From an uncultured bacterium (GTDB lineage Bacteria; Patescibacteriota; Minisyncoccia; Minisyncoccales; UBA5738): a DNA stretch of 39,332 bases. A model generated the notes under the pieces. It had not been told where the DNA came from and searched no databases. It was given only the letters and a program-made list of their open reading frames with translations. The translations under genes were made by a program, and so were the position numbers. Positions 1 through 39,332 of the stretch are shown piece by piece. Location: contig CAINCQ010000011.1 in the NCBI GenBank assembly GCA_903847095.1, positions 1 through 39,332 of the forward strand. Reading direction: 5' to 3'. Positions within the stretch are counted from its first letter, which is position 1; each line of letters begins with the position of its first letter.

Positions 1-1
1 A

Positions 2-394
2 GACCCGGACGCGGAGGAAACCGCCAATGTCCCTGCTTTGTTCCTCGATTCTAAATTGGCCGTCCATTGCGCCGCGACACTTGGCATCAATTCGGTCTGG
101 TTCAATACCGGCACTTATTCATCCGCCCGGGCCGGAAACGGAAAAATTGTTTCCCTGACCGATGCCGAGCGCGGTTCGATGCTGGATGGAATTTTGGGCG
201 AGGCCATAGCGACGCGATCGCAGGGCTTTAGCGTATTCATCAATTTATTCGCCCAAGATAAAAGAGAGTCGCAAGAAGCAACTGACTGGAGCTATCTTAG
301 AACCACGGAAAGCCGCCGGGCTTTACTTGATTTCATTTCATCCGCCGGCCAGGCCGGTATTCCGCTCTCCCTTTTTGACAGTCAGTTCCAGTAA
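2..394 (+). CDS. C-terminal part of an unrecognised protein (5' end outside window)
   Basis: The reading frame is open from base 2 to the TAA at 392-394 (130 residues) and has no convincing start in the window; the TTG at 38 lacks a ribosome binding site, so this is read as the tail of a gene that begins upstream. The visible residues include FLDSKLAVHCAATLGINSVW, which loosely resembles the segment of HAD-type hydrolases where an Asp-containing loop precedes an 'AA.LG....WF' stretch, but no full HAD motif set can be checked. The rest has no feature I recognise, no membrane segment and no Cys cluster. A hairpin terminator at 485-511 follows in the same direction, which supports this being a real transcribed gene end. 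Function is left open. Confidence 0.55.
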   Translation, partial: DPDAEETANVPALFLDSKLAVHCAATLGINSVWFNTGTYSSARAGNGKIVSLTDAERGSMLDGILGEAIATRSQGFSVFINLFAQDKRESQEATDWSYLRTTESRRALLDFISSAGQAGIPLSLFDSQFQ

Positions 395-484
395 GGGGTT
401 AATGTTAAAAGGGCCCGTTAGGGTCCTGATGGCTTGGCTGGCGGGTTTCAAGGGCCGGAATCGTTTTTGGAATACGTTGTTCTT

Positions 485-511
485 AAAGAGGGTAAACCTC
501 TTTTTCTTTTT
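485..511 (+). terminator. Rho-independent terminator after the partial gene
   Basis: Stem AAAGAGG (485-491), loop GTAAA, stem CCTCTTT (497-503), followed by a T-rich run interrupted by one C. It ends the transcript of the partial gene before the promoter at 582. Confidence 0.75.
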
Positions 512-581
512 CACCGACGCCTTAATTTGGTTTAAAAAAAACGGGAAAAGTAAAACGCTGATGGAGTGAATCCCTTCGATA

Positions 582-610
582 TTGACATAAATAGGGTTTT
601 AATCTATAAA
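582..610 (+). promoter_or_regulatory. Sigma70-type promoter for the secreted protein at 654
   Basis: TTGACA at 582-587, a 17-base spacer, and TATAAA at 605-610. The predicted start point near 617 gives a leader of about 37 bases that carries a GAGG ribosome binding site at 643-646, ahead of the GTG at 654. Confidence 0.8.
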
Positions 611-653
611 GTATATAGCTCATTTCGAGCCGAAATTGAAACGAGGGATCAAT

Positions 654-1133
654 GTGAAAAAAACAAAGATAGTCTTTTTGTGCCTGGCCTTTCTAAGCCT
701 GGCGACAATGTCCGCCGCTCTGGATCTCAGCGGAACACTGGCAAGCCGCGAAGAATTCTACAGCTTCGTACCGGCCGTCAACCCCGACGTGCTCTATGTC
801 AGTCCGCTCGGAACCTGGAACGCCGCGACCGATGGCGAAAGGGTCTTTGGTGTTTTGAGAAACCAATCGAACGACCTGGCTGAAAATTTCACTACGCCTC
901 TAGACATCCGGAAATTACCTAGCGCCACCGATCTGAATGCAGACTACGAAAAGAACAATAGCGGCGTAATGGACGATGCCAATACCCTCCAGAAGCTGAA
1001 CGCCAATAAGGAATGGGATTGGTACCACCGGAATTCGCATCCCCACACCATCACCCAATTCCATAGTGATATGACCAGGGATCCGCTCCTTGCCCTAACC
1101 ACGGTGAAAAATACCGTCGGACACAGAAGCTGA
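654..1133 (+). CDS. Small secreted protein of unknown function
   Basis: A 159-residue protein. The GTG at 654 is chosen over the TTG at 636 because an ACGAGGGA ribosome binding site lies 7 bases upstream and the N-terminus then reads VKKTKIVFLCLAF..., a clean signal peptide with likely cleavage after MSAA (about residue 22). The mature part is polar, has no Cys, and ends in a His/Trp-rich stretch around WDWYHRNSHPHT. I recognise no family. It has its own promoter (582-610) and terminator (1155-1180), so it is a monocistronic exported protein standing beside the polysaccharide locus. Metal binding through the His cluster is possible but is speculation. Confidence 0.7.
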   Translation: MKKTKIVFLCLAFLSLATMSAALDLSGTLASREEFYSFVPAVNPDVLYVSPLGTWNAATDGERVFGVLRNQSNDLAENFTTPLDIRKLPSATDLNADYEKNNSGVMDDANTLQKLNANKEWDWYHRNSHPHTITQFHSDMTRDPLLALTTVKNTVGHRS

Positions 1134-1154
1134 CGCGCTTCCCATATATTGATA

Positions 1155-1180
1155 ACCGCCAAACCAGCGGTTTTTGTTTT
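1155..1180 (+). terminator. Rho-independent terminator
   Basis: ACCGC (1155-1159), loop CAAACCA, GCGGT (1167-1171), then a T-rich tract. It closes the unit of the secreted protein at 654-1133. Confidence 0.7.
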
Positions 1181-1212
1181 ATTTGAAAGATTCCGAATCA
1201 AAATCAAGATCC

Positions 1213-2526
1213 TTATGGACTTGCTCGAAATCGCCGATCTTTTTCGTATTCTTTAAAACTCGCTCTGCCGGCCGTATTTTGTCTGATATTATCGGTAAAA
1301 AAAGAACCGACGTTGGTCGGCCTTTTGGAATATTTCGCATGAACCCGGGTAAAAACCTCGGTTATCGTGCTTGATAAATTCTTGCTCTGAATATCGTTGT
1401 AGCTGAACACATTGACGGTAGTGGCGCCTCCGGCAACCACCATATCGATCTTCTGCTCAAGCTTGCCCCCGTCTTTGGGACCGATGTCGTAAAGGTAGAC
1501 CGATGCGGCCATTTTTTTAGGCTTCGTCTCCCGACAAGTCTTCAAAAATCCGGGAACGTCCTTGATGGGCACTTCGTTGGCTATCATTACGCAGAGGGTT
1601 TCCACGTTTTCGGCTATTTTGTAATAATCCAGACCGTTTGAAACGTACACCCAATCTCCGATCAACAGATGGGGCCGGAACTCCAATTTCCCCGCTTTGG
1701 TTATCATGTTTTGGAACCCGGCTAAGAGATCGGTAACCTGTTTTCCCCTCCAGACTATCCAGTCGTAATTGATTTCATCATGGTCGGAAATATACTTTGC
1801 TTTTTCAACCGTCGTATTTCCGAGAACTTTACGGCCCATGTCGCGTTCAAACCTGGACAGGGTAAAATTATCATAGCTGGACAAAAGCGTCGTATCGTTT
1901 TTCGTAATGTACCAGCAGGGAAATTCGAAATTATCGTTTACGTCTATTCCGTCAACCCCCAAAAATACAAGTTCATCAAAAATTCCTTCCATCTCTTCCA
2001 GGCATTCCGGCTCGACCAGCACCCTTGAAGGAGGCACGATCCGGTAGAAATACGTGTCCAGATACGTATCACTCGGCTTCCCGTTCATGTAGACGGAAAT
2101 CCAGTCGGGATGATCGGCCAGCCATTGCTCTTGCGGAAGATTGACAAGGGCGTACACTTTCATACCGTTAGCATGGGCCGCCGCAACCGTTCTATTGAAA
2201 TAGTTTTGCGGCGAATCCCCCGCCAGCGGCACAAAAAGCGAATCGTAGTAAGCCAGGGTCTTGTGTTTCTTAACATCGTTTTCAATAGCCGTAACTATAA
2301 CCGAGTCGGCGCCCATTTTTTTGACTTCCGTGACCCCTTCTTCGGGATCGCAACGACTGTTGGAACCACAAATCTCGTAGATGCCGAGTTCGATCGAACT
2401 GGTCCGATCGGAATTGTTCCCTTGATCGGCAAATCCAGCTTTTTCCGTTCTAATATCCAAGCTTTGCCCCGGGCCAATGATCAACACCCATAGGAGCAAG
2501 CAGATGATCGCTACAATTCCACGCAT
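1213..2526 (-). CDS. Secreted TIM-barrel glycosidase-like protein (GHL10/PgaB C-terminal type)
   Basis: A 437-residue protein with a hydrophobic N-terminal segment (residues 4-20, IVAIICLLLWVLIIG) that is a signal peptide or anchor. The body has the rhythm of a TIM barrel: YEICGSN near the start, 'AHANGMKVYALVNLP' on an early strand, 'LGVDGIDVNDNFEFPCWY' near the middle, 'FRPHLLIGDW' later, and 'VVAGGATTVNVFSYND' near the end. The DGIDVNDN segment matches the place where GHL10-like hydrolases and the C-terminal domain of PgaB carry their acidic catalytic or binding residues. In PgaB this domain handles partly deacetylated poly-GlcNAc. The start is certain: AAGGAGGT lies just upstream. A perfect -35 (TTGACA, 2605-2600 on this strand) lies about 75 bases upstream without a good -10. 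A beta-glycosidase of another GH family is the main alternative. Confidence 0.65.
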   Translation of the reverse strand: MRGIVAIICLLLWVLIIGPGQSLDIRTEKAGFADQGNNSDRTSSIELGIYEICGSNSRCDPEEGVTEVKKMGADSVIVTAIENDVKKHKTLAYYDSLFVPLAGDSPQNYFNRTVAAAHANGMKVYALVNLPQEQWLADHPDWISVYMNGKPSDTYLDTYFYRIVPPSRVLVEPECLEEMEGIFDELVFLGVDGIDVNDNFEFPCWYITKNDTTLLSSYDNFTLSRFERDMGRKVLGNTTVEKAKYISDHDEINYDWIVWRGKQVTDLLAGFQNMITKAGKLEFRPHLLIGDWVYVSNGLDYYKIAENVETLCVMIANEVPIKDVPGFLKTCRETKPKKMAASVYLYDIGPKDGGKLEQKIDMVVAGGATTVNVFSYNDIQSKNLSSTITEVFTRVHAKYSKRPTNVGSFFTDNIRQNTAGRASFKEYEKDRRFRASP

Positions 2527-2667
2527 TCATTACCTCCTTTTAGAAGAACTACCCATTAACTAACACAAAACGCATTTTTTGCAATACATTGGCTAGTTTT
2601 GTCAACTACTTAGAAGGAGCCTGATTTCTGTTAAACGGCAATGGGCCGTCGCGAGTTTAGTAAACTA

Positions 2668-2687
2668 CCCCGCGGCAAGCCGCGAGG
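2668..2687. repeat. GC-rich hairpin without U-run
   Basis: CGCGG (2671-2675), loop CAAG, CCGCG (2680-2684), extended by ACC/GGT across one mismatch. It lies between the operon terminator and the hydrolase gene. Neither strand has a T-run, so it is not a simple terminator; its role is unknown. Confidence 0.4.
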
Positions 2688-2702
2688 TATTCTGCCAGAC
2701 AA

Positions 2703-2730
2703 ATAAAAAGGTCGAGATTATTCTCGACCT
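2703..2730 (-). terminator. Terminator of the polysaccharide operon
   Basis: AGGTCGAG (2709-2716) and CTCGACCT (2723-2730) form an 8-bp stem with loop ATTATT. On the minus strand it is followed by TTTTTATTT, which suits the end of the operon that runs from 6316 down to 2753. Confidence 0.85.
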
Positions 2731-2752
2731 ATTAACTTCCATTAGGCGATGC

Positions 2753-3052
2753 CTATTTTGTTTTAAAAATTACAGGCACCTCGCTCCTCTTCAATTCTTC
2801 CTGGCTTATGATTCTCGTATTGTCGCAAGTGCAGTTGCTCAGATCGGCTGTTCCGTTGATTAGGGGCGCGTCCGAGCAACAATCAGCCACTTGGAAGGTT
2901 GTCGTGTTGTTCTCTAGCACCGCCTGACTAACTTCCGACGGTGCGTAATATATTCCGCCGCTGATAACTGCTATTACTAGCAGTATCGGATATTTGCACG
3001 CTATGTATAGAAGCGTGTTCGGCGTCGGTATCATAGAAGACGTTTCAATCAC
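2753..3052 (-). CDS. Small membrane protein at the end of the polysaccharide operon
   Basis: A 99-residue protein starting at GTG 3052, 8 bases after the stop of the glycosyltransferase gene. It has one clear membrane helix (about residues 12-35, LLYIACKYPILLVIAVISGG) followed by a polar domain with four Cys (DCCSD and NCTCD) that could form disulfides outside the cell. The C-terminus is charged. No family is recognised. Its position directly downstream of a PgaC-like synthase recalls the small accessory membrane subunits of such systems (PgaD, IcaD), which are of similar size but have two helices; equivalence is only a guess. The ATG at 3034 is an alternative start. Confidence 0.55.
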   Translation of the reverse strand: MIETSSMIPTPNTLLYIACKYPILLVIAVISGGIYYAPSEVSQAVLENNTTTFQVADCCSDAPLINGTADLSNCTCDNTRIISQEELKRSEVPVIFKTK

Positions 3053-3060
3053 CTAACCTT

Positions 3061-4206
3061 TCAGTGTCCTTTGTGCCACACTGTAAGTCTTTTTCCCAAA
3101 ATCCATTCATTCCAGATTGTTTTCAGGAATATATAGCCGTCGACCGGCGCAATTGCCCAATAAAACAACCAGGCTTTAAACGATTTTCTATACCCGTAGT
3201 ACTTGACACCTCCATACATTATATACAAAAACGTCAGGGATAGGTCAAACCCTACCCAGAACAGCAACGCAGTCGGGATCGACGCGCCCGTCGCCAGTGA
3301 ATAGGCGATATACGCGGCAACCGGAAAGTAAGCTAACGGCATTAACAGTCCTGACAGCACATACCAATAAAGCAGTAGGGCCAGCCTCTTCTTTTTCCAC
3401 AGCTGCCACTTGTATAAAGCCATGCTTTGGAAAATGCCGCTTTGCCACCGGCAACACTGTTTAATGTATACCTCCCGGGTCGCGGGATCTATAGGATAGC
3501 ATACCGCTTTCGGTACGAGCTTGACACTGTAGCCTGCGATGTAAGCCTTCCAGGTCAGCGGAATATCTTCGATAATCGCTTCGGCGGGAAATCCGCCCAA
3601 CTGCCGGACTAACGCTGTTTTGAAAAGCGAGAAGCATCCCGATGAGACCAGAGGCACGCCGATATTGTCTTGAGCTTCTTTGGCGAGTCCGATTCCGTAG
3701 ACGTATTGGCCGAAACGCGCCGTGTTCCAAAAATTATTGACGATCTGCGGTATAACAAATCCGCAAGTCGAGAACATCTTGGGGTCGGCCAATGGCGGTA
3801 CTAGTTTTTCGAGAGCTCCTTGGTCCAGGATAGTATCGGCGTCAAGCGTCAGAAACAGTTCCGTATCCACCAGGTCCGTTCCGGAAAGAGCGTAGTTTTG
3901 GGCTCTGGCTTTCGAACCCACGTTCTTGTCCATTCGAAGGGTGATTACACCCATCGATTTTGCAATTTCTCCGGTCCGATCGGTCGAACAGTCGTCTATC
4001 ACGATTATCTTTTTTGGAAGGTAGCTTTGGGCCTGGATGCTTCTGATCGTATTCGCAAGCGATTCTTCCTCGTTATACGCGGCTATTAATACCGTTATAT
4101 CCGGCTTATAGTCGGGCAAATCGGGAACAACCGTTCGTCCGATCATAAAATTCAGGAACTTATTCCTGCTTAGCGCATTCCAGTATTTCCCCAAGGCCAG
4201 GTTCAT
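3061..4206 (-). CDS. Membrane glycosyltransferase family 2, PgaC/IcaA-like polysaccharide synthase
   Basis: A 381-residue processive-type GT2. The GT-A domain shows ITVLIAAYNEEESL (about residues 38-51), IVIDDCSTDRT (first Asp pair), TLDADT (DxD, divalent metal and UDP-sugar binding), EDIPLTWK (catalytic base region) and QCCRW, the Q-x-x-R-W signature of processive synthases such as hyaluronan, chitin, cellulose and poly-GlcNAc synthases. Three or four membrane helices follow (about residues 280-360). It should polymerise a nucleotide-activated sugar at the cytoplasmic membrane and pass the chain outward. Its ATG overlaps the TGA of the upstream epimerase gene (ATGA), which implies translational coupling. 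There is no N-terminal membrane helix, unlike PgaC. The substrate cannot be read from sequence; GlcNAc or a uronic acid derivative fits the neighbours. Confidence 0.85.
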   Translation of the reverse strand: MNLALGKYWNALSRNKFLNFMIGRTVVPDLPDYKPDITVLIAAYNEEESLANTIRSIQAQSYLPKKIIVIDDCSTDRTGEIAKSMGVITLRMDKNVGSKARAQNYALSGTDLVDTELFLTLDADTILDQGALEKLVPPLADPKMFSTCGFVIPQIVNNFWNTARFGQYVYGIGLAKEAQDNIGVPLVSSGCFSLFKTALVRQLGGFPAEAIIEDIPLTWKAYIAGYSVKLVPKAVCYPIDPATREVYIKQCCRWQSGIFQSMALYKWQLWKKKRLALLLYWYVLSGLLMPLAYFPVAAYIAYSLATGASIPTALLFWVGFDLSLTFLYIMYGGVKYYGYRKSFKAWLFYWAIAPVDGYIFLKTIWNEWILGKRLTVWHKGH

Positions 4207-5138
4207 CCCGGCCTCCGATCGCTTTGCTGTTTGAAGTATTCTATCGTTTTTACCAATCCGGAGTCCAAACTGATTTTAGGACTCCATCCCAATCCTTCCA
4301 TCTTTTTACTGCTTCCCCACCTCCGATAAATATCTTTTGGCCTTTTTGGTGCGAAATCGATTTCGCGGCATTTGGTCGGCGGAATCATTTCCTGTAGCTT
4401 GTGGGCCAAATCCAGGATCTGGATCGGCCGCTGTCCGCTCAAATTGTACGCCTCTCCGTCGACTCCGCTGTTTACAACCTTCATCATTCCGTTAACGCAG
4501 TCATCCACGAACATAAAATCTCTTATCTGGGTGCCATCGCCAAAAATGGTCAAAGGCTTCCCTTCAAGCAGATTCCGGATGAAGATGCAGATCACGAAAC
4601 CGTAGGGCGTCGCGTCCTGGAACGGGCCATAAACATTGAACGGCCTGACAGTCACAACCGGCAACCCGAGCTCCTCGAACAAAGACCGGCAATATGCTTC
4701 CGCCGATGTTTTGCTGATGCTGTACACTTCGTCGGAATTCGGGGCGAACGATTCCAGTTTCGGATTACGATCGTTATCGCCGTAAATGCTGGACGTGCTC
4801 ACGTTGAGGATTTTTTTAACTCCAATCTCACGCGCGCTGTTCATCACATTCAGCGTTCCGATAACGTTTGTTTCCCAGGTCATCAGCGGTTGCTCGATGA
4901 CTCTTTTCACTCCCAGCGTTGCCGCCAGATGGCAGACAATGTCGGGCTGATAGGCCTTCATCGCGCGATCCAGCGAAACTTGGTCCAGAATGTCGATTTG
5001 AGCGAACTCCGCCCCTTTGACCACTCTTTTGCCCGTGGACATGTTGTCCAGGATCAAGACCTGATCGCCTTGTTGGAGATATCGTAGCGCGAGATGCGAG
5101 CCGATAAACCCGGCGCCGCCGGTAATTACTATCTTCAT
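4203..5138 (-). CDS. NAD-dependent nucleotide-sugar epimerase/dehydratase (extended SDR)
   Basis: A 311-residue extended short-chain dehydrogenase. It begins MKIVITGGAGFIGSH, the Rossmann GxxGxxG motif, and carries the catalytic Ser (STSSIYGD) and Tyr-x-x-x-Lys (YSISK) with the usual RPFNVYGP substrate-loop motif. Members of this family make UDP-galactose, UDP-GalNAc, UDP-galacturonic acid or related donors. The ATG at 5138 overlaps the TGA of the dehydrogenase gene (ATGA); the in-frame ATG at 5150 would add MRGI and is less typical. Being coupled to a UDP-sugar 6-dehydrogenase and a GT2 synthase, it most likely 4-epimerises the UDP-uronic acid or its precursor, as in the WbpP/TviC and WbpA/TviB pairs. 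The exact substrate is inferred. Confidence 0.88.
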   Translation of the reverse strand: MKIVITGGAGFIGSHLALRYLQQGDQVLILDNMSTGKRVVKGAEFAQIDILDQVSLDRAMKAYQPDIVCHLAATLGVKRVIEQPLMTWETNVIGTLNVMNSAREIGVKKILNVSTSSIYGDNDRNPKLESFAPNSDEVYSISKTSAEAYCRSLFEELGLPVVTVRPFNVYGPFQDATPYGFVICIFIRNLLEGKPLTIFGDGTQIRDFMFVDDCVNGMMKVVNSGVDGEAYNLSGQRPIQILDLAHKLQEMIPPTKCREIDFAPKRPKDIYRRWGSSKKMEGLGWSPKISLDSGLVKTIEYFKQQSDRRPG

Positions 5139-6316
5139 AATGCCACGCACCGGTTGTTTCCCTTATAGATTCTTTTCATATCAACTACCACCATGTCGGC
5201 GTCTTCCTTGATGGGAACCCCATCGATTAGGTAGGCGCTATGGGCCACGGTGATAACCGCAGCGTCCAATTTTTGACCCTCGAAGGGCCTAATACCCAAA
5301 CTTTCGATTTTTTCTCTGGTCAGCATTGGATCATGACCGTAGACATTGTAGCCCCGCTTCTTCAGTAGATTGGCGAGTTCTATCGAACCCGACTCCCTGA
5401 TATCGTCGATATTCGGCTTGTAGGTCAATCCGAATATTACGACATTCGTGCATTTTCCATGGAGTTCTTCGATAACAATGTCCGCGACGTATTGCGGCAC
5501 CGAATTGTTCACTTCCCGGGCCGCGATGAGCAGTTCGGGATAGTAGCCAACTTTGTGGGCCTCGTCGATGAGGTAGTAGGGGTCAACCGGAATACAATGC
5601 CCGCCGACCAACCCTGGTTCCATCCTGATGAAATTCCACTTGGTCGAGGCGGCCTTGATGACTTCTTTGATATCTATACCCATTTCGCGATAGAGCATAT
5701 TTAGCTCATTCATGAGAGCGATGTTCACATCGCGCTGGCAGTTCTCGGTAATCTTTGATGCCTCAGCCACTTTGATCGATGAAGCTTTGAACGTCCTGGT
5801 AATGCGGCCGTAAAAATCCGCCAAACGTTCGGTAGTTTCATCGTCCATACCGGCTACCACTTTGATCAGTTTGTCAATAGTGTGTTCGGGATCAGCCGGG
5901 TTAATGACTTCGGGCGAGTAGCCGATCTTGAAGTCTTGACCGCGTTCCAGGCCAGATGCCTCCTCTAACTTAAAAGCAAACGGTCCTTCGGTGGTTCCCG
6001 GCGCCACTGTCGATTCCAGAATGACCAACTGATTCTTTCCGGTCAGGCCATACCTTCCCACAATTTCGGCCGCTCCCAACACCGCCCGCAGATCCGACTT
6101 CCTATTTGAATCTACCGGGGTTGGGACACAAACCGTGAAGATATCGTGGCCGCTGATCTGGGTTGGGTCGGATGTAAACCTAACACTGGTGTCAAGTTTA
6201 CGGTATTCCCGTATTTTATTCCGATCGATGTCAAAGCCGGTTACTTCGTAATGCTTTGACAGTTCGATTGCCAGCGGCAAGCCAACATAGCCTAGTCCTA
6301 CGCAACATATTTTCAT
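5135..6316 (-). CDS. UDP-N-acetyl-hexosamine/UDP-sugar 6-dehydrogenase (WbpA/TviB type)
   Basis: A 393-residue member of the UDP-glucose/GDP-mannose dehydrogenase family. It shows the N-terminal Rossmann motif (VGLGYVGLPLA, residues 6-16), the VPTP loop, ESTVAPGTT, and the active-site segment GGHCIPVDPYYL with the nucleophilic Cys; this version of the segment is typical of enzymes acting on UDP-GlcNAc, UDP-GalNAc or UDP-ManNAc (WbpA, TviB, WecC) rather than UDP-glucose. The C-terminal domain has FGLTYKPNIDDIRES. It oxidises the C6 alcohol twice with NAD+ to give a UDP-uronic acid in the cytoplasm. It heads the operon, with a strong AAGGAGGA ribosome binding site and a consensus-like promoter about 120 bases upstream. 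Which UDP-sugar it uses cannot be decided here. Confidence 0.88.
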   Translation of the reverse strand: MKICCVGLGYVGLPLAIELSKHYEVTGFDIDRNKIREYRKLDTSVRFTSDPTQISGHDIFTVCVPTPVDSNRKSDLRAVLGAAEIVGRYGLTGKNQLVILESTVAPGTTEGPFAFKLEEASGLERGQDFKIGYSPEVINPADPEHTIDKLIKVVAGMDDETTERLADFYGRITRTFKASSIKVAEASKITENCQRDVNIALMNELNMLYREMGIDIKEVIKAASTKWNFIRMEPGLVGGHCIPVDPYYLIDEAHKVGYYPELLIAAREVNNSVPQYVADIVIEELHGKCTNVVIFGLTYKPNIDDIRESGSIELANLLKKRGYNVYGHDPMLTREKIESLGIRPFEGQKLDAAVITVAHSAYLIDGVPIKEDADMVVVDMKRIYKGNNRCVAL

Positions 6317-6646
6317 TCCGATATTCCTCCTTGGGCACTATGCACCTAATCTCCGATATCTGTTCCTAGTCCGTACCTTCGCTTTGTTCTTTTGTTTTTT
6401 TTCGGTATTTTAAGTTTTTAAAGAGCTTACCTCCGCTGAGAAAATTATTACAGTATGACTAAATTTTTGTCAAGTACCATTTTCGATAAAAATACGGGAA
6501 AAAAGGAAACAATAGTTGTATCTTTCAAAATAATAGTGTATAAACCGAAATTAGCAGTGAGACCAATAAAATAGTTTATTAATTTTAACAATAGGCCGGA
6601 GACAAACAAATTGTTTTCTGCCTTGATAAAATAAAAGAAAAAGAAT
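6317..6646. other. Divergent intergenic region of the polysaccharide locus
   Basis: This 330-base AT-rich stretch separates the minus-strand operon from the deacetylase gene. It holds the operon promoter (6444-6473). For the plus-strand gene only weak promoter-like hexamers are visible, such as TTGTAT followed by TGTATA near 6514-6540, which I do not assign. An 85-codon minus frame at 6448-6705 is Phe-rich and overlaps both the promoter and the deacetylase start; it is judged not to be a gene. Confidence 0.6.
6444..6473 (-). promoter_or_regulatory. Promoter of the polysaccharide operon
   Basis: On the minus strand TTGACA (6473-6468), an 18-base spacer, then AATAAT (6449-6444). It points to the dehydrogenase gene at 6316 with a leader of about 120 bases. 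Confidence 0.75.
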
Positions 6647-9388
6647 ATGAAAAAAATATTATGCTTGTTTTTGTTATCCGTTTTGGTTTGGGCTGGCTTT
6701 GGCAACGCAGGCCTTGTTCACGCTCAAGCTGTCAATCTTATTGCCAATCCTTCGCTTGAAACGGCCAACGGTACGGTACCCCAAGATTGGACTTCGCTTA
6801 AAACCGGTACCAACACTACCACTTTTGCCTACCCGAATTCCGGCGCGCAAGACGGAACGAGTTACGCCAAAATAACGATTACGGCCTATACCAACGGCAA
6901 TGCCAAATGGTTTTTTACGCCGGTAGCGGTTACGGCAGGGCAAAAATACTATTTTACCAATTATTATCTCTCGACCGTCTTATCGACCACGATCGCTGAG
7001 TTTCAGGACGCGGCGGGTAATAAAACAACGCTTACCTTGGGTAGTGACTACGCTTCGGCGTCCTGGAAGCAAGCCGCTTATACCTTTACGGCGCCGGCTG
7101 GCGCGGTTAATGTCACGGTATATCAGCAACTGGCGCGCAAAGGGACGCTCCAAACCGATAATTACTATTTAACTTTAGCCACTGGTACCCTGGTTGTGAA
7201 GAAAGTCGTGGTCAACACCGGAGGCGGAACCCTGACCGCGGCCAACTTCAGTTTCTCGGTCAACGGCGGAACCGCGGTCGCTTTCAACTCCACCGGCCAG
7301 AACAGCCTGACCGAACCGGTCGGAACCTACACGGTTACGGAAACCCCGGCCGCCAATTACAAGACAACTTACAGCAGCTGCACGAACGTATCGGTTAGAA
7401 ATAATCTCACTACCACTTGCACCATCACCAACACGTATCAAGCCGGTACCTTAACCGTGAAGAAAGTCGTGGTCAACACCGGAGGCGGAACCCTGACCGC
7501 GGCCAACTTCAGTTTCTCGGTCAACGGCGGAACCGCGGTCGCTTTCAACTCCACCGGCGTAAATAGCCTGACCGAACCGGTCGGAACCTACACGGTCACC
7601 GAAACCCCGGTCGCCAATTACAAGACGACCTATAGCAACTGTACTAGCGTATCGGTTAGAAATAATTACACTACCACTTGCACCATCACCAATACGTATC
7701 AAGCCGGTACTTTGGTCGTGAAGAAAGTGGTGGTCAACACCGGCGGAGGGACCCTGACCGCGGCCGCTTTCAGTTTCTCGGTCAACGGCGGGACTGCGGT
7801 TCCTTTCAACGCCAGCGGCCAAAACAGCCTGACCGAACCGGTCGGCACCTACGCGGTCACGGAAACCCCGGCCGCCAATTATACTGCCTCATTCAATAAC
7901 TGCAGCGGAGTCGCGGTTGCGGCCAACACCACCACGACCTGCACCATCACCAACACTTATGTGCCACCGACCGGAACTTTAGTGGTCAATGAAATTTTGG
8001 ACAATACCGGCGGCGGGTACGCGACTCTGGCCAATTTCAGTTTCTCGGTCAATGGCGGGACAGCGGTTCCCTTCAACTCCACCGGTCAAAACAGTCTGAC
8101 CGAGCCGGTCGGCACCTACACGGTCACTGTGCCGTCGGTCACCAATTACGCAACATCGTATAGTAACTGTAATTCCATGTCGGTCATTGCCGATGCCACC
8201 ACGACCTGTACCATCACCAATACCTATAATCCTTCTCCCGACAATAGCGTCCCGAATCCTTCGCTCGAGCAGGATTCAGGCACCGGACTGCCGGTATCCT
8301 GGAATAAAATGGGTCTCTGGGGAAGCCTTACTCCGACCTACACCTATCTGACCACCGGCCATACCGGGAACCGCAGCGTCAAAATTGAGGTAAGCAACTA
8401 TTCGAGCGGCAACGCGGGCTGGGAGTTTGACTTTCAGCCGATCACCGGCGGAAAATCGTATCTTGTCAGCGATTACTACCAGTCGAATATCAACACCTTG
8501 GTATATGTCGCCGTTAAAGACGCTACCGGAACGATCAAATTTAACGCGATCGGCCAAGCTCCGGCCTCAACCGGTTGGGCCAAGTATTCCGCCGTATTCT
8601 CCATGCCGGCTAACGCCGTAAGCTACATGTTCTATCAAGCGGTCGAAGGAAACGGCTGGCTGATCACCGACGATTACTCGTTTACCCCTCAAGTCACCAC
8701 CGGTTTTAGTCGCGCTCTGGTGTCAATCAATTTCGACGATGGCCGGATAGGCAATTACACTAATGCACTGTCCTTGCTCACCGCGCATAACTTTAAAACT
8801 ACTCAATATATCGTTACCGAAAGCTTGGCCGGCGCCGATCCCAGTTATTATATGACCCAAAGCCAGATTAACGCCTTTTACGCGCTTGGCCACGAGATCG
8901 GATCGCATACTGTGGACCATAGTAGCTTAACCAAACTTTCCACCGCGAAAGTAGACCAAGAGTTGTCGGAATCAAAGTCAACGCTCGAAGCGCTCTTCCC
9001 CCCGATTAACAACTTCTCCATACCTAATGGAGATTACAATGCGTCGGTCATTACCGAGATCAAAAAATATTATCGTTCCGCCCGCACCAGCAACCTCGGA
9101 TTCAATACCCTATCCAATTTCGATCCGTATGGCATCGAGTGCCAGTATATTACCTATTCAACCACTCTTAGCGATCTGCAAAGCTGGCTGGCCCAAGCGG
9201 CCCAGGATAAATCCTGGCTGGTGATTCTTTACCACGGCGTTGATAATCCACATACGTCGTCCGATGGCGAATATTCAATCACTTCCCAGACATTTAGCGA
9301 CCAGCTTAACGCGATCACAGCCAGCGGATTGCCGGTAGTTACCGTGCAGCAGGCACTGGATGAGATAACGCCTCAATTGCCCCAGTAA
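6647..9388 (+). CDS. Large secreted polysaccharide deacetylase (NodB domain) with four internal repeats
   Basis: A 913-residue exported protein. Residues 1-26 are a signal peptide ending VHAQA. Residues 28-178 and about 530-682 are two related beta-rich modules (NPSLE...W...), like carbohydrate-binding modules of the CBM4/9 fold. Between them lie four repeats of about 87 residues beginning GTLVVKKV at residues 180, 267, 354 and 443, which resemble prealbumin-like stalk domains. The C-terminal NodB domain (about 685-905) has SINFDDGR (metal and base Asp pair), SHTVDHS (H-x-x-x-H metal motif), PNGDYN (in place of RxPYG) and LYHGV. These enzymes remove N-acetyl groups from GlcNAc polymers with a divalent metal. 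The stalk suggests display beyond the envelope. It faces the GT2 operon, so the polymer made there is its likely substrate. A terminator follows at 9418. Confidence 0.85.
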   Translation: MKKILCLFLLSVLVWAGFGNAGLVHAQAVNLIANPSLETANGTVPQDWTSLKTGTNTTTFAYPNSGAQDGTSYAKITITAYTNGNAKWFFTPVAVTAGQKYYFTNYYLSTVLSTTIAEFQDAAGNKTTLTLGSDYASASWKQAAYTFTAPAGAVNVTVYQQLARKGTLQTDNYYLTLATGTLVVKKVVVNTGGGTLTAANFSFSVNGGTAVAFNSTGQNSLTEPVGTYTVTETPAANYKTTYSSCTNVSVRNNLTTTCTITNTYQAGTLTVKKVVVNTGGGTLTAANFSFSVNGGTAVAFNSTGVNSLTEPVGTYTVTETPVANYKTTYSNCTSVSVRNNYTTTCTITNTYQAGTLVVKKVVVNTGGGTLTAAAFSFSVNGGTAVPFNASGQNSLTEPVGTYAVTETPAANYTASFNNCSGVAVAANTTTTCTITNTYVPPTGTLVVNEILDNTGGGYATLANFSFSVNGGTAVPFNSTGQNSLTEPVGTYTVTVPSVTNYATSYSNCNSMSVIADATTTCTITNTYNPSPDNSVPNPSLEQDSGTGLPVSWNKMGLWGSLTPTYTYLTTGHTGNRSVKIEVSNYSSGNAGWEFDFQPITGGKSYLVSDYYQSNINTLVYVAVKDATGTIKFNAIGQAPASTGWAKYSAVFSMPANAVSYMFYQAVEGNGWLITDDYSFTPQVTTGFSRALVSINFDDGRIGNYTNALSLLTAHNFKTTQYIVTESLAGADPSYYMTQSQINAFYALGHEIGSHTVDHSSLTKLSTAKVDQELSESKSTLEALFPPINNFSIPNGDYNASVITEIKKYYRSARTSNLGFNTLSNFDPYGIECQYITYSTTLSDLQSWLAQAAQDKSWLVILYHGVDNPHTSSDGEYSITSQTFSDQLNAITASGLPVVTVQQALDEITPQLPQ
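7184..8232 (+). repeat. Four tandem stalk-domain repeats, near-identical at DNA level
   Basis: Units start at 7184, 7445, 7706 and 7973. The first two are exactly 261 bases apart, as are the second and third; the third unit is 267 bases. Long stretches such as AACACCGGAGGCGG are shared word for word between units 1 and 2, while unit 4 has drifted most (VNEILDNTGGG). This points to recent duplication or gene conversion. Confidence 0.9.
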
Positions 9389-9417
9389 TTTAGATTATAG
9401 CGATAACAACCAAAATC

Positions 9418-9442
9418 GGCCGGTTAAAAACCGGCCTTTTTT
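9418..9442 (+). terminator. Terminator of the deacetylase gene
   Basis: GGCCGG (9418-9423), loop TTAAAAA, CCGGCC (9431-9436), then TTTTTT. Confidence 0.9.
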
Positions 9443-9456
9443 GTTTGCGAAGACGT

Positions 9457-9483
9457 AAAAAAAGACATGCTATTGGCATGTCT
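9457..9483 (-). terminator. Terminator overlapping the stop of the secreted orphan
   Basis: AGACATGC (9463-9470) pairs with GCATGTCT (9476-9483); on the minus strand seven T follow. The stop codon of the gene at 9482-9943 lies inside the stem. Confidence 0.85.
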
Positions 9484-9943
9484 ATTGTCTTTGCTTTGGT
9501 CCTATCTTCCAATCGTAGAGATGATTTTTCCAATCTTGGGCTTTAGCCGCATCTTGGGCCTCGGTCGGAGTCTCAATATAGTTGTCCCACTTTTTCCCGC
9601 TGTCTTCCTGCAGGAAGTTCAATACTTTCTCCGTGTAGTCGTTGGTATGGTTTATCTCCGCTTTTGTACTTAGTTGAGTCAGCGGGTTTACCTCTTCCTT
9701 GGGAGCATCCTGCGGATGCGAGGAAAGGTCTCCCGCGTAGAAGTGGGAAGTGCCAACTGTCTTGTTGTACCACGGAGCTGCGTCGCCGGCGGATGGGAAA
9801 ACCAGGACTACTCCCGGCGTATACTGGGTCAGTAAAGATCCCGTTCCATTGACACTTATGTCTTTCGAGAAACCCGGACTTGTAAACATTGCAACCGCGA
9901 GCAAAATTAGTCCCGCGGTCTGTATTATGCCTATTTTGCTCAT
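9482..9943 (-). CDS. Secreted protein of unknown function
   Basis: A 153-residue protein. The start is well supported: an AAAGGAG ribosome binding site sits about 10 bases upstream, and the N-terminus MSKIGIIQTAGLILLAVAMF is a signal peptide with likely cleavage after PGFS (about residue 26). The mature part is acidic and polar, has no Cys and several Trp (APWYN, KKWDNY, QDWKNHLYDWK). I recognise no family. It is a monocistronic unit with a promoter at 10094-10122 and a terminator overlapping its stop. It lies back-to-back with the deacetylase gene, each ended by its own terminator, so it need not belong to the polysaccharide pathway. Confidence 0.7.
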   Translation of the reverse strand: MSKIGIIQTAGLILLAVAMFTSPGFSKDISVNGTGSLLTQYTPGVVLVFPSAGDAAPWYNKTVGTSHFYAGDLSSHPQDAPKEEVNPLTQLSTKAEINHTNDYTEKVLNFLQEDSGKKWDNYIETPTEAQDAAKAQDWKNHLYDWKIGPKQRQ

Positions 9944-10093
9944 TTTTCACCAAACTCCTTTTCCAGCCTTGAAAATCAATCAAGAAAACGGAGAATAATT
10001 TTCAAGGTACGTTCGATTTGCAATCCCCTACGGCGTGGCCAAGCGGGAAAAACCCACCGGTTATTGTCAAGGCCGTCTGATAGTTGCAATCGT

Positions 10094-10122
10094 TTGATAT
10101 CACTAACTACGATTTATGTCAA
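10094..10122 (-). promoter_or_regulatory. Promoter for the secreted orphan
   Basis: On the minus strand TTGACA (10122-10117), a 17-base spacer and TATCAA (10099-10094). The leader to 9943 would be about 145 bases; I see no known riboswitch in it. Confidence 0.65.
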
Positions 10123-10142
10123 GGGACTTACCCGCGATATAT

Positions 10143-10174
10143 AAAAAAGAGCCTGGCAAACAAGCGCAGGCTCT
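10143..10174 (-). terminator. Terminator of the small CTG-start gene
   Basis: AGAGCCTG (10148-10155), an 11-base loop, CAGGCTCT (10167-10174); on the minus strand TTTTTT follows. It ends the transcript from the promoter at 10361-10387. Confidence 0.85.
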
Positions 10175-10195
10175 ATATCGCTACTTTTCCGGATT

Positions 10196-10336
10196 TCAGG
10201 AATTACCAAGCTCTTGGGCATCTCCCAAGACCAGGCTTTCCGTCCCGGATTCTGCCTGGCAGCAGCTTTCCCCGGACAATACTATTTCAATTCTTCCGTC
10301 TGGCCCAGTTTCGAACCCCGCAATTTTATTGGTCAG
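10196..10336 (-). CDS. Probable 46-residue small protein with a CTG start
   Basis: A short frame with full expression signals. A promoter at 10387-10361 predicts a transcript start near 10354; a GGAGG ribosome binding site follows at 10348-10344, and 7 bases later the in-frame CTG at 10336 opens a 46-residue frame ending at TGA 10196, just before a strong terminator. There is no ATG, GTG or TTG at a usable distance; ATC at 10339 and ATT at 10324 are other rare options. The peptide is acidic, begins TNKIAGFETG, carries a vicinal Cys pair (GESCCQAES) and ends AQELGNS. I recognise no family. A longer upstream start at 10426 would place the beginning of the gene upstream of its own promoter. It could be a peptide, a leader, or a structured RNA with a chance frame. 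Confidence 0.5.
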   Translation of the reverse strand: MTNKIAGFETGPDGRIEIVLSGESCCQAESGTESLVLGDAQELGNS

Positions 10337-10360
10337 GATCTTACCTCCGATAAACGTCAG

Positions 10361-10387
10361 ATTATGGTATATTAATAATCTTGTCAA
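10361..10387 (-). promoter_or_regulatory. Promoter for the small CTG-start gene
   Basis: TTGACA (10387-10382 on the minus strand), a 15-base spacer and CATAAT (10366-10361). The spacer is short. It is divergent from the promoter at 10420, with 32 bases between the two -35 boxes. Confidence 0.6.
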
Positions 10388-10419
10388 GCGCACCCACGAG
10401 ATGAGCACGATGTGATATG

Positions 10420-10448
10420 TTGACACCCTCTTGATGTTTTGTTATGCA
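10420..10448 (+). promoter_or_regulatory. Promoter for the SDR-like gene
   Basis: TTGACA (10420-10425), a 17-base spacer and TATGCA (10443-10448). The -10 box covers the ATG at 10444, which rules out that codon and supports the start at 10483. Confidence 0.7.
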
Positions 10449-10482
10449 GATTAGAAGAACCTTAACAAGGAGAGTGGAAATT

Positions 10483-11388
10483 ATGACGGACGACCGAGTA
10501 TTCGTAATAACGGGCGGCGCGAGCGATTTCCTCGGGAGATCATGCGCGGAACTTTTAATCCGGGCCGGAAAGGAAGTCATTGTGATCGACAACGCCACCG
10601 ATGAAGCGTTCGGTTTTATTCCCGACGCGGAGATCATTCATCTTAACATAGACAACGGACTGCTTGAAGAAAAACTCGGCGGACTGGAAAATAGAATCAA
10701 CGTCATTCACTGCCAAACACAAAGCTGTTGCGAACCGGACTTGCTAAAAAACAGCGAGCGGAATCTGGTCGAGCAGCTGGTTTTTTTAAGACTATGCCAA
10801 AAATTGCAGGCGCAAAAGGTCACGGCTTGCCTTGATGCCGAATTGCTGTTCGCCAATCCGCTGGAACTGCCCGTAACTGAAACCGACCGGGAGTCTCCGG
10901 GAAATTTAGCGGGCGTCAATCACCTCGTTATCGAATCACATCTGCCCATCTTAAGCCTGCCTTGGGCTTCGATACGCTCATCGACCTTGTACGGCCCCGG
11001 TCAACGGGAAGGCGTGGTACCTTTGGTTTTTTCCAAATTGGAGCATAATGAACCGCTCGACGATTTTTCGCCCAAAACTTCGACCAAGGATCTTATCCAT
11101 GCCAACGATGCCGCGGCCGGAACAATCGCGGTCGCGATCAACGGACACGGGATTTATAACATCAGTACCGGAAGAGAAACCCAACTTAGCGCTTTAATAA
11201 AAGTAATGCGCAAAATAAACGGATCGCAAAGCGGGATAACCGGAACAAAAAAACGGGAAATAATTTATCAGCGGTCTTGTTTTAGCCCCAATAAAGCCAA
11301 CAGAGATCTGGGCTGGCAACCGATCGTCTCGCTAAAAGAAGGGATCGAATCCACCGCGGCCTGGCTGCAAGACAATTCGATTTCGTAA
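10483..11388 (+). CDS. SDR-family NAD(P)-binding protein lacking the catalytic Tyr-Lys pair
   Basis: A 301-residue relative of nucleotide-sugar epimerases. The start at ATG 10483 has an AAGGAGA ribosome binding site 8 bases upstream. The N-terminus VFVITGGASDFLGRS is a modified GxxGxxG Rossmann motif. Family-like features later on are SIRSSTLYGPGQ (cf. R-x-x-N-V-Y-G-P), STKDLIHANDAA (cf. DF-V-H-V-D-D) and the C-terminal NKANRDLGWQPIVSLKEGI. Where active members have Y-x-x-x-K, this protein reads SPGNLAGVNHLVIE, with no Tyr or Lys in register. It is therefore probably a binding or regulatory homologue and not an epimerase. It has its own promoter and terminator and stands 4 kb from the sugar operon, so a link to it is only suggestive. 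Confidence 0.75.
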   Translation: MTDDRVFVITGGASDFLGRSCAELLIRAGKEVIVIDNATDEAFGFIPDAEIIHLNIDNGLLEEKLGGLENRINVIHCQTQSCCEPDLLKNSERNLVEQLVFLRLCQKLQAQKVTACLDAELLFANPLELPVTETDRESPGNLAGVNHLVIESHLPILSLPWASIRSSTLYGPGQREGVVPLVFSKLEHNEPLDDFSPKTSTKDLIHANDAAAGTIAVAINGHGIYNISTGRETQLSALIKVMRKINGSQSGITGTKKREIIYQRSCFSPNKANRDLGWQPIVSLKEGIESTAAWLQDNSIS

Positions 11389-11425
11389 ACCCCTAACGGC
11401 TAACGCGTGATAGAAGGAAATTATA

Positions 11426-11446
11426 ACGGACCAATGTCCGTTTTTT
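11426..11446 (+). terminator. Terminator of the SDR-like gene
   Basis: ACGGAC (11426-11431), loop CAAT, GTCCGT (11436-11441), then a T-run. Confidence 0.85.
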
Positions 11447-11451
11447 AATAC

Positions 11452-11476
11452 AAAAAAGGGCTTTTAGCCCTTTTTT
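11452..11476 (-). terminator. Terminator of the rplJ-rplL operon (bidirectional form)
   Basis: AAAAAAGGGCT...AGCCCTTTTTT is nearly palindromic, so it has a T-run on both strands; its main role is to end the rplL transcript on the minus strand. Confidence 0.85.
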
Positions 11477-11496
11477 GCTTGAAATTACCTTGAGCG

Positions 11497-11904
11497 CTAT
11501 TTCAATTCCACTTTCGCGCCGGCGGCTTCGAATTTCTTCTTCATATCCTCGGCTTCTTCCTTTTTGGCGTTTTCCTTGACCACTTGAGGAGCGGTCGCCG
11601 CCGCGTCAACCAAGTCCTTGGATTCCTTCAAGCCTTTCTGGGTAATATCGCGGACCACTTTGATCACTTCGATCTTTTTGTCGCCCGTGGCAACCAGAAC
11701 TACCGTGAAGGACGTTTTTTCTTCCGCGGCGGCCGCCGCTGCGGCGGGCGCGCCGGCAGCCATAACGGGGGCCGCGGCCGAGACACCGAACTTCTTTTCC
11801 AGGATTTTGACCAATTCGGCCAGGTCCAGGACGGACATTTCTTCTATTTTTTTGACGAGGTCGGCGAATTTAGCCGGTACCTCGATTTTTTCGATTTCTG
11901 CCAT
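11497..11904 (-). CDS. rplL: 50S ribosomal protein L7/L12
   Basis: A 135-residue L7/L12, the multi-copy stalk protein that recruits translation GTPases. The N-terminal dimerisation domain ([20 protein letters not shown], about residues 21-40) is followed by an Ala/Pro-rich hinge (about 41-60) and the C-terminal domain (from about 63, with [20 protein letters not shown] and [13 protein letters not shown]-like helix). It is slightly longer than the usual 120-128 residues because of a longer N-terminal lead and linker. The gene follows rplJ by about 58 bases and ends in a strong terminator, as in the conserved bacterial rplJL operon. Confidence 0.98.
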
Positions 11905-11962
11905 TTTTTTTTGGTTCCGCCCGCAAAAATTATTTTTGGGCGCAACGTTTAATTAATTATTA

Positions 11963-12478
11963 TTATTGGGTTTTAGCTAGCGACAGAACGCGCACCAGAC
12001 CGGTAAGATTGGCCTGCAAAACGTAGGCAAAACTTCGGGCGGGAGACGACATACTGCCAACCATATTGGCAAGCAGCTGCTGCCTGGAAGGAATCTGGGC
12101 CAAAGCAACTACCTGTTCTAAAGCGATCTCTTTGTTTTCCAGATAACCGCAGAGAATCTTGATGTTCTTATTGGTCTTGGAAAATTCGTAAACCACTTTG
12201 GCGGGCGACACTTCGTCGGAATATCCAAAGATCAAAGCCACTTCCCCCGCCATCTTTTTTACGTCGGCGGCAATGCCTTTATCTTTGAAAACGAGCGTCA
12301 TCAAGGTTTTTTTGGCTACCTTGAACTCGGCGCCGTTCTCGCGAAGCTTTTTCTTCAGATCATTCAGGTCTTTGACCTTCAATCCGGTGAAATCGGCAAA
12401 AACCATCGCCTTTTGCCGGGCTACTTTTTCACCCAGCGATTTCACTATTTCTATTTTTTTAGCTTTTGATATCGCCAT
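11963..12478 (-). CDS. rplJ: 50S ribosomal protein L10
   Basis: A 171-residue L10, which anchors L7/L12 dimers to 23S rRNA. It begins MAISKAKKIEIVKSLGEKVA, with ADFTGLKVKDLNDLKKKLRE in the rRNA-binding domain and the C-terminal helix that binds L7/L12. The ATG at 12478 is preferred; a frame-linked TTG at 12499 lies inside the upstream terminator and is not used. No clear ribosome binding site is seen between the leader terminator and the ATG, so translation may depend on leader folding. L10 is known to repress its own operon by binding the leader, and the matching structure is present here. Confidence 0.97.
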   Translation of the reverse strand: MAISKAKKIEIVKSLGEKVARQKAMVFADFTGLKVKDLNDLKKKLRENGAEFKVAKKTLMTLVFKDKGIAADVKKMAGEVALIFGYSDEVSPAKVVYEFSKTNKNIKILCGYLENKEIALEQVVALAQIPSRQQLLANMVGSMSSPARSFAYVLQANLTGLVRVLSLAKTQ

Positions 12479-12497
12479 ATATAATGTCGGCTTAAAC

Positions 12498-12519
12498 AAA
12501 AAAATCCGCTCCCGCAGAT
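12498..12519 (-). terminator. Candidate attenuator between the L10 leader and rplJ
   Basis: ATCTGC (12519-12514), loop GGGA, GCGGAT (12509-12504), then seven T on the minus strand, only about 20 bases before the rplJ ATG. A terminator directly after an L10 leader implies transcription attenuation rather than simple blocking of translation. Confidence 0.7.
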
Positions 12520-12641
12520 TCAGACCAAGATCGATCGCCCGATAAGCAAAAATTCGCCATTCCTAAAATTCTTGCTTATCGGGCTCCCATCCTCGGCAGG
12601 ATTTATCCTGATTCGTTCCGGATACCTGCTGTCTGCGGATG
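12520..12641 (-). ncRNA. L10 leader (ribosomal protein autoregulatory mRNA element)
   Basis: The transcript from the promoter at 12675-12647 begins near 12640. Its 5' part contains GGATAAATCCTGCCGAGG (minus strand), which matches the conserved core I know from bacterial L10 leaders, preceded by a GACAGCAGG element. Next comes a 13-bp perfect stem: TTGCTTATCGGGC (12572-12584) pairs with GCCCGATAAGCAA (12537-12549). This fold is the known binding site for L10 or the L10-L12 complex. Confidence 0.85.
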
Positions 12642-12646
12642 AGATA

Positions 12647-12675
12647 GTTATAGCAAACGATACAATCAATGTCAA
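12647..12675 (-). promoter_or_regulatory. Promoter of rplJ-rplL
   Basis: TTGACA (12675-12670 on the minus strand), a 17-base spacer, TATAAC (12652-12647). Confidence 0.85.
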
Positions 12676-12719
12676 CCCAAACAATCCTTGATCCTTGAAC
12701 GTCGATCTTTAATCTTTTA

Positions 12720-12744
12720 GGTTAATGGTTAATGATTAATGGTT
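12720..12744. repeat. Short tandem GGTTAATx repeat
   Basis: GTTAATGGTTAATGATTAATGG-like units of 6-8 bases lie just downstream of the DUF1554-like gene. No function is apparent. Confidence 0.5.
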
Positions 12745-12759
12745 ATCGATCACCCCTGG

Positions 12760-13869
12760 TTATTGTTCCACGCAAAGCAAGTGCATCGAGGAATTGCAGC
12801 TCCGGCCGATCAAACCGGTCGAGCCGTCGCTTGAGATCACGGAACCCCAGGCTCCGACGATATTGGCCGGAATACTTTTTCCGGCGTCATTGTAGCATCG
12901 GTCAAGCCCGGCGAAGTCGGGCACGTTCCCGGAATAGATCTTTTCCTTGTTCTGCGACCAATTCTGGCAAGTCGTGTCAAAAGAAAAATCCTCCTGCGAA
13001 TTATTGATCGTGAGACAATCTTTTTTTAAGTTAGGCGTAAGACGGCCCAGCCAGATGTGCCCGAAATTTTTAATCATCTCATCGTCAATCTTGAGCTTCA
13101 CCGATTCCGCCGAAAGCGTGAATTTTTCCACCAGCCGTTCGGTATTCTCGGCGAACAACCGATGGCAAGTCGTACCTTCCACCAAAGACAGCGATCCTTC
13201 GGCCTTAATGAAAATGCTGGGCTTGGTGATCCGCTCTTTGGCCGAGATGGAGTCATCTCCGAGAAAAGCGATATAGTTGCCGGTGAAGCCCAGCTTTCCC
13301 GCTTCCTGCATGCACTTTTTATCGGCGCCCTCAAGACCGCCAAGATCGCCCTTGTAGCTGCCAGTGGTAATAAAAAGCTTTTTCGCGTTATCGTAGTTGC
13401 TGGCTATGAAGGGAAACTCGGCTTCTACCGACAGATCCTCGCAGGACGTATATTTAGCTCCCAGGATCTGAATGGTTTTGTTGGAATAACTGACCAAATT
13501 GCCTTTTTTCCAGGGATACTCAAAGATCACGATCCTAAAATCATTACCCGGTTTCTGGTAAACGAATGATTTCCATTCGTAAACGCCCTGACTGGCCGGA
13601 ATATTCCTTGCTATCCACGTAACCCCGGTATTGGAATAAAGGATGATGGAAACGCGATCCACTTTGGCAGCACTCCATTTTATCGTATACGCGTCGCCCG
13701 CTTTTAACGTCACCGCCTCCTTTCCCTCCACGAGCGTCAAATTGCGCGTTGACGTTAAAAAGGTGGCGGCAAGAACAATCACCAGAATCAGGATCACTAA
13801 TCCGGCTACGATCAAAACGCGATATTTTTTGAACGCCGACTGCTCTTCGATCATTTCTTCGTTTTCCAT
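12760..13869 (-). CDS. Membrane-anchored protein with a DUF1554/C-type-lectin-like domain
   Basis: A 369-residue protein with a short cytoplasmic N-terminus and one membrane helix (about residues 18-38, RVLIVAGLVILILVIVLAA). An Ig-like domain follows (about 45-135, TLKAGDAYTIKWSAAKVDRV...), of the Ser-Thr-rich/GPI-anchored type seen in many secreted bacterial proteins. The C-terminal part (about 160-369) has KLFITTGSYKGDLGGLEGAD and KCMQEAG...NYIAFLGDD, the pattern of DUF1554, a lectin-like fold related to endostatin; paired Cys near DRCYNDAG and SCNSSMHLLC are probably disulfides. It is probably a surface protein that binds carbohydrate or protein. No terminator is seen before rplJ's promoter. 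The family call rests on motif resemblance. Confidence 0.7.
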   Translation of the reverse strand: MENEEMIEEQSAFKKYRVLIVAGLVILILVIVLAATFLTSTRNLTLVEGKEAVTLKAGDAYTIKWSAAKVDRVSIILYSNTGVTWIARNIPASQGVYEWKSFVYQKPGNDFRIVIFEYPWKKGNLVSYSNKTIQILGAKYTSCEDLSVEAEFPFIASNYDNAKKLFITTGSYKGDLGGLEGADKKCMQEAGKLGFTGNYIAFLGDDSISAKERITKPSIFIKAEGSLSLVEGTTCHRLFAENTERLVEKFTLSAESVKLKIDDEMIKNFGHIWLGRLTPNLKKDCLTINNSQEDFSFDTTCQNWSQNKEKIYSGNVPDFAGLDRCYNDAGKSIPANIVGAWGSVISSDGSTGLIGRSCNSSMHLLCVEQ

Positions 13870-13922
13870 TTTAAATTAATCGGGCAAAACCCGTTCTTAG
13901 CGCCGCGATGCGGCAATTTTAG

Positions 13923-14291
13923 TTACTTTTTTTGTCCCCCGATCTCGGGCGGCGGTGAAGGCAGGTCATTCGACATTACGACCGGAAGGCTGTTCTCGGA
14001 AATCTGGTCATCGGGATAAAAAACTCCACTGGAATTACGCCATTCCCCGATCATGTTCCAGGAAAAGTAAACAATCAACAAGCCGAAAGCCACCACTCCG
14101 GCCAATGAAACGTCAACCAGGATGTTTTTTTTGTTAACCGGCCCCTCGCCTCGCTCGTTAGCGCCCTCGCCGGATATCGTCTCGAAACCAGAGTCGGCAT
14201 TTTTAAGCTGGACGACAATCGAAGCGATGAACGCGATAATGGAGAAATAAAATGTCGCGGGAAAAGCGGCTAGGATGTTTATTATCGACAT
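13923..14291 (-). CDS. Small two-helix membrane protein
   Basis: A 122-residue protein. Helix 1 is about residues 4-27 (INILAAFPATFYFSIIAFIASIVV) and helix 2 about 57-78 (ILVDVSLAGVVAFGLLIVYFSW), with a charged acidic loop between them and a Pro-rich C-terminal tail (SPPPEIGGQKK). No family is recognised. It lies 18 bases downstream of the beta-propeller gene in the same direction and about 50 bases before the DUF1554-like gene, so the three are probably co-transcribed and may form a membrane-associated set. Confidence 0.6.
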   Translation of the reverse strand: MSIINILAAFPATFYFSIIAFIASIVVQLKNADSGFETISGEGANERGEGPVNKKNILVDVSLAGVVAFGLLIVYFSWNMIGEWRNSSGVFYPDDQISENSLPVVMSNDLPSPPPEIGGQKK

Positions 14292-14309
14292 AACGTTAAG
14301 TATCGGCTC

Positions 14310-16391
14310 CTATAAAACCAGTTCGTTGACTTTTTCGAAATTTTGAGAGGATAATACTGTTATTTTATCATCACTTAGAACATAAAAGAAATCCCCCAGA
14401 TAAAGGGCGCGGTTGACCGCGTTCCCGGCGAGGGCCTTCTTTAATTCGATCTTATTGCCCGCGTACGAGAAAAAGTAACCTCCTTTGCCGCCCGGCAGAA
14501 AAAATATTTTATTCTTCGCATCCAGCATAAAGGCGTGGTGATTGGTTTCTACTTCGGTCCAGAAATCGTCGAGGTTATACTTGGCGACTTCCTTGGGCGC
14601 TGACGGAAGAGACACATCGAATAACGAGATCTTTACTTTCCAGTTTTCTTTTCCTATACCCAAAACCAGGTTTTTATCGATCGGATGCAGATAGGCCGAA
14701 TAACCCGGAATCTGCAATTCCCCTTTTAATTCCGGTCTTTTTGGATTAGAAAGGTCTAAGACGAAAAAAGGATCGGTTTGCTTGAACGTAACCAGATAAC
14801 CAAGGTCGTCGACAAAGCGGGCGGAATAGATCCTTTCGTCAAGGCCAAGGTCCTGGATCGAACCCAACGGGGCGAGATTTTCATCCAGAACGTAAATATC
14901 GTTCGCGCTTTCACCCATCGATCCAAACATGCTCCAACCTCCTCCGACAGTGACAGCCATTCTTAAATTACCATTGTATTCATCGAGAGCGAATTGATTG
15001 AGCGGAGTACCGGGCACGCTCCCGGATGCCTTAATCTGGAGGTCCTGCGTGCTTAACTTAACCATCCCGGTCCGTTCCAATTCCCGGGAACGCGTTTTAG
15101 CAAAATCGGCCAGCCGGTTCGCCATTTCATTATCAAACTTAACTTGGTCATCGCCGGACAAAGAAGCCCGGTAATTTTGCATAATGACCTGGACCTCGGT
15201 AAACTTCGCGGCATTGCTCAAATCATATCCGCTAAGACGTCCGATTCTTTGGGTAAGATAAGACGGTACGAGATTAGCCGCTTTTTCGGTCAGGAAATCG
15301 AAATAAAACTTAATATAATCACCGGAATACCCCCAGGTAATAAAAATACCGTCTTTTGACATGTATAAGATCGAACTTCCTGAAGAACCTACGAATGAGA
15401 GGCTTTTTTCGATATTCCCGGACGCGGCATCGACGATCAAGGCGGTATAGATCACATCCGCGTTGAAATTCGGATCGGGGTGGTAAATTTCATTGCACTG
15501 GACGATCACCGGCGAGTCGGAGGCCGTTAACGGCCGTATAGGACAAGGATGATAGACATCGATGACGGTTTTGCTCACCAGATAGATCTTGTTGTTGTAT
15601 AGACGCGAGCCGACAAGCTGGTTGTTATCTTCCAACCGGATCTTCCAAATTTCGACCGGTTTTTTCTGATCGGTTATGTCATAGCCGCTAATCTGATTGT
15701 TGGAAAAAACGGCCAGTTTGTTTTTTGCCAGCAGTAAGTCCCCGCCGGACGGGATGGACCCGTTCTTGGCGAGTTGATCGGGCGGAAAAGCACCGATGAT
15801 TCCGGTTTCCCCAAGAGGTTCAGGCGGCAGAGCCGAAACGCCGTTCTTGACGGCACCGCCGACAACGCGGTCATAGCCTGTCCAATAATAAGACATGGGC
15901 GGGGAATAATAGATATTTTTTCCGTCGTTTTTTACGATATCCGGTTCGTCTATGCCCGAAACCTGGACATTGGTTTCGGAAGCCCGTTGGGGCGCGCTAC
16001 CCGAGGCCGAAACCGGGGCCGCCGTCGCGCTTCCGGCCGCTTTGTTCGCGCTCAGAGGTTGCGCCGAATCCAAAACCAGTTCCCCTCCGCCGATACCGGC
16101 TCCGAAACCGCCCGCCGAACCTTTCGTCATTTGGGCATCGGCCAGGAATTTTTTGAAATCTTCCTCGGACGAAAACTGTTTGATGCCTTTAACCGCTTCA
16201 ACCGCGAGTTTGTCGTCAACGGACCGTTTGCCCGAGGTATTATCGGTGGGGTGGGCAAACGATAACGAGACCTGTTCATTGACCGATGAGATCTGCAAAA
16301 TCAAGAATATGGCCACCGTAAGGGCGAAGGCCAATAAAAAACCGATGGCGAATTTTTGATCGATCTGTCCTGAATTTGTGATTTCGGTCAT
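14310..16391 (-). CDS. Secreted beta-propeller protein (PF09826-like)
   Basis: A 693-residue protein with a membrane anchor or signal sequence at about residues 12-31 (FAIGFLLAFALTVAIFLILQ) and a Gly/Ala-rich linker to about residue 140. Then comes ETNVQVSGIDEPDIVKNDGK, the hallmark opening of the Pfam 'Beta_propel' family (NVQV.G.DE.DIVK.DG). The rest is made of repeated blade-like segments such as ISGYDITDQKKPVEIWKI, SARFVDDLGYLVTFKQTDPF, VLDLSNPKRPELKGEL and ISLFDVSLPSAPKEV. The family is widespread in bacteria and archaea and is extracytoplasmic; its molecular role is not established. It heads a run of minus-strand genes down to 12760; mltG lies just upstream. Confidence 0.88.
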   Translation of the reverse strand: MTEITNSGQIDQKFAIGFLLAFALTVAIFLILQISSVNEQVSLSFAHPTDNTSGKRSVDDKLAVEAVKGIKQFSSEEDFKKFLADAQMTKGSAGGFGAGIGGGELVLDSAQPLSANKAAGSATAAPVSASGSAPQRASETNVQVSGIDEPDIVKNDGKNIYYSPPMSYYWTGYDRVVGGAVKNGVSALPPEPLGETGIIGAFPPDQLAKNGSIPSGGDLLLAKNKLAVFSNNQISGYDITDQKKPVEIWKIRLEDNNQLVGSRLYNNKIYLVSKTVIDVYHPCPIRPLTASDSPVIVQCNEIYHPDPNFNADVIYTALIVDAASGNIEKSLSFVGSSGSSILYMSKDGIFITWGYSGDYIKFYFDFLTEKAANLVPSYLTQRIGRLSGYDLSNAAKFTEVQVIMQNYRASLSGDDQVKFDNEMANRLADFAKTRSRELERTGMVKLSTQDLQIKASGSVPGTPLNQFALDEYNGNLRMAVTVGGGWSMFGSMGESANDIYVLDENLAPLGSIQDLGLDERIYSARFVDDLGYLVTFKQTDPFFVLDLSNPKRPELKGELQIPGYSAYLHPIDKNLVLGIGKENWKVKISLFDVSLPSAPKEVAKYNLDDFWTEVETNHHAFMLDAKNKIFFLPGGKGGYFFSYAGNKIELKKALAGNAVNRALYLGDFFYVLSDDKITVLSSQNFEKVNELVL

Positions 16392-16474
16392 GTTTTATTT
16401 CTTTTAAATTTCCGGGTTAAAAATCCTTTTTTTGGTCATTAAAGGCTTTTTCATTTCCTGCCTATTGATATATT

Positions 16475-17530
16475 TTATTTTAAATAATTTCTTTTGGCAA
16501 CAAGATGATCCTGGAAATTTTTTGAAAATATCGTGCGGCCGTCGGACGCCGAAAGATAAAAATAATAATCGCTTTTTTTTGGATATACCACGGCCAAAAT
16601 GCTCTCCAGGCCCGGGTTGCAGATCGGACCCTTGGGCAAACCGCGGTAAACATACGTGTTATAGGGCGAATCGATCTTAGTATCGTCGATCGTGAAACGG
16701 GTCGTCCGCTTGTCGGTTATATAAGCCAAGGTCGCGTCGATCTGCAACGGCATTCCGGCCGCCAAACGGTTCATCATTATTCCCGCGACCATCCTTTTAT
16801 CGGAGGCTCCGCGGACTTCCTTCTCCACCAACGAAGCCATGGTCACGACTTCGTATACGGTCTTGCCTTGGCGCTTGATCTCGTCGAGAATGTCGGTTGA
16901 AAGATTGGCTTCGAAAGTTTTCAACATTTCGCGGGCTACGCTATCATGATCGTCGACGAACGTGAATTTATAGGTATCGGGGAACAAGTAACCTTCCAGC
17001 GACGCATCGTCGGGAGCGTCTTTCAAAAAAGAAAAACGGTTTTTAAAATCCTTGGTTTTAAAATAGGATAAAACTATCTTTTTCCCGCAATTTTCTCCAC
17101 ATATTTTCGGGTCGTTGAATCTGGCGTTAAGCGTTGCTTCGACCTGGTCGATATCGAACCCTTCAAAAATCGTAGCCCCGATCTTGATCGTATCGCCGCT
17201 CCGGAGTTTACCTACAATATCGGAAAAACTCATCGCGGCGTTCAAGCTGTAATCCCCGGCCTGCAAAGAACCGCTTACACCCTTAACAAAAACATAGATC
17301 CGGAACAACAGTTCGTTCGCGATCAGCCCCTGTTTTTTAAGTTCGTGGGCGATATTCTTCAAACTATCACCGCGCGCGACATTAAAAACTACCGAATCGC
17401 CGGTTGATCCCTCCGATATGTCGTTTATATTTTCTTGGGCCGATAGGATTTGGGGCCGGACAAAAAAAATAGCGGCGCCAAAACCGGCGATGACCAACAG
17501 TAAAAGAATCGATGGATTAAATTTAGCCAT
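16475..17530 (-). CDS. mltG: Endolytic murein transglycosylase MltG (YceG family)
   Basis: A 351-residue inner-membrane enzyme that cleaves nascent peptidoglycan glycan strands and so sets their length. One N-terminal helix (PSILLLLVIAGFGAAIFFV) leads to a LysM-like segment (VVFNVARGDSLKNIAHELKKQG) and then the YceG domain, with LEGYLFPDTYKF, MASLVEKEV (catalytic Glu), IDATLAYI, SPYNTYVYRGLPKGPICNPG and the C-terminal FSKNFQDHL. All family landmarks are present. The ATG at 17530 is chosen since it gives MAKFNPS directly before the helix; ATG 17557 and TTG 17578 are in-frame alternatives and none has a good ribosome binding site. The neighbour upstream is a decayed pcm gene. Confidence 0.95.
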   Translation of the reverse strand: MAKFNPSILLLLVIAGFGAAIFFVRPQILSAQENINDISEGSTGDSVVFNVARGDSLKNIAHELKKQGLIANELLFRIYVFVKGVSGSLQAGDYSLNAAMSFSDIVGKLRSGDTIKIGATIFEGFDIDQVEATLNARFNDPKICGENCGKKIVLSYFKTKDFKNRFSFLKDAPDDASLEGYLFPDTYKFTFVDDHDSVAREMLKTFEANLSTDILDEIKRQGKTVYEVVTMASLVEKEVRGASDKRMVAGIMMNRLAAGMPLQIDATLAYITDKRTTRFTIDDTKIDSPYNTYVYRGLPKGPICNPGLESILAVVYPKKSDYYFYLSASDGRTIFSKNFQDHLVAKRNYLK

Positions 17531-17605
17531 TTTTTTAGTTGTTTCCGGTCCGATCATCTTCTTTGATCGAGGGAACAAAGACCAAACCCGGATATTCGTT
17601 AGATT

Positions 17606-17941
17606 TCAAGCCGCCAGCGCGGCCTTAGCTGGCCAAATTACCCTTGCGGCAGGAAGTCCGCGGCGGCCAAAGCCAAAAAGCGATCGTAGGGCGCCGGCCT
17701 TACATAACCCGAGGTCGATGCCACAAACGAACTCAACGGCGCCTCTGCTGATGAAATTATACTTTAAAATATTGTTTTCGCCAAAATCCCGGAATTCTTT
17801 GATCCTTTCAATCGCGCTAACCTTCCCGTCTGGCCCCGGGCTTACGAAGTGGCTTAAGAGCGCGGAAGTCCAGCCAAAACCGGACCCGATATCAATCATG
17901 TATTTTTCCGGACGATGCACGGCGTTTTCAAACACCCCATT
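17606..17941 (-). pseudogene. Decayed protein-L-isoaspartate O-methyltransferase (pcm) fragment
   Basis: The frame from about 17935 reads YMIDIGSGFGWTSALLSHF, then KVSAIERIKEFRDFGENNI and VEFVCGIDLGL, the SAM-binding core of PCMT enzymes. The catalytic N-terminal third (the part with the QTISQP motif) is missing. After KAGA the frame shifts by one base near 17690-17697; in the next frame PYDRFLALAAADFLPQG continues the family pattern (cf. PYDRI), then meets a TAA at about 17640, after which QLRPRWRLEI resumes the expected 'QL.PGG.L.I' segment. So it carries one truncation, one frameshift and one stop. It is non-functional unless these are assembly errors. It would have repaired isoaspartyl damage in proteins. 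Confidence 0.75.
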
Positions 17942-17969
17942 TTAACCAGATTTTTTGGTTAAATTAATA

Positions 17970-17998
17970 TTGACTTTATTGATTATTTGTTTTATACT
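17970..17998 (+). promoter_or_regulatory. Promoter of membrane cassette A
   Basis: TTGACT (17970-17975), a 17-base spacer, TATACT (17993-17998); a perfect TATAAT overlaps it at 17998-18003 but with a 22-base spacer. The start point lies only about 7-12 bases before the ATG at 18017. Confidence 0.8.
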
Positions 17999-18016
17999 AT
18001 AATTGGTGCATTAACA

Positions 18017-18625
18017 ATGATGAGCCCTGAAGAAAAAAAGGAGAAACTCCGCGATTGCGGATTGATAGCCGTAAGAAAAGTAAAGTCTTACGTTGCGGGA
18101 AAAATACGAAAACTGGCGAATGTTGCGCTCTTTGGCATTTTTTTCCTAGCCTGGTTGAATGTGGCGGTTTTTATTAGCCACGGTTCCCCCTGGGAATCTC
18201 TTAGCGGAATTTGGCCGCTCGTTATGATCTTATCGATCATCGGAACTTTCGCGACCATAATATGGGGATACCTTGACTATCTTCGTCCGTCTTTCGGACG
18301 GCAGGGATTCGACACGGACAAAGCCTTAAAACGTTGCCTGGAATTTATCCTGACGGTTCTTGCGATCTTCGGACCACTGTTTGTGGTTGTATTAATTATC
18401 GCCCGTTTTAATTATCCGGACACGCTTGACGCTTTCGAGGCTTTGTCTTATGCCGTGTTGATAGTTTATCTGGCGGTAATCGGCGTCTCTTTGGACTTAA
18501 GTATTTGTGTTCATGAATTGCACAAACACTGGGTTGATAGAAAGAACAACCTGCTGGGAATCGCAGAGACAAAATGTATTGAAGGAATCGGCTATCTGTT
18601 CTGGAAATCAGGCAGATGCAACTGA
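18017..18625 (+). CDS. Membrane protein, cassette A of a tandem family
   Basis: A 202-residue protein with about four membrane helices (about residues 35-57, 65-85, 114-136, 146-166) and a basic N-terminus. The C-terminus reads RKNNLLGIAETKCIEGIGYLF then GRCN. The same layout (hydrophobic helix, then R/H-x-x-N-x-(L/I)-G-(I/F), then a C-terminal R-x-C or RC) recurs in the proteins at 19015 and 19424, so the three are paralogues. The start is ATG 18017, or ATG 18020, with an almost absent leader and no ribosome binding site; an upstream in-frame codon at 17987 lies in the promoter and is rejected. The terminator stem covers the stop codon. I recognise no described family. Confidence 0.7.
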   Translation: MMSPEEKKEKLRDCGLIAVRKVKSYVAGKIRKLANVALFGIFFLAWLNVAVFISHGSPWESLSGIWPLVMILSIIGTFATIIWGYLDYLRPSFGRQGFDTDKALKRCLEFILTVLAIFGPLFVVVLIIARFNYPDTLDAFEALSYAVLIVYLAVIGVSLDLSICVHELHKHWVDRKNNLLGIAETKCIEGIGYLFWKSGRCN

Positions 18626-18638
18626 TTCCTTTTTTTTG
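18606..18638 (+). terminator. Terminator of cassette A
   Basis: AATCAG (18606-18611), a 10-base loop, CTGATT (18622-18627), extended by GG/CC, then a run of nine T. It includes the TGA of cassette A. Confidence 0.8.
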
Positions 18639-18665
18639 TTGACAAATCATTTATGACCATAATAT
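18639..18665 (+). promoter_or_regulatory. Possible promoter of cassette D
   Basis: TTGACA (18639-18644) abuts the terminator of cassette A; TAATAT (18660-18665) follows at a 15-base spacing. The -35 is perfect, the -10 weak. Confidence 0.5.
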
Positions 18666-18684
18666 TTACGATAATCATCTATAA

Positions 18685-18972
18685 GTGTTATCAAAACGGC
18701 AGCTTGCCTCTTGTTTATCGGCCTTGAAAAAAAATGTCATTGGGACAATCATGAGCTTAAAACTCTCTTATGTTCCTAAATTTTTTGGCCGGCGCTTCGA
18801 AAATGATCATTGTAAAGATCAAGAAATCGGCCATGCCGCGATCGCTATTCGCCGATGCAAAACCAAACCCGAAGCCCAGGACAAGAATATTATCGAAAGG
18901 TACGGAACAATCGCCCGCGAAAGCCCGCGACTCAACCGGTCCTTTTTTTTATCGCCCCTCTGTCGTGCTTGA
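18685..18972 (+). pseudogene. Possible decayed or reduced member of the membrane cassette family (cassette D)
   Basis: A 95-codon frame opening at GTG 18685, about 13 bases after the expected transcript start, as in the neighbours. Most of the frame is not membrane-like, but its middle reads IGHAAIAIRRCKTKPEAQ, which resembles the C-terminal end of cassette C (IGIIYIAAGRCKTKKA). The frame then runs on across an ACCGGTCC-T8 tract that looks like the end of cassette B's terminator and stops at 18972. A second frame at 18770-18976 also crosses this point. I read it as a remnant whose transmembrane part is lost. It could instead be an intact small gene of another kind, or no gene. Confidence 0.35.
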
Positions 18973-18997
18973 CTAAAAACAAATTTTGTGTCATTAT
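18969..18997 (+). promoter_or_regulatory. Promoter of cassette B
   Basis: TTGACT (18969-18974), a 17-base spacer, CATTAT (18992-18997). The predicted start is about 10 bases before the ATG at 19015. Confidence 0.6.
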
Positions 18998-19014
18998 CAA
19001 CCTGGTGATTTAAT

Positions 19015-19338
19015 ATGGACGAGCAAGCAATAAATTGCGGATTGAAGATCTGTTTGATGATCAAAAACAGACTCTACCCAAAAATCGTCAAGTTATCCCT
19101 AATCCTGTCGCCCATTTATTTTCTTCTTTTTTGCCTTACTGTTAAAATTTTGGGCATTGATTTATTCGGCGCCAGGGTATTGTATCTCCTGTTTTTCGCT
19201 TCCGTGGCCGGGTGCGTACAGGATTGCATGATTCTATTGGATGAAATTGACGATTTCCAATCCGGCAATCACGATAATCATATCGGGTTTGCGGTTGAAT
19301 GGATCGGACGCGCTGCCCGCGCATTAAGGCAGTGCTGA
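19015..19338 (+). CDS. Membrane protein, half-length cassette B
   Basis: A 107-residue protein with two membrane helices (about residues 27-46 and 53-71). It corresponds to the C-terminal half of cassettes A and C: SVAGCVQDCMILLDEID aligns with LPGCWHDLKYMFGDI of C, and HDNHIGFAVEWIGRAARALRQC aligns with DSNPLGFISRTVIRGIG...GRC. The stop codon directly follows the final Cys. It lacks the N-terminal helix pair of the other two, so it is either a natural short form or a truncated copy. It has its own promoter and terminator and a near-absent leader. Function unknown. Confidence 0.65.
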   Translation: MDEQAINCGLKICLMIKNRLYPKIVKLSLILSPIYFLLFCLTVKILGIDLFGARVLYLLFFASVAGCVQDCMILLDEIDDFQSGNHDNHIGFAVEWIGRAARALRQC

Positions 19339-19356
19339 AACCGGTCCTTTTTTTTT
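19301..19356 (+). terminator. Terminator of cassette B, nested hairpin
   Basis: GGATCGG (19301-19307) pairs with CCGGTCC (19341-19347) through one G-T pair, with an inner CTGCC/GGCAG hairpin (19313-19317, 19328-19332), then about ten T. It spans the end of the coding region. Confidence 0.7.
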
Positions 19357-19376
19357 GGCCGCAAAACGGTTTTGTT

Positions 19377-19404
19377 TTGACAAATTTAAATTTAATGATA
19401 TCAT
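19377..19404 (+). promoter_or_regulatory. Promoter of cassette C
   Basis: TTGACA (19377-19382), a 16-base spacer, TATCAT (19399-19404). The leader would be about 13 bases and contains GAGG at 19412-19415, 8 bases before the ATG at 19424. Confidence 0.75.
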
Positions 19405-19423
19405 ACGGCCCAGAGGTTTAACA

Positions 19424-20092
19424 ATGACCGTTAAAACGAAAGAGGATTGTCCGCTCCACTGCGGCTACGAAGCCATTGACGACTTCCGATATTATTGGCG
19501 GGACAACAGTAATGATTTTTTGATCAATACCTGGTTAGTATGCTCTATACCGGCCCTCCTTGCCGTCGCTTGCGGTATTTATTGGAGCCTGGTACCCGAT
19601 AATATCTTTGTGCTGATGTTTTTAGCGGTAGTGATAGTGTTTGGCATAATAGGCGCCGTGCTAGATGCCGCGTTTATTTTTGCCGCGATAGACATTTGGC
19701 GGTTCCATCAAGGCTTGGTAATGCCAAAATGGGTTATCAGCTCCGCCGAACGCTATGCCCGGATCGCCTCACTCGCCGCTAAGATCGCGGCCGTAAAGTT
19801 CTGGGAACTGGGTTCCCCGGTTCTGCTGGTCACGCTTTTAACCGCTTACCGGTCAAACGAACTGGGCGCGCTTTCCGGCAACGCTCTTAGTCTTTTCTGG
19901 ATCGTTTGCGCCGCTTGCCTGCCCGGATGCTGGCATGACTTAAAATATATGTTTGGCGATATCGTAAAAGCACTTTGGATCGGCCGCGACAGCAATCCGC
20001 TTGGATTCATTTCGCGCACCGTGATACGAGGCATCGGGATTATATACATTGCTGCGGGCAGATGCAAAACTAAAAAAGCTCACGTCAATTGA
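19424..20092 (+). CDS. Membrane protein, cassette C of a tandem family
   Basis: A 222-residue protein with about four membrane helices (about residues 38-58, 64-92, 127-150, 160-178), a polar N-terminus with two Cys (DCPLHCGYE) and the family C-terminus: WIGRDSNPLGFISRTVIRGI followed by an AAGRC segment and the basic tail KTKKAHVN. The start is ATG 19424, supported by GAGG 8 bases upstream and by the promoter at 19377; an upstream in-frame start at 19355 lies in the previous terminator. It is the longest member of the array. No known family is recognised; similarity to cassettes A and B is by eye, at the level of spacing and key residues rather than high identity. Confidence 0.7.
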   Translation: MTVKTKEDCPLHCGYEAIDDFRYYWRDNSNDFLINTWLVCSIPALLAVACGIYWSLVPDNIFVLMFLAVVIVFGIIGAVLDAAFIFAAIDIWRFHQGLVMPKWVISSAERYARIASLAAKIAAVKFWELGSPVLLVTLLTAYRSNELGALSGNALSLFWIVCAACLPGCWHDLKYMFGDIVKALWIGRDSNPLGFISRTVIRGIGIIYIAAGRCKTKKAHVN

Positions 20093-20115
20093 AATCGGCA
20101 ACGCCGATTTTTTTT
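20093..20115 (+). terminator. Terminator of cassette C
   Basis: AATCGGC (20093-20099), loop AAC, GCCGATT (20103-20109), then T8. Confidence 0.9.
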
Positions 20116-20168
20116 ACCTTAACTTCGTCTTATTCGTATTTCCGTGAACCTTCGATCCGTCGGAGTTT

Positions 20169-20202
20169 GGCCGCCGGGCAGACCGGCAGGATGCCGGCGG
20201 CC
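20169..20202. repeat. Long GC-rich imperfect hairpin, REP-like
   Basis: GGCCGCCGGGCA (20169-20180) pairs with TGCCGGCGGCC (20192-20202) with one bulged G, and the 11-base loop contains CCGGCAGG. There is no T-run on either strand. It sits between convergent transcription units. Confidence 0.6.
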
Positions 20203-20265
20203 GAACCCTTGAAAAAAATGATAGGCTAAAAAGGATTATCCAAGGTGCGGCTTAAGCGCTTCGTA

Positions 20266-20298
20266 TAAAAAAAGCCACTATAATCAATGAAAATGGCT
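20266..20298 (-). terminator. Terminator of the HxHH membrane-protein gene
   Basis: AGCCA (20273-20277) pairs with TGGCT (20294-20298) around a 16-base AT-rich loop; on the minus strand seven T follow. Confidence 0.6.
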
Positions 20299-20391
20299 AT
20301 ATTAACGAACCCTAAAATCTCGACCTGACGTCGAAATCCTTTTTCTTTAATACCCGGTTTATGGCCTACGGAAGTTTTACCCGTTTGCCAG

Positions 20392-20730
20392 CTATTTTAC
20401 GCGGAATAAAACCTTATGCCAATCCTTGTAGCAGGCTATGCCCTGAAAGGCCAGCCCCCCCATTATGCCAACCACAAGCTGGTCGGAAAAAAAGGCAAAG
20501 TTGTAATGGACGGCTAAGGGAATAACACCCAAACCGAGCACCCAATGGTGCAAGTGAAAACGATACCTACCAAGGTCAAATTTCAATGATCTGACAATCC
20601 CCTCCTTCCCGGTTTCCTTACCGGCCAAAACAAGGGCGCCGATATACCCGATAACCACACCCAAATAGATTTCTAATGAAATTACGGCTATGGGAACCGC
20701 CAGCAAAAAGTTACGTTTGGAAATTTTCAT
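20392..20730 (-). CDS. Membrane protein with an HxHH motif
   Basis: A 112-residue protein with three likely membrane helices (about residues 8-35, 63-80, 84-99). Between helices 1 and 2 is a basic segment, LKFDLGRYRFHLHHWVLGLG, whose three His and Trp at the membrane border could bind a metal or act at an interface. I do not recognise a characterised family. It lies downstream of tRNA-Trp; in many bacteria that place is held by secE, but this protein is too long and has the wrong layout for SecE. No clear ribosome binding site is seen before the ATG. A terminator candidate follows at 20266-20298. Confidence 0.65.
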   Translation of the reverse strand: MKISKRNFLLAVPIAVISLEIYLGVVIGYIGALVLAGKETGKEGIVRSLKFDLGRYRFHLHHWVLGLGVIPLAVHYNFAFFSDQLVVGIMGGLAFQGIACYKDWHKVLFRVK

Positions 20731-20915
20731 AAAAGATTTTTACGATTTTCACCTGCACGCTGCCTGTTTGGTTCGATCTTTGTTGATGTTTATAATTAGC
20801 GCGATTAATTTGTTTTCAAAGAAGCGGCTTTTGCTTGTTTCCAATATTAGATCCTACCTTTTACCTAACTACTGACTACAAATTACCGGAACGGTGGAAC
20901 AACGAAAGCTGCCTG

Positions 20916-20986
20916 CGGGGACGCCAGGATTCGAACCTGGAACAAAAATTTTGGAGATTTCCATGATGCCATTTCACCACGTCCCC
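20916..20986 (-). tRNA. tRNA-Trp (anticodon CCA)
   Basis: Acceptor GGGGACG (20986-20980) pairs with CGTCCCC (20923-20917); discriminator G at 20916. The anticodon loop CTCCAAA gives CCA. The T-arm has GGTTCGAATCC. The 3' CCA is not encoded. TGA is therefore not read as Trp by a dedicated tRNA here. Confidence 0.93.
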
Positions 20987-21202
20987 CGGGCGAACCCAAC
21001 ATCGGAATCTCCGTCATTATAATTAATCGGTTCTAAACCCGCTCCCTATAAGGAAACTGCCGGACCCGCTCCCTGTCCCGCTTAGAATAAATCCAGGGCC
21101 GAATTCCGCCATTTGGTTCTTCGCGACCGCCGCGGCAATATCCGATAATTAATTATAATTGATATGGGTTTGTTTGCAACGCCAAGATATTCACAGTTCC
21201 GC
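20987..21202. other. Spacer between tRNA-Trp and rpmG
   Basis: I see no gene here. The stretch contains AATTAATTATAATT-like AT tracts near 21017 and 21148, which may hold -10 elements, and a repeated CCCGCTCCCT at about 21040 and 21066. Confidence 0.5.
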
Positions 21203-21364
21203 TTACTTCTTTAATTCCTTGTGTTTTATGCGTTTCCGGCATTTTTTGCAAAATTTGATCAAATCAAGTTTGCCCTCCATCGTTTTCGATTTATGGGTGT
21301 TGTAATTGATGTTTTTGCAAATTGCGCACTGCAATTTTACGTATGGTTTCTTTTTTGCTGCCAT
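21203..21364 (-). CDS. rpmG: 50S ribosomal protein L33
   Basis: A 53-residue basic protein, MAAKKKPYVKLQCAICKNIN at the start, with two Cys pairs (CAIC and CKKC) that form the zinc ribbon of the Cys-containing L33 type. The C-terminus KRIKHKELKK is basic and binds 23S rRNA. Length and motif order fit the family (49-55 residues). The start ATG at 21364 is the only good one; the stop is TAA at 21203. It lies between tRNA-Thr and tRNA-Trp on the same strand, a classic arrangement (tRNAs with rpmG, often followed by secE-nusG), although secE is absent here. Confidence 0.95.
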   Translation of the reverse strand: MAAKKKPYVKLQCAICKNINYNTHKSKTMEGKLDLIKFCKKCRKRIKHKELKK

Positions 21365-21490
21365 ATTATTAGTTTAAAATGTAAATATCAAGATTAAAAT
21401 GACATTGCAAAATGCAAAATTCGAGACCGATCGATTTTAAACTTTGCACTGCCATTTTAAATTTTGATTTTTTAACTTTACACTTTTATG

Positions 21491-21562
21491 AGCCCGAGAG
21501 AGGAGTTGAACCTCCGACCTACTCCTTACCATGGAGTTGCTCTGCCTCTGAGCTACCCGGGC
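21491..21562 (-). tRNA. tRNA-Thr (anticodon GGT)
   Basis: Acceptor GCCCGGG (21562-21556) pairs with CTCGGGC (21498-21492). The anticodon stem ACTCC/GGAGT has loop ATGGTAA, giving GGT. The D-arm is GCTC...GAGC and the T-arm GGAGG/CCTCT. CCA is not encoded. Confidence 0.95.
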
Positions 21563-21678
21563 TTAAATCAGCTTATAAGCAGGTAAGCAAGAAAGCCAAT
21601 AAGCTTTTAATCCATTTCGCATTTGAATTATTTACTTACCCGCTTTTTTGCTCTTCTTGCTCTTCTTGCTTGTGCGAG

Positions 21679-21761
21679 TGGGCTGGGAGGGATTTGCACC
21701 CCCGAAGGCGGAAGCCACCGCGTTTACAGCGCGGTCCATTTGGCTACTTTGGTACCAACCC
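21679..21761 (-). tRNA. tRNA-Tyr (anticodon GTA)
   Basis: Acceptor GGGTTGG pairs with CCAGCCC. The anticodon stem CCGCG/CGCGG has loop CTGTAAA, giving GTA. A long variable arm (class II) and GGTGCAAATCC in the T-arm fit bacterial tRNA-Tyr. Discriminator A; CCA is not encoded. Confidence 0.95.
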
Positions 21762-21840
21762 GCTTAAAACCGCCTGCTTTAAAAAAACAAAACGATATCC
21801 GCAGGGATAATTTTAACAGTTATAGTATACAGTGTTTGGC

Positions 21841-21868
21841 AAAAAAAACAAGGCATCTTGGATGCCTT
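21841..21868 (-). terminator. Terminator downstream of the gene at 21887
   Basis: AAGGCATC (21850-21857), loop TTG, GATGCCTT (21861-21868); on the minus strand G and then eight T follow. Confidence 0.85.
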
Positions 21869-21886
21869 TTACAAACGCTCGCGGTC

Positions 21887-22273
21887 TCACTTAAAAAACG
21901 GCTCCGCTTCACGATAATCTATGATAATCGTGTATTTCAGGTCGCCTTTCCTCGAACTTGAGCTCAAGCCATAACCGGCCAAGTCGATCCTTCCGCAGGC
22001 CAGCGCGGGATTATTTTGCCATTGATGGGCCGAATTAAGGGCTTCATTATCGAGCATTGCTTTGTCCTCGACTAACCAAATCTCGCCGTCTCCTTCCTGT
22101 ATCGCCACTGAAACCGGCGTGACGTTGCCCCATTCATCGCCCACTACGCTTAAGACGGGATAGCCGAATAGCGATAACCCTTTGAAGCTTCCGACGGAAC
22201 AACCTTCGTCGCTTCCAAGCTTCTTTGCCTTATCCAGCAACCCGCCGGGTCCGTAACCAATCAGCTTTACCAT
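21887..22273 (-). CDS. Unrecognised 128-residue cytoplasmic protein
   Basis: No signal peptide or membrane helix. The sequence alternates short beta-strand-like segments (LSLFGYPVLSVVGDEWGNV, VSVAIQEGDGEIWLVEDK, LKYTIIIDYREAEPF), suggesting a small beta-rich or alpha/beta domain. Three Gly-rich motifs (GYGPGGLLDKAKKLG at the N-terminus) and two Cys occur. I recognise no family. The start is ATG 22273, with no clear ribosome binding site; a consensus promoter lies at 22320-22348 and a strong terminator follows, so the gene is its own unit. It stands between tRNA-Tyr and a regulator/membrane-protein pair without obvious link. Confidence 0.6.
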   Translation of the reverse strand: MVKLIGYGPGGLLDKAKKLGSDEGCSVGSFKGLSLFGYPVLSVVGDEWGNVTPVSVAIQEGDGEIWLVEDKAMLDNEALNSAHQWQNNPALACGRIDLAGYGLSSSSRKGDLKYTIIIDYREAEPFFK

Positions 22274-22319
22274 ACCAATATCCGCTCCGTAGCTCTGTCT
22301 CTCGTTTTAAGCTATCGAA

Positions 22320-22348
22320 TATATAATATAAAAATATGTTATTGTCAA
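22320..22348 (-). promoter_or_regulatory. Promoter of the gene at 21887-22273
   Basis: TTGACA (22348-22343 on the minus strand), a 17-base spacer, TATATA (22325-22320). The predicted leader is about 40 bases. Confidence 0.85.
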
Positions 22349-22462
22349 CAGTGCCGGTCAAAATTACGGGTTCCGCTTCCGGCCGAGTCCTGCCGAAAAA
22401 CGCTCTACTCGCTTGTTTTCAAACAGCTTATGCTATTGCGGTTCCAATAAAAAAACAAGGCT

Positions 22463-22717
22463 TTAAGAGCTGGTTCGTTTTTTAAAAATCAAACGAACAT
22501 ATTGCTCCGCAAGCCATCCTATTCCCAAGGTTATCCCAAAAAAAACGACGGGAAGGTTAGACGCCAAGACTCCGCCGAATAAATTGATCGCGATGAAAAT
22601 GATCAGCCCTATCCGAGCGCAAGTCCGATACCATATTGTGCTCACAAAAGACAACGTGGCGCCGACGAGAATACCCAGGCAAGCCGCGTTGAATATCATT
22701 GTGTTTGTATCCACCAT
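22463..22717 (-). CDS. Small membrane protein co-transcribed with a wHTH regulator
   Basis: An 84-residue protein with two or three membrane helices (about residues 9-27, 34-50, 53-70) and a basic C-terminus (RLIFKKRTSS). The start is certain, with AAGGAGGA about 8 bases upstream. It follows the wHTH gene by 17 bases, so the two probably form one operon, possibly a regulator and its membrane target. No family is recognised. Confidence 0.65.
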   Translation of the reverse strand: MVDTNTMIFNAACLGILVGATLSFVSTIWYRTCARIGLIIFIAINLFGGVLASNLPVVFFGITLGIGWLAEQYVRLIFKKRTSS

Positions 22718-22734
22718 TTCAGACTCCTCCTTTT

Positions 22735-23058
22735 TTAATCGTTATTAATAAGCAACTCCGCCATAAACCCTATTTCCAGAATTTCTTCGTTCAGACGGTA
22801 GATCGCAGGCTTGTTTTCATCTCTTTTAACCAGGCAGTAGCGCACCAGTTTTTCGAGCTGGGCCCTGATTGTTCGGTCGCTCTCTTGGCATAACCCGGTC
22901 AAGCCTCTCGCGGTCATCGGGCCGCCGGCATAAAGTTTGCGCAATATCTTCAATCTGACTTTATGAGCAGCCATCGACAACAAATCGCTTTCGCCGATCA
23001 CGCACTCGACCATCGGCCGGCCGCTTTCAGCATCAATATTTCCCGACATCATCCGCAC
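22735..23058 (-). CDS. Small winged-helix transcriptional regulator (ArsR-like fold)
   Basis: A 107-residue protein. After a variable N-terminus comes AAHKVRLKILRKLYAGGPMT, then ARGLTGLCQESDRTIRAQLE (helix-turn-helix) and KLVRYCLVKRDENKPAIYRL (the wing), the pattern of ArsR/MarR-like winged helices. The C-terminus is a hydrophobic helix (EEILEIGFMAELL) that could make the dimer. No clear metal-site Cys pair is present. The GTG at 23058 is preferred because AGGGAGA lies 7 bases upstream. A possible promoter TTGCCA-N16-TGATAA lies about 50-70 bases upstream. It probably controls its own operon with the membrane protein at 22463. Confidence 0.7.
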   Translation of the reverse strand: MRMMSGNIDAESGRPMVECVIGESDLLSMAAHKVRLKILRKLYAGGPMTARGLTGLCQESDRTIRAQLEKLVRYCLVKRDENKPAIYRLNEEILEIGFMAELLINND

Positions 23059-23145
23059 TGCGACTCTCCCTATGGATTTTTTAAAATACTGTTTTTGTTA
23101 TCACATAATTATGAATCTTTGGCAAGCCAAAATTACCAGCCGAAC

Positions 23146-23844
23146 CTAGGGCTTTCCAACAGTCTTCCCGTGTTTCTGGCGCCAGGCTTTAACCACCTTG
23201 GGATCGCCCGACAGCAATTCGCGCGGTACTTTCCAGTTAATGGCCTTTTGCGGGGAAAAGACCGCGGGGCGCGTGTATTGGGCACTCTCAAAAAAACCGT
23301 CTTTTGTACATCTGTCGTCGAGAAATCCGGGTTTTCCGATCACGCCCGGAATCAAGCGCGACACGGTTTCAATGATTACCATGGCCGCGATCTCCCCGCC
23401 CATCAAATCGTAATCCCCGATCGAAAGCTCCACATTTGCCATATGTTTGGCTACCCGTTCATCGATACCCTCGTATCGGCCGCAAATAAAAACCAGCTTT
23501 TTTTCTTGGGAAAGTTTAGCCGCCATTTTTTGATCAAATCTCTTTCCACGGGGCGTAAGCAGAATTATTTTTGTTCCCCTGGAAGGCAAAAATTTTTTGT
23601 TTGCCGGTTTTAAACCGGCAACTTTTTTTAAGGCCCGGAATACGGCATCGGGCTTCAAAACCATGCCATAACCTCCCCCATAAGGGGAATCGTCCACATT
23701 TTTATGCTTCTCGAGCGAAAAATCACGCAAATTGCGCGCCGTAATTTTTAGCAGTTTTTTATCGACCGCCCTTTTGAGCAGCGACTCGGTTGCGAATTTT
23801 TCCACCAGTTCGGGGAAGATCGTAATTACTTCAAACGTAATCAT
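23146..23844 (-). CDS. trmD: tRNA (guanine37-N1)-methyltransferase
   Basis: A 232-residue TrmD of the SPOUT class, which methylates G37 of tRNAs reading CNN codons and prevents +1 frameshifts. It shows FEVITIFPELV at the start, DDSPYGGGYGMVLKPD (about residues 51-66), FICGRYEGIDERV and LSIGDYDLMGGEIAAM, the trefoil-knot SAM-binding loops, with ETVSRLIPGVIG after them. The catalytic Asp region near PGFLDDRCTKDGFFESAQYT is intact. It lies downstream of rpsP and the KH gene as in the conserved rpsP-khpA-rimM-trmD order, but rimM is absent and a small membrane-protein gene with its own terminator is in its place. Confidence 0.97.
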   Translation of the reverse strand: MITFEVITIFPELVEKFATESLLKRAVDKKLLKITARNLRDFSLEKHKNVDDSPYGGGYGMVLKPDAVFRALKKVAGLKPANKKFLPSRGTKIILLTPRGKRFDQKMAAKLSQEKKLVFICGRYEGIDERVAKHMANVELSIGDYDLMGGEIAAMVIIETVSRLIPGVIGKPGFLDDRCTKDGFFESAQYTRPAVFSPQKAINWKVPRELLSGDPKVVKAWRQKHGKTVGKP

Positions 23845-23852
23845 ATTTATTT

Positions 23853-23877
23853 AAAAAGAAAGGGCATAAACTGCCCT
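23853..23877 (-). terminator. Terminator between the small membrane-protein gene and trmD
   Basis: AGGGCA (23861-23866), loop of five, TGCCCT (23872-23877); on the minus strand TTCTTTTT follows. It touches the stop codon of the gene at 23877. Confidence 0.7.
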
Positions 23878-24161
23878 CATAAACCGCGTCCGGCCGTGTC
23901 GGCAAATAGCTGGAAATCTCCGATTGCCACGCCGCCCAAGCCGCCAAGGCAAAAAATTGGCGCATTCAACCCGTAATGGAAGGCAATATCCCAGACCAAC
24001 ATCATGACAAGTCCGGCCACAATACCCATTTTCTTTATCAAGGTAAACGGTTTCGCGAAAGCCATACCCAAGCTGCTGAAAAGGCAGACATAAAGGACAT
24101 AGTTAATAAATAATCCCGATATCAATCCCAACAATAAGGTTTCGATCCAATCCAGATTCAT
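23877..24161 (-). CDS. Small membrane protein
   Basis: A 94-residue protein with three likely helices (about residues 8-32, 44-60, 64-82) that includes GLGMAF and GGLGGVAIGD stretches. The ribosome binding site AGGTGAGG directly precedes the ATG. The promoter at 24177-24205 predicts a leader of only 8-12 bases. It takes the place where rimM often lies between khpA and trmD but is not related to RimM. No family is recognised. It has its own terminator, so trmD must be transcribed by read-through or another promoter. Confidence 0.6.
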   Translation of the reverse strand: MNLDWIETLLLGLISGLFINYVLYVCLFSSLGMAFAKPFTLIKKMGIVAGLVMMLVWDIAFHYGLNAPIFCLGGLGGVAIGDFQLFADTAGRGL

Positions 24162-24176
24162 AACCTCACCTACTTA

Positions 24177-24205
24177 TTTATAACTAATTTTGTGGCTGGT
24201 GTCAA
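24177..24205 (-). promoter_or_regulatory. Promoter of the small membrane-protein gene
   Basis: TTGACA (24205-24200 on the minus strand), a 17-base spacer, TATAAA (24182-24177). The start point near 24170 leaves a leader that is little more than the ribosome binding site. Confidence 0.85.
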
Positions 24206-24320
24206 TCAATAAAAGGTTTGCTCCGAAACCCGGGGCCAAACAACGTAAGAAGTTGTTCATCCGGTAAAACAGCCTTCGACACCCCTTTCTTTTGCTTGCT
24301 TTTTTTAATTTAGTCAAACC

Positions 24321-24341
24321 AAAAATCCCGCTTTCGCGGGA
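24321..24341 (-). terminator. Terminator of the KH-protein gene
   Basis: TCCCGC (24326-24331), loop TTTC, GCGGGA (24336-24341); on the minus strand a T-run follows. Confidence 0.85.
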
Positions 24342-24362
24342 CTCGTGGTTTGAAATTCAAAA

Positions 24363-24683
24363 CTAGATTTTTAAATCGTCTAGGTCTTCTCCCGCGGTAG
24401 GCTTCACTTCCTCGCGTATGTGTCTTCCACCTTCGGGTTCTTCGATCTTAAGGTTCACTCTGGCGTGGTTCTTGAGTCCGATGATTCGGACCAGATTTCT
24501 GATCGCCCTCGCCGTGCTTCCGCTTCTTCCGATGATCTGACCCATGTCTTCCGGGTTAACCTTCAGAGAAAGCAAAACACCCATTTCATCAACCGATCGG
24601 TTGACCCTGACATCATCAGGATGATCAACCAAAGCCTTAATAACGAATTCTAGGAAATCCTGGTCAACGGTTTTTTTGTCCAT
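24363..24683 (-). CDS. khpA: KH-domain RNA-binding protein (KhpA family)
   Basis: A 106-residue protein with one KH domain. It has the N-terminal QDFLEFVIKALVDHPDDVRV, then NPEDMGQIIGRSGSTARAIR with the G-x-x-G RNA-binding loop (GRSG), as in the KhpA family that binds sRNAs and mRNAs and affects cell division and septal growth in Gram-positive bacteria. The acidic C-terminal tail (about 25 residues) exceeds the usual 75-90-residue length. It lies between rpsP and trmD, its conserved place. It has a separate consensus promoter in the rpsP-khpA gap and a 210-base structured leader, which suggests independent and possibly autogenous control. Confidence 0.9.
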   Translation of the reverse strand: MDKKTVDQDFLEFVIKALVDHPDDVRVNRSVDEMGVLLSLKVNPEDMGQIIGRSGSTARAIRNLVRIIGLKNHARVNLKIEEPEGGRHIREEVKPTAGEDLDDLKI

Positions 24684-24893
24684 GTTCTCTTAAGCCTGAT
24701 CTGTATTTTAAATCGCTCCAGTAGCCCGACCTTTTCAGCCGATCCCACACGAAACCGGGAGGAGCCGAATCGCTACTTTATCAAATATCTTCTTTTAAGG
24801 TATTGCCACGCGTGTTGCGGCAGTCAAAGGAGGTATCCTTTGAAATTCTTATTATCAGGTTCTTCTTGCCAAACCGTGGGATATAACCTGACA
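24684..24893 (-). promoter_or_regulatory. Long structured leader of the KH-protein gene
   Basis: From the promoter at 24927-24900 the transcript carries about 210 bases before the ATG. It contains at least four helices: TCAGGTT/AACCTGA; CAAAGGA-TACC-TCCTTTG; TGCCGC/GTGGCA (with one G-U); and an outer GTAGC/GCTAC pair enclosing a second stem. The second hairpin displays ACCTCCTTTGA, like the 3' end of 16S rRNA. I match it to no riboswitch class that I know. Confidence 0.5.
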
Positions 24894-24899
24894 ATAAAA

Positions 24900-24927
24900 A
24901 TTATAGCTCCTGACCTTTGTTTGTCAA
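24900..24927 (-). promoter_or_regulatory. Consensus promoter for the KH-protein leader
   Basis: TTGACA (24927-24922), a 16-base spacer, TATAAT (24905-24900): both hexamers are perfect. It lies directly after the rpsP stop codon. Confidence 0.9.
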
Positions 24928-24934
24928 ATAATAA

Positions 24935-25252
24935 CTAAGCCTTGATTTCCGGCGCCTTGGTTGCCGCCGCTTCTTCTTTCTTTTTTGATTTTTTGTGAAC
25001 CGCTATTTTTTTGGCATCAAGAAGTTTTTCCGAAACCAACAGATTGTGGATGCTGGGCGAGGGCTGCGCGCCGACGGATAACCAATATTTAATCCGGTCT
25101 TTATCCAGCTTGCTTTCTTTTTTCGCGCGATTCAGCGATCCCACTTCCTCGCAAAATTTTCCGGCCGCGGCCGATATTCTTTTATCGACGACGACGATCT
25201 TAAAGGAAGGCTGATTCTTTTTTCCGATGCGGTGCAATCTAATTACGAGCAT
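24935..25252 (-). CDS. rpsP: 30S ribosomal protein S16
   Basis: A 105-residue S16, needed for 30S assembly. It begins MLVIRLHRIGKKNQPSFKIV and continues VVDKRISAAAGKFCEEVGSL and KYWLSVGAQPSPSIHNLL, all family landmarks. A Lys-rich tail (KKSKKKEEAAATKAPEIKA) extends it past the usual 80-90 residues. The ATG at 25252 is chosen; the in-frame ATG at 25282 would add ten residues not seen in S16. No terminator is seen before the promoter of the KH gene. Confidence 0.96.
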   Translation of the reverse strand: MLVIRLHRIGKKNQPSFKIVVVDKRISAAAGKFCEEVGSLNRAKKESKLDKDRIKYWLSVGAQPSPSIHNLLVSEKLLDAKKIAVHKKSKKKEEAAATKAPEIKA

Positions 25253-25387
25253 ATTTTTTTGTTTTTCCTTATTATCATTCAATTCGTGCTTTAAATCTAT
25301 CGAATTAAATTATCTTTTTCAACCTTTTATATTAATGTCGATTTTGAAATTTCCGGATAGCCTAAGATCAAAAAATAATCGATCCTT

Positions 25388-26104
25388 TTACCATCCCTTG
25401 GCACCTAGAGCTATTTTCGCCGTTTCTTCCTCGGCTTCCTGCTTGGACGTGCCCCCACCTTTGGCGATAAGCTCGGAACCGATATATACCCCGACAAGAA
25501 AACGCTTGTTGTGGTCAGGCCCTTGTTCTTCCAATACCCGGTAGGTCGGCGTTATTTTCATTTTTTCCTGGGCCACTTCCTGAAAACGGGATTTTGAATC
25601 TTTATAAAGTTTTTTTTCGACGATCTCGGACAATTCACGCAGCAAGCTTTTTTCGATGAAATCGCTGCAGACGTCATACCCGGAATCCAAATATAAACTT
25701 CCGATGAAAGCCTCGTACGTATTGGCCAGGATGTATTGTCTTGATTTGCCTTCTTCTTTCGATTCACCCTTCGACAGAAGAAGAAAATCGCTGAAACCCA
25801 GCTTGAACGCGACCGAAGAAATCATTTTAGTGTTGACAAGCGCCGCTCTCCAGCTCGTGAGATCTCCCTCGGATTTACCGGGATGGCTAAGGTACAAATA
25901 CTCCGTTACCACCAGCTCCAGGACGGCGTCCCCGAGAAATTCCAATCGCTCGTTATTGCCAAGGCCCGCGTGGGGATTTTCATTCAGATATGAACGGTGG
26001 ATGAACGCCTGGGTAAGCAAATCTTTGTCCTTAAAGACTATTTTCAGTTTGGACTCCAACACCGCGAAATCCTTCGGAGAACAATTTTTATCGTTGCTGG
26101 TCAT
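25388..26104 (-). CDS. rnc: Ribonuclease III
   Basis: A 238-residue dsRNA endonuclease that processes rRNA precursors. The N-terminal RNase III domain has [19 protein letters not shown], the signature with metal-binding Glu and Asp, and the second acidic cluster [17 protein letters not shown]. The C-terminal dsRBD (from about residue 165) has [10 protein letters not shown], then [15 protein letters not shown] and [18 protein letters not shown]. The start overlaps the end of nusB by 17 bases, implying coupling. Confidence 0.97.
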
Positions 26105-26603
26105 CTGTTTTTTGATTGCTTTCCCCCGGCTCCCCGCACCCTACGCTCCCTTCAACCTTTCCCTCATCATTTTCGGGCGGCTCGGTCTTCGCTATTTCCT
26201 TATAAATCGTGCCTAATACGCCATTAATGAACTTCCCGCTGCTATCCCCTCCGAAGTTCTTGCCTAATTCGATCGCTTCATTGATTGCCACCTTGGGCGG
26301 AACCGCTTTTTTATCTTCGTAAAGCAGTTCGTACAATCCGATCCGCAAAATATTCCGGTCAACAATACTGATCTGATCGATTGGCCATTGGGGAGCGGCC
26401 TTCGCGATTATCTTATCCAAGCCTTCAATCCGGCCTTGAACCCCCTCGGTGAGCTCGAACGCAAAACCTTTTTCCTCCAAACCCGGACCGAACTCTTGCA
26501 GGTTCCTTTCTAAAATCTGTTTTAAGTCCCCCAGTTTGCCGGAAAAATCCCATTCGAACAATGATTGCATCACTATTGATCTTGTTAGGTGCCTTGAAGC
26601 CAT
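26088..26603 (-). CDS. nusB: Transcription antitermination factor NusB
   Basis: A 171-residue NusB, which with NusE/S10 binds boxA RNA in rRNA operon antitermination. The all-helical fold shows [17 protein letters not shown] at the start, then [20 protein letters not shown] and [18 protein letters not shown] with KFINGVLG. A polar, Gly/Glu-rich C-terminal tail of about 30 residues goes beyond the usual 140. Because this tail overlaps the rnc start by 17 bases it may be shaped by the overlap. It follows rpmF by 34 bases. Confidence 0.95.
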
Positions 26604-26637
26604 AGAACTTAATGTTTAGTATGATAAACACGCTAAA

Positions 26638-26922
26638 CTATTTAGATCCCTCGGTCTTTTCCGGCGCGACTTCCTTGGCGCCTTCCTTTTCGTGATCTCG
26701 AATCTCTTTCTCTTTTGATTTCCTTTCCTTACGGTCAAGCTTTGCCATTACGTTGATAACCTCGCGTCCCTTATAATAACCGCAAGCCGCGCAAACGCGA
26801 TGAGGTAAAACATCCTTACCGCACTTTAAACATTTGGAAAGCGACGGGCTTTTCAAAAATAAATGCATCCGGCGTTGGTTCCGGCTTGATTTTGTATGTC
26901 TTTTTTTCGGTACGCCACCCAT
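26638..26922 (-). CDS. rpmF: 50S ribosomal protein L32
   Basis: A 94-residue L32. The N-terminus GVPKKRHTKSSRNQRRMHLF is the family start (VPK.R.SKS...RR.H), and the zinc ribbon is CLKCGK...HRVCAACGYYKGREV. The remaining 35-40 residues are a highly charged Lys/Glu tail absent from the usual 56-62-residue L32. ATG 26922 lacks a clear ribosome binding site. It heads the rpmF-nusB-rnc group. A TTGACC-N17-AAATAT promoter candidate lies about 60 bases upstream. Confidence 0.94.
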   Translation of the reverse strand: MGGVPKKRHTKSSRNQRRMHLFLKSPSLSKCLKCGKDVLPHRVCAACGYYKGREVINVMAKLDRKERKSKEKEIRDHEKEGAKEVAPEKTEGSK

Positions 26923-27017
26923 GGGATTTAACTATGATCACCCGCAGACCGCAATCGGCCATCCGCGAAGATTCATATTTGTTTAATCTTTTTCCCCGGT
27001 CAAGTCTGGTTGGGAAG

Positions 27018-27042
27018 TAAAAGAGTATTGGAATCAATACTC
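27018..27042 (-). terminator. Terminator between the cupredoxin-like gene and rpmF
   Basis: GAGTATTG (27023-27030), loop GAAT, CAATACTC (27035-27042); on the minus strand TTTTA follows. Confidence 0.75.
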
Positions 27043-27137
27043 GCCTATCATAACAGATAATTAAAAAAGTTCAAGACCCCGTCTTCTTGCCGGCGAAACG
27101 ACCGGCCGCTGACATCATCTCTCCGGCGCTTTTGCCC

Positions 27138-27641
27138 TTATTGCGCCACAACAGTCAACTCACCGCTAAAAACGCTCAATTCATCGGAAGGAGCACTGGA
27201 ATAAAAATTATACACCGCGTTCTTTGTCGGCAAACTGCCGACCGTAAACATTTTGAAACCGCCGGCTTCGACGATCATGCTGTCTACTCCCAAATCATCG
27301 ATCTTGAACGAATGGGGCTTGGTTCCGGTATTGCGTAATGTAATTGTCACGTCGTCGTTAGTGGTTACTTTAAACGAATTATTGACAAAACCATTGTCGT
27401 TTACTTCGATATCGATGTTTTTCTCTGTTTTAACCGCTTGATCCCCGGGTCGAAAAGTTCCGGTCTTGTCCATAACAACAGGGGCATTGCTTTTCAACGA
27501 CCCGGAACATTTCATACTCACATCGTCCAATCTCATATTCAAATACAAAAGAATCCCAAGGGTCCAGATGATCGTGAAGGTAAGACAAAAATTCAAAATA
27601 AAACTGAGCAGTAAATATAAACTCGCTTTTTTTTCTTCCAT
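27138..27641 (-). CDS. Membrane-anchored cupredoxin-like protein without complete copper ligands
   Basis: A 167-residue protein with an N-terminal membrane helix (about residues 8-33, LYLLLSFILNFCLTFTIIWTLG) and an extracytoplasmic beta-domain (about 72-167). The order IDIEVNDNGFVNNSFKV, then NDDVTITLRNTGTKPHSFKI, then an aromatic near the end (AVYNFYSSAPSDE) matches a cupredoxin of the EfeO/plastocyanin-like type. The first His (KPHSF) is present, but the usual C-x-x-H-x-x-G-M loop reads SSAPSDEL, so the Cys and second His are missing. It is probably a non-copper structural or binding homologue. Confidence 0.65.
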   Translation of the reverse strand: MEEKKASLYLLLSFILNFCLTFTIIWTLGILLYLNMRLDDVSMKCSGSLKSNAPVVMDKTGTFRPGDQAVKTEKNIDIEVNDNGFVNNSFKVTTNDDVTITLRNTGTKPHSFKIDDLGVDSMIVEAGGFKMFTVGSLPTKNAVYNFYSSAPSDELSVFSGELTVVAQ

Positions 27642-27825
27642 ATTTTTTGACTTTCGTTTATATCGTAATCCGATCGCGCCTCATCGGTAATTTTAACGAG
27701 ATTAACATTAAAATCTATTTTTGTTTTTATGTGGCGCTGGCGACCAGTTGTTTATTTATGAATTATACCTAAATTTTTCTCCCGATGCAAAATCGACCGG
27801 AACAATCTTGAATCTTAGCGGGTTT
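27642..27825. other. Spacer between two exported-protein genes
   Basis: I see no gene or clear terminator in this 184-base stretch. A TTGACT at 27648-27653 (plus strand) has no matching -10. Confidence 0.4.
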
Positions 27826-29046
27826 TCAAGGTTTTTGATCGACCGACAAGGAATGCGATGCCGCGCAGGTATAACCATCGGAATCCGTTACGGACAATTC
27901 GATTTTTTTGATACCGTTGGTCAAAAAAACCGTTTTCGTTCCCGGCTCGTACGAGATGGCCGGCATTCCTCCTTCAAAAGACCATAACCATCGGACCTTG
28001 GACGACTTTCCGTAAATCTCGGATCCGTCGATGAACTCAACCTCATCTTGCGCCACCGGAGACTTGGGGATCCATACGAAACTCACTTTCGGATAAGCGT
28101 GCATTGGCGCATCAAACGGAGTACCCGATGACCAATTTGAAGCCACTCCGGCTTTATCCCAAGCTTTAATGCGCCAATAATAACGTGCGCCCCAAACGAA
28201 CTTTCCAGCTGGCGTGGCGTAATTGGTATTTTCCGACAATATTTTTCCCGAATCGTGGACCAAAAGCGAAAAATCCGATCGTTCGCTTATCTGGATCTGA
28301 TACGCGGCCTGCTTTGAACTTTTCACCCCCGACCATTTCCAGTAAAGGATGGCAGCCGGCCCGGACCCGGAAGCGCAATAATCCGTTTGAACGGAAGCTC
28401 CCGCGATCGCCTCCGGAATAGCCACTTTGCCGAGATTATCGTCGATTGTCGCTTTTTGATAGGCCATTGACCATTCCAGGGCCGATTTACCGCTGACATC
28501 GGCCACGATACCGCTATACTGAACATAAAAACGCACGGGTCCGCGCCGGGAAAAATTTTCGGGTAGCTTAAAAGACTGATGGAACTCAACGCTGTAATCA
28601 CCGGAATTTACCGTCCCTACGGTATCGGGAATTTCCAATTCTCCGATTTTGAAGACTTGATTATACGGATCCTCGGTGATCGAAAACTTCTCGGCGGCGG
28701 ACACCTTGCCGCAAACTTCCGGAACGGCGCAAACCACCGGTGAACTTTGACAGCTTCCGGCGGGCCGTCCATAACAATCGGCCAGTTCGGGATCGCTGTC
28801 AGGGGTAACGAAAAATGTGATCTTGGCGCACTTACCCATGCCCGTGATACTACCCGGATACCAGATCCGCCCGTCGAAGATAATTTCTTCGCTTGAGGAA
28901 AAAACGCTCTCCGGAACCGGCTTGTTCAAAGTGACTGCTACATGTTCCTCGGAACAACGAGCTACGCCATAAGCACCAAAAACAATGTTCGGGACAAAGA
29001 TTGCCAAAACGGCAGTTATTGATATTAATTGGAATTTCCGATTCAT
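27826..29046 (-). CDS. Secreted protein with fibronectin-like and PKD-like domains
   Basis: A 406-residue protein with a signal peptide (MNRKFQLISITAVLAIFVPN, cleavage near VFGA, residue 25). The N-terminal domain contains seven or eight Cys (ARCSEE, GKCAK, DCYGRPAGSC, VCAVPEVCGK), probably disulfide bonded. About residues 225-315 read YWKWSGVKSSKQAAYQIQIS and ARYYWRIKAWDKAGVASNW, a fibronectin III-like fold. The last 85 residues (KVSFVWIPKSPVAQDEVEF, VRWLWSFEGG, KKIELSVTDSDGYT) are PKD-like. It is likely a surface adhesion or structural protein. Its ATG overlaps the stop of the upstream gene by 4 bases (ATGA), so the two are translationally coupled. Confidence 0.75.
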   Translation of the reverse strand: MNRKFQLISITAVLAIFVPNIVFGAYGVARCSEEHVAVTLNKPVPESVFSSSEEIIFDGRIWYPGSITGMGKCAKITFFVTPDSDPELADCYGRPAGSCQSSPVVCAVPEVCGKVSAAEKFSITEDPYNQVFKIGELEIPDTVGTVNSGDYSVEFHQSFKLPENFSRRGPVRFYVQYSGIVADVSGKSALEWSMAYQKATIDDNLGKVAIPEAIAGASVQTDYCASGSGPAAILYWKWSGVKSSKQAAYQIQISERSDFSLLVHDSGKILSENTNYATPAGKFVWGARYYWRIKAWDKAGVASNWSSGTPFDAPMHAYPKVSFVWIPKSPVAQDEVEFIDGSEIYGKSSKVRWLWSFEGGMPAISYEPGTKTVFLTNGIKKIELSVTDSDGYTCAASHSLSVDQKP

Positions 29047-30515
29047 TTTGGGGGTTTAAAGCGTCTGTTCTGTTTATCGATTTCGTTGAACTGGTCCAAA
29101 AGACCGCCCAGGGAATCGCCATCCAGAATTTTTTTCGCGGCGGCCTTTTGCCTTTCTCTTTCTCTCTCTTTTTGTTTTTTCTTTTTTTTCAGCCAGAAAC
29201 GGAGCGCTCGGAGACAATAAACCATGACCAGAACCAGGATCACGCCGCAAAACACGAAAATGTACAGCGAGAATCGGACAAAGAACAGGGACCAAAAATT
29301 AGGCAAAACGGGCACCGGCAGCTCTCTCGCATTTTGATTTCCCGCTTCAATCTCCTTTTTATCGCGGGCAAAAAATTCGTAAGTATCCGCTATCCGTCCG
29401 TCAAAAATAACCTGAACCGCAACCCTTGGGTTAAGCGCTTCTTTGATTATAGGAAGCCGTAATGACGCCTCTCGATCCGATGGCCTAACTATCTGCGATC
29501 TCTCGCCGGCCAACTGACCCGCCTGATCAAAAATCCGGGCGGTGATAAGCGCTTTTTTCGGCTGCTTCCCATCCCAATAGTACGGCGCGAAACCGACTTT
29601 CAGAACCGCTATCCCATCCGAGAAATAAGCCTCTTTGTCAAGAGAAGCAAAAAAAATCTTTGCGTCCCCCAGCGGATTTTTCACCACCCACGAATAACTC
29701 AAGCTATTGGAAAAAATATCCCCGGACCCCCGGTTAACGACTCTGACCGTGGTTTCATAGCGACCGGGAGCGCCGAACGGAGGCAGTGCGTACGTTATTG
29801 TTTCACCTTCATCCGTGCCAAGAGCCAAAGGCAGTTCGGTTTCGCTTTGCAACCGGCCACCCTCCCCGGTAGTCGTAAAGCGGATCACTTGAGCGATCAT
29901 ATCCTTGCGTTCCAAACCCGCCGGCCGCGTCAAAACAAAGTGGACTTCCGGTTTTGAGCCCGCGACTACCAGGCCAGGATTAGAGGATATTATCTGGGGC
30001 ACGTAACCCAGGTTAAAAAAAACGCCGGTGGGCACCGATTTTACCGGTTTATCCGACCAAGCTAAAATCGTTCCCAGTGAATTCTCCACCCTGACTCGAA
30101 GGACGAATCCGCCGGCGGCGCCCGACAAACCACCTTCCAAATCAGACGATACCGCGTCGGGGAGTTTGTAGGGCATCCAATAAGAAAAATTGAATGTTCT
30201 TATTTCTTTTTGACCCAAGGAAAAGGCATCGCCATATCGCGAATCTATGATTTTTTGCGAACCGCCGATCGTTTGTAATAAAAGATAATTGAAGCGCAGA
30301 TCGCTAACCGGGTTTTGGTCGTAATTCCATAACGTAACCGCACCGGTCGTTTTGGCGCCCGGCTCGATCTGGACCTTATCCAGCCGGTAATCGGAGAAAT
30401 ATATCGCGGGAAGATCGAAAGCGCTGACGTTTTGAACCCGGAAAAACAACAGACTTAAAATACAAACGATGAACTTTATCGTTTTTCGCCGATTAACGAC
30501 ACTATGCGAAGACAT
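29043..30515 (-). CDS. Surface-exposed membrane protein with a C-terminal anchor
   Basis: A 490-residue protein from ATG 30515: a basic start, a signal peptide (KTIKFIVCILSLLFFRVQNV, cleavage near SA), then a long extracytoplasmic beta-rich region (IYFSDYRLDKVQIEPG..., RFYVQYS-like strands) with several Ig-like repeats. One membrane helix lies near the C-terminus (about residues 412-438, SLYIFVFCGVILVLVMVYCL) followed by a very basic, charged cytoplasmic tail (KKKKKQKERERERQKAAAKK). The open frame runs on to 30743, but the extra residues are not signal-like and cross a terminator-like hairpin. It is coupled to the FN3/PKD gene. No enzyme motif is seen; an assembly or adhesion pair is a reasonable guess. 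Confidence 0.65.
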   Translation of the reverse strand: MSSHSVVNRRKTIKFIVCILSLLFFRVQNVSAFDLPAIYFSDYRLDKVQIEPGAKTTGAVTLWNYDQNPVSDLRFNYLLLQTIGGSQKIIDSRYGDAFSLGQKEIRTFNFSYWMPYKLPDAVSSDLEGGLSGAAGGFVLRVRVENSLGTILAWSDKPVKSVPTGVFFNLGYVPQIISSNPGLVVAGSKPEVHFVLTRPAGLERKDMIAQVIRFTTTGEGGRLQSETELPLALGTDEGETITYALPPFGAPGRYETTVRVVNRGSGDIFSNSLSYSWVVKNPLGDAKIFFASLDKEAYFSDGIAVLKVGFAPYYWDGKQPKKALITARIFDQAGQLAGERSQIVRPSDREASLRLPIIKEALNPRVAVQVIFDGRIADTYEFFARDKKEIEAGNQNARELPVPVLPNFWSLFFVRFSLYIFVFCGVILVLVMVYCLRALRFWLKKKKKQKERERERQKAAAKKILDGDSLGGLLDQFNEIDKQNRRFKPPK

Positions 30516-30808
30516 AGGAAATATGGATTGGCCGCCACCCGGGGCGAAGCCACCCGCGCTCGGCCGCAAACGATCCTCTTGCCTTAAAAAACCAATACGC
30601 AATATACTGGTAATTCCGCCAATGAATTCTAAGCAAACTTCGATCGTTTTTTGCAGGCTGTCCATTGGCGTGATTTGTGGAAAACCGCGGCTTGGCGCGG
30701 CTAAGAACAAAAAAAGTTTAATTGGATCGGCCGATTTAAACATTCCGATCCGCGCGGCGAGATTTCTCGGCGAAATGGCTTATCTGAGATTTTTCGCCGG
30801 ACAATCGG
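30516..30808 (-). other. Spacer between rnhB and the surface-protein gene, with a weak terminator
   Basis: The 293 bases contain no convincing gene. CCGCG (30685-30689) and CGCGG (30696-30700) form a stem followed on the minus strand by TTTT, a weak terminator candidate for rnhB. GGCGAAA/TTTCGCC (about 30773-30797) forms another stem without a U-run. Confidence 0.45.
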
Positions 30809-31516
30809 TCAGTCTTTTTTTAAATTATCCCACAATCGGGCAACCGGGGCAAATGTTTTTCGGTGTACCGGCAAAACACCCAAAGTCTTCAAAGCCTGAA
30901 AGTGTTGTTTGGTCCCGTAGCCTTTATGTTTCGAAAACCCGTATCCCGGATACTCTGTTTCATATGCTTCCATCAACCGGTCGCGCGAAACTTTAGCGAT
31001 AATGCTCGCCGCCGAAATCGAAAAGACCAATCGATCCCCGGAAATCACGGAAAACTGAAGCAAGCTCGATTTTAAGCCAAAATTTCCATCAATGACCAAG
31101 CACGAACGATCAAGGTTAAATGCGGGGTAATTCTTCGCGGCGCGTTCGGCCAGGCACCCAACCGCTTTTAACATCGCCAACTTCGTCGCTTCCAGGATAT
31201 TGATCCGGTCGATCGTTTCGCTCGAAGCGCTGGCGCATCCCCACAAAATATCGCCGCGGTTCGTGAGATCAACAAATAATTCCTGTCTCGTCGAAGCACT
31301 CAACTGCTTGGAATCACGGACCTTTTCTAAAAGACGACAAAAAACCGGATCACGCGCGTTAAAATCGGTGAAACAAACTGCCGCCGCGAAAACCGGTCCG
31401 GCCAAAGGCCCCCGGCCGGCTTCGTCGATACCGATGGCGAACCCCGCTCCGCCGCTTAAAACATTTTTTTCGTATTGAAACCGGTCGTGAATCATTTTCG
31501 TAAATAATCCGATCAT
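30809..31516 (-). CDS. rnhB: Ribonuclease HII
   Basis: A 235-residue RNase HII, which nicks at single ribonucleotides in DNA and removes RNA from hybrids. GIDEAGRGPLAGPVFAAAV carries the first catalytic Asp-Glu pair. Further acidic positions lie in KVRDSKQLS, the LVIDGNFGL segment and SISAASIIAKVSRDRLMEAY; the C-terminal PGYGFSKHKGYGTKQHF is the conserved substrate loop. Start codon choice is uncertain: ATG 31516 has a GGGTGG-like site, ATG 31495 also fits, and the open frame reaches 31585. It is transcribed away from the beta-helix gene. Confidence 0.96.
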   Translation of the reverse strand: MIGLFTKMIHDRFQYEKNVLSGGAGFAIGIDEAGRGPLAGPVFAAAVCFTDFNARDPVFCRLLEKVRDSKQLSASTRQELFVDLTNRGDILWGCASASSETIDRINILEATKLAMLKAVGCLAERAAKNYPAFNLDRSCLVIDGNFGLKSSLLQFSVISGDRLVFSISAASIIAKVSRDRLMEAYETEYPGYGFSKHKGYGTKQHFQALKTLGVLPVHRKTFAPVARLWDNLKKD

Positions 31517-31782
31517 CGCCACCCGAAAGTCGAAAACGCTATTTCGGTAATATTTTTTAGCGGCAATCTGGGTCGGCGCGACCAACCCATCACCCTAGTC
31601 GCCAAAACACGCCGTCCGTCGTTTAAATACCGCCTAGGTTAAAACTATGGGTTGCCAAACTGCCTTTTCTTTTTTTTGGATTATACTATAATTATATAAT
31701 AAATCAGTTAATCAAAACAGAAAAAAGCTAAACGGGAAAGAGGAATTTTTTTGTGTTCTCAACATTAGGCAATTAATAAGTT

Positions 31783-32451
31783 ATGGAGGATAGAATACTT
31801 AATAAAGCAGATATAGACAACGAAATCGATACGGCGATCATGGAACGACGCGAGGCTAATTTCATGGGCAAGCGCTTGGAATGCCTGGCTCTCGCCGAAA
31901 AAAACATCGATGTCGGGCTCAACCTCCAGGATAGCGTCATATACGGAAACATCTTTCTGTCTGATACCGCGATCAACGGGAATATCGATCTTTCGGGCGC
32001 AACGGTCGCCGGATCTCTATTTTACGGCCGGGGAAAGTTGATGGGCAACCTTTCTCTCAGAAAAGCTAAGATTTCGCAGACCATCAATCTGGTCGGGATC
32101 AATATCACCGGTTCCGTTTATGGACAAAACGCCAAAGTAAGCGGCTTCATCAGCCTTACCAAAGCGGTTATCCTGGGAGACATCGATTGCGCTAAAATCG
32201 AAGTGCGTGATTTTACCAAAGATGATCTTACCATCAAGGGCGATATTTATCTTAAAAGCGCCCAAGTCAACGGTTATTTCAGTCTGGAAGACGCCGTAAT
32301 ATGGGGAATGGTAAATCTCGAGAACGCGCTGGTGAGAAAAAAATTGAACCTCGCAAACGCGATCGTCAAGGAGAGCATCTTCCTGAAAAAATCGATCATC
32401 AAAGAAGGGTGCGATCTCACGGGCATTGCCCCGGAAAAAGTGATCCGTTAA
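31783..32451 (+). CDS. Beta-helix repeat protein (pentapeptide-like)
   Basis: A 222-residue soluble protein. From about residue 40 it is a run of roughly 20-residue repeats of the form GNIxLSxAxIxG: YGNIFLSDTAINGNIDLSGA, TVAGSLFYGRGKLMGNLSLR, and later GDIYLKSAQVNGYFSLEDAV. Regular hydrophobic and small residues at fixed positions imply a right-handed quadrilateral beta-helix like pentapeptide-repeat or bactofilin-related proteins. No signal peptide or membrane helix is visible. An AT-rich TATACTATAATTATATAATA block at 31683-31702 could hold its promoter. It ends 100 bases before dnaE with a terminator between, so a direct link to replication is not shown. Confidence 0.65.
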   Translation: MEDRILNKADIDNEIDTAIMERREANFMGKRLECLALAEKNIDVGLNLQDSVIYGNIFLSDTAINGNIDLSGATVAGSLFYGRGKLMGNLSLRKAKISQTINLVGINITGSVYGQNAKVSGFISLTKAVILGDIDCAKIEVRDFTKDDLTIKGDIYLKSAQVNGYFSLEDAVIWGMVNLENALVRKKLNLANAIVKESIFLKKSIIKEGCDLTGIAPEKVIR

Positions 32452-32515
32452 TCCGTTGAACGGATCCGATAAAGGAAAAAGGCCAATACCGATTTTTACA
32501 TCAGACTCATCAAAC

Positions 32516-32537
32516 AACCGGCAACGGTCGGTTTTTA
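32516..32537 (+). terminator. Terminator between the beta-helix gene and dnaE
   Basis: AACCG (32516-32520), an 8-base loop, CGGTT (32529-32533), then T. It lies 15 bases before the dnaE ATG, so dnaE expression may depend on read-through. Confidence 0.55.
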
Positions 32538-32550
32538 TGGCCGAAAAAAT

Positions 32551-35500
32551 ATGAAATTTACCCATCTCCACGTCCATTCGCATTACAGCCTGCTTGACGG
32601 CATGGCCCAAATCGACCCGCTGTTGGACAAAGTAAAAGCTTTGGGAATGACTTCAGTGGCTATCACCGACCATGGCAACATGTACGGTGCCGTGGAATTC
32701 TACAACAAAGCCAAAAAACGCGGCCTGAAACCCATTATCGGTTGCGAAGTGTACGTTGCCTATGAAGGACGGGAACAAAAAAGACCGGGCATCGACGATG
32801 TCCGTTATCATCTGGTTTTGCTGGCAAAAAACGATCAGGGATACCGGAATCTGGTAAAATTAGTCACCAAATCCCATTTGGAAGGTTTTTATTATAAACC
32901 GCGCGTCGATGAGGAATTGCTTTCCCGATACGGACAAGGGTTGATCGCGATGTCAGCCTGCGTGCAGGGAAAAATACCCCGCCTGATCTTGTCAAAAAAA
33001 ATGGACGAAGCGACGGCAACCGCCCTGCGCTACCAGGAATTTTTCGGACCGGGCAATTTTTACCTCGAATTGCAATACCATAAACACATACCTGAACAAG
33101 ACACGGTAAACGCCGGACTGGTCGAGGTCGCCAAAAAAACCGGGATCGGACTGGTCGCCACCAACGACTGCCACTATTTGGACGCTGCCGATTCCGAAAC
33201 CCAGGATATTCTGATGCTGATCAATACGGGGGCCGACATCAACGACCCCGGCCGTCTGACGATGAAAAACGAAGACTTTTCGATGAAAAGCCCGCGACAG
33301 ATGGCCGACGAATTTAAGGATTTTCCGGAAGCGATCGCCAATACCCAAAAAATCGCGGATCTCTGCGAGTTTGAATTTGAACTGAAAAAAACCAAGCTGC
33401 CGAAGTTCGACGCGCCGGAGGGTAAGACTACGGAACAATATTTACGCGAATTATGCGTTGCCGGAATGGAACAACGCTACGGTGCCGATCCGAAAAAGGA
33501 AATTATCGAACGCTTTGAATATGAATTCGCGTCGATTAAACAACTTGGTTTTGTCGAGTATTTTTTGATCGTCCAGGATTTCGTCAATTGGGCGAAAAAA
33601 AACCGGATCGTTGTCGGTCCGGGGCGCGGTTCCGTAGCCGGCTCGCTCGTGTCTTATCTGCTCAATATCACCGAATTGGATCCGCTTAAATATGGCCTGA
33701 TCTTTGAACGGTTTTTAAACCCCGGCCGCATGCAGGTTTCCCTGCCCGATATCGACATGGATTTTGCCGATCGGCGGCGGCCGGAAGTCATCGAATACGT
33801 CGCTCAAAAATACGGACACGATCACGTGGCGCAAATCATCACCTTCGGGACTATGGCCGCCCGGGCCGTGGTACGCGACGTCGGAAGAGTTCTTCAGTAT
33901 CCCTACAGCTACTGCGACCAACTGGCGAAAATGATCCCGCTGGGCATGAATCTTTCCGAAGCCTTGAAAAAGAACGACGAATTAAGCGCGTTCGTTTCAG
34001 CCGATGAAAAGGGGCGCCGCTTGATGGATTTCGCCCAAAAACTGGAAGGCTGCGCGCGCCACGCTTCAACCCACGCTTGCGGAGTAGTCATCTCCCCCAT
34101 CCCGCTGGATGAAATCGTTCCGGTGCAACACCCCACCGCCGACGACAACAGCTTGGTTTCCCAATACGAATGGCACGCCATTGTTGATATGGGCTTTTTG
34201 AAAATGGATTTTTTGGGGTTAAAAAACTTAACCATTATCGAAGACACCCTGTCGCGGATTTACGTGGTCCACAACAATAGTCTCGACTTAAAAGGCATAC
34301 CGATGGATGATCGCGATACCTACGCCTTAATGCAGCGCGGAGACACCGTAGGGGTGTTCCAGCTTGAAAGCGCGGGAATGCAGCGGTATTTAAAACAACT
34401 CAAGCCGACCCAATTCGAAGACATAATCGCCATGGTCGCCCTTTACCGCCCGGGTCCCATGCAATTCATCCCGGAATTCATCGAAGGTAAGAACGGCTTA
34501 AGAACGCCGGTTTATTTGCATCAAAAACTCGAATCAATTCTGGGACCCACTTATGGTATCATTCTTTACCAGGAACAAACTATGAGGATCGCCCAGGAAT
34601 TAGCCGGATTTTCGATGGCCGAAGCCGATACTCTCCGCATGGCCATCGGAAAAAAGATCAAAGATCTGATGGCGGCCTCGAAGCAAAAATTCATCGATGG
34701 CTGCCAAAAAAACGGCATCTCGAAAAAAAACGCGCAAGAAATCTGGAGTTGGATCGAGCCCTCGGCTGATTATTCGTTCAACAAAGCACACGCGGCCTGC
34801 TATGCGATGGTTGCCTACCAAACGGCTTATCTCAAGTCCCACTTTCCGGTGGAATTCATGGCCGCCCTCATCACCTCGGAAAAGAACGACGTCGAACGCG
34901 TCGGCTACCTGATCGGAGAATGTAAAACCATGGGAATCGAAGTATTGCCGCCCGATGTCAACGAAAGCTTCCGGGGCTTTACGGTCATACCAAAAGCGAC
35001 TAAAATCCGCTTCGGCCTAACGGCTATCAAGAACGTCGGCGAGAATTTAGTCGAGGACATCGTCCGCGTCCGCAAGGAAGCCGGTCACTTCGCCAGTATC
35101 TTCGATTTCATGGAAAGGATCAATCCTAAAACCGTCAACAAAAAATCCTTGGAAGCCTTGATCAAGTCCGGAGTTTTCGACCGGATGGGCGAACGGAATT
35201 CCCTTCTGGTAAATATCGATAAGTTGCTTGAGATAGGACGCGAGATTCAAAAAAACAAATCAAACAACCAGATGGGACTGTTTGGCGGCGTCGGAAAACC
35301 AACACTGGCCAAATCGACAGTCCAACTCGAAAAAGCGCGGGAGGCTTCAAAAGCGGAAAAACTGATCTGGGAAAAAGAACTTCTCGGCTTGTTCGTCACG
35401 TCCCATCCTTTGGAGGAATACCGAACGGCCATGGAAAAAAAATGCATGGAGATTGCCCGCGTGAAAACCAGCCAGGCGAACCGCCTGGTTAAAATAGGAG

Positions 35501-35760
35501 GCGTGATCACCACAATCAAAAAAATCTTAACCAAGTCGGGAAAACAAATGATCTTCATGGGTTTGGAAGACCTCACCGACAAGATCGAGATCGTCGTCTT
35601 TAATTCCGTTTTGGAAAAAAACGCTCTGGCCCTCCAGGTCAATAAGGTTGTTTTCGTTTATGGCCGGACGGATAGCCGCGATGGAGAAATAAAAATAGTG
35701 GCTGACAACATCGAGGTAATCATCGAAGTCTCGCCCCAATTCAGCCGCGACGTACTCTAA
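32551..35760 (+). CDS. dnaE: DNA polymerase III alpha subunit
   Basis: A 1069-residue replicative polymerase of the DnaE type. The N-terminal PHP domain begins FTHLHVHSHYSLLDGMAQ with the metal-binding His pair. The palm contains GPGRGSVAGSLVSYLL (about residues 352-367) and PDIDMDFADRRR (catalytic Asp pair near residues 399-401); the third catalytic Asp is in KMDFLGLKNL near residue 553. Fingers and helix-hairpin-helix regions follow (FGLTAIKNVGE), and an OB-fold near the C-terminus (about 975-1060) reads VKIGGVITTIKKILTKSG. It is about 90 residues shorter than the E. coli protein, mostly at the C-terminus, and ends soon after the OB-fold. It synthesises the chromosome with the beta clamp. 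Confidence 0.98.
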   Translation: MKFTHLHVHSHYSLLDGMAQIDPLLDKVKALGMTSVAITDHGNMYGAVEFYNKAKKRGLKPIIGCEVYVAYEGREQKRPGIDDVRYHLVLLAKNDQGYRNLVKLVTKSHLEGFYYKPRVDEELLSRYGQGLIAMSACVQGKIPRLILSKKMDEATATALRYQEFFGPGNFYLELQYHKHIPEQDTVNAGLVEVAKKTGIGLVATNDCHYLDAADSETQDILMLINTGADINDPGRLTMKNEDFSMKSPRQMADEFKDFPEAIANTQKIADLCEFEFELKKTKLPKFDAPEGKTTEQYLRELCVAGMEQRYGADPKKEIIERFEYEFASIKQLGFVEYFLIVQDFVNWAKKNRIVVGPGRGSVAGSLVSYLLNITELDPLKYGLIFERFLNPGRMQVSLPDIDMDFADRRRPEVIEYVAQKYGHDHVAQIITFGTMAARAVVRDVGRVLQYPYSYCDQLAKMIPLGMNLSEALKKNDELSAFVSADEKGRRLMDFAQKLEGCARHASTHACGVVISPIPLDEIVPVQHPTADDNSLVSQYEWHAIVDMGFLKMDFLGLKNLTIIEDTLSRIYVVHNNSLDLKGIPMDDRDTYALMQRGDTVGVFQLESAGMQRYLKQLKPTQFEDIIAMVALYRPGPMQFIPEFIEGKNGLRTPVYLHQKLESILGPTYGIILYQEQTMRIAQELAGFSMAEADTLRMAIGKKIKDLMAASKQKFIDGCQKNGISKKNAQEIWSWIEPSADYSFNKAHAACYAMVAYQTAYLKSHFPVEFMAALITSEKNDVERVGYLIGECKTMGIEVLPPDVNESFRGFTVIPKATKIRFGLTAIKNVGENLVEDIVRVRKEAGHFASIFDFMERINPKTVNKKSLEALIKSGVFDRMGERNSLLVNIDKLLEIGREIQKNKSNNQMGLFGGVGKPTLAKSTVQLEKAREASKAEKLIWEKELLGLFVTSHPLEEYRTAMEKKCMEIARVKTSQANRLVKIGGVITTIKKILTKSGKQMIFMGLEDLTDKIEIVVFNSVLEKNALALQVNKVVFVYGRTDSRDGEIKIVADNIEVIIEVSPQFSRDVL

Positions 35761-35771
35761 TAATCCGGGAC

Positions 35772-35803
35772 AAAAAAACGCCCGATTCATTTTAGGGCGT
35801 TTT
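35772..35803. terminator. Bidirectional terminator between dnaE and the gene at 35787
   Basis: AACGCCC (35777-35783) and GGGCGTT (35795-35801) form a 7-bp stem. The minus strand has T7 directly after; the plus strand has TTTTGTGTTT. The stop of the minus-strand gene lies in the loop. Confidence 0.85.
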
Positions 35804-36206
35804 GTGTTTGGCCAGAGGTTGACACCATGCTTTTGGCTATTTCGGGTATGACTTCGTCGAAAGCCTGCGATAAAAGAGCGATTTCGGTTTTTCCCTCGGT
35901 AACCCGGGCCGAATCTTCATCTAGACAGATAAGTTCCATCATGGCCGGATTGGCCAGAATCCGGTGAATAGTCCGGTCCATCCGCGAAAACAATTGATTG
36001 CCTTCGCTATATTGCATAATTTTAATCTGGTCATAACCTCGAAGCCTGACGGACTTTTGTCGAAATACCCAAACCGCGTTGCTTAGTCTAACATATTTTA
36101 GCGCCAATTCCGGATCGGTCGCCAAGACCTTATTTTGAACGTCTTCGAAAAATTTAATCCGTTCAAGCAATTTGTCGCCCAGCCTCATTAAGCTAACGAT
36201 TTCCAT
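35787..36206 (-). CDS. Unrecognised 139-residue protein divergent from thrS
   Basis: A soluble, mainly alpha-helical protein (MEIVSLMRLGDKLLERIKFF at the start, ALKYVRLSNAVWVFRQKSVR and later QLFSRMDRTIHRILANPAMM). It has no signal or membrane helix and only one Cys. I recognise no family. The promoter at 36252-36224 predicts a leader of about 10-15 bases with a GGTGA site 7 bases before the ATG. Its position back-to-back with thrS, with both -35 boxes adjacent, suggests that the two are controlled together. The stop lies inside a shared terminator. Confidence 0.65.
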   Translation of the reverse strand: MEIVSLMRLGDKLLERIKFFEDVQNKVLATDPELALKYVRLSNAVWVFRQKSVRLRGYDQIKIMQYSEGNQLFSRMDRTIHRILANPAMMELICLDEDSARVTEGKTEIALLSQAFDEVIPEIAKSMVSTSGQTQNALK

Positions 36207-36223
36207 TATCGGTCACCTTATTC

Positions 36224-36252
36224 ATCTAAATAGATTTCTCTCCTCCTGTCAA
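36224..36252 (-). promoter_or_regulatory. Promoter of the gene at 35787
   Basis: TTGACA (36252-36247), a 17-base spacer, TTAGAT (36229-36224). The -35 box is two bases away from the -35 box of the thrS promoter. Confidence 0.65.
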
Positions 36253-36254
36253 GA

Positions 36255-36283
36255 TTGGCAGGGAAAGTTTTTGGAGGTATGAT
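36255..36283 (+). promoter_or_regulatory. Leaderless promoter of thrS
   Basis: TTGGCA (36255-36260), a 17-base spacer, TATGAT (36278-36283). Six bases separate the -10 from ATG 36290, so transcription should start at or next to the A of the start codon. A GGAGG lies inside the spacer and so would not be in this mRNA. Confidence 0.75.
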
Positions 36284-36289
36284 AATTCA

Positions 36290-38083
36290 ATGGAAAAATC
36301 TATGAAAAACACGGAAAAACCCAGCGAACAAGACATCGGTATCGCGCGCCATTCGATGGCTCATGTTTTAGCTTATGCCGTCGCGGAACTTTATCCGGGC
36401 GTTAAGCTAGGCTTCGGTCCGGCCATTGAAAATGGTTTTTATTATGATTTCGATTTTACCGCCCTCAACCTCTCCCTGGCCCCGGAAACGCTTTTGAAGA
36501 TCGAAAAAAGAATGCGCGAGATCCTGAAACAGCGCCTTGACTTTCAAAAAATCGAGGTAGCCGCCGCGGAAGCAAAGGAACTGTTCAAAGACCAACCATT
36601 CAAATTCGAATTGATCGAGGATCTTGAAAAACAGGGCCATTCAACCGTTTCTTTATATAAGACCGGCAAATTTACGGACTTATGTTCTGGTCCGCATGTC
36701 AAAACAACGCGCGACCTGGCCCTCGATGCTTTCAAATTGAAACGGCTGGCCGGAGCCTATTGGAAAGGAACGGAAACCAATCCAATGCTTACGCGGATCT
36801 ACGGCGTAGCCTTTAAAACCAAAATCGAGCTTGATGAATACCTCTTGAGAGAAGCCGAGGCGGAAAAACACGACCATCGAAAATTAGGCCAACAGCTTGA
36901 CCTATTCATATTTTCCGATCTCGTGGGCAAGGGATTACCCCTCTTCACGGAAAAAGGCTCTATTATCCGCCGTGAATTGGAAAATTTTATCGTGGCCGAA
37001 GAAATCAAGCGAGGTTATAAGCATGTGTACACGCCCGAGCTTGCCAAGGTCGACCTTTACCGCAAATCGGGCCATTACCCTTATTATAAAGATACGATGT
37101 ATCCGGTAATGAAGGTCGATGAAGAAGAATTGATCTTGCGGCCGATGTCCTGCCCCCATCATTATCAGCTCTATGCCAACAAACCGCGATCTTACCGCGA
37201 GTTGCCTTTTCGTATCGCCGAGCTCGCCAAATTATATCGCTATGAAAAATCGGGGGAATTATCCGGGCTGGTGCGTGTACGCCAATTCTGCCTGGCTGAC
37301 GGGCACATTATTTGCACTAAAGAACAAGCAACGAAGGAAATCAAAGGCGCGCTGGATCTTATCGAGTTTTGCACCAAAACCCTGGGTTTAAAAAAGGGAA
37401 CCGACTATCGGTACCGCCTGTCGCTAGGCGATCGGAACGACGAGAAGAAATACTGTAAAGACGATGCCTCTTGGGATTTCGCGGAAAATCTACTCAGAAG
37501 CGTGCTGGAAAAACGCAAGTCGGCATTTTTTGAAGCGGAAAAAGAAGCGGCGTTTTACGGACCGAAGATCGACATCCAGATGAAAAACATCAGTGGTAGG
37601 GAAGAAACCGCCTTTACGGTCCAATACGATTTTGTCGGGCCTAAACGTTTCTCCCTGTCCTACATCGACAAAGACGGCACAAAACAAGAACCGATTGTCA
37701 TTCACCGTTCTTCGATCGGCTGCATTGAACGTATTATGGCATTCCTGGTCGAGCATTATGCCGGAAACTTGCCACTGTGGCTTTCGCCGGTGCAAGTAGC
37801 GGTTCTTCCGGTCGGTAAAGCTCATCAAAAATACGCCAAGGAGATATTAAATTCGCTCAAAGATGACGGATTCCGAACGGAACTTATGGACAGCGCCGAA
37901 AGCGTCGGCAAGAAAATCCGCGAAGGAGAAACGCGAAAAATCCCTTATCTGCTGATCGTCGGCGACAAAGAAGTGAAATCAAAATCGGTGAGTGTGCGCC
38001 GTTCGGGCAAAGGCGACATCGGGCAGGCCAAATTAAAAAAATTCCTCGAAACTATCCTGGTCCAAAGGGAAAAAAAGCAGTAA
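36290..38083 (+). CDS. thrS: Threonyl-tRNA synthetase (without TGS domain)
   Basis: A 597-residue class II synthetase that charges tRNA-Thr (a cognate tRNA gene is at 21491). The editing domain shows RHSMAHVLA (residues 20-28) and CSGPHVKTT, the H-x-x-x-H and C-x-x-x-H sites that remove Ser. Motif 2 is RYEKSGELSGLVRVRQF; the zinc ligands are MSCPHH, LADGH and the IHRSS His; motif 3 is GCIERIMAFLVEHY. The anticodon-binding domain (about 495-597) ends the protein. The usual N-terminal TGS domain (about 60 residues) is missing, giving a shorter form than the 640-residue E. coli enzyme. ATG 36290 fits the leaderless promoter; ATG 36302 is an alternative. Confidence 0.98.
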   Translation: MEKSMKNTEKPSEQDIGIARHSMAHVLAYAVAELYPGVKLGFGPAIENGFYYDFDFTALNLSLAPETLLKIEKRMREILKQRLDFQKIEVAAAEAKELFKDQPFKFELIEDLEKQGHSTVSLYKTGKFTDLCSGPHVKTTRDLALDAFKLKRLAGAYWKGTETNPMLTRIYGVAFKTKIELDEYLLREAEAEKHDHRKLGQQLDLFIFSDLVGKGLPLFTEKGSIIRRELENFIVAEEIKRGYKHVYTPELAKVDLYRKSGHYPYYKDTMYPVMKVDEEELILRPMSCPHHYQLYANKPRSYRELPFRIAELAKLYRYEKSGELSGLVRVRQFCLADGHIICTKEQATKEIKGALDLIEFCTKTLGLKKGTDYRYRLSLGDRNDEKKYCKDDASWDFAENLLRSVLEKRKSAFFEAEKEAAFYGPKIDIQMKNISGREETAFTVQYDFVGPKRFSLSYIDKDGTKQEPIVIHRSSIGCIERIMAFLVEHYAGNLPLWLSPVQVAVLPVGKAHQKYAKEILNSLKDDGFRTELMDSAESVGKKIREGETRKIPYLLIVGDKEVKSKSVSVRRSGKGDIGQAKLKKFLETILVQREKKQ

Positions 38084-38142
38084 TCGAAAGTTTTAACATC
38101 ACTAACGCATTCTCCATTAAAAGTCGAGGATCAATAATATAG

Positions 38143-38170
38143 GCAATCAGGTTAAAAAGCCTGATATTTA
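38143..38170 (+). terminator. Weak terminator after thrS
   Basis: ATCAGG (38146-38151), an 8-base loop, CCTGAT (38160-38165), then ATTTAAA, which is not a true T-run. Confidence 0.4.
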
Positions 38171-38196
38171 AAGTTAAAACAAACAATCAAAAAAAT

Positions 38197-39332
38197 ATGT
38201 GTTTAAGAAAAAATATTGTGCTTGTTTCTACCATTTTGGCTCTATTAGCCATACCGATTATTTACGCGCATGCAGCCAGCTTAGACGAGATTCAGTCGCA
38301 GATCAATTCGATCATGCAGCAGATAGCCACGCTAATCAATTCATCCGGGCAGGCATCGCTAAACTCATCAAGTCCGGTCTGCATCGGAACGCTTATCGGC
38401 AGTGATTGCACGAAAGCCGGCGGCAAGTTTGTTTGCACGGGTTGCTCGACAGACACGGTAAATTGCACCGCCCTGCCCTGCTCCTGCGTATGTTCTCCGT
38501 GCGCGAATGAGGGCGAACTTTCTTATATGGCCACTTCCGCTTACGAAAAACAACCTCATTCCTGTTGCGCCGGATTAACTGCCGTCATGAATGCCGAATA
38601 TACCGGTTCGACATGCGCCGCGCCCGGCAACGGCACACAGCGTTGCGTTAAATACGGCGACGGAAAATGCGATAAAGGGAAAGGAGAAAACGAATGTAAC
38701 AGCCTTAAAGATTGCCCTTATCCATCACCCGTCTGCGGCAACAGCCAGTGCGAAACCGGCGAGACCGCAACCAGCTGTCCCCAAGACTGCGGCAAGTCAT
38801 GCGAGGAATCTTGCAAGGCGCAAGGCTACACCTACAGTGCTTGCAACAGCTACGCGGTTACGGCCGGCACGTCGCAATGCAAGGAAGGATATACGAGTAT
38901 CGGCCAAGCTAAAGACTGCTATGTCACCCCCGGAACAACAGGCGCCGGAAAAGCTTGTTGCTGCACCAACCCGAATCCAATCTGCGGCAACGGAAAATGC
39001 GAGACCAATGAAACCGCGGCCAATTGTCCCAAGGATTGCGGAAACAAGTGCGAAATGGCAAGCACCGACACCAATCCTCTTGTTTGCCGGAAAACCTGCA
39101 ACGAGGATGAAGCGGCGGTCGATACCAGTTGCGATGTAAACGGCAGTTGCTGTAAAAAAACCAGGATCTGCGGCAACAGCCAGTGCGAAACCGGCGAGAC
39201 CGCGACCAGCTGTCCCCAAGACTGCGGCAAGTCATGCGAGGAATCTTGCAAGGCGCAAGGCTACACCTACAGTGCTTGCAACAGCTACGCGGTTACGGCC
39301 GGCACGTCGCAATGCAAGGAAGGATATACGAG
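38197..39332 (+). CDS. Cys-rich secreted repeat protein (3' end outside window)
   Basis: An open frame of 378 codons from ATG 38197 to the window end. It starts with a signal peptide (NIVLVSTILALLAIPIIYAH, cleavage near AHA), then a short coiled-coil-like stretch (LDEIQSQINSIMQQIATLIN) and a Cys-rich region with many Cys. CGNSQCETGETATSCPQDCG occurs twice and CGNGKCETNETAANCPKDCG once; this CGNGxCExGExxxxCPxDC pattern is common in secreted proteins of CPR bacteria and archaea. It probably folds as small disulfide- or Ca2+-stabilised modules on the surface. The ribosome binding site is poor. The C-terminus cannot be seen. Function is unknown; adhesion is one possibility. Confidence 0.8.
   Translation, partial: MCLRKNIVLVSTILALLAIPIIYAHAASLDEIQSQINSIMQQIATLINSSGQASLNSSSPVCIGTLIGSDCTKAGGKFVCTGCSTDTVNCTALPCSCVCSPCANEGELSYMATSAYEKQPHSCCAGLTAVMNAEYTGSTCAAPGNGTQRCVKYGDGKCDKGKGENECNSLKDCPYPSPVCGNSQCETGETATSCPQDCGKSCEESCKAQGYTYSACNSYAVTAGTSQCKEGYTSIGQAKDCYVTPGTTGAGKACCCTNPNPICGNGKCETNETAANCPKDCGNKCEMASTDTNPLVCRKTCNEDEAAVDTSCDVNGSCCKKTRICGNSQCETGETATSCPQDCGKSCEESCKAQGYTYSACNSYAVTAGTSQCKEGYT
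38732..39332 (+). repeat. 435-base periodic repeat inside the Cys-rich gene
   Basis: The 166 bases from 38732 to 38897 recur at 39167-39332 with a single visible mismatch (GCA versus GCG in a Thr-Ala-Thr segment). The period is 435 bases, or 145 residues. The second copy is cut by the window end, so the true length of the repeat is unknown. Confidence 0.9.

Follow-up and report, generated by a model that had tools for sequence, protein, structure and literature searches.

Here, we describe a group of genes from a patescibacterium, located in a window of 39,332 nucleotides (the whole stretch of DNA that was analyzed), that probably constitutes a synthase-dependent exopolysaccharide cassette. 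In the proposed mechanism, a membrane GT2 synthase would polymerize UDP-N-acetylhexosamine or its 6-oxidized derivative and extrude the chain; N-acetyl groups would be removed by a secreted NodB protein whose carbohydrate-binding-like domains probably keep it on the polymer; a secreted GHL6 protein would cut or trim the chain; and a co-translated 6-dehydrogenase and epimerase would probably provide the synthase with a UDP-amino-sugar uronate of the GlcNAcA/GalNAcA type. From the gene content, motifs, overlaps and clustering laid out below, we infer the enzymatic activities, the substrates and a single polymer product, and the best reading is of a cassette that functions in the manner of Pga/Pel without being a Pga system.

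Descriptions of CPR bacteria present them as epibionts with a reduced metabolism. The host, a very small and probably partner-dependent CPR bacterium, seems equipped to assemble an extracellular sugar polymer of its own and to deacetylate and trim it, and, because the core of synthase and deacetylase recurs in distant relatives, CPR cells may make their own matrix and not just rely on partners. If so, some CPR bacteria build a matrix or adhesive, possibly underlying attachment to hosts and aggregates, and the cassette offers concrete genes for expression. A search of the open-licence PMC literature found nothing on CPR exopolysaccharide cassettes or on TasA/SipW in CPR bacteria.

Gene layout and protein families

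Open reading frames were confirmed for the five genes proposed in a sequence-only reading of this DNA (the GHL6, synthase, SDR, dehydrogenase and NodB genes in Table 1), as were the overlaps it had noted (16 nt for dehydrogenase/SDR and 4 nt for SDR/GT2, from ORF coordinates). Of the promoters it had proposed, the site at 6473-6444 matches at 11 of 12 positions, but the scan as a whole found 10 sites vs 13 expected, that is, no excess. The hydrolase-like and NodB genes do flank the operon, as had been claimed; left unmentioned were the 99-aa ORF and the hairpin (2730-2709) that intervene between the synthase operon and the GHL6 gene, which lies 3' of it on the same strand. Because this strong terminator-like hairpin precedes the GHL6 gene, after the 99-aa ORF, the latter gene is probably a transcription unit apart from the operon, which counts against a single cassette. 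The NodB gene is transcribed divergently from the operon.

Table 1. Features in and around the cassette (window positions)
Feature	Position	Strand	Basis or remark
C-terminal part of 397-aa secreted protein	2..394	+	94% identity to L046:11241-12431
Secreted 165-aa protein	636..1133	+	upstream region and signal peptide derived from duplicated C9 gene
Glycoside hydrolase-like protein of the GHL6 family, 437 aa, secreted or anchored	1213..2526	-	PF14871 match, hydrophobic N-terminus
Terminator-like hairpin, 9-bp stem and T-rich tail, between GHL6 and synthase operon	2709..2730	-	pattern match only
99-aa ORF, one predicted TM helix, Cys-containing tail	2753..3052	-	8 nt past synthase
PgaC-like membrane GT2 synthase	3061..4206	-	profiles and motifs
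Nucleotide-sugar SDR, epimerase type	4203..5150	-	Pfam; motifs GGAGFIG, STSSIYG, YSISK
UDP-sugar 6-dehydrogenase, TviB/WecC-like	5135..6316	-	profiles, GGHCIPVDPYYL
Promoter-like site TTGACA-18-AATAAT, 5' of dehydrogenase gene	6444..6473	-	11/12 matches, predicted only
Secreted NodB protein, 913 aa	6647..9388	+	signal peptide, Pfam, motifs
Strong bidirectional terminator-like hairpin 3' of NodB gene	9418..9436	+	pattern scan

The protein encoded at 1213 passes the Pfam gathering threshold for GHL6 (PF14871, 36.4 bits against a cut-off of 35). Its GHL6 homologues score 49.3 and 38.6 bits with the same model, and the homologue in a distant Parcubacteria genome (G079), 43% identical, is above both the GHL6 and the GHL10 cut-offs. 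Pfam matched GHL6 alone and found no GHL13/GH153 domain, and hhalign gave no alignment to E. coli PgaB (probability 0.8%). The earlier description of a secreted, TIM-barrel hydrolase-like protein thus survives as a secreted, hydrolase-like GHL6 protein, not as the GHL13/GH153 part of PgaB. On the putative TIM-barrel fold, an AlphaFold model, built from two sequences only, shows alternating strands and helices, but at a pLDDT of 51.6 and with no significant Foldseek match, so that it was set aside, and its low confidence weighs against the cassette. A single-protein search of 247 genomes of the order returned G079 only, plus one weak match. Weak PF14871 matches in ~20 order genomes were not accepted as GHL6, the one scanned being DUF4015 (PF13200, 324.8 bits), and GT2-NodB neighbors were absent at L074-L082, in other genomes of the phylum with PF14871 near the cut-off.

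The product of the gene at 6647 is, as had been proposed, a secreted NodB protein, with a signal peptide, a Polysacc_deac_1 match (Pfam, 71.1 bits) and intact motifs (FDDG, HTVDH and VILYH), the CE4 metal site (DD, HxxxH) and the catalytic His being in place; the two Asp and three His residues are invariant across five homologues. After the signal peptide come two predicted jelly-roll-like domains (aa 30-178 and aa 548-680), both assigned from sequence pattern and separated by four SpaA/prealbumin-like repeats; the deacetylase domain (NodB, nt 8702-9376) is C-terminal. Among NCBIfam models, HfsH fits this domain best (63 bits vs a cut-off of 400); scores against TIGR03938 (12 bits) and TIGR03933 (15.9 bits) are far under PgaB/IcaB-type cut-offs, and BLASTP against PgaB gave an insignificant result.

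The synthase carries a GT2 domain (Pfam, 91.8 bits) and is 26% identical to E. coli PgaC, with PgaC_IcaA as its best NCBIfam model (TIGR03937, 122.9 bits vs a cut-off of 422.3). Its motifs (DAD, IED and QCCRW) and C-terminal hydrophobic segments, with no N-terminal TM, fit the processive membrane type (D, DxD, ED, QxxRW and C-terminal TM), processivity being predicted. The 99-aa ORF, which has no Pfam or NCBIfam match, sits at the PgaD/IcaD position and has one TM, its similarity to PgaD/IcaD being undetectable.

In PgaABCD poly-N-acetylglucosamine systems, PgaB comprises NodB and GH153. The sequence-only reading saw in the two secreted proteins a split PgaB-like pair; taken literally, this would be a true poly-beta-1,6-GlcNAc (Pga/Ica) system with PgaB divided between two genes. 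The synthase speaks for this, through its best model and its identity to PgaC, as does the functional parallel with PgaB, but the hydrolase is GHL6, not GHL13/GH153, and does not align to PgaB, the NodB domain is nearest to HfsH and not PgaB/IcaB-like, the GT2 score is far under the equivalog cut-off, and GH26 and GH5-like proteins hold the same place in relatives. A literal split is therefore very unlikely.

Recurrence of the synthase-deacetylase pair

Of the 24 independent loci at which this NodB subfamily was examined, 15 have a PgaC-like GT2 within 2.5 kb of NodB, and these 15 span 11 GTDB families; the 27 loci with other NodB proteins have none (p=4.1e-7). The tandem order in G079 is GT2-NodB-GHL6; in a genome of another class (G382), GHL6, NodB, GT2 and SDR are clustered with a SipW-signal protein. 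The pairing of GT2, NodB and hydrolase-like protein is not chance, and, on the strength of these two genomes and the 15 of 24 loci, the earlier view that the hydrolase-like and NodB proteins belong with the synthase is upheld. G001, of the same genus as the host, has neither GHL6 nor a NodB of this subfamily. This absence, like that of a nearby GT2 from G002 (same family), where NodB is present, argues against the cassette. A collection-wide contig scan matched the G079 contig only.

Secreted glycosidases often adjoin the pair (GHL6 at 3 loci, GH26 at 5 and GH5-like at 1), and sortases or SipW/TasA-type genes are added at some loci. Because GH26 adjoins the pair in more relatives, the evidence points to independent recruitment of hydrolases, not PgaB fission, and suggests that the hydrolase-deacetylase pairing in exopolysaccharide systems arose repeatedly, with different hydrolase families.

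Two further explanations have to be weighed against this distribution. NodB and GHL6 could scavenge environmental chitin or partner exopolysaccharide as food, the GT2 being incidental, which would suit their secretion, the carbohydrate-binding-like domains and the epibiotic CPR lifestyle; we give this very little credence, the NodB subfamily being tied to a synthase across families and other NodB proteins at 0/27. Alternatively, the product of the dehydrogenase, SDR and GT2 could be a glycan destined for surface glycoproteins or a teichuronic-type polymer of the wall, with NodB and GHL6 acting elsewhere (on partner polysaccharide or peptidoglycan) as functionally unrelated neighbors. The terminator before GHL6, the divergent NodB gene and the position of dehydrogenase and SDR outside the recurrent cassette are compatible with such an arrangement, but GT2-NodB(-GH) clusters occur in distant families without the dehydrogenase, and the GT2, with its QxxRW motif, belongs to the processive PgaC/NodC type, so that we regard this explanation as unlikely.

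A second GT2-NodB module is present in the host genome. Both strong NodB genes in the host genome adjoin a GT2, and a full copy of the 397-aa edge protein lies on contig C9 of the same genome, between the second GT2 and the second NodB gene; this module is probably contiguous with the window. Positions 433-781 show 81% DNA identity to C9, and the region upstream of the 165-aa protein, with its signal peptide, derives from this duplicated gene. The 397-aa protein is possibly a very distant GH26 relative, a membership not established by hhalign (probability 5%). A SipW-type signal peptidase and proteins with SipW-dependent signals adjoin GT2-NodB in G079, G016, G382, G101 and C9. Tentatively, Patescibacteria may widely encode an undescribed extracellular-matrix system, with a GT2-NodB core, interchangeable secreted GHL6, GH26 or GH5-like proteins, and SipW/TasA-type or sortase-handled proteins; here, two modules would lie in a single cluster with TasA-like genes, and one of the two would make a polymer of amino-sugar uronate.

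Nucleotide-sugar enzymes

The dehydrogenase has UDPG_MGDP_dh domains (Pfam), passes subfamily TIGR03026 (324 vs 190 bits) and carries GGHCIPVDPYYL at residue 238. The amino-sugar type previously assigned to it agrees with this motif, with TviB as the best substrate-specific model and with UDP-ManNAc dehydrogenases as the best PDB matches, but the TviB score (269.5 bits) is under the cut-off of 592. The SDR matches Epimerase (Pfam, 214.5 bits); it was rejected as a UDP-xylose synthase or 4,6-dehydratase, since STSSIYG replaces SEVYG/DEVYG, which we take to be the marks of these enzymes, and the dehydratase model is well under cut-off. No GlmU passes its cut-off in the host genome, so that a supply of UDP-GlcNAc is only presumed, which counts against the cassette. 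Among the loci examined, the dehydrogenase stands beside the cassette in the host genome only, a point against the full scheme; because of this, the polymer with amino-sugar uronic acid that had been proposed earlier is plausible, not established.

Comparison with known systems

As in PgaABCD/IcaADBC, a membrane GT2 synthase, a NodB deacetylase and a hydrolase are genetically linked; unlike there, deacetylase and hydrolase are separate, the hydrolase is GHL6 or GH26 and not GH153, and PgaA, IcaC and a recognizable PgaD were not seen in this cassette. An operon survey confines the hydrolase domain to Gram-negative PgaB (PMC7112194). In Pel systems, with their PelA hydrolase/deacetylase, a polymer of amino sugars made by a synthase is likewise the target of both activities (PMC12022489), as is proposed here; a stand-alone deacetylase, PelADA, is known from Gram-positive pel (pelDEADAFG; PMC13254593). 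Unlike Pel, with its synthase complex, the cassette has a GT2 and a different hydrolase family, and PelF/D/E/G were not seen in it.

The Vi antigen enzymes TviB/TviC similarly unite a 6-dehydrogenase and an epimerase for an amino-sugar uronate, but the TviB score is under cut-off, the synthase here is a GT2, and no Vi export genes were seen in this cassette. The NodB domain is closest to holdfast HfsH, yet below its cut-off, and is joined here to SpaA-like and jelly-roll-like domains. Of the Bacillus TasA/SipW matrix loci, no more than the peptidase and the type of signal peptide can be recognized here, any fibre formation being putative; the likeness lies in the SipW-type peptidase and SipW-dependent-signal proteins that stand beside the GT2-NodB pair.

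Genes of the window cassette

ORF and Pfam checks placed all five large genes of the sequence-only reading where it had put them in the window, with the dehydrogenase, SDR, and GT2 genes overlapping end to end.

Cassette genes and other features of the window
Feature	Position	Strand	Remark
Secreted GHL6 protein	1213-2526	minus	after hairpin
Hairpin, 9-bp stem, T-rich tail	2730-2709	minus	between 99-aa ORF and GHL6 gene
99-aa ORF, one TM	2753-3052	minus	8 nt past synthase gene
GT2 synthase	3061-4206	minus	
SDR	4203-5150	minus	
UDP-sugar 6-dehydrogenase	5135-6316	minus	
NodB protein, 913 aa	6647-9388	plus	divergent from dehydrogenase gene
SpaA-like repeats	7196-8171		within NodB gene; mutual DNA identity 78-84%
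Secreted 153-aa protein	9482-9943	opposite to NodB gene	no assigned family; directly past NodB terminator
SDR paralogue	10444-11388		24% identity to operon SDR; YxxxK active site absent; perhaps a non-catalytic nucleotide-sugar protein
Membrane-anchored protein	12760-13869		Kre9/KNH-like Ig domain; weak DUF1554 match
166-bp repeat, 99% identical copies	38732-38897, 39167-39332		contig end; either assembly break or true repeat

The NodB domain retains FDDG, HTVDH, and VILYH, and its metal and catalytic residues are invariant in an alignment across four homologues. According to Pfam and sequence comparison, the remainder of the protein consists of two jelly-roll-like domains, resembling those in the other NodB protein of the host, and four SpaA-like repeats that have apparently expanded recently. 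The synthase carries the motifs DAD, IEDI, and QCCRW along with hydrophobic C-terminal segments, and is best matched by the PgaC_IcaA model, yet at 122.9 bits against a cutoff of 422.3. For the dehydrogenase, TviB is the nearest substrate-specific model and UDP-ManNAc dehydrogenases are nearest in the PDB. The motifs STSSIYG and YSISK point to a 4-epimerase for the SDR and away from a decarboxylase or a dehydratase. GlmU yielded only sub-threshold matches in the host genome.

The secreted protein at 1213 narrowly exceeds the Pfam cutoff for GHL6 (36.4 vs 35 bits), and structure prediction gave a poor-quality model. The family call is nevertheless sound because a homologue with 43% identity from Candidatus Parcubacteria isolate RS_14_22 (G079) passes the cutoffs of both GHL6 (49.3) and GHL10 (41.8). 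A Pfam search of the 1213 protein did not find GHL13, the PgaB domain.

A GT2-NodB pair with a variable partner

A NodB-domain profile (A3) was run against 145 genomes of the phylum and 246 of the order, and 24 loci of this NodB subfamily, none used in building any profile, served as the test set. A PgaC-like GT2, counted at >= 100 bits with a profile built for this analysis, was present within 2.5 kb in 15 of the 24 loci, spread over 11 GTDB families, vs none of 27 loci with other NodB proteins (Fisher p = 4.1e-7); some loci stem from sister genera, a few of the test loci have scores in the control range, and several of the test contigs lack room for both genes. In G079, a GT2 fused to DUF2334, a NodB protein with two CBM-like repeats, and GHL6 follow one another almost gaplessly; the DUF2334 domain is N-terminal in the synthase (L042:6712-9006). 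G382, from another class of the phylum, encodes GHL6 (38.6 bits), NodB, GT2, and an SDR inside ~5 kb; genes for a SipW-signal protein and a SipW-like peptidase come next. In G016 the GT2 and NodB genes overlap. In a genome of the same genus as the host, homologue and profile searches detected neither GHL6 nor this NodB subfamily.

The window, G079, and G382 have GHL6 as the secreted glycosidase adjoining the pair; in G272, G350, G220, G204, and G219 it is GH26 (Pfam 31-54 bits, cutoff 20.2), and in G294 it is GH5-like. The control loci, scanned for some GH families, gave no match to the GHL6 and GH26 profiles built for this analysis. Given this variation, the split PgaB originally proposed, with its two halves flanking a PgaC-like synthase operon, is not supported as a literal description, and the locus is better viewed as a GT2-NodB core to which a secreted glycosidase is recruited. 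Sortases adjoin the pair in G381, G383, G369, and G313, and SipW/TasA-type genes do so in G079, G016, G382, G101, and host contig C9. Sortase genes beside or between NodB and GT2 were noted in four distant patescibacteria (L115, L116, L117, and L121). Among the loci examined, the host alone has the dehydrogenase alongside the cassette, so that an amino-sugar uronate, if true, would be specific to this genome.

A second module in the host genome

Two host NodB proteins exceed the Pfam cutoff, each beside a GT2. The second module, on contig C9 (L046), comprises SipW/TasA-type genes, a GT2, a 397-aa secreted protein, and NodB; the stretch at 212-9165, beside GT2 and NodB, encodes a SipW-type signal peptidase, a 1440-aa protein, and several TasA/camelysin-like proteins with SipW-dependent signals. 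The gene for the 397-aa protein has been duplicated: the first copy lies at L046:11241-12431, the N-terminal half of the second closes C9 (L046:16582-16870), and a C-terminal half in matching orientation opens the window (1-394). Over the final 120-129 bp adjoining the break, each half matches the first copy with 100% identity, and the only further copy is a fragment at window 629-781. Judging from this assembly break and the matching halves, C9 and the window are probably adjacent, with ~340 bp of repeat missing; both GT2-NodB modules and the TasA-like genes would then form one cluster.

Comparison with Pga and Pel

In the open-licence PMC literature, we found no publication on such exopolysaccharide cassettes in CPR. 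A term search of the text of a large operon survey, which confines the hydrolase domain to Gram-negative PgaB, returned no mention of candidate phyla (PMC7112194). In PgaB (GH153), a deacetylase and a hydrolase work on a synthase-made amino-sugar polymer (PMC5933820), and the same holds for the Pel system (PMC12022489). Judged from its genes, the window cassette, which combines a predicted deacetylase, hydrolase, and synthase, would operate by the same logic as Pga and Pel, yet it falls outside Pga.

Follow-up and report, generated by a model that had tools for sequence, protein, structure and literature searches.

Class II holins are small two-helix membrane proteins with an N-in/C-in topology. 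They resemble gene B of the locus described here in size, in the membrane hairpin, and in the charged C-terminal tail. The analogy holds for B only, and it differs in that no PHROGs sequence match was found, in that the proteins A and C of the same locus have four predicted helices, and in the chromosomal setting. Membrane protein families of unknown function have been reported from CPR bacteria by Meheust et al. (2019, PMC6744442). Those families are widespread, whereas the present one was found in one genus only among the genomes searched, and in a tandem array; a search of the literature on tandem membrane-protein duplicates in Patescibacteria found nothing relevant. The closest relative is a single gene from a sister species of the same genus, Patescibacteria group bacterium isolate RA.bin35 (G001). 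The gene is located at contig position 40827-41465 of JAKLGH010000001.1, between mltG and a macB-type operon, and its protein has 212 aa.

The window, which is the whole stretch of 39,332 nucleotides that was analysed, features three genes and a probable remnant at the locus where the sister species has one gene. The array probably represents a genus-restricted orphan family of small inner-membrane proteins that was multiplied in tandem and is in birth and decay. All units are on the forward strand. Gene A (18017-18625) encodes 202 aa, or 201 if the start is the ATG at 18020, with four predicted membrane helices in N-in/C-in orientation, and is assigned by topology and by homology to the sister protein. 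Gene B (19015-19338) encodes 107 aa consisting of an N-terminal tail with a CG, one membrane hairpin, and a C-terminal tail, and is considered a shortened relative. Gene C (19424-20092) encodes 222 aa and is the positional ortholog of the sister gene, with 35% identity and the same neighbours. A probable decayed unit, U4 (18685-18972), is an open frame from a GTG that is without membrane helices and has the tail IGHAAIAIRRCKTK. The first-pass annotation had listed three proteins of 202, 107, and 222 residues, and these frames are present with the in-frame codon preference of the window's genes, which is found in none of the other forward frames. No further copy was detected outside the array in the window's genome (G000, 1.35 Mb, 42 contigs).

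A, C, and the sister gene are clearly homologous. A and C align over 84 C-terminal amino acids with 31% identity (pairwise E 3e-6), a similarity that was reached by 0/1000 shuffles, and also by 0/1000 when only short stretches were shuffled. The sister protein is 31-35% identical to C (E 1e-29) and 24% identical to A over 210 aa (E 2e-7). The A-C and A-sister identities of 22-25% are below the 35% between C and the sister protein. These values are low compared to the surroundings of the locus, where mltG is 72% identical between the two species and the neighbours on both sides are in the same order and mostly 70-90% identical; A, C, and the sister gene are thus full-length homologs in a fast-changing family. 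The comparison within the family covers two genomes, those of the window and of the sister species. Columns common to A, B, C, and the sister protein are an N-terminal C-G, G-x-x-x-D, N-x-x-G, I-G, and a terminal C. A common C-terminal plan had been claimed for all three proteins of the array; it stands for A and C, and it is weaker for B, which is joined to the family by a profile E of 0.011. Adjacent genes, as expected of tandem paralogs, are homologous: A and C to each other and both to the sister gene, and B by profile only. The outcome was neither an absence of similarity nor a match to three different families, the two results named beforehand as speaking against a common origin. The first reading did not include three features: the C-G near the N-terminus, the ortholog that the sister species has in single copy, and the scars of genes on either side of the array.

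The sister gene resembles C in its place upstream of mltG, its promoter, leader, and terminator, its similar length, its charge pattern, and its end motifs, and the conservation of the promoter, leader, and terminator identifies C as the positional ortholog. It differs from the array in that it is present in one copy, is 35% identical to C, and is followed by an intact macB-type ABC operon that appears to have been lost in the window. Just before the sister gene, at 9730-9790 of the sister locus L008, a palindromic stretch CAGAGTCCCGGTCTCTG occurs twice and may be a terminator or a scar. An open frame of near-identical repeats (IPPSPPFDRFAHSGRAVEDEVCLSTRGMVSKSES) between tRNA-Thr and tRNA-Tyr of the sister (L008 15387-15731) resembles repeated DNA in tandem more than a gene. 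An internal two-fold repeat in A, C, and the sister protein, in which two hairpins would have arisen by duplication, was tested and was not significant.

Gene B is, with fair confidence and judging by its sequence, a relative with an internal deletion that lost one membrane hairpin. In pairwise comparisons with the family, B scores close to chance level (p 0.03-0.1). With a profile built from A, C, and the sister protein, B was the top non-member among 2351 ORFs, with an E of 0.011 compared to 0.87 for the next, and 0/2875 scored shuffles of B reached its profile score. From the N- to the C-terminus, B retains the C-G, a single hairpin, G-x-x-x-D, N-x-x-G, I-G, and the final Cys. The predicted structure of B features a helical hairpin and a C-terminal helix (pLDDT 76), and no meaningful PDB match to this model was found.

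The segment 18639-18972 is probably a decayed fourth unit, as had been proposed, and the evidence for this is moderate. It has a TTGACA promoter and an in-frame GTG located 18 nt after the -10 element, compared to 17-19 nt in the other units. The IGHAAIAIRRCKTK tail could be aligned with those of B, C, and the sister protein, each time at the same position (shuffle p 0.017, 0.007, and 0.064, respectively), and the last 17 nt of the terminator are identical to the terminator end of B. The promoter spacing, the tail, and the terminator end thus agree with a fourth unit, and its decay is probable only. The U4 frame reads through its own terminator and contains no membrane helix; its in-frame codon score is 0.11, with negative scores in the other frames. 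Against a profile including B, 2/2000 shuffles scored as high as U4, compared to 153/2000 for a profile without B, and the DNA similarity outside the terminator is not significant. The stretch ERYGTIARES beside the common terminator was considered as the true U4 tail and was not adopted (p 0.08 without the shared 17-mer).

Each unit features its own predicted promoter and terminator at the level of consensus and fold. The promoter of A (17970-17998, TTGACT-17-TATACT) and that of U4 (18639-18666, TTGACA-16-AATATT) both match 10/12 positions in the consensus scan. The same scan located the promoter of B (18969-18997, TTGACT-17-CATTAT), which has a TG before the -10 element, and the promoter of C (19377-19404) is TTGACA-16-TATCAT, which is conserved together with the leader in the sister species. 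TTGACW occurs 48 times on both strands of the 39 kb, and four of these occurrences are at the four unit starts; when 24 gene starts were scored for promoter matches, those of A, B, and C ranked with the best (9-11 of 12). A TTGAC(A/T) promoter had been noted before each unit, and the motif is indeed followed by a -10 element at a spacing of 16-17 in 4/4 units. The -10 elements end 17-19 nt before the start codons, which places the predicted transcription start ~10 nt upstream and matches the distance of 7-13 bases given in the first-pass annotation. A terminator had also been placed on or next to each stop. T8 runs follow A, U4, B, and C; the hairpins are convincing for B and C, moderate for U4, and weak for A. 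The putative terminator of A (18600-18637, fold z -1.3) overlaps the gene end, that of U4 (18893-18951) has a z of -2.5, that of B (19301-19356) has a stem that begins inside the gene (-24.5 kcal/mol, z -3.3), and that of C (20091-20115, z -2.7) is conserved in the sister species.

The predicted topology, based on hydropathy and charges, is N-in/C-in; A and probably C would have four helices and B would have two, and in the sister protein the third helix is below threshold. The K+R counts follow a positive-inside pattern, 10/0/5/1/6 in A and 5/1/3 in B, which predicts that both tails are inside and that the outer loops are short. Between C and the sister protein, 14/31 positions (45%) are identical in the N-terminal tail and 22/47 (47%) in the C-terminal tail, compared to 34/136 (25%) in the membrane part between them. 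The tails, with almost double the conservation of the membrane part, are also kept in both shortened units, which indicates that the working part is at the cytoplasmic face. The family contains 3.1% Cys compared to 1.2% in the neighbouring proteins, an enrichment that is not significant in A alone or in the sister protein alone. Just two cysteine columns are the same in all four proteins, which is too small a number to define a metal site, and a metal or thiol role is thus a guess. The structure model of C has a pLDDT of 44 and is useless. That the family is a cysteine-bearing cytoplasmic tail module is likewise a guess. It is very unlikely that such a Cys module is held at the membrane by exchangeable hairpins and serves a metal- or thiol-dependent, genus-specific process such as host-cell contact, with the array varying the number of anchors and keeping both tails.

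No other members were found in 247 genomes of the order, 384 of the class, and 380 of the phylum, and none in the same-family genomes G002-G004. Viral contigs and phages contained no relative when C or an alignment of A, C, and the sister protein was the query. The genome collection yielded nothing with an alignment of A, B, and C, and the sister record only with C and the sister protein. Sporadic partial matches in other genomes (E 0.001-0.01, one in G399 at 8e-6) fall mostly inside larger open frames and are read as chance between hydrophobic stretches. Searches of Pfam, NCBIfam, PHROGs, and PADLOC gave chance-level matches only, and a profile search of the PDB gave no match. The absence of a homolog in these five resources agrees with the earlier statement that no described family has this plan.

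The array is bordered by mltG, a pcm fragment, a macB remnant, a 112-aa membrane protein, and tRNA genes. The fragment of pcm (protein-L-isoaspartate methyltransferase) lies to the left of A, beside mltG, at 17606-17935 on the reverse strand and covers positions 75-123 of 210 of PF01135 (E 1e-4). A full-length pcm was found in G002 and G003 only among the four genomes searched, with none in G001. The remnant at 20133-20216, to the right of C and also on the reverse strand, corresponds to the 3' end of a macB-like permease; it matches over 28 aa at 68% in tblastn (E 1e-5) and over 109 nt at 78% in blastn. Complete permease, ATPase, and membrane-fusion genes are present at the sister locus (L008 10524-14137). 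In the rest of the window's genome this operon is matched at 24-28% identity at best, so it appears to be lost there. Together, the two scars show that the interval between mltG and the tRNA genes is prone to gene gain and loss. The mltG regions of G002 and G003 are not syntenic. The 112-aa membrane protein (20392-20730, reverse strand) is 71% identical in the sister species, was not found in three same-family genomes searched, and has no Pfam match. Elsewhere in the window (6647-9388), a secreted-looking protein features several near-identical repeats (VVKKVVVNTGGGTLTAANFSFSVNGGTAV) and, by eye, a polysaccharide-deacetylase-like end.

The age of the duplications is less certain than the homology. 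It is quite possible, though short of likely, that a set of two to four paralogs existed before the species split and that the sister lost all but one, a history that differs in timing only. C is closer to the sister gene than to A or B, with A-C and A-sister identities of 22-25% compared to 35% for C and the sister, so the duplications may predate the split and the sister may have lost copies; the same distances, however, result when freed copies change faster, and no trace of A or B was found in the short interval before the sister gene. That only A and C are paralogs, and that B and U4 are unrelated small genes or chance frames, is rather improbable. The near-chance pairwise p of B and the insignificant DNA similarity of U4 outside its terminator are what such chance frames would give, but B is the top non-member of 2351 ORFs with a score that no shuffle reaches, it has the family promoter spacing and both end motifs in order, and the U4 tail aligns with three family tails at matching positions, with a terminator end in U4 that is identical to that of B.

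The resemblance to toxin-immunity, bacteriocin, or surface-variation loci that had been suggested found no support. Tandem units with private signals, rapid divergence, and hairpin membrane proteins of variable length would suit an array kept diverse for toxin immunity, bacteriocin immunity, or surface variation, yet this reading is highly improbable: PADLOC and PHROGs gave no match to defence, phage, or immunity models, the array adjoins no gene for a toxin, a leader peptide, processing, or export, the conserved parts are predicted to be cytoplasmic, the gene is solitary in the sister species, and one array copy is probably decayed.

An orphan family multiplied in tandem remains the preferred reading. 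The homology of A, C, and the sister gene is joined by the synteny, the charge pattern, and the consensus promoters, and B is fairly well supported as a member, although its membership rests on a weak profile score. The earlier reading of related units with their own signals that grew by duplication is supported, as is its statement that no described family has this plan. A single ancestral gene, of which the sister still has one copy and which C represents in the array, would have been duplicated with its own promoter and terminator. The copies would then have diverged fast, A at full length, B without one membrane hairpin, and U4 without the membrane part and the stop; we infer both the order of the duplications and the decay of U4. 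The hairpins may serve as variable anchors for a working part at the cytoplasmic face, which would bring together the N-terminal tail with its C-G and the amphipathic C-terminal tail with its final Cys. That these tails bind a partner or a metal there is conceivable but doubtful.

The locus offers no new mechanism and mostly reflects ordinary gene-family evolution. Should the tails turn out to bind a metal or a partner, B would lend itself to study as the minimal form. The single-copy sister species provides a reference point for the birth and decay of the array. The array adds a protein family without an entry in the libraries searched. It is also a clear example of how genes arise and decay locally in a reduced genome of the Patescibacteria.
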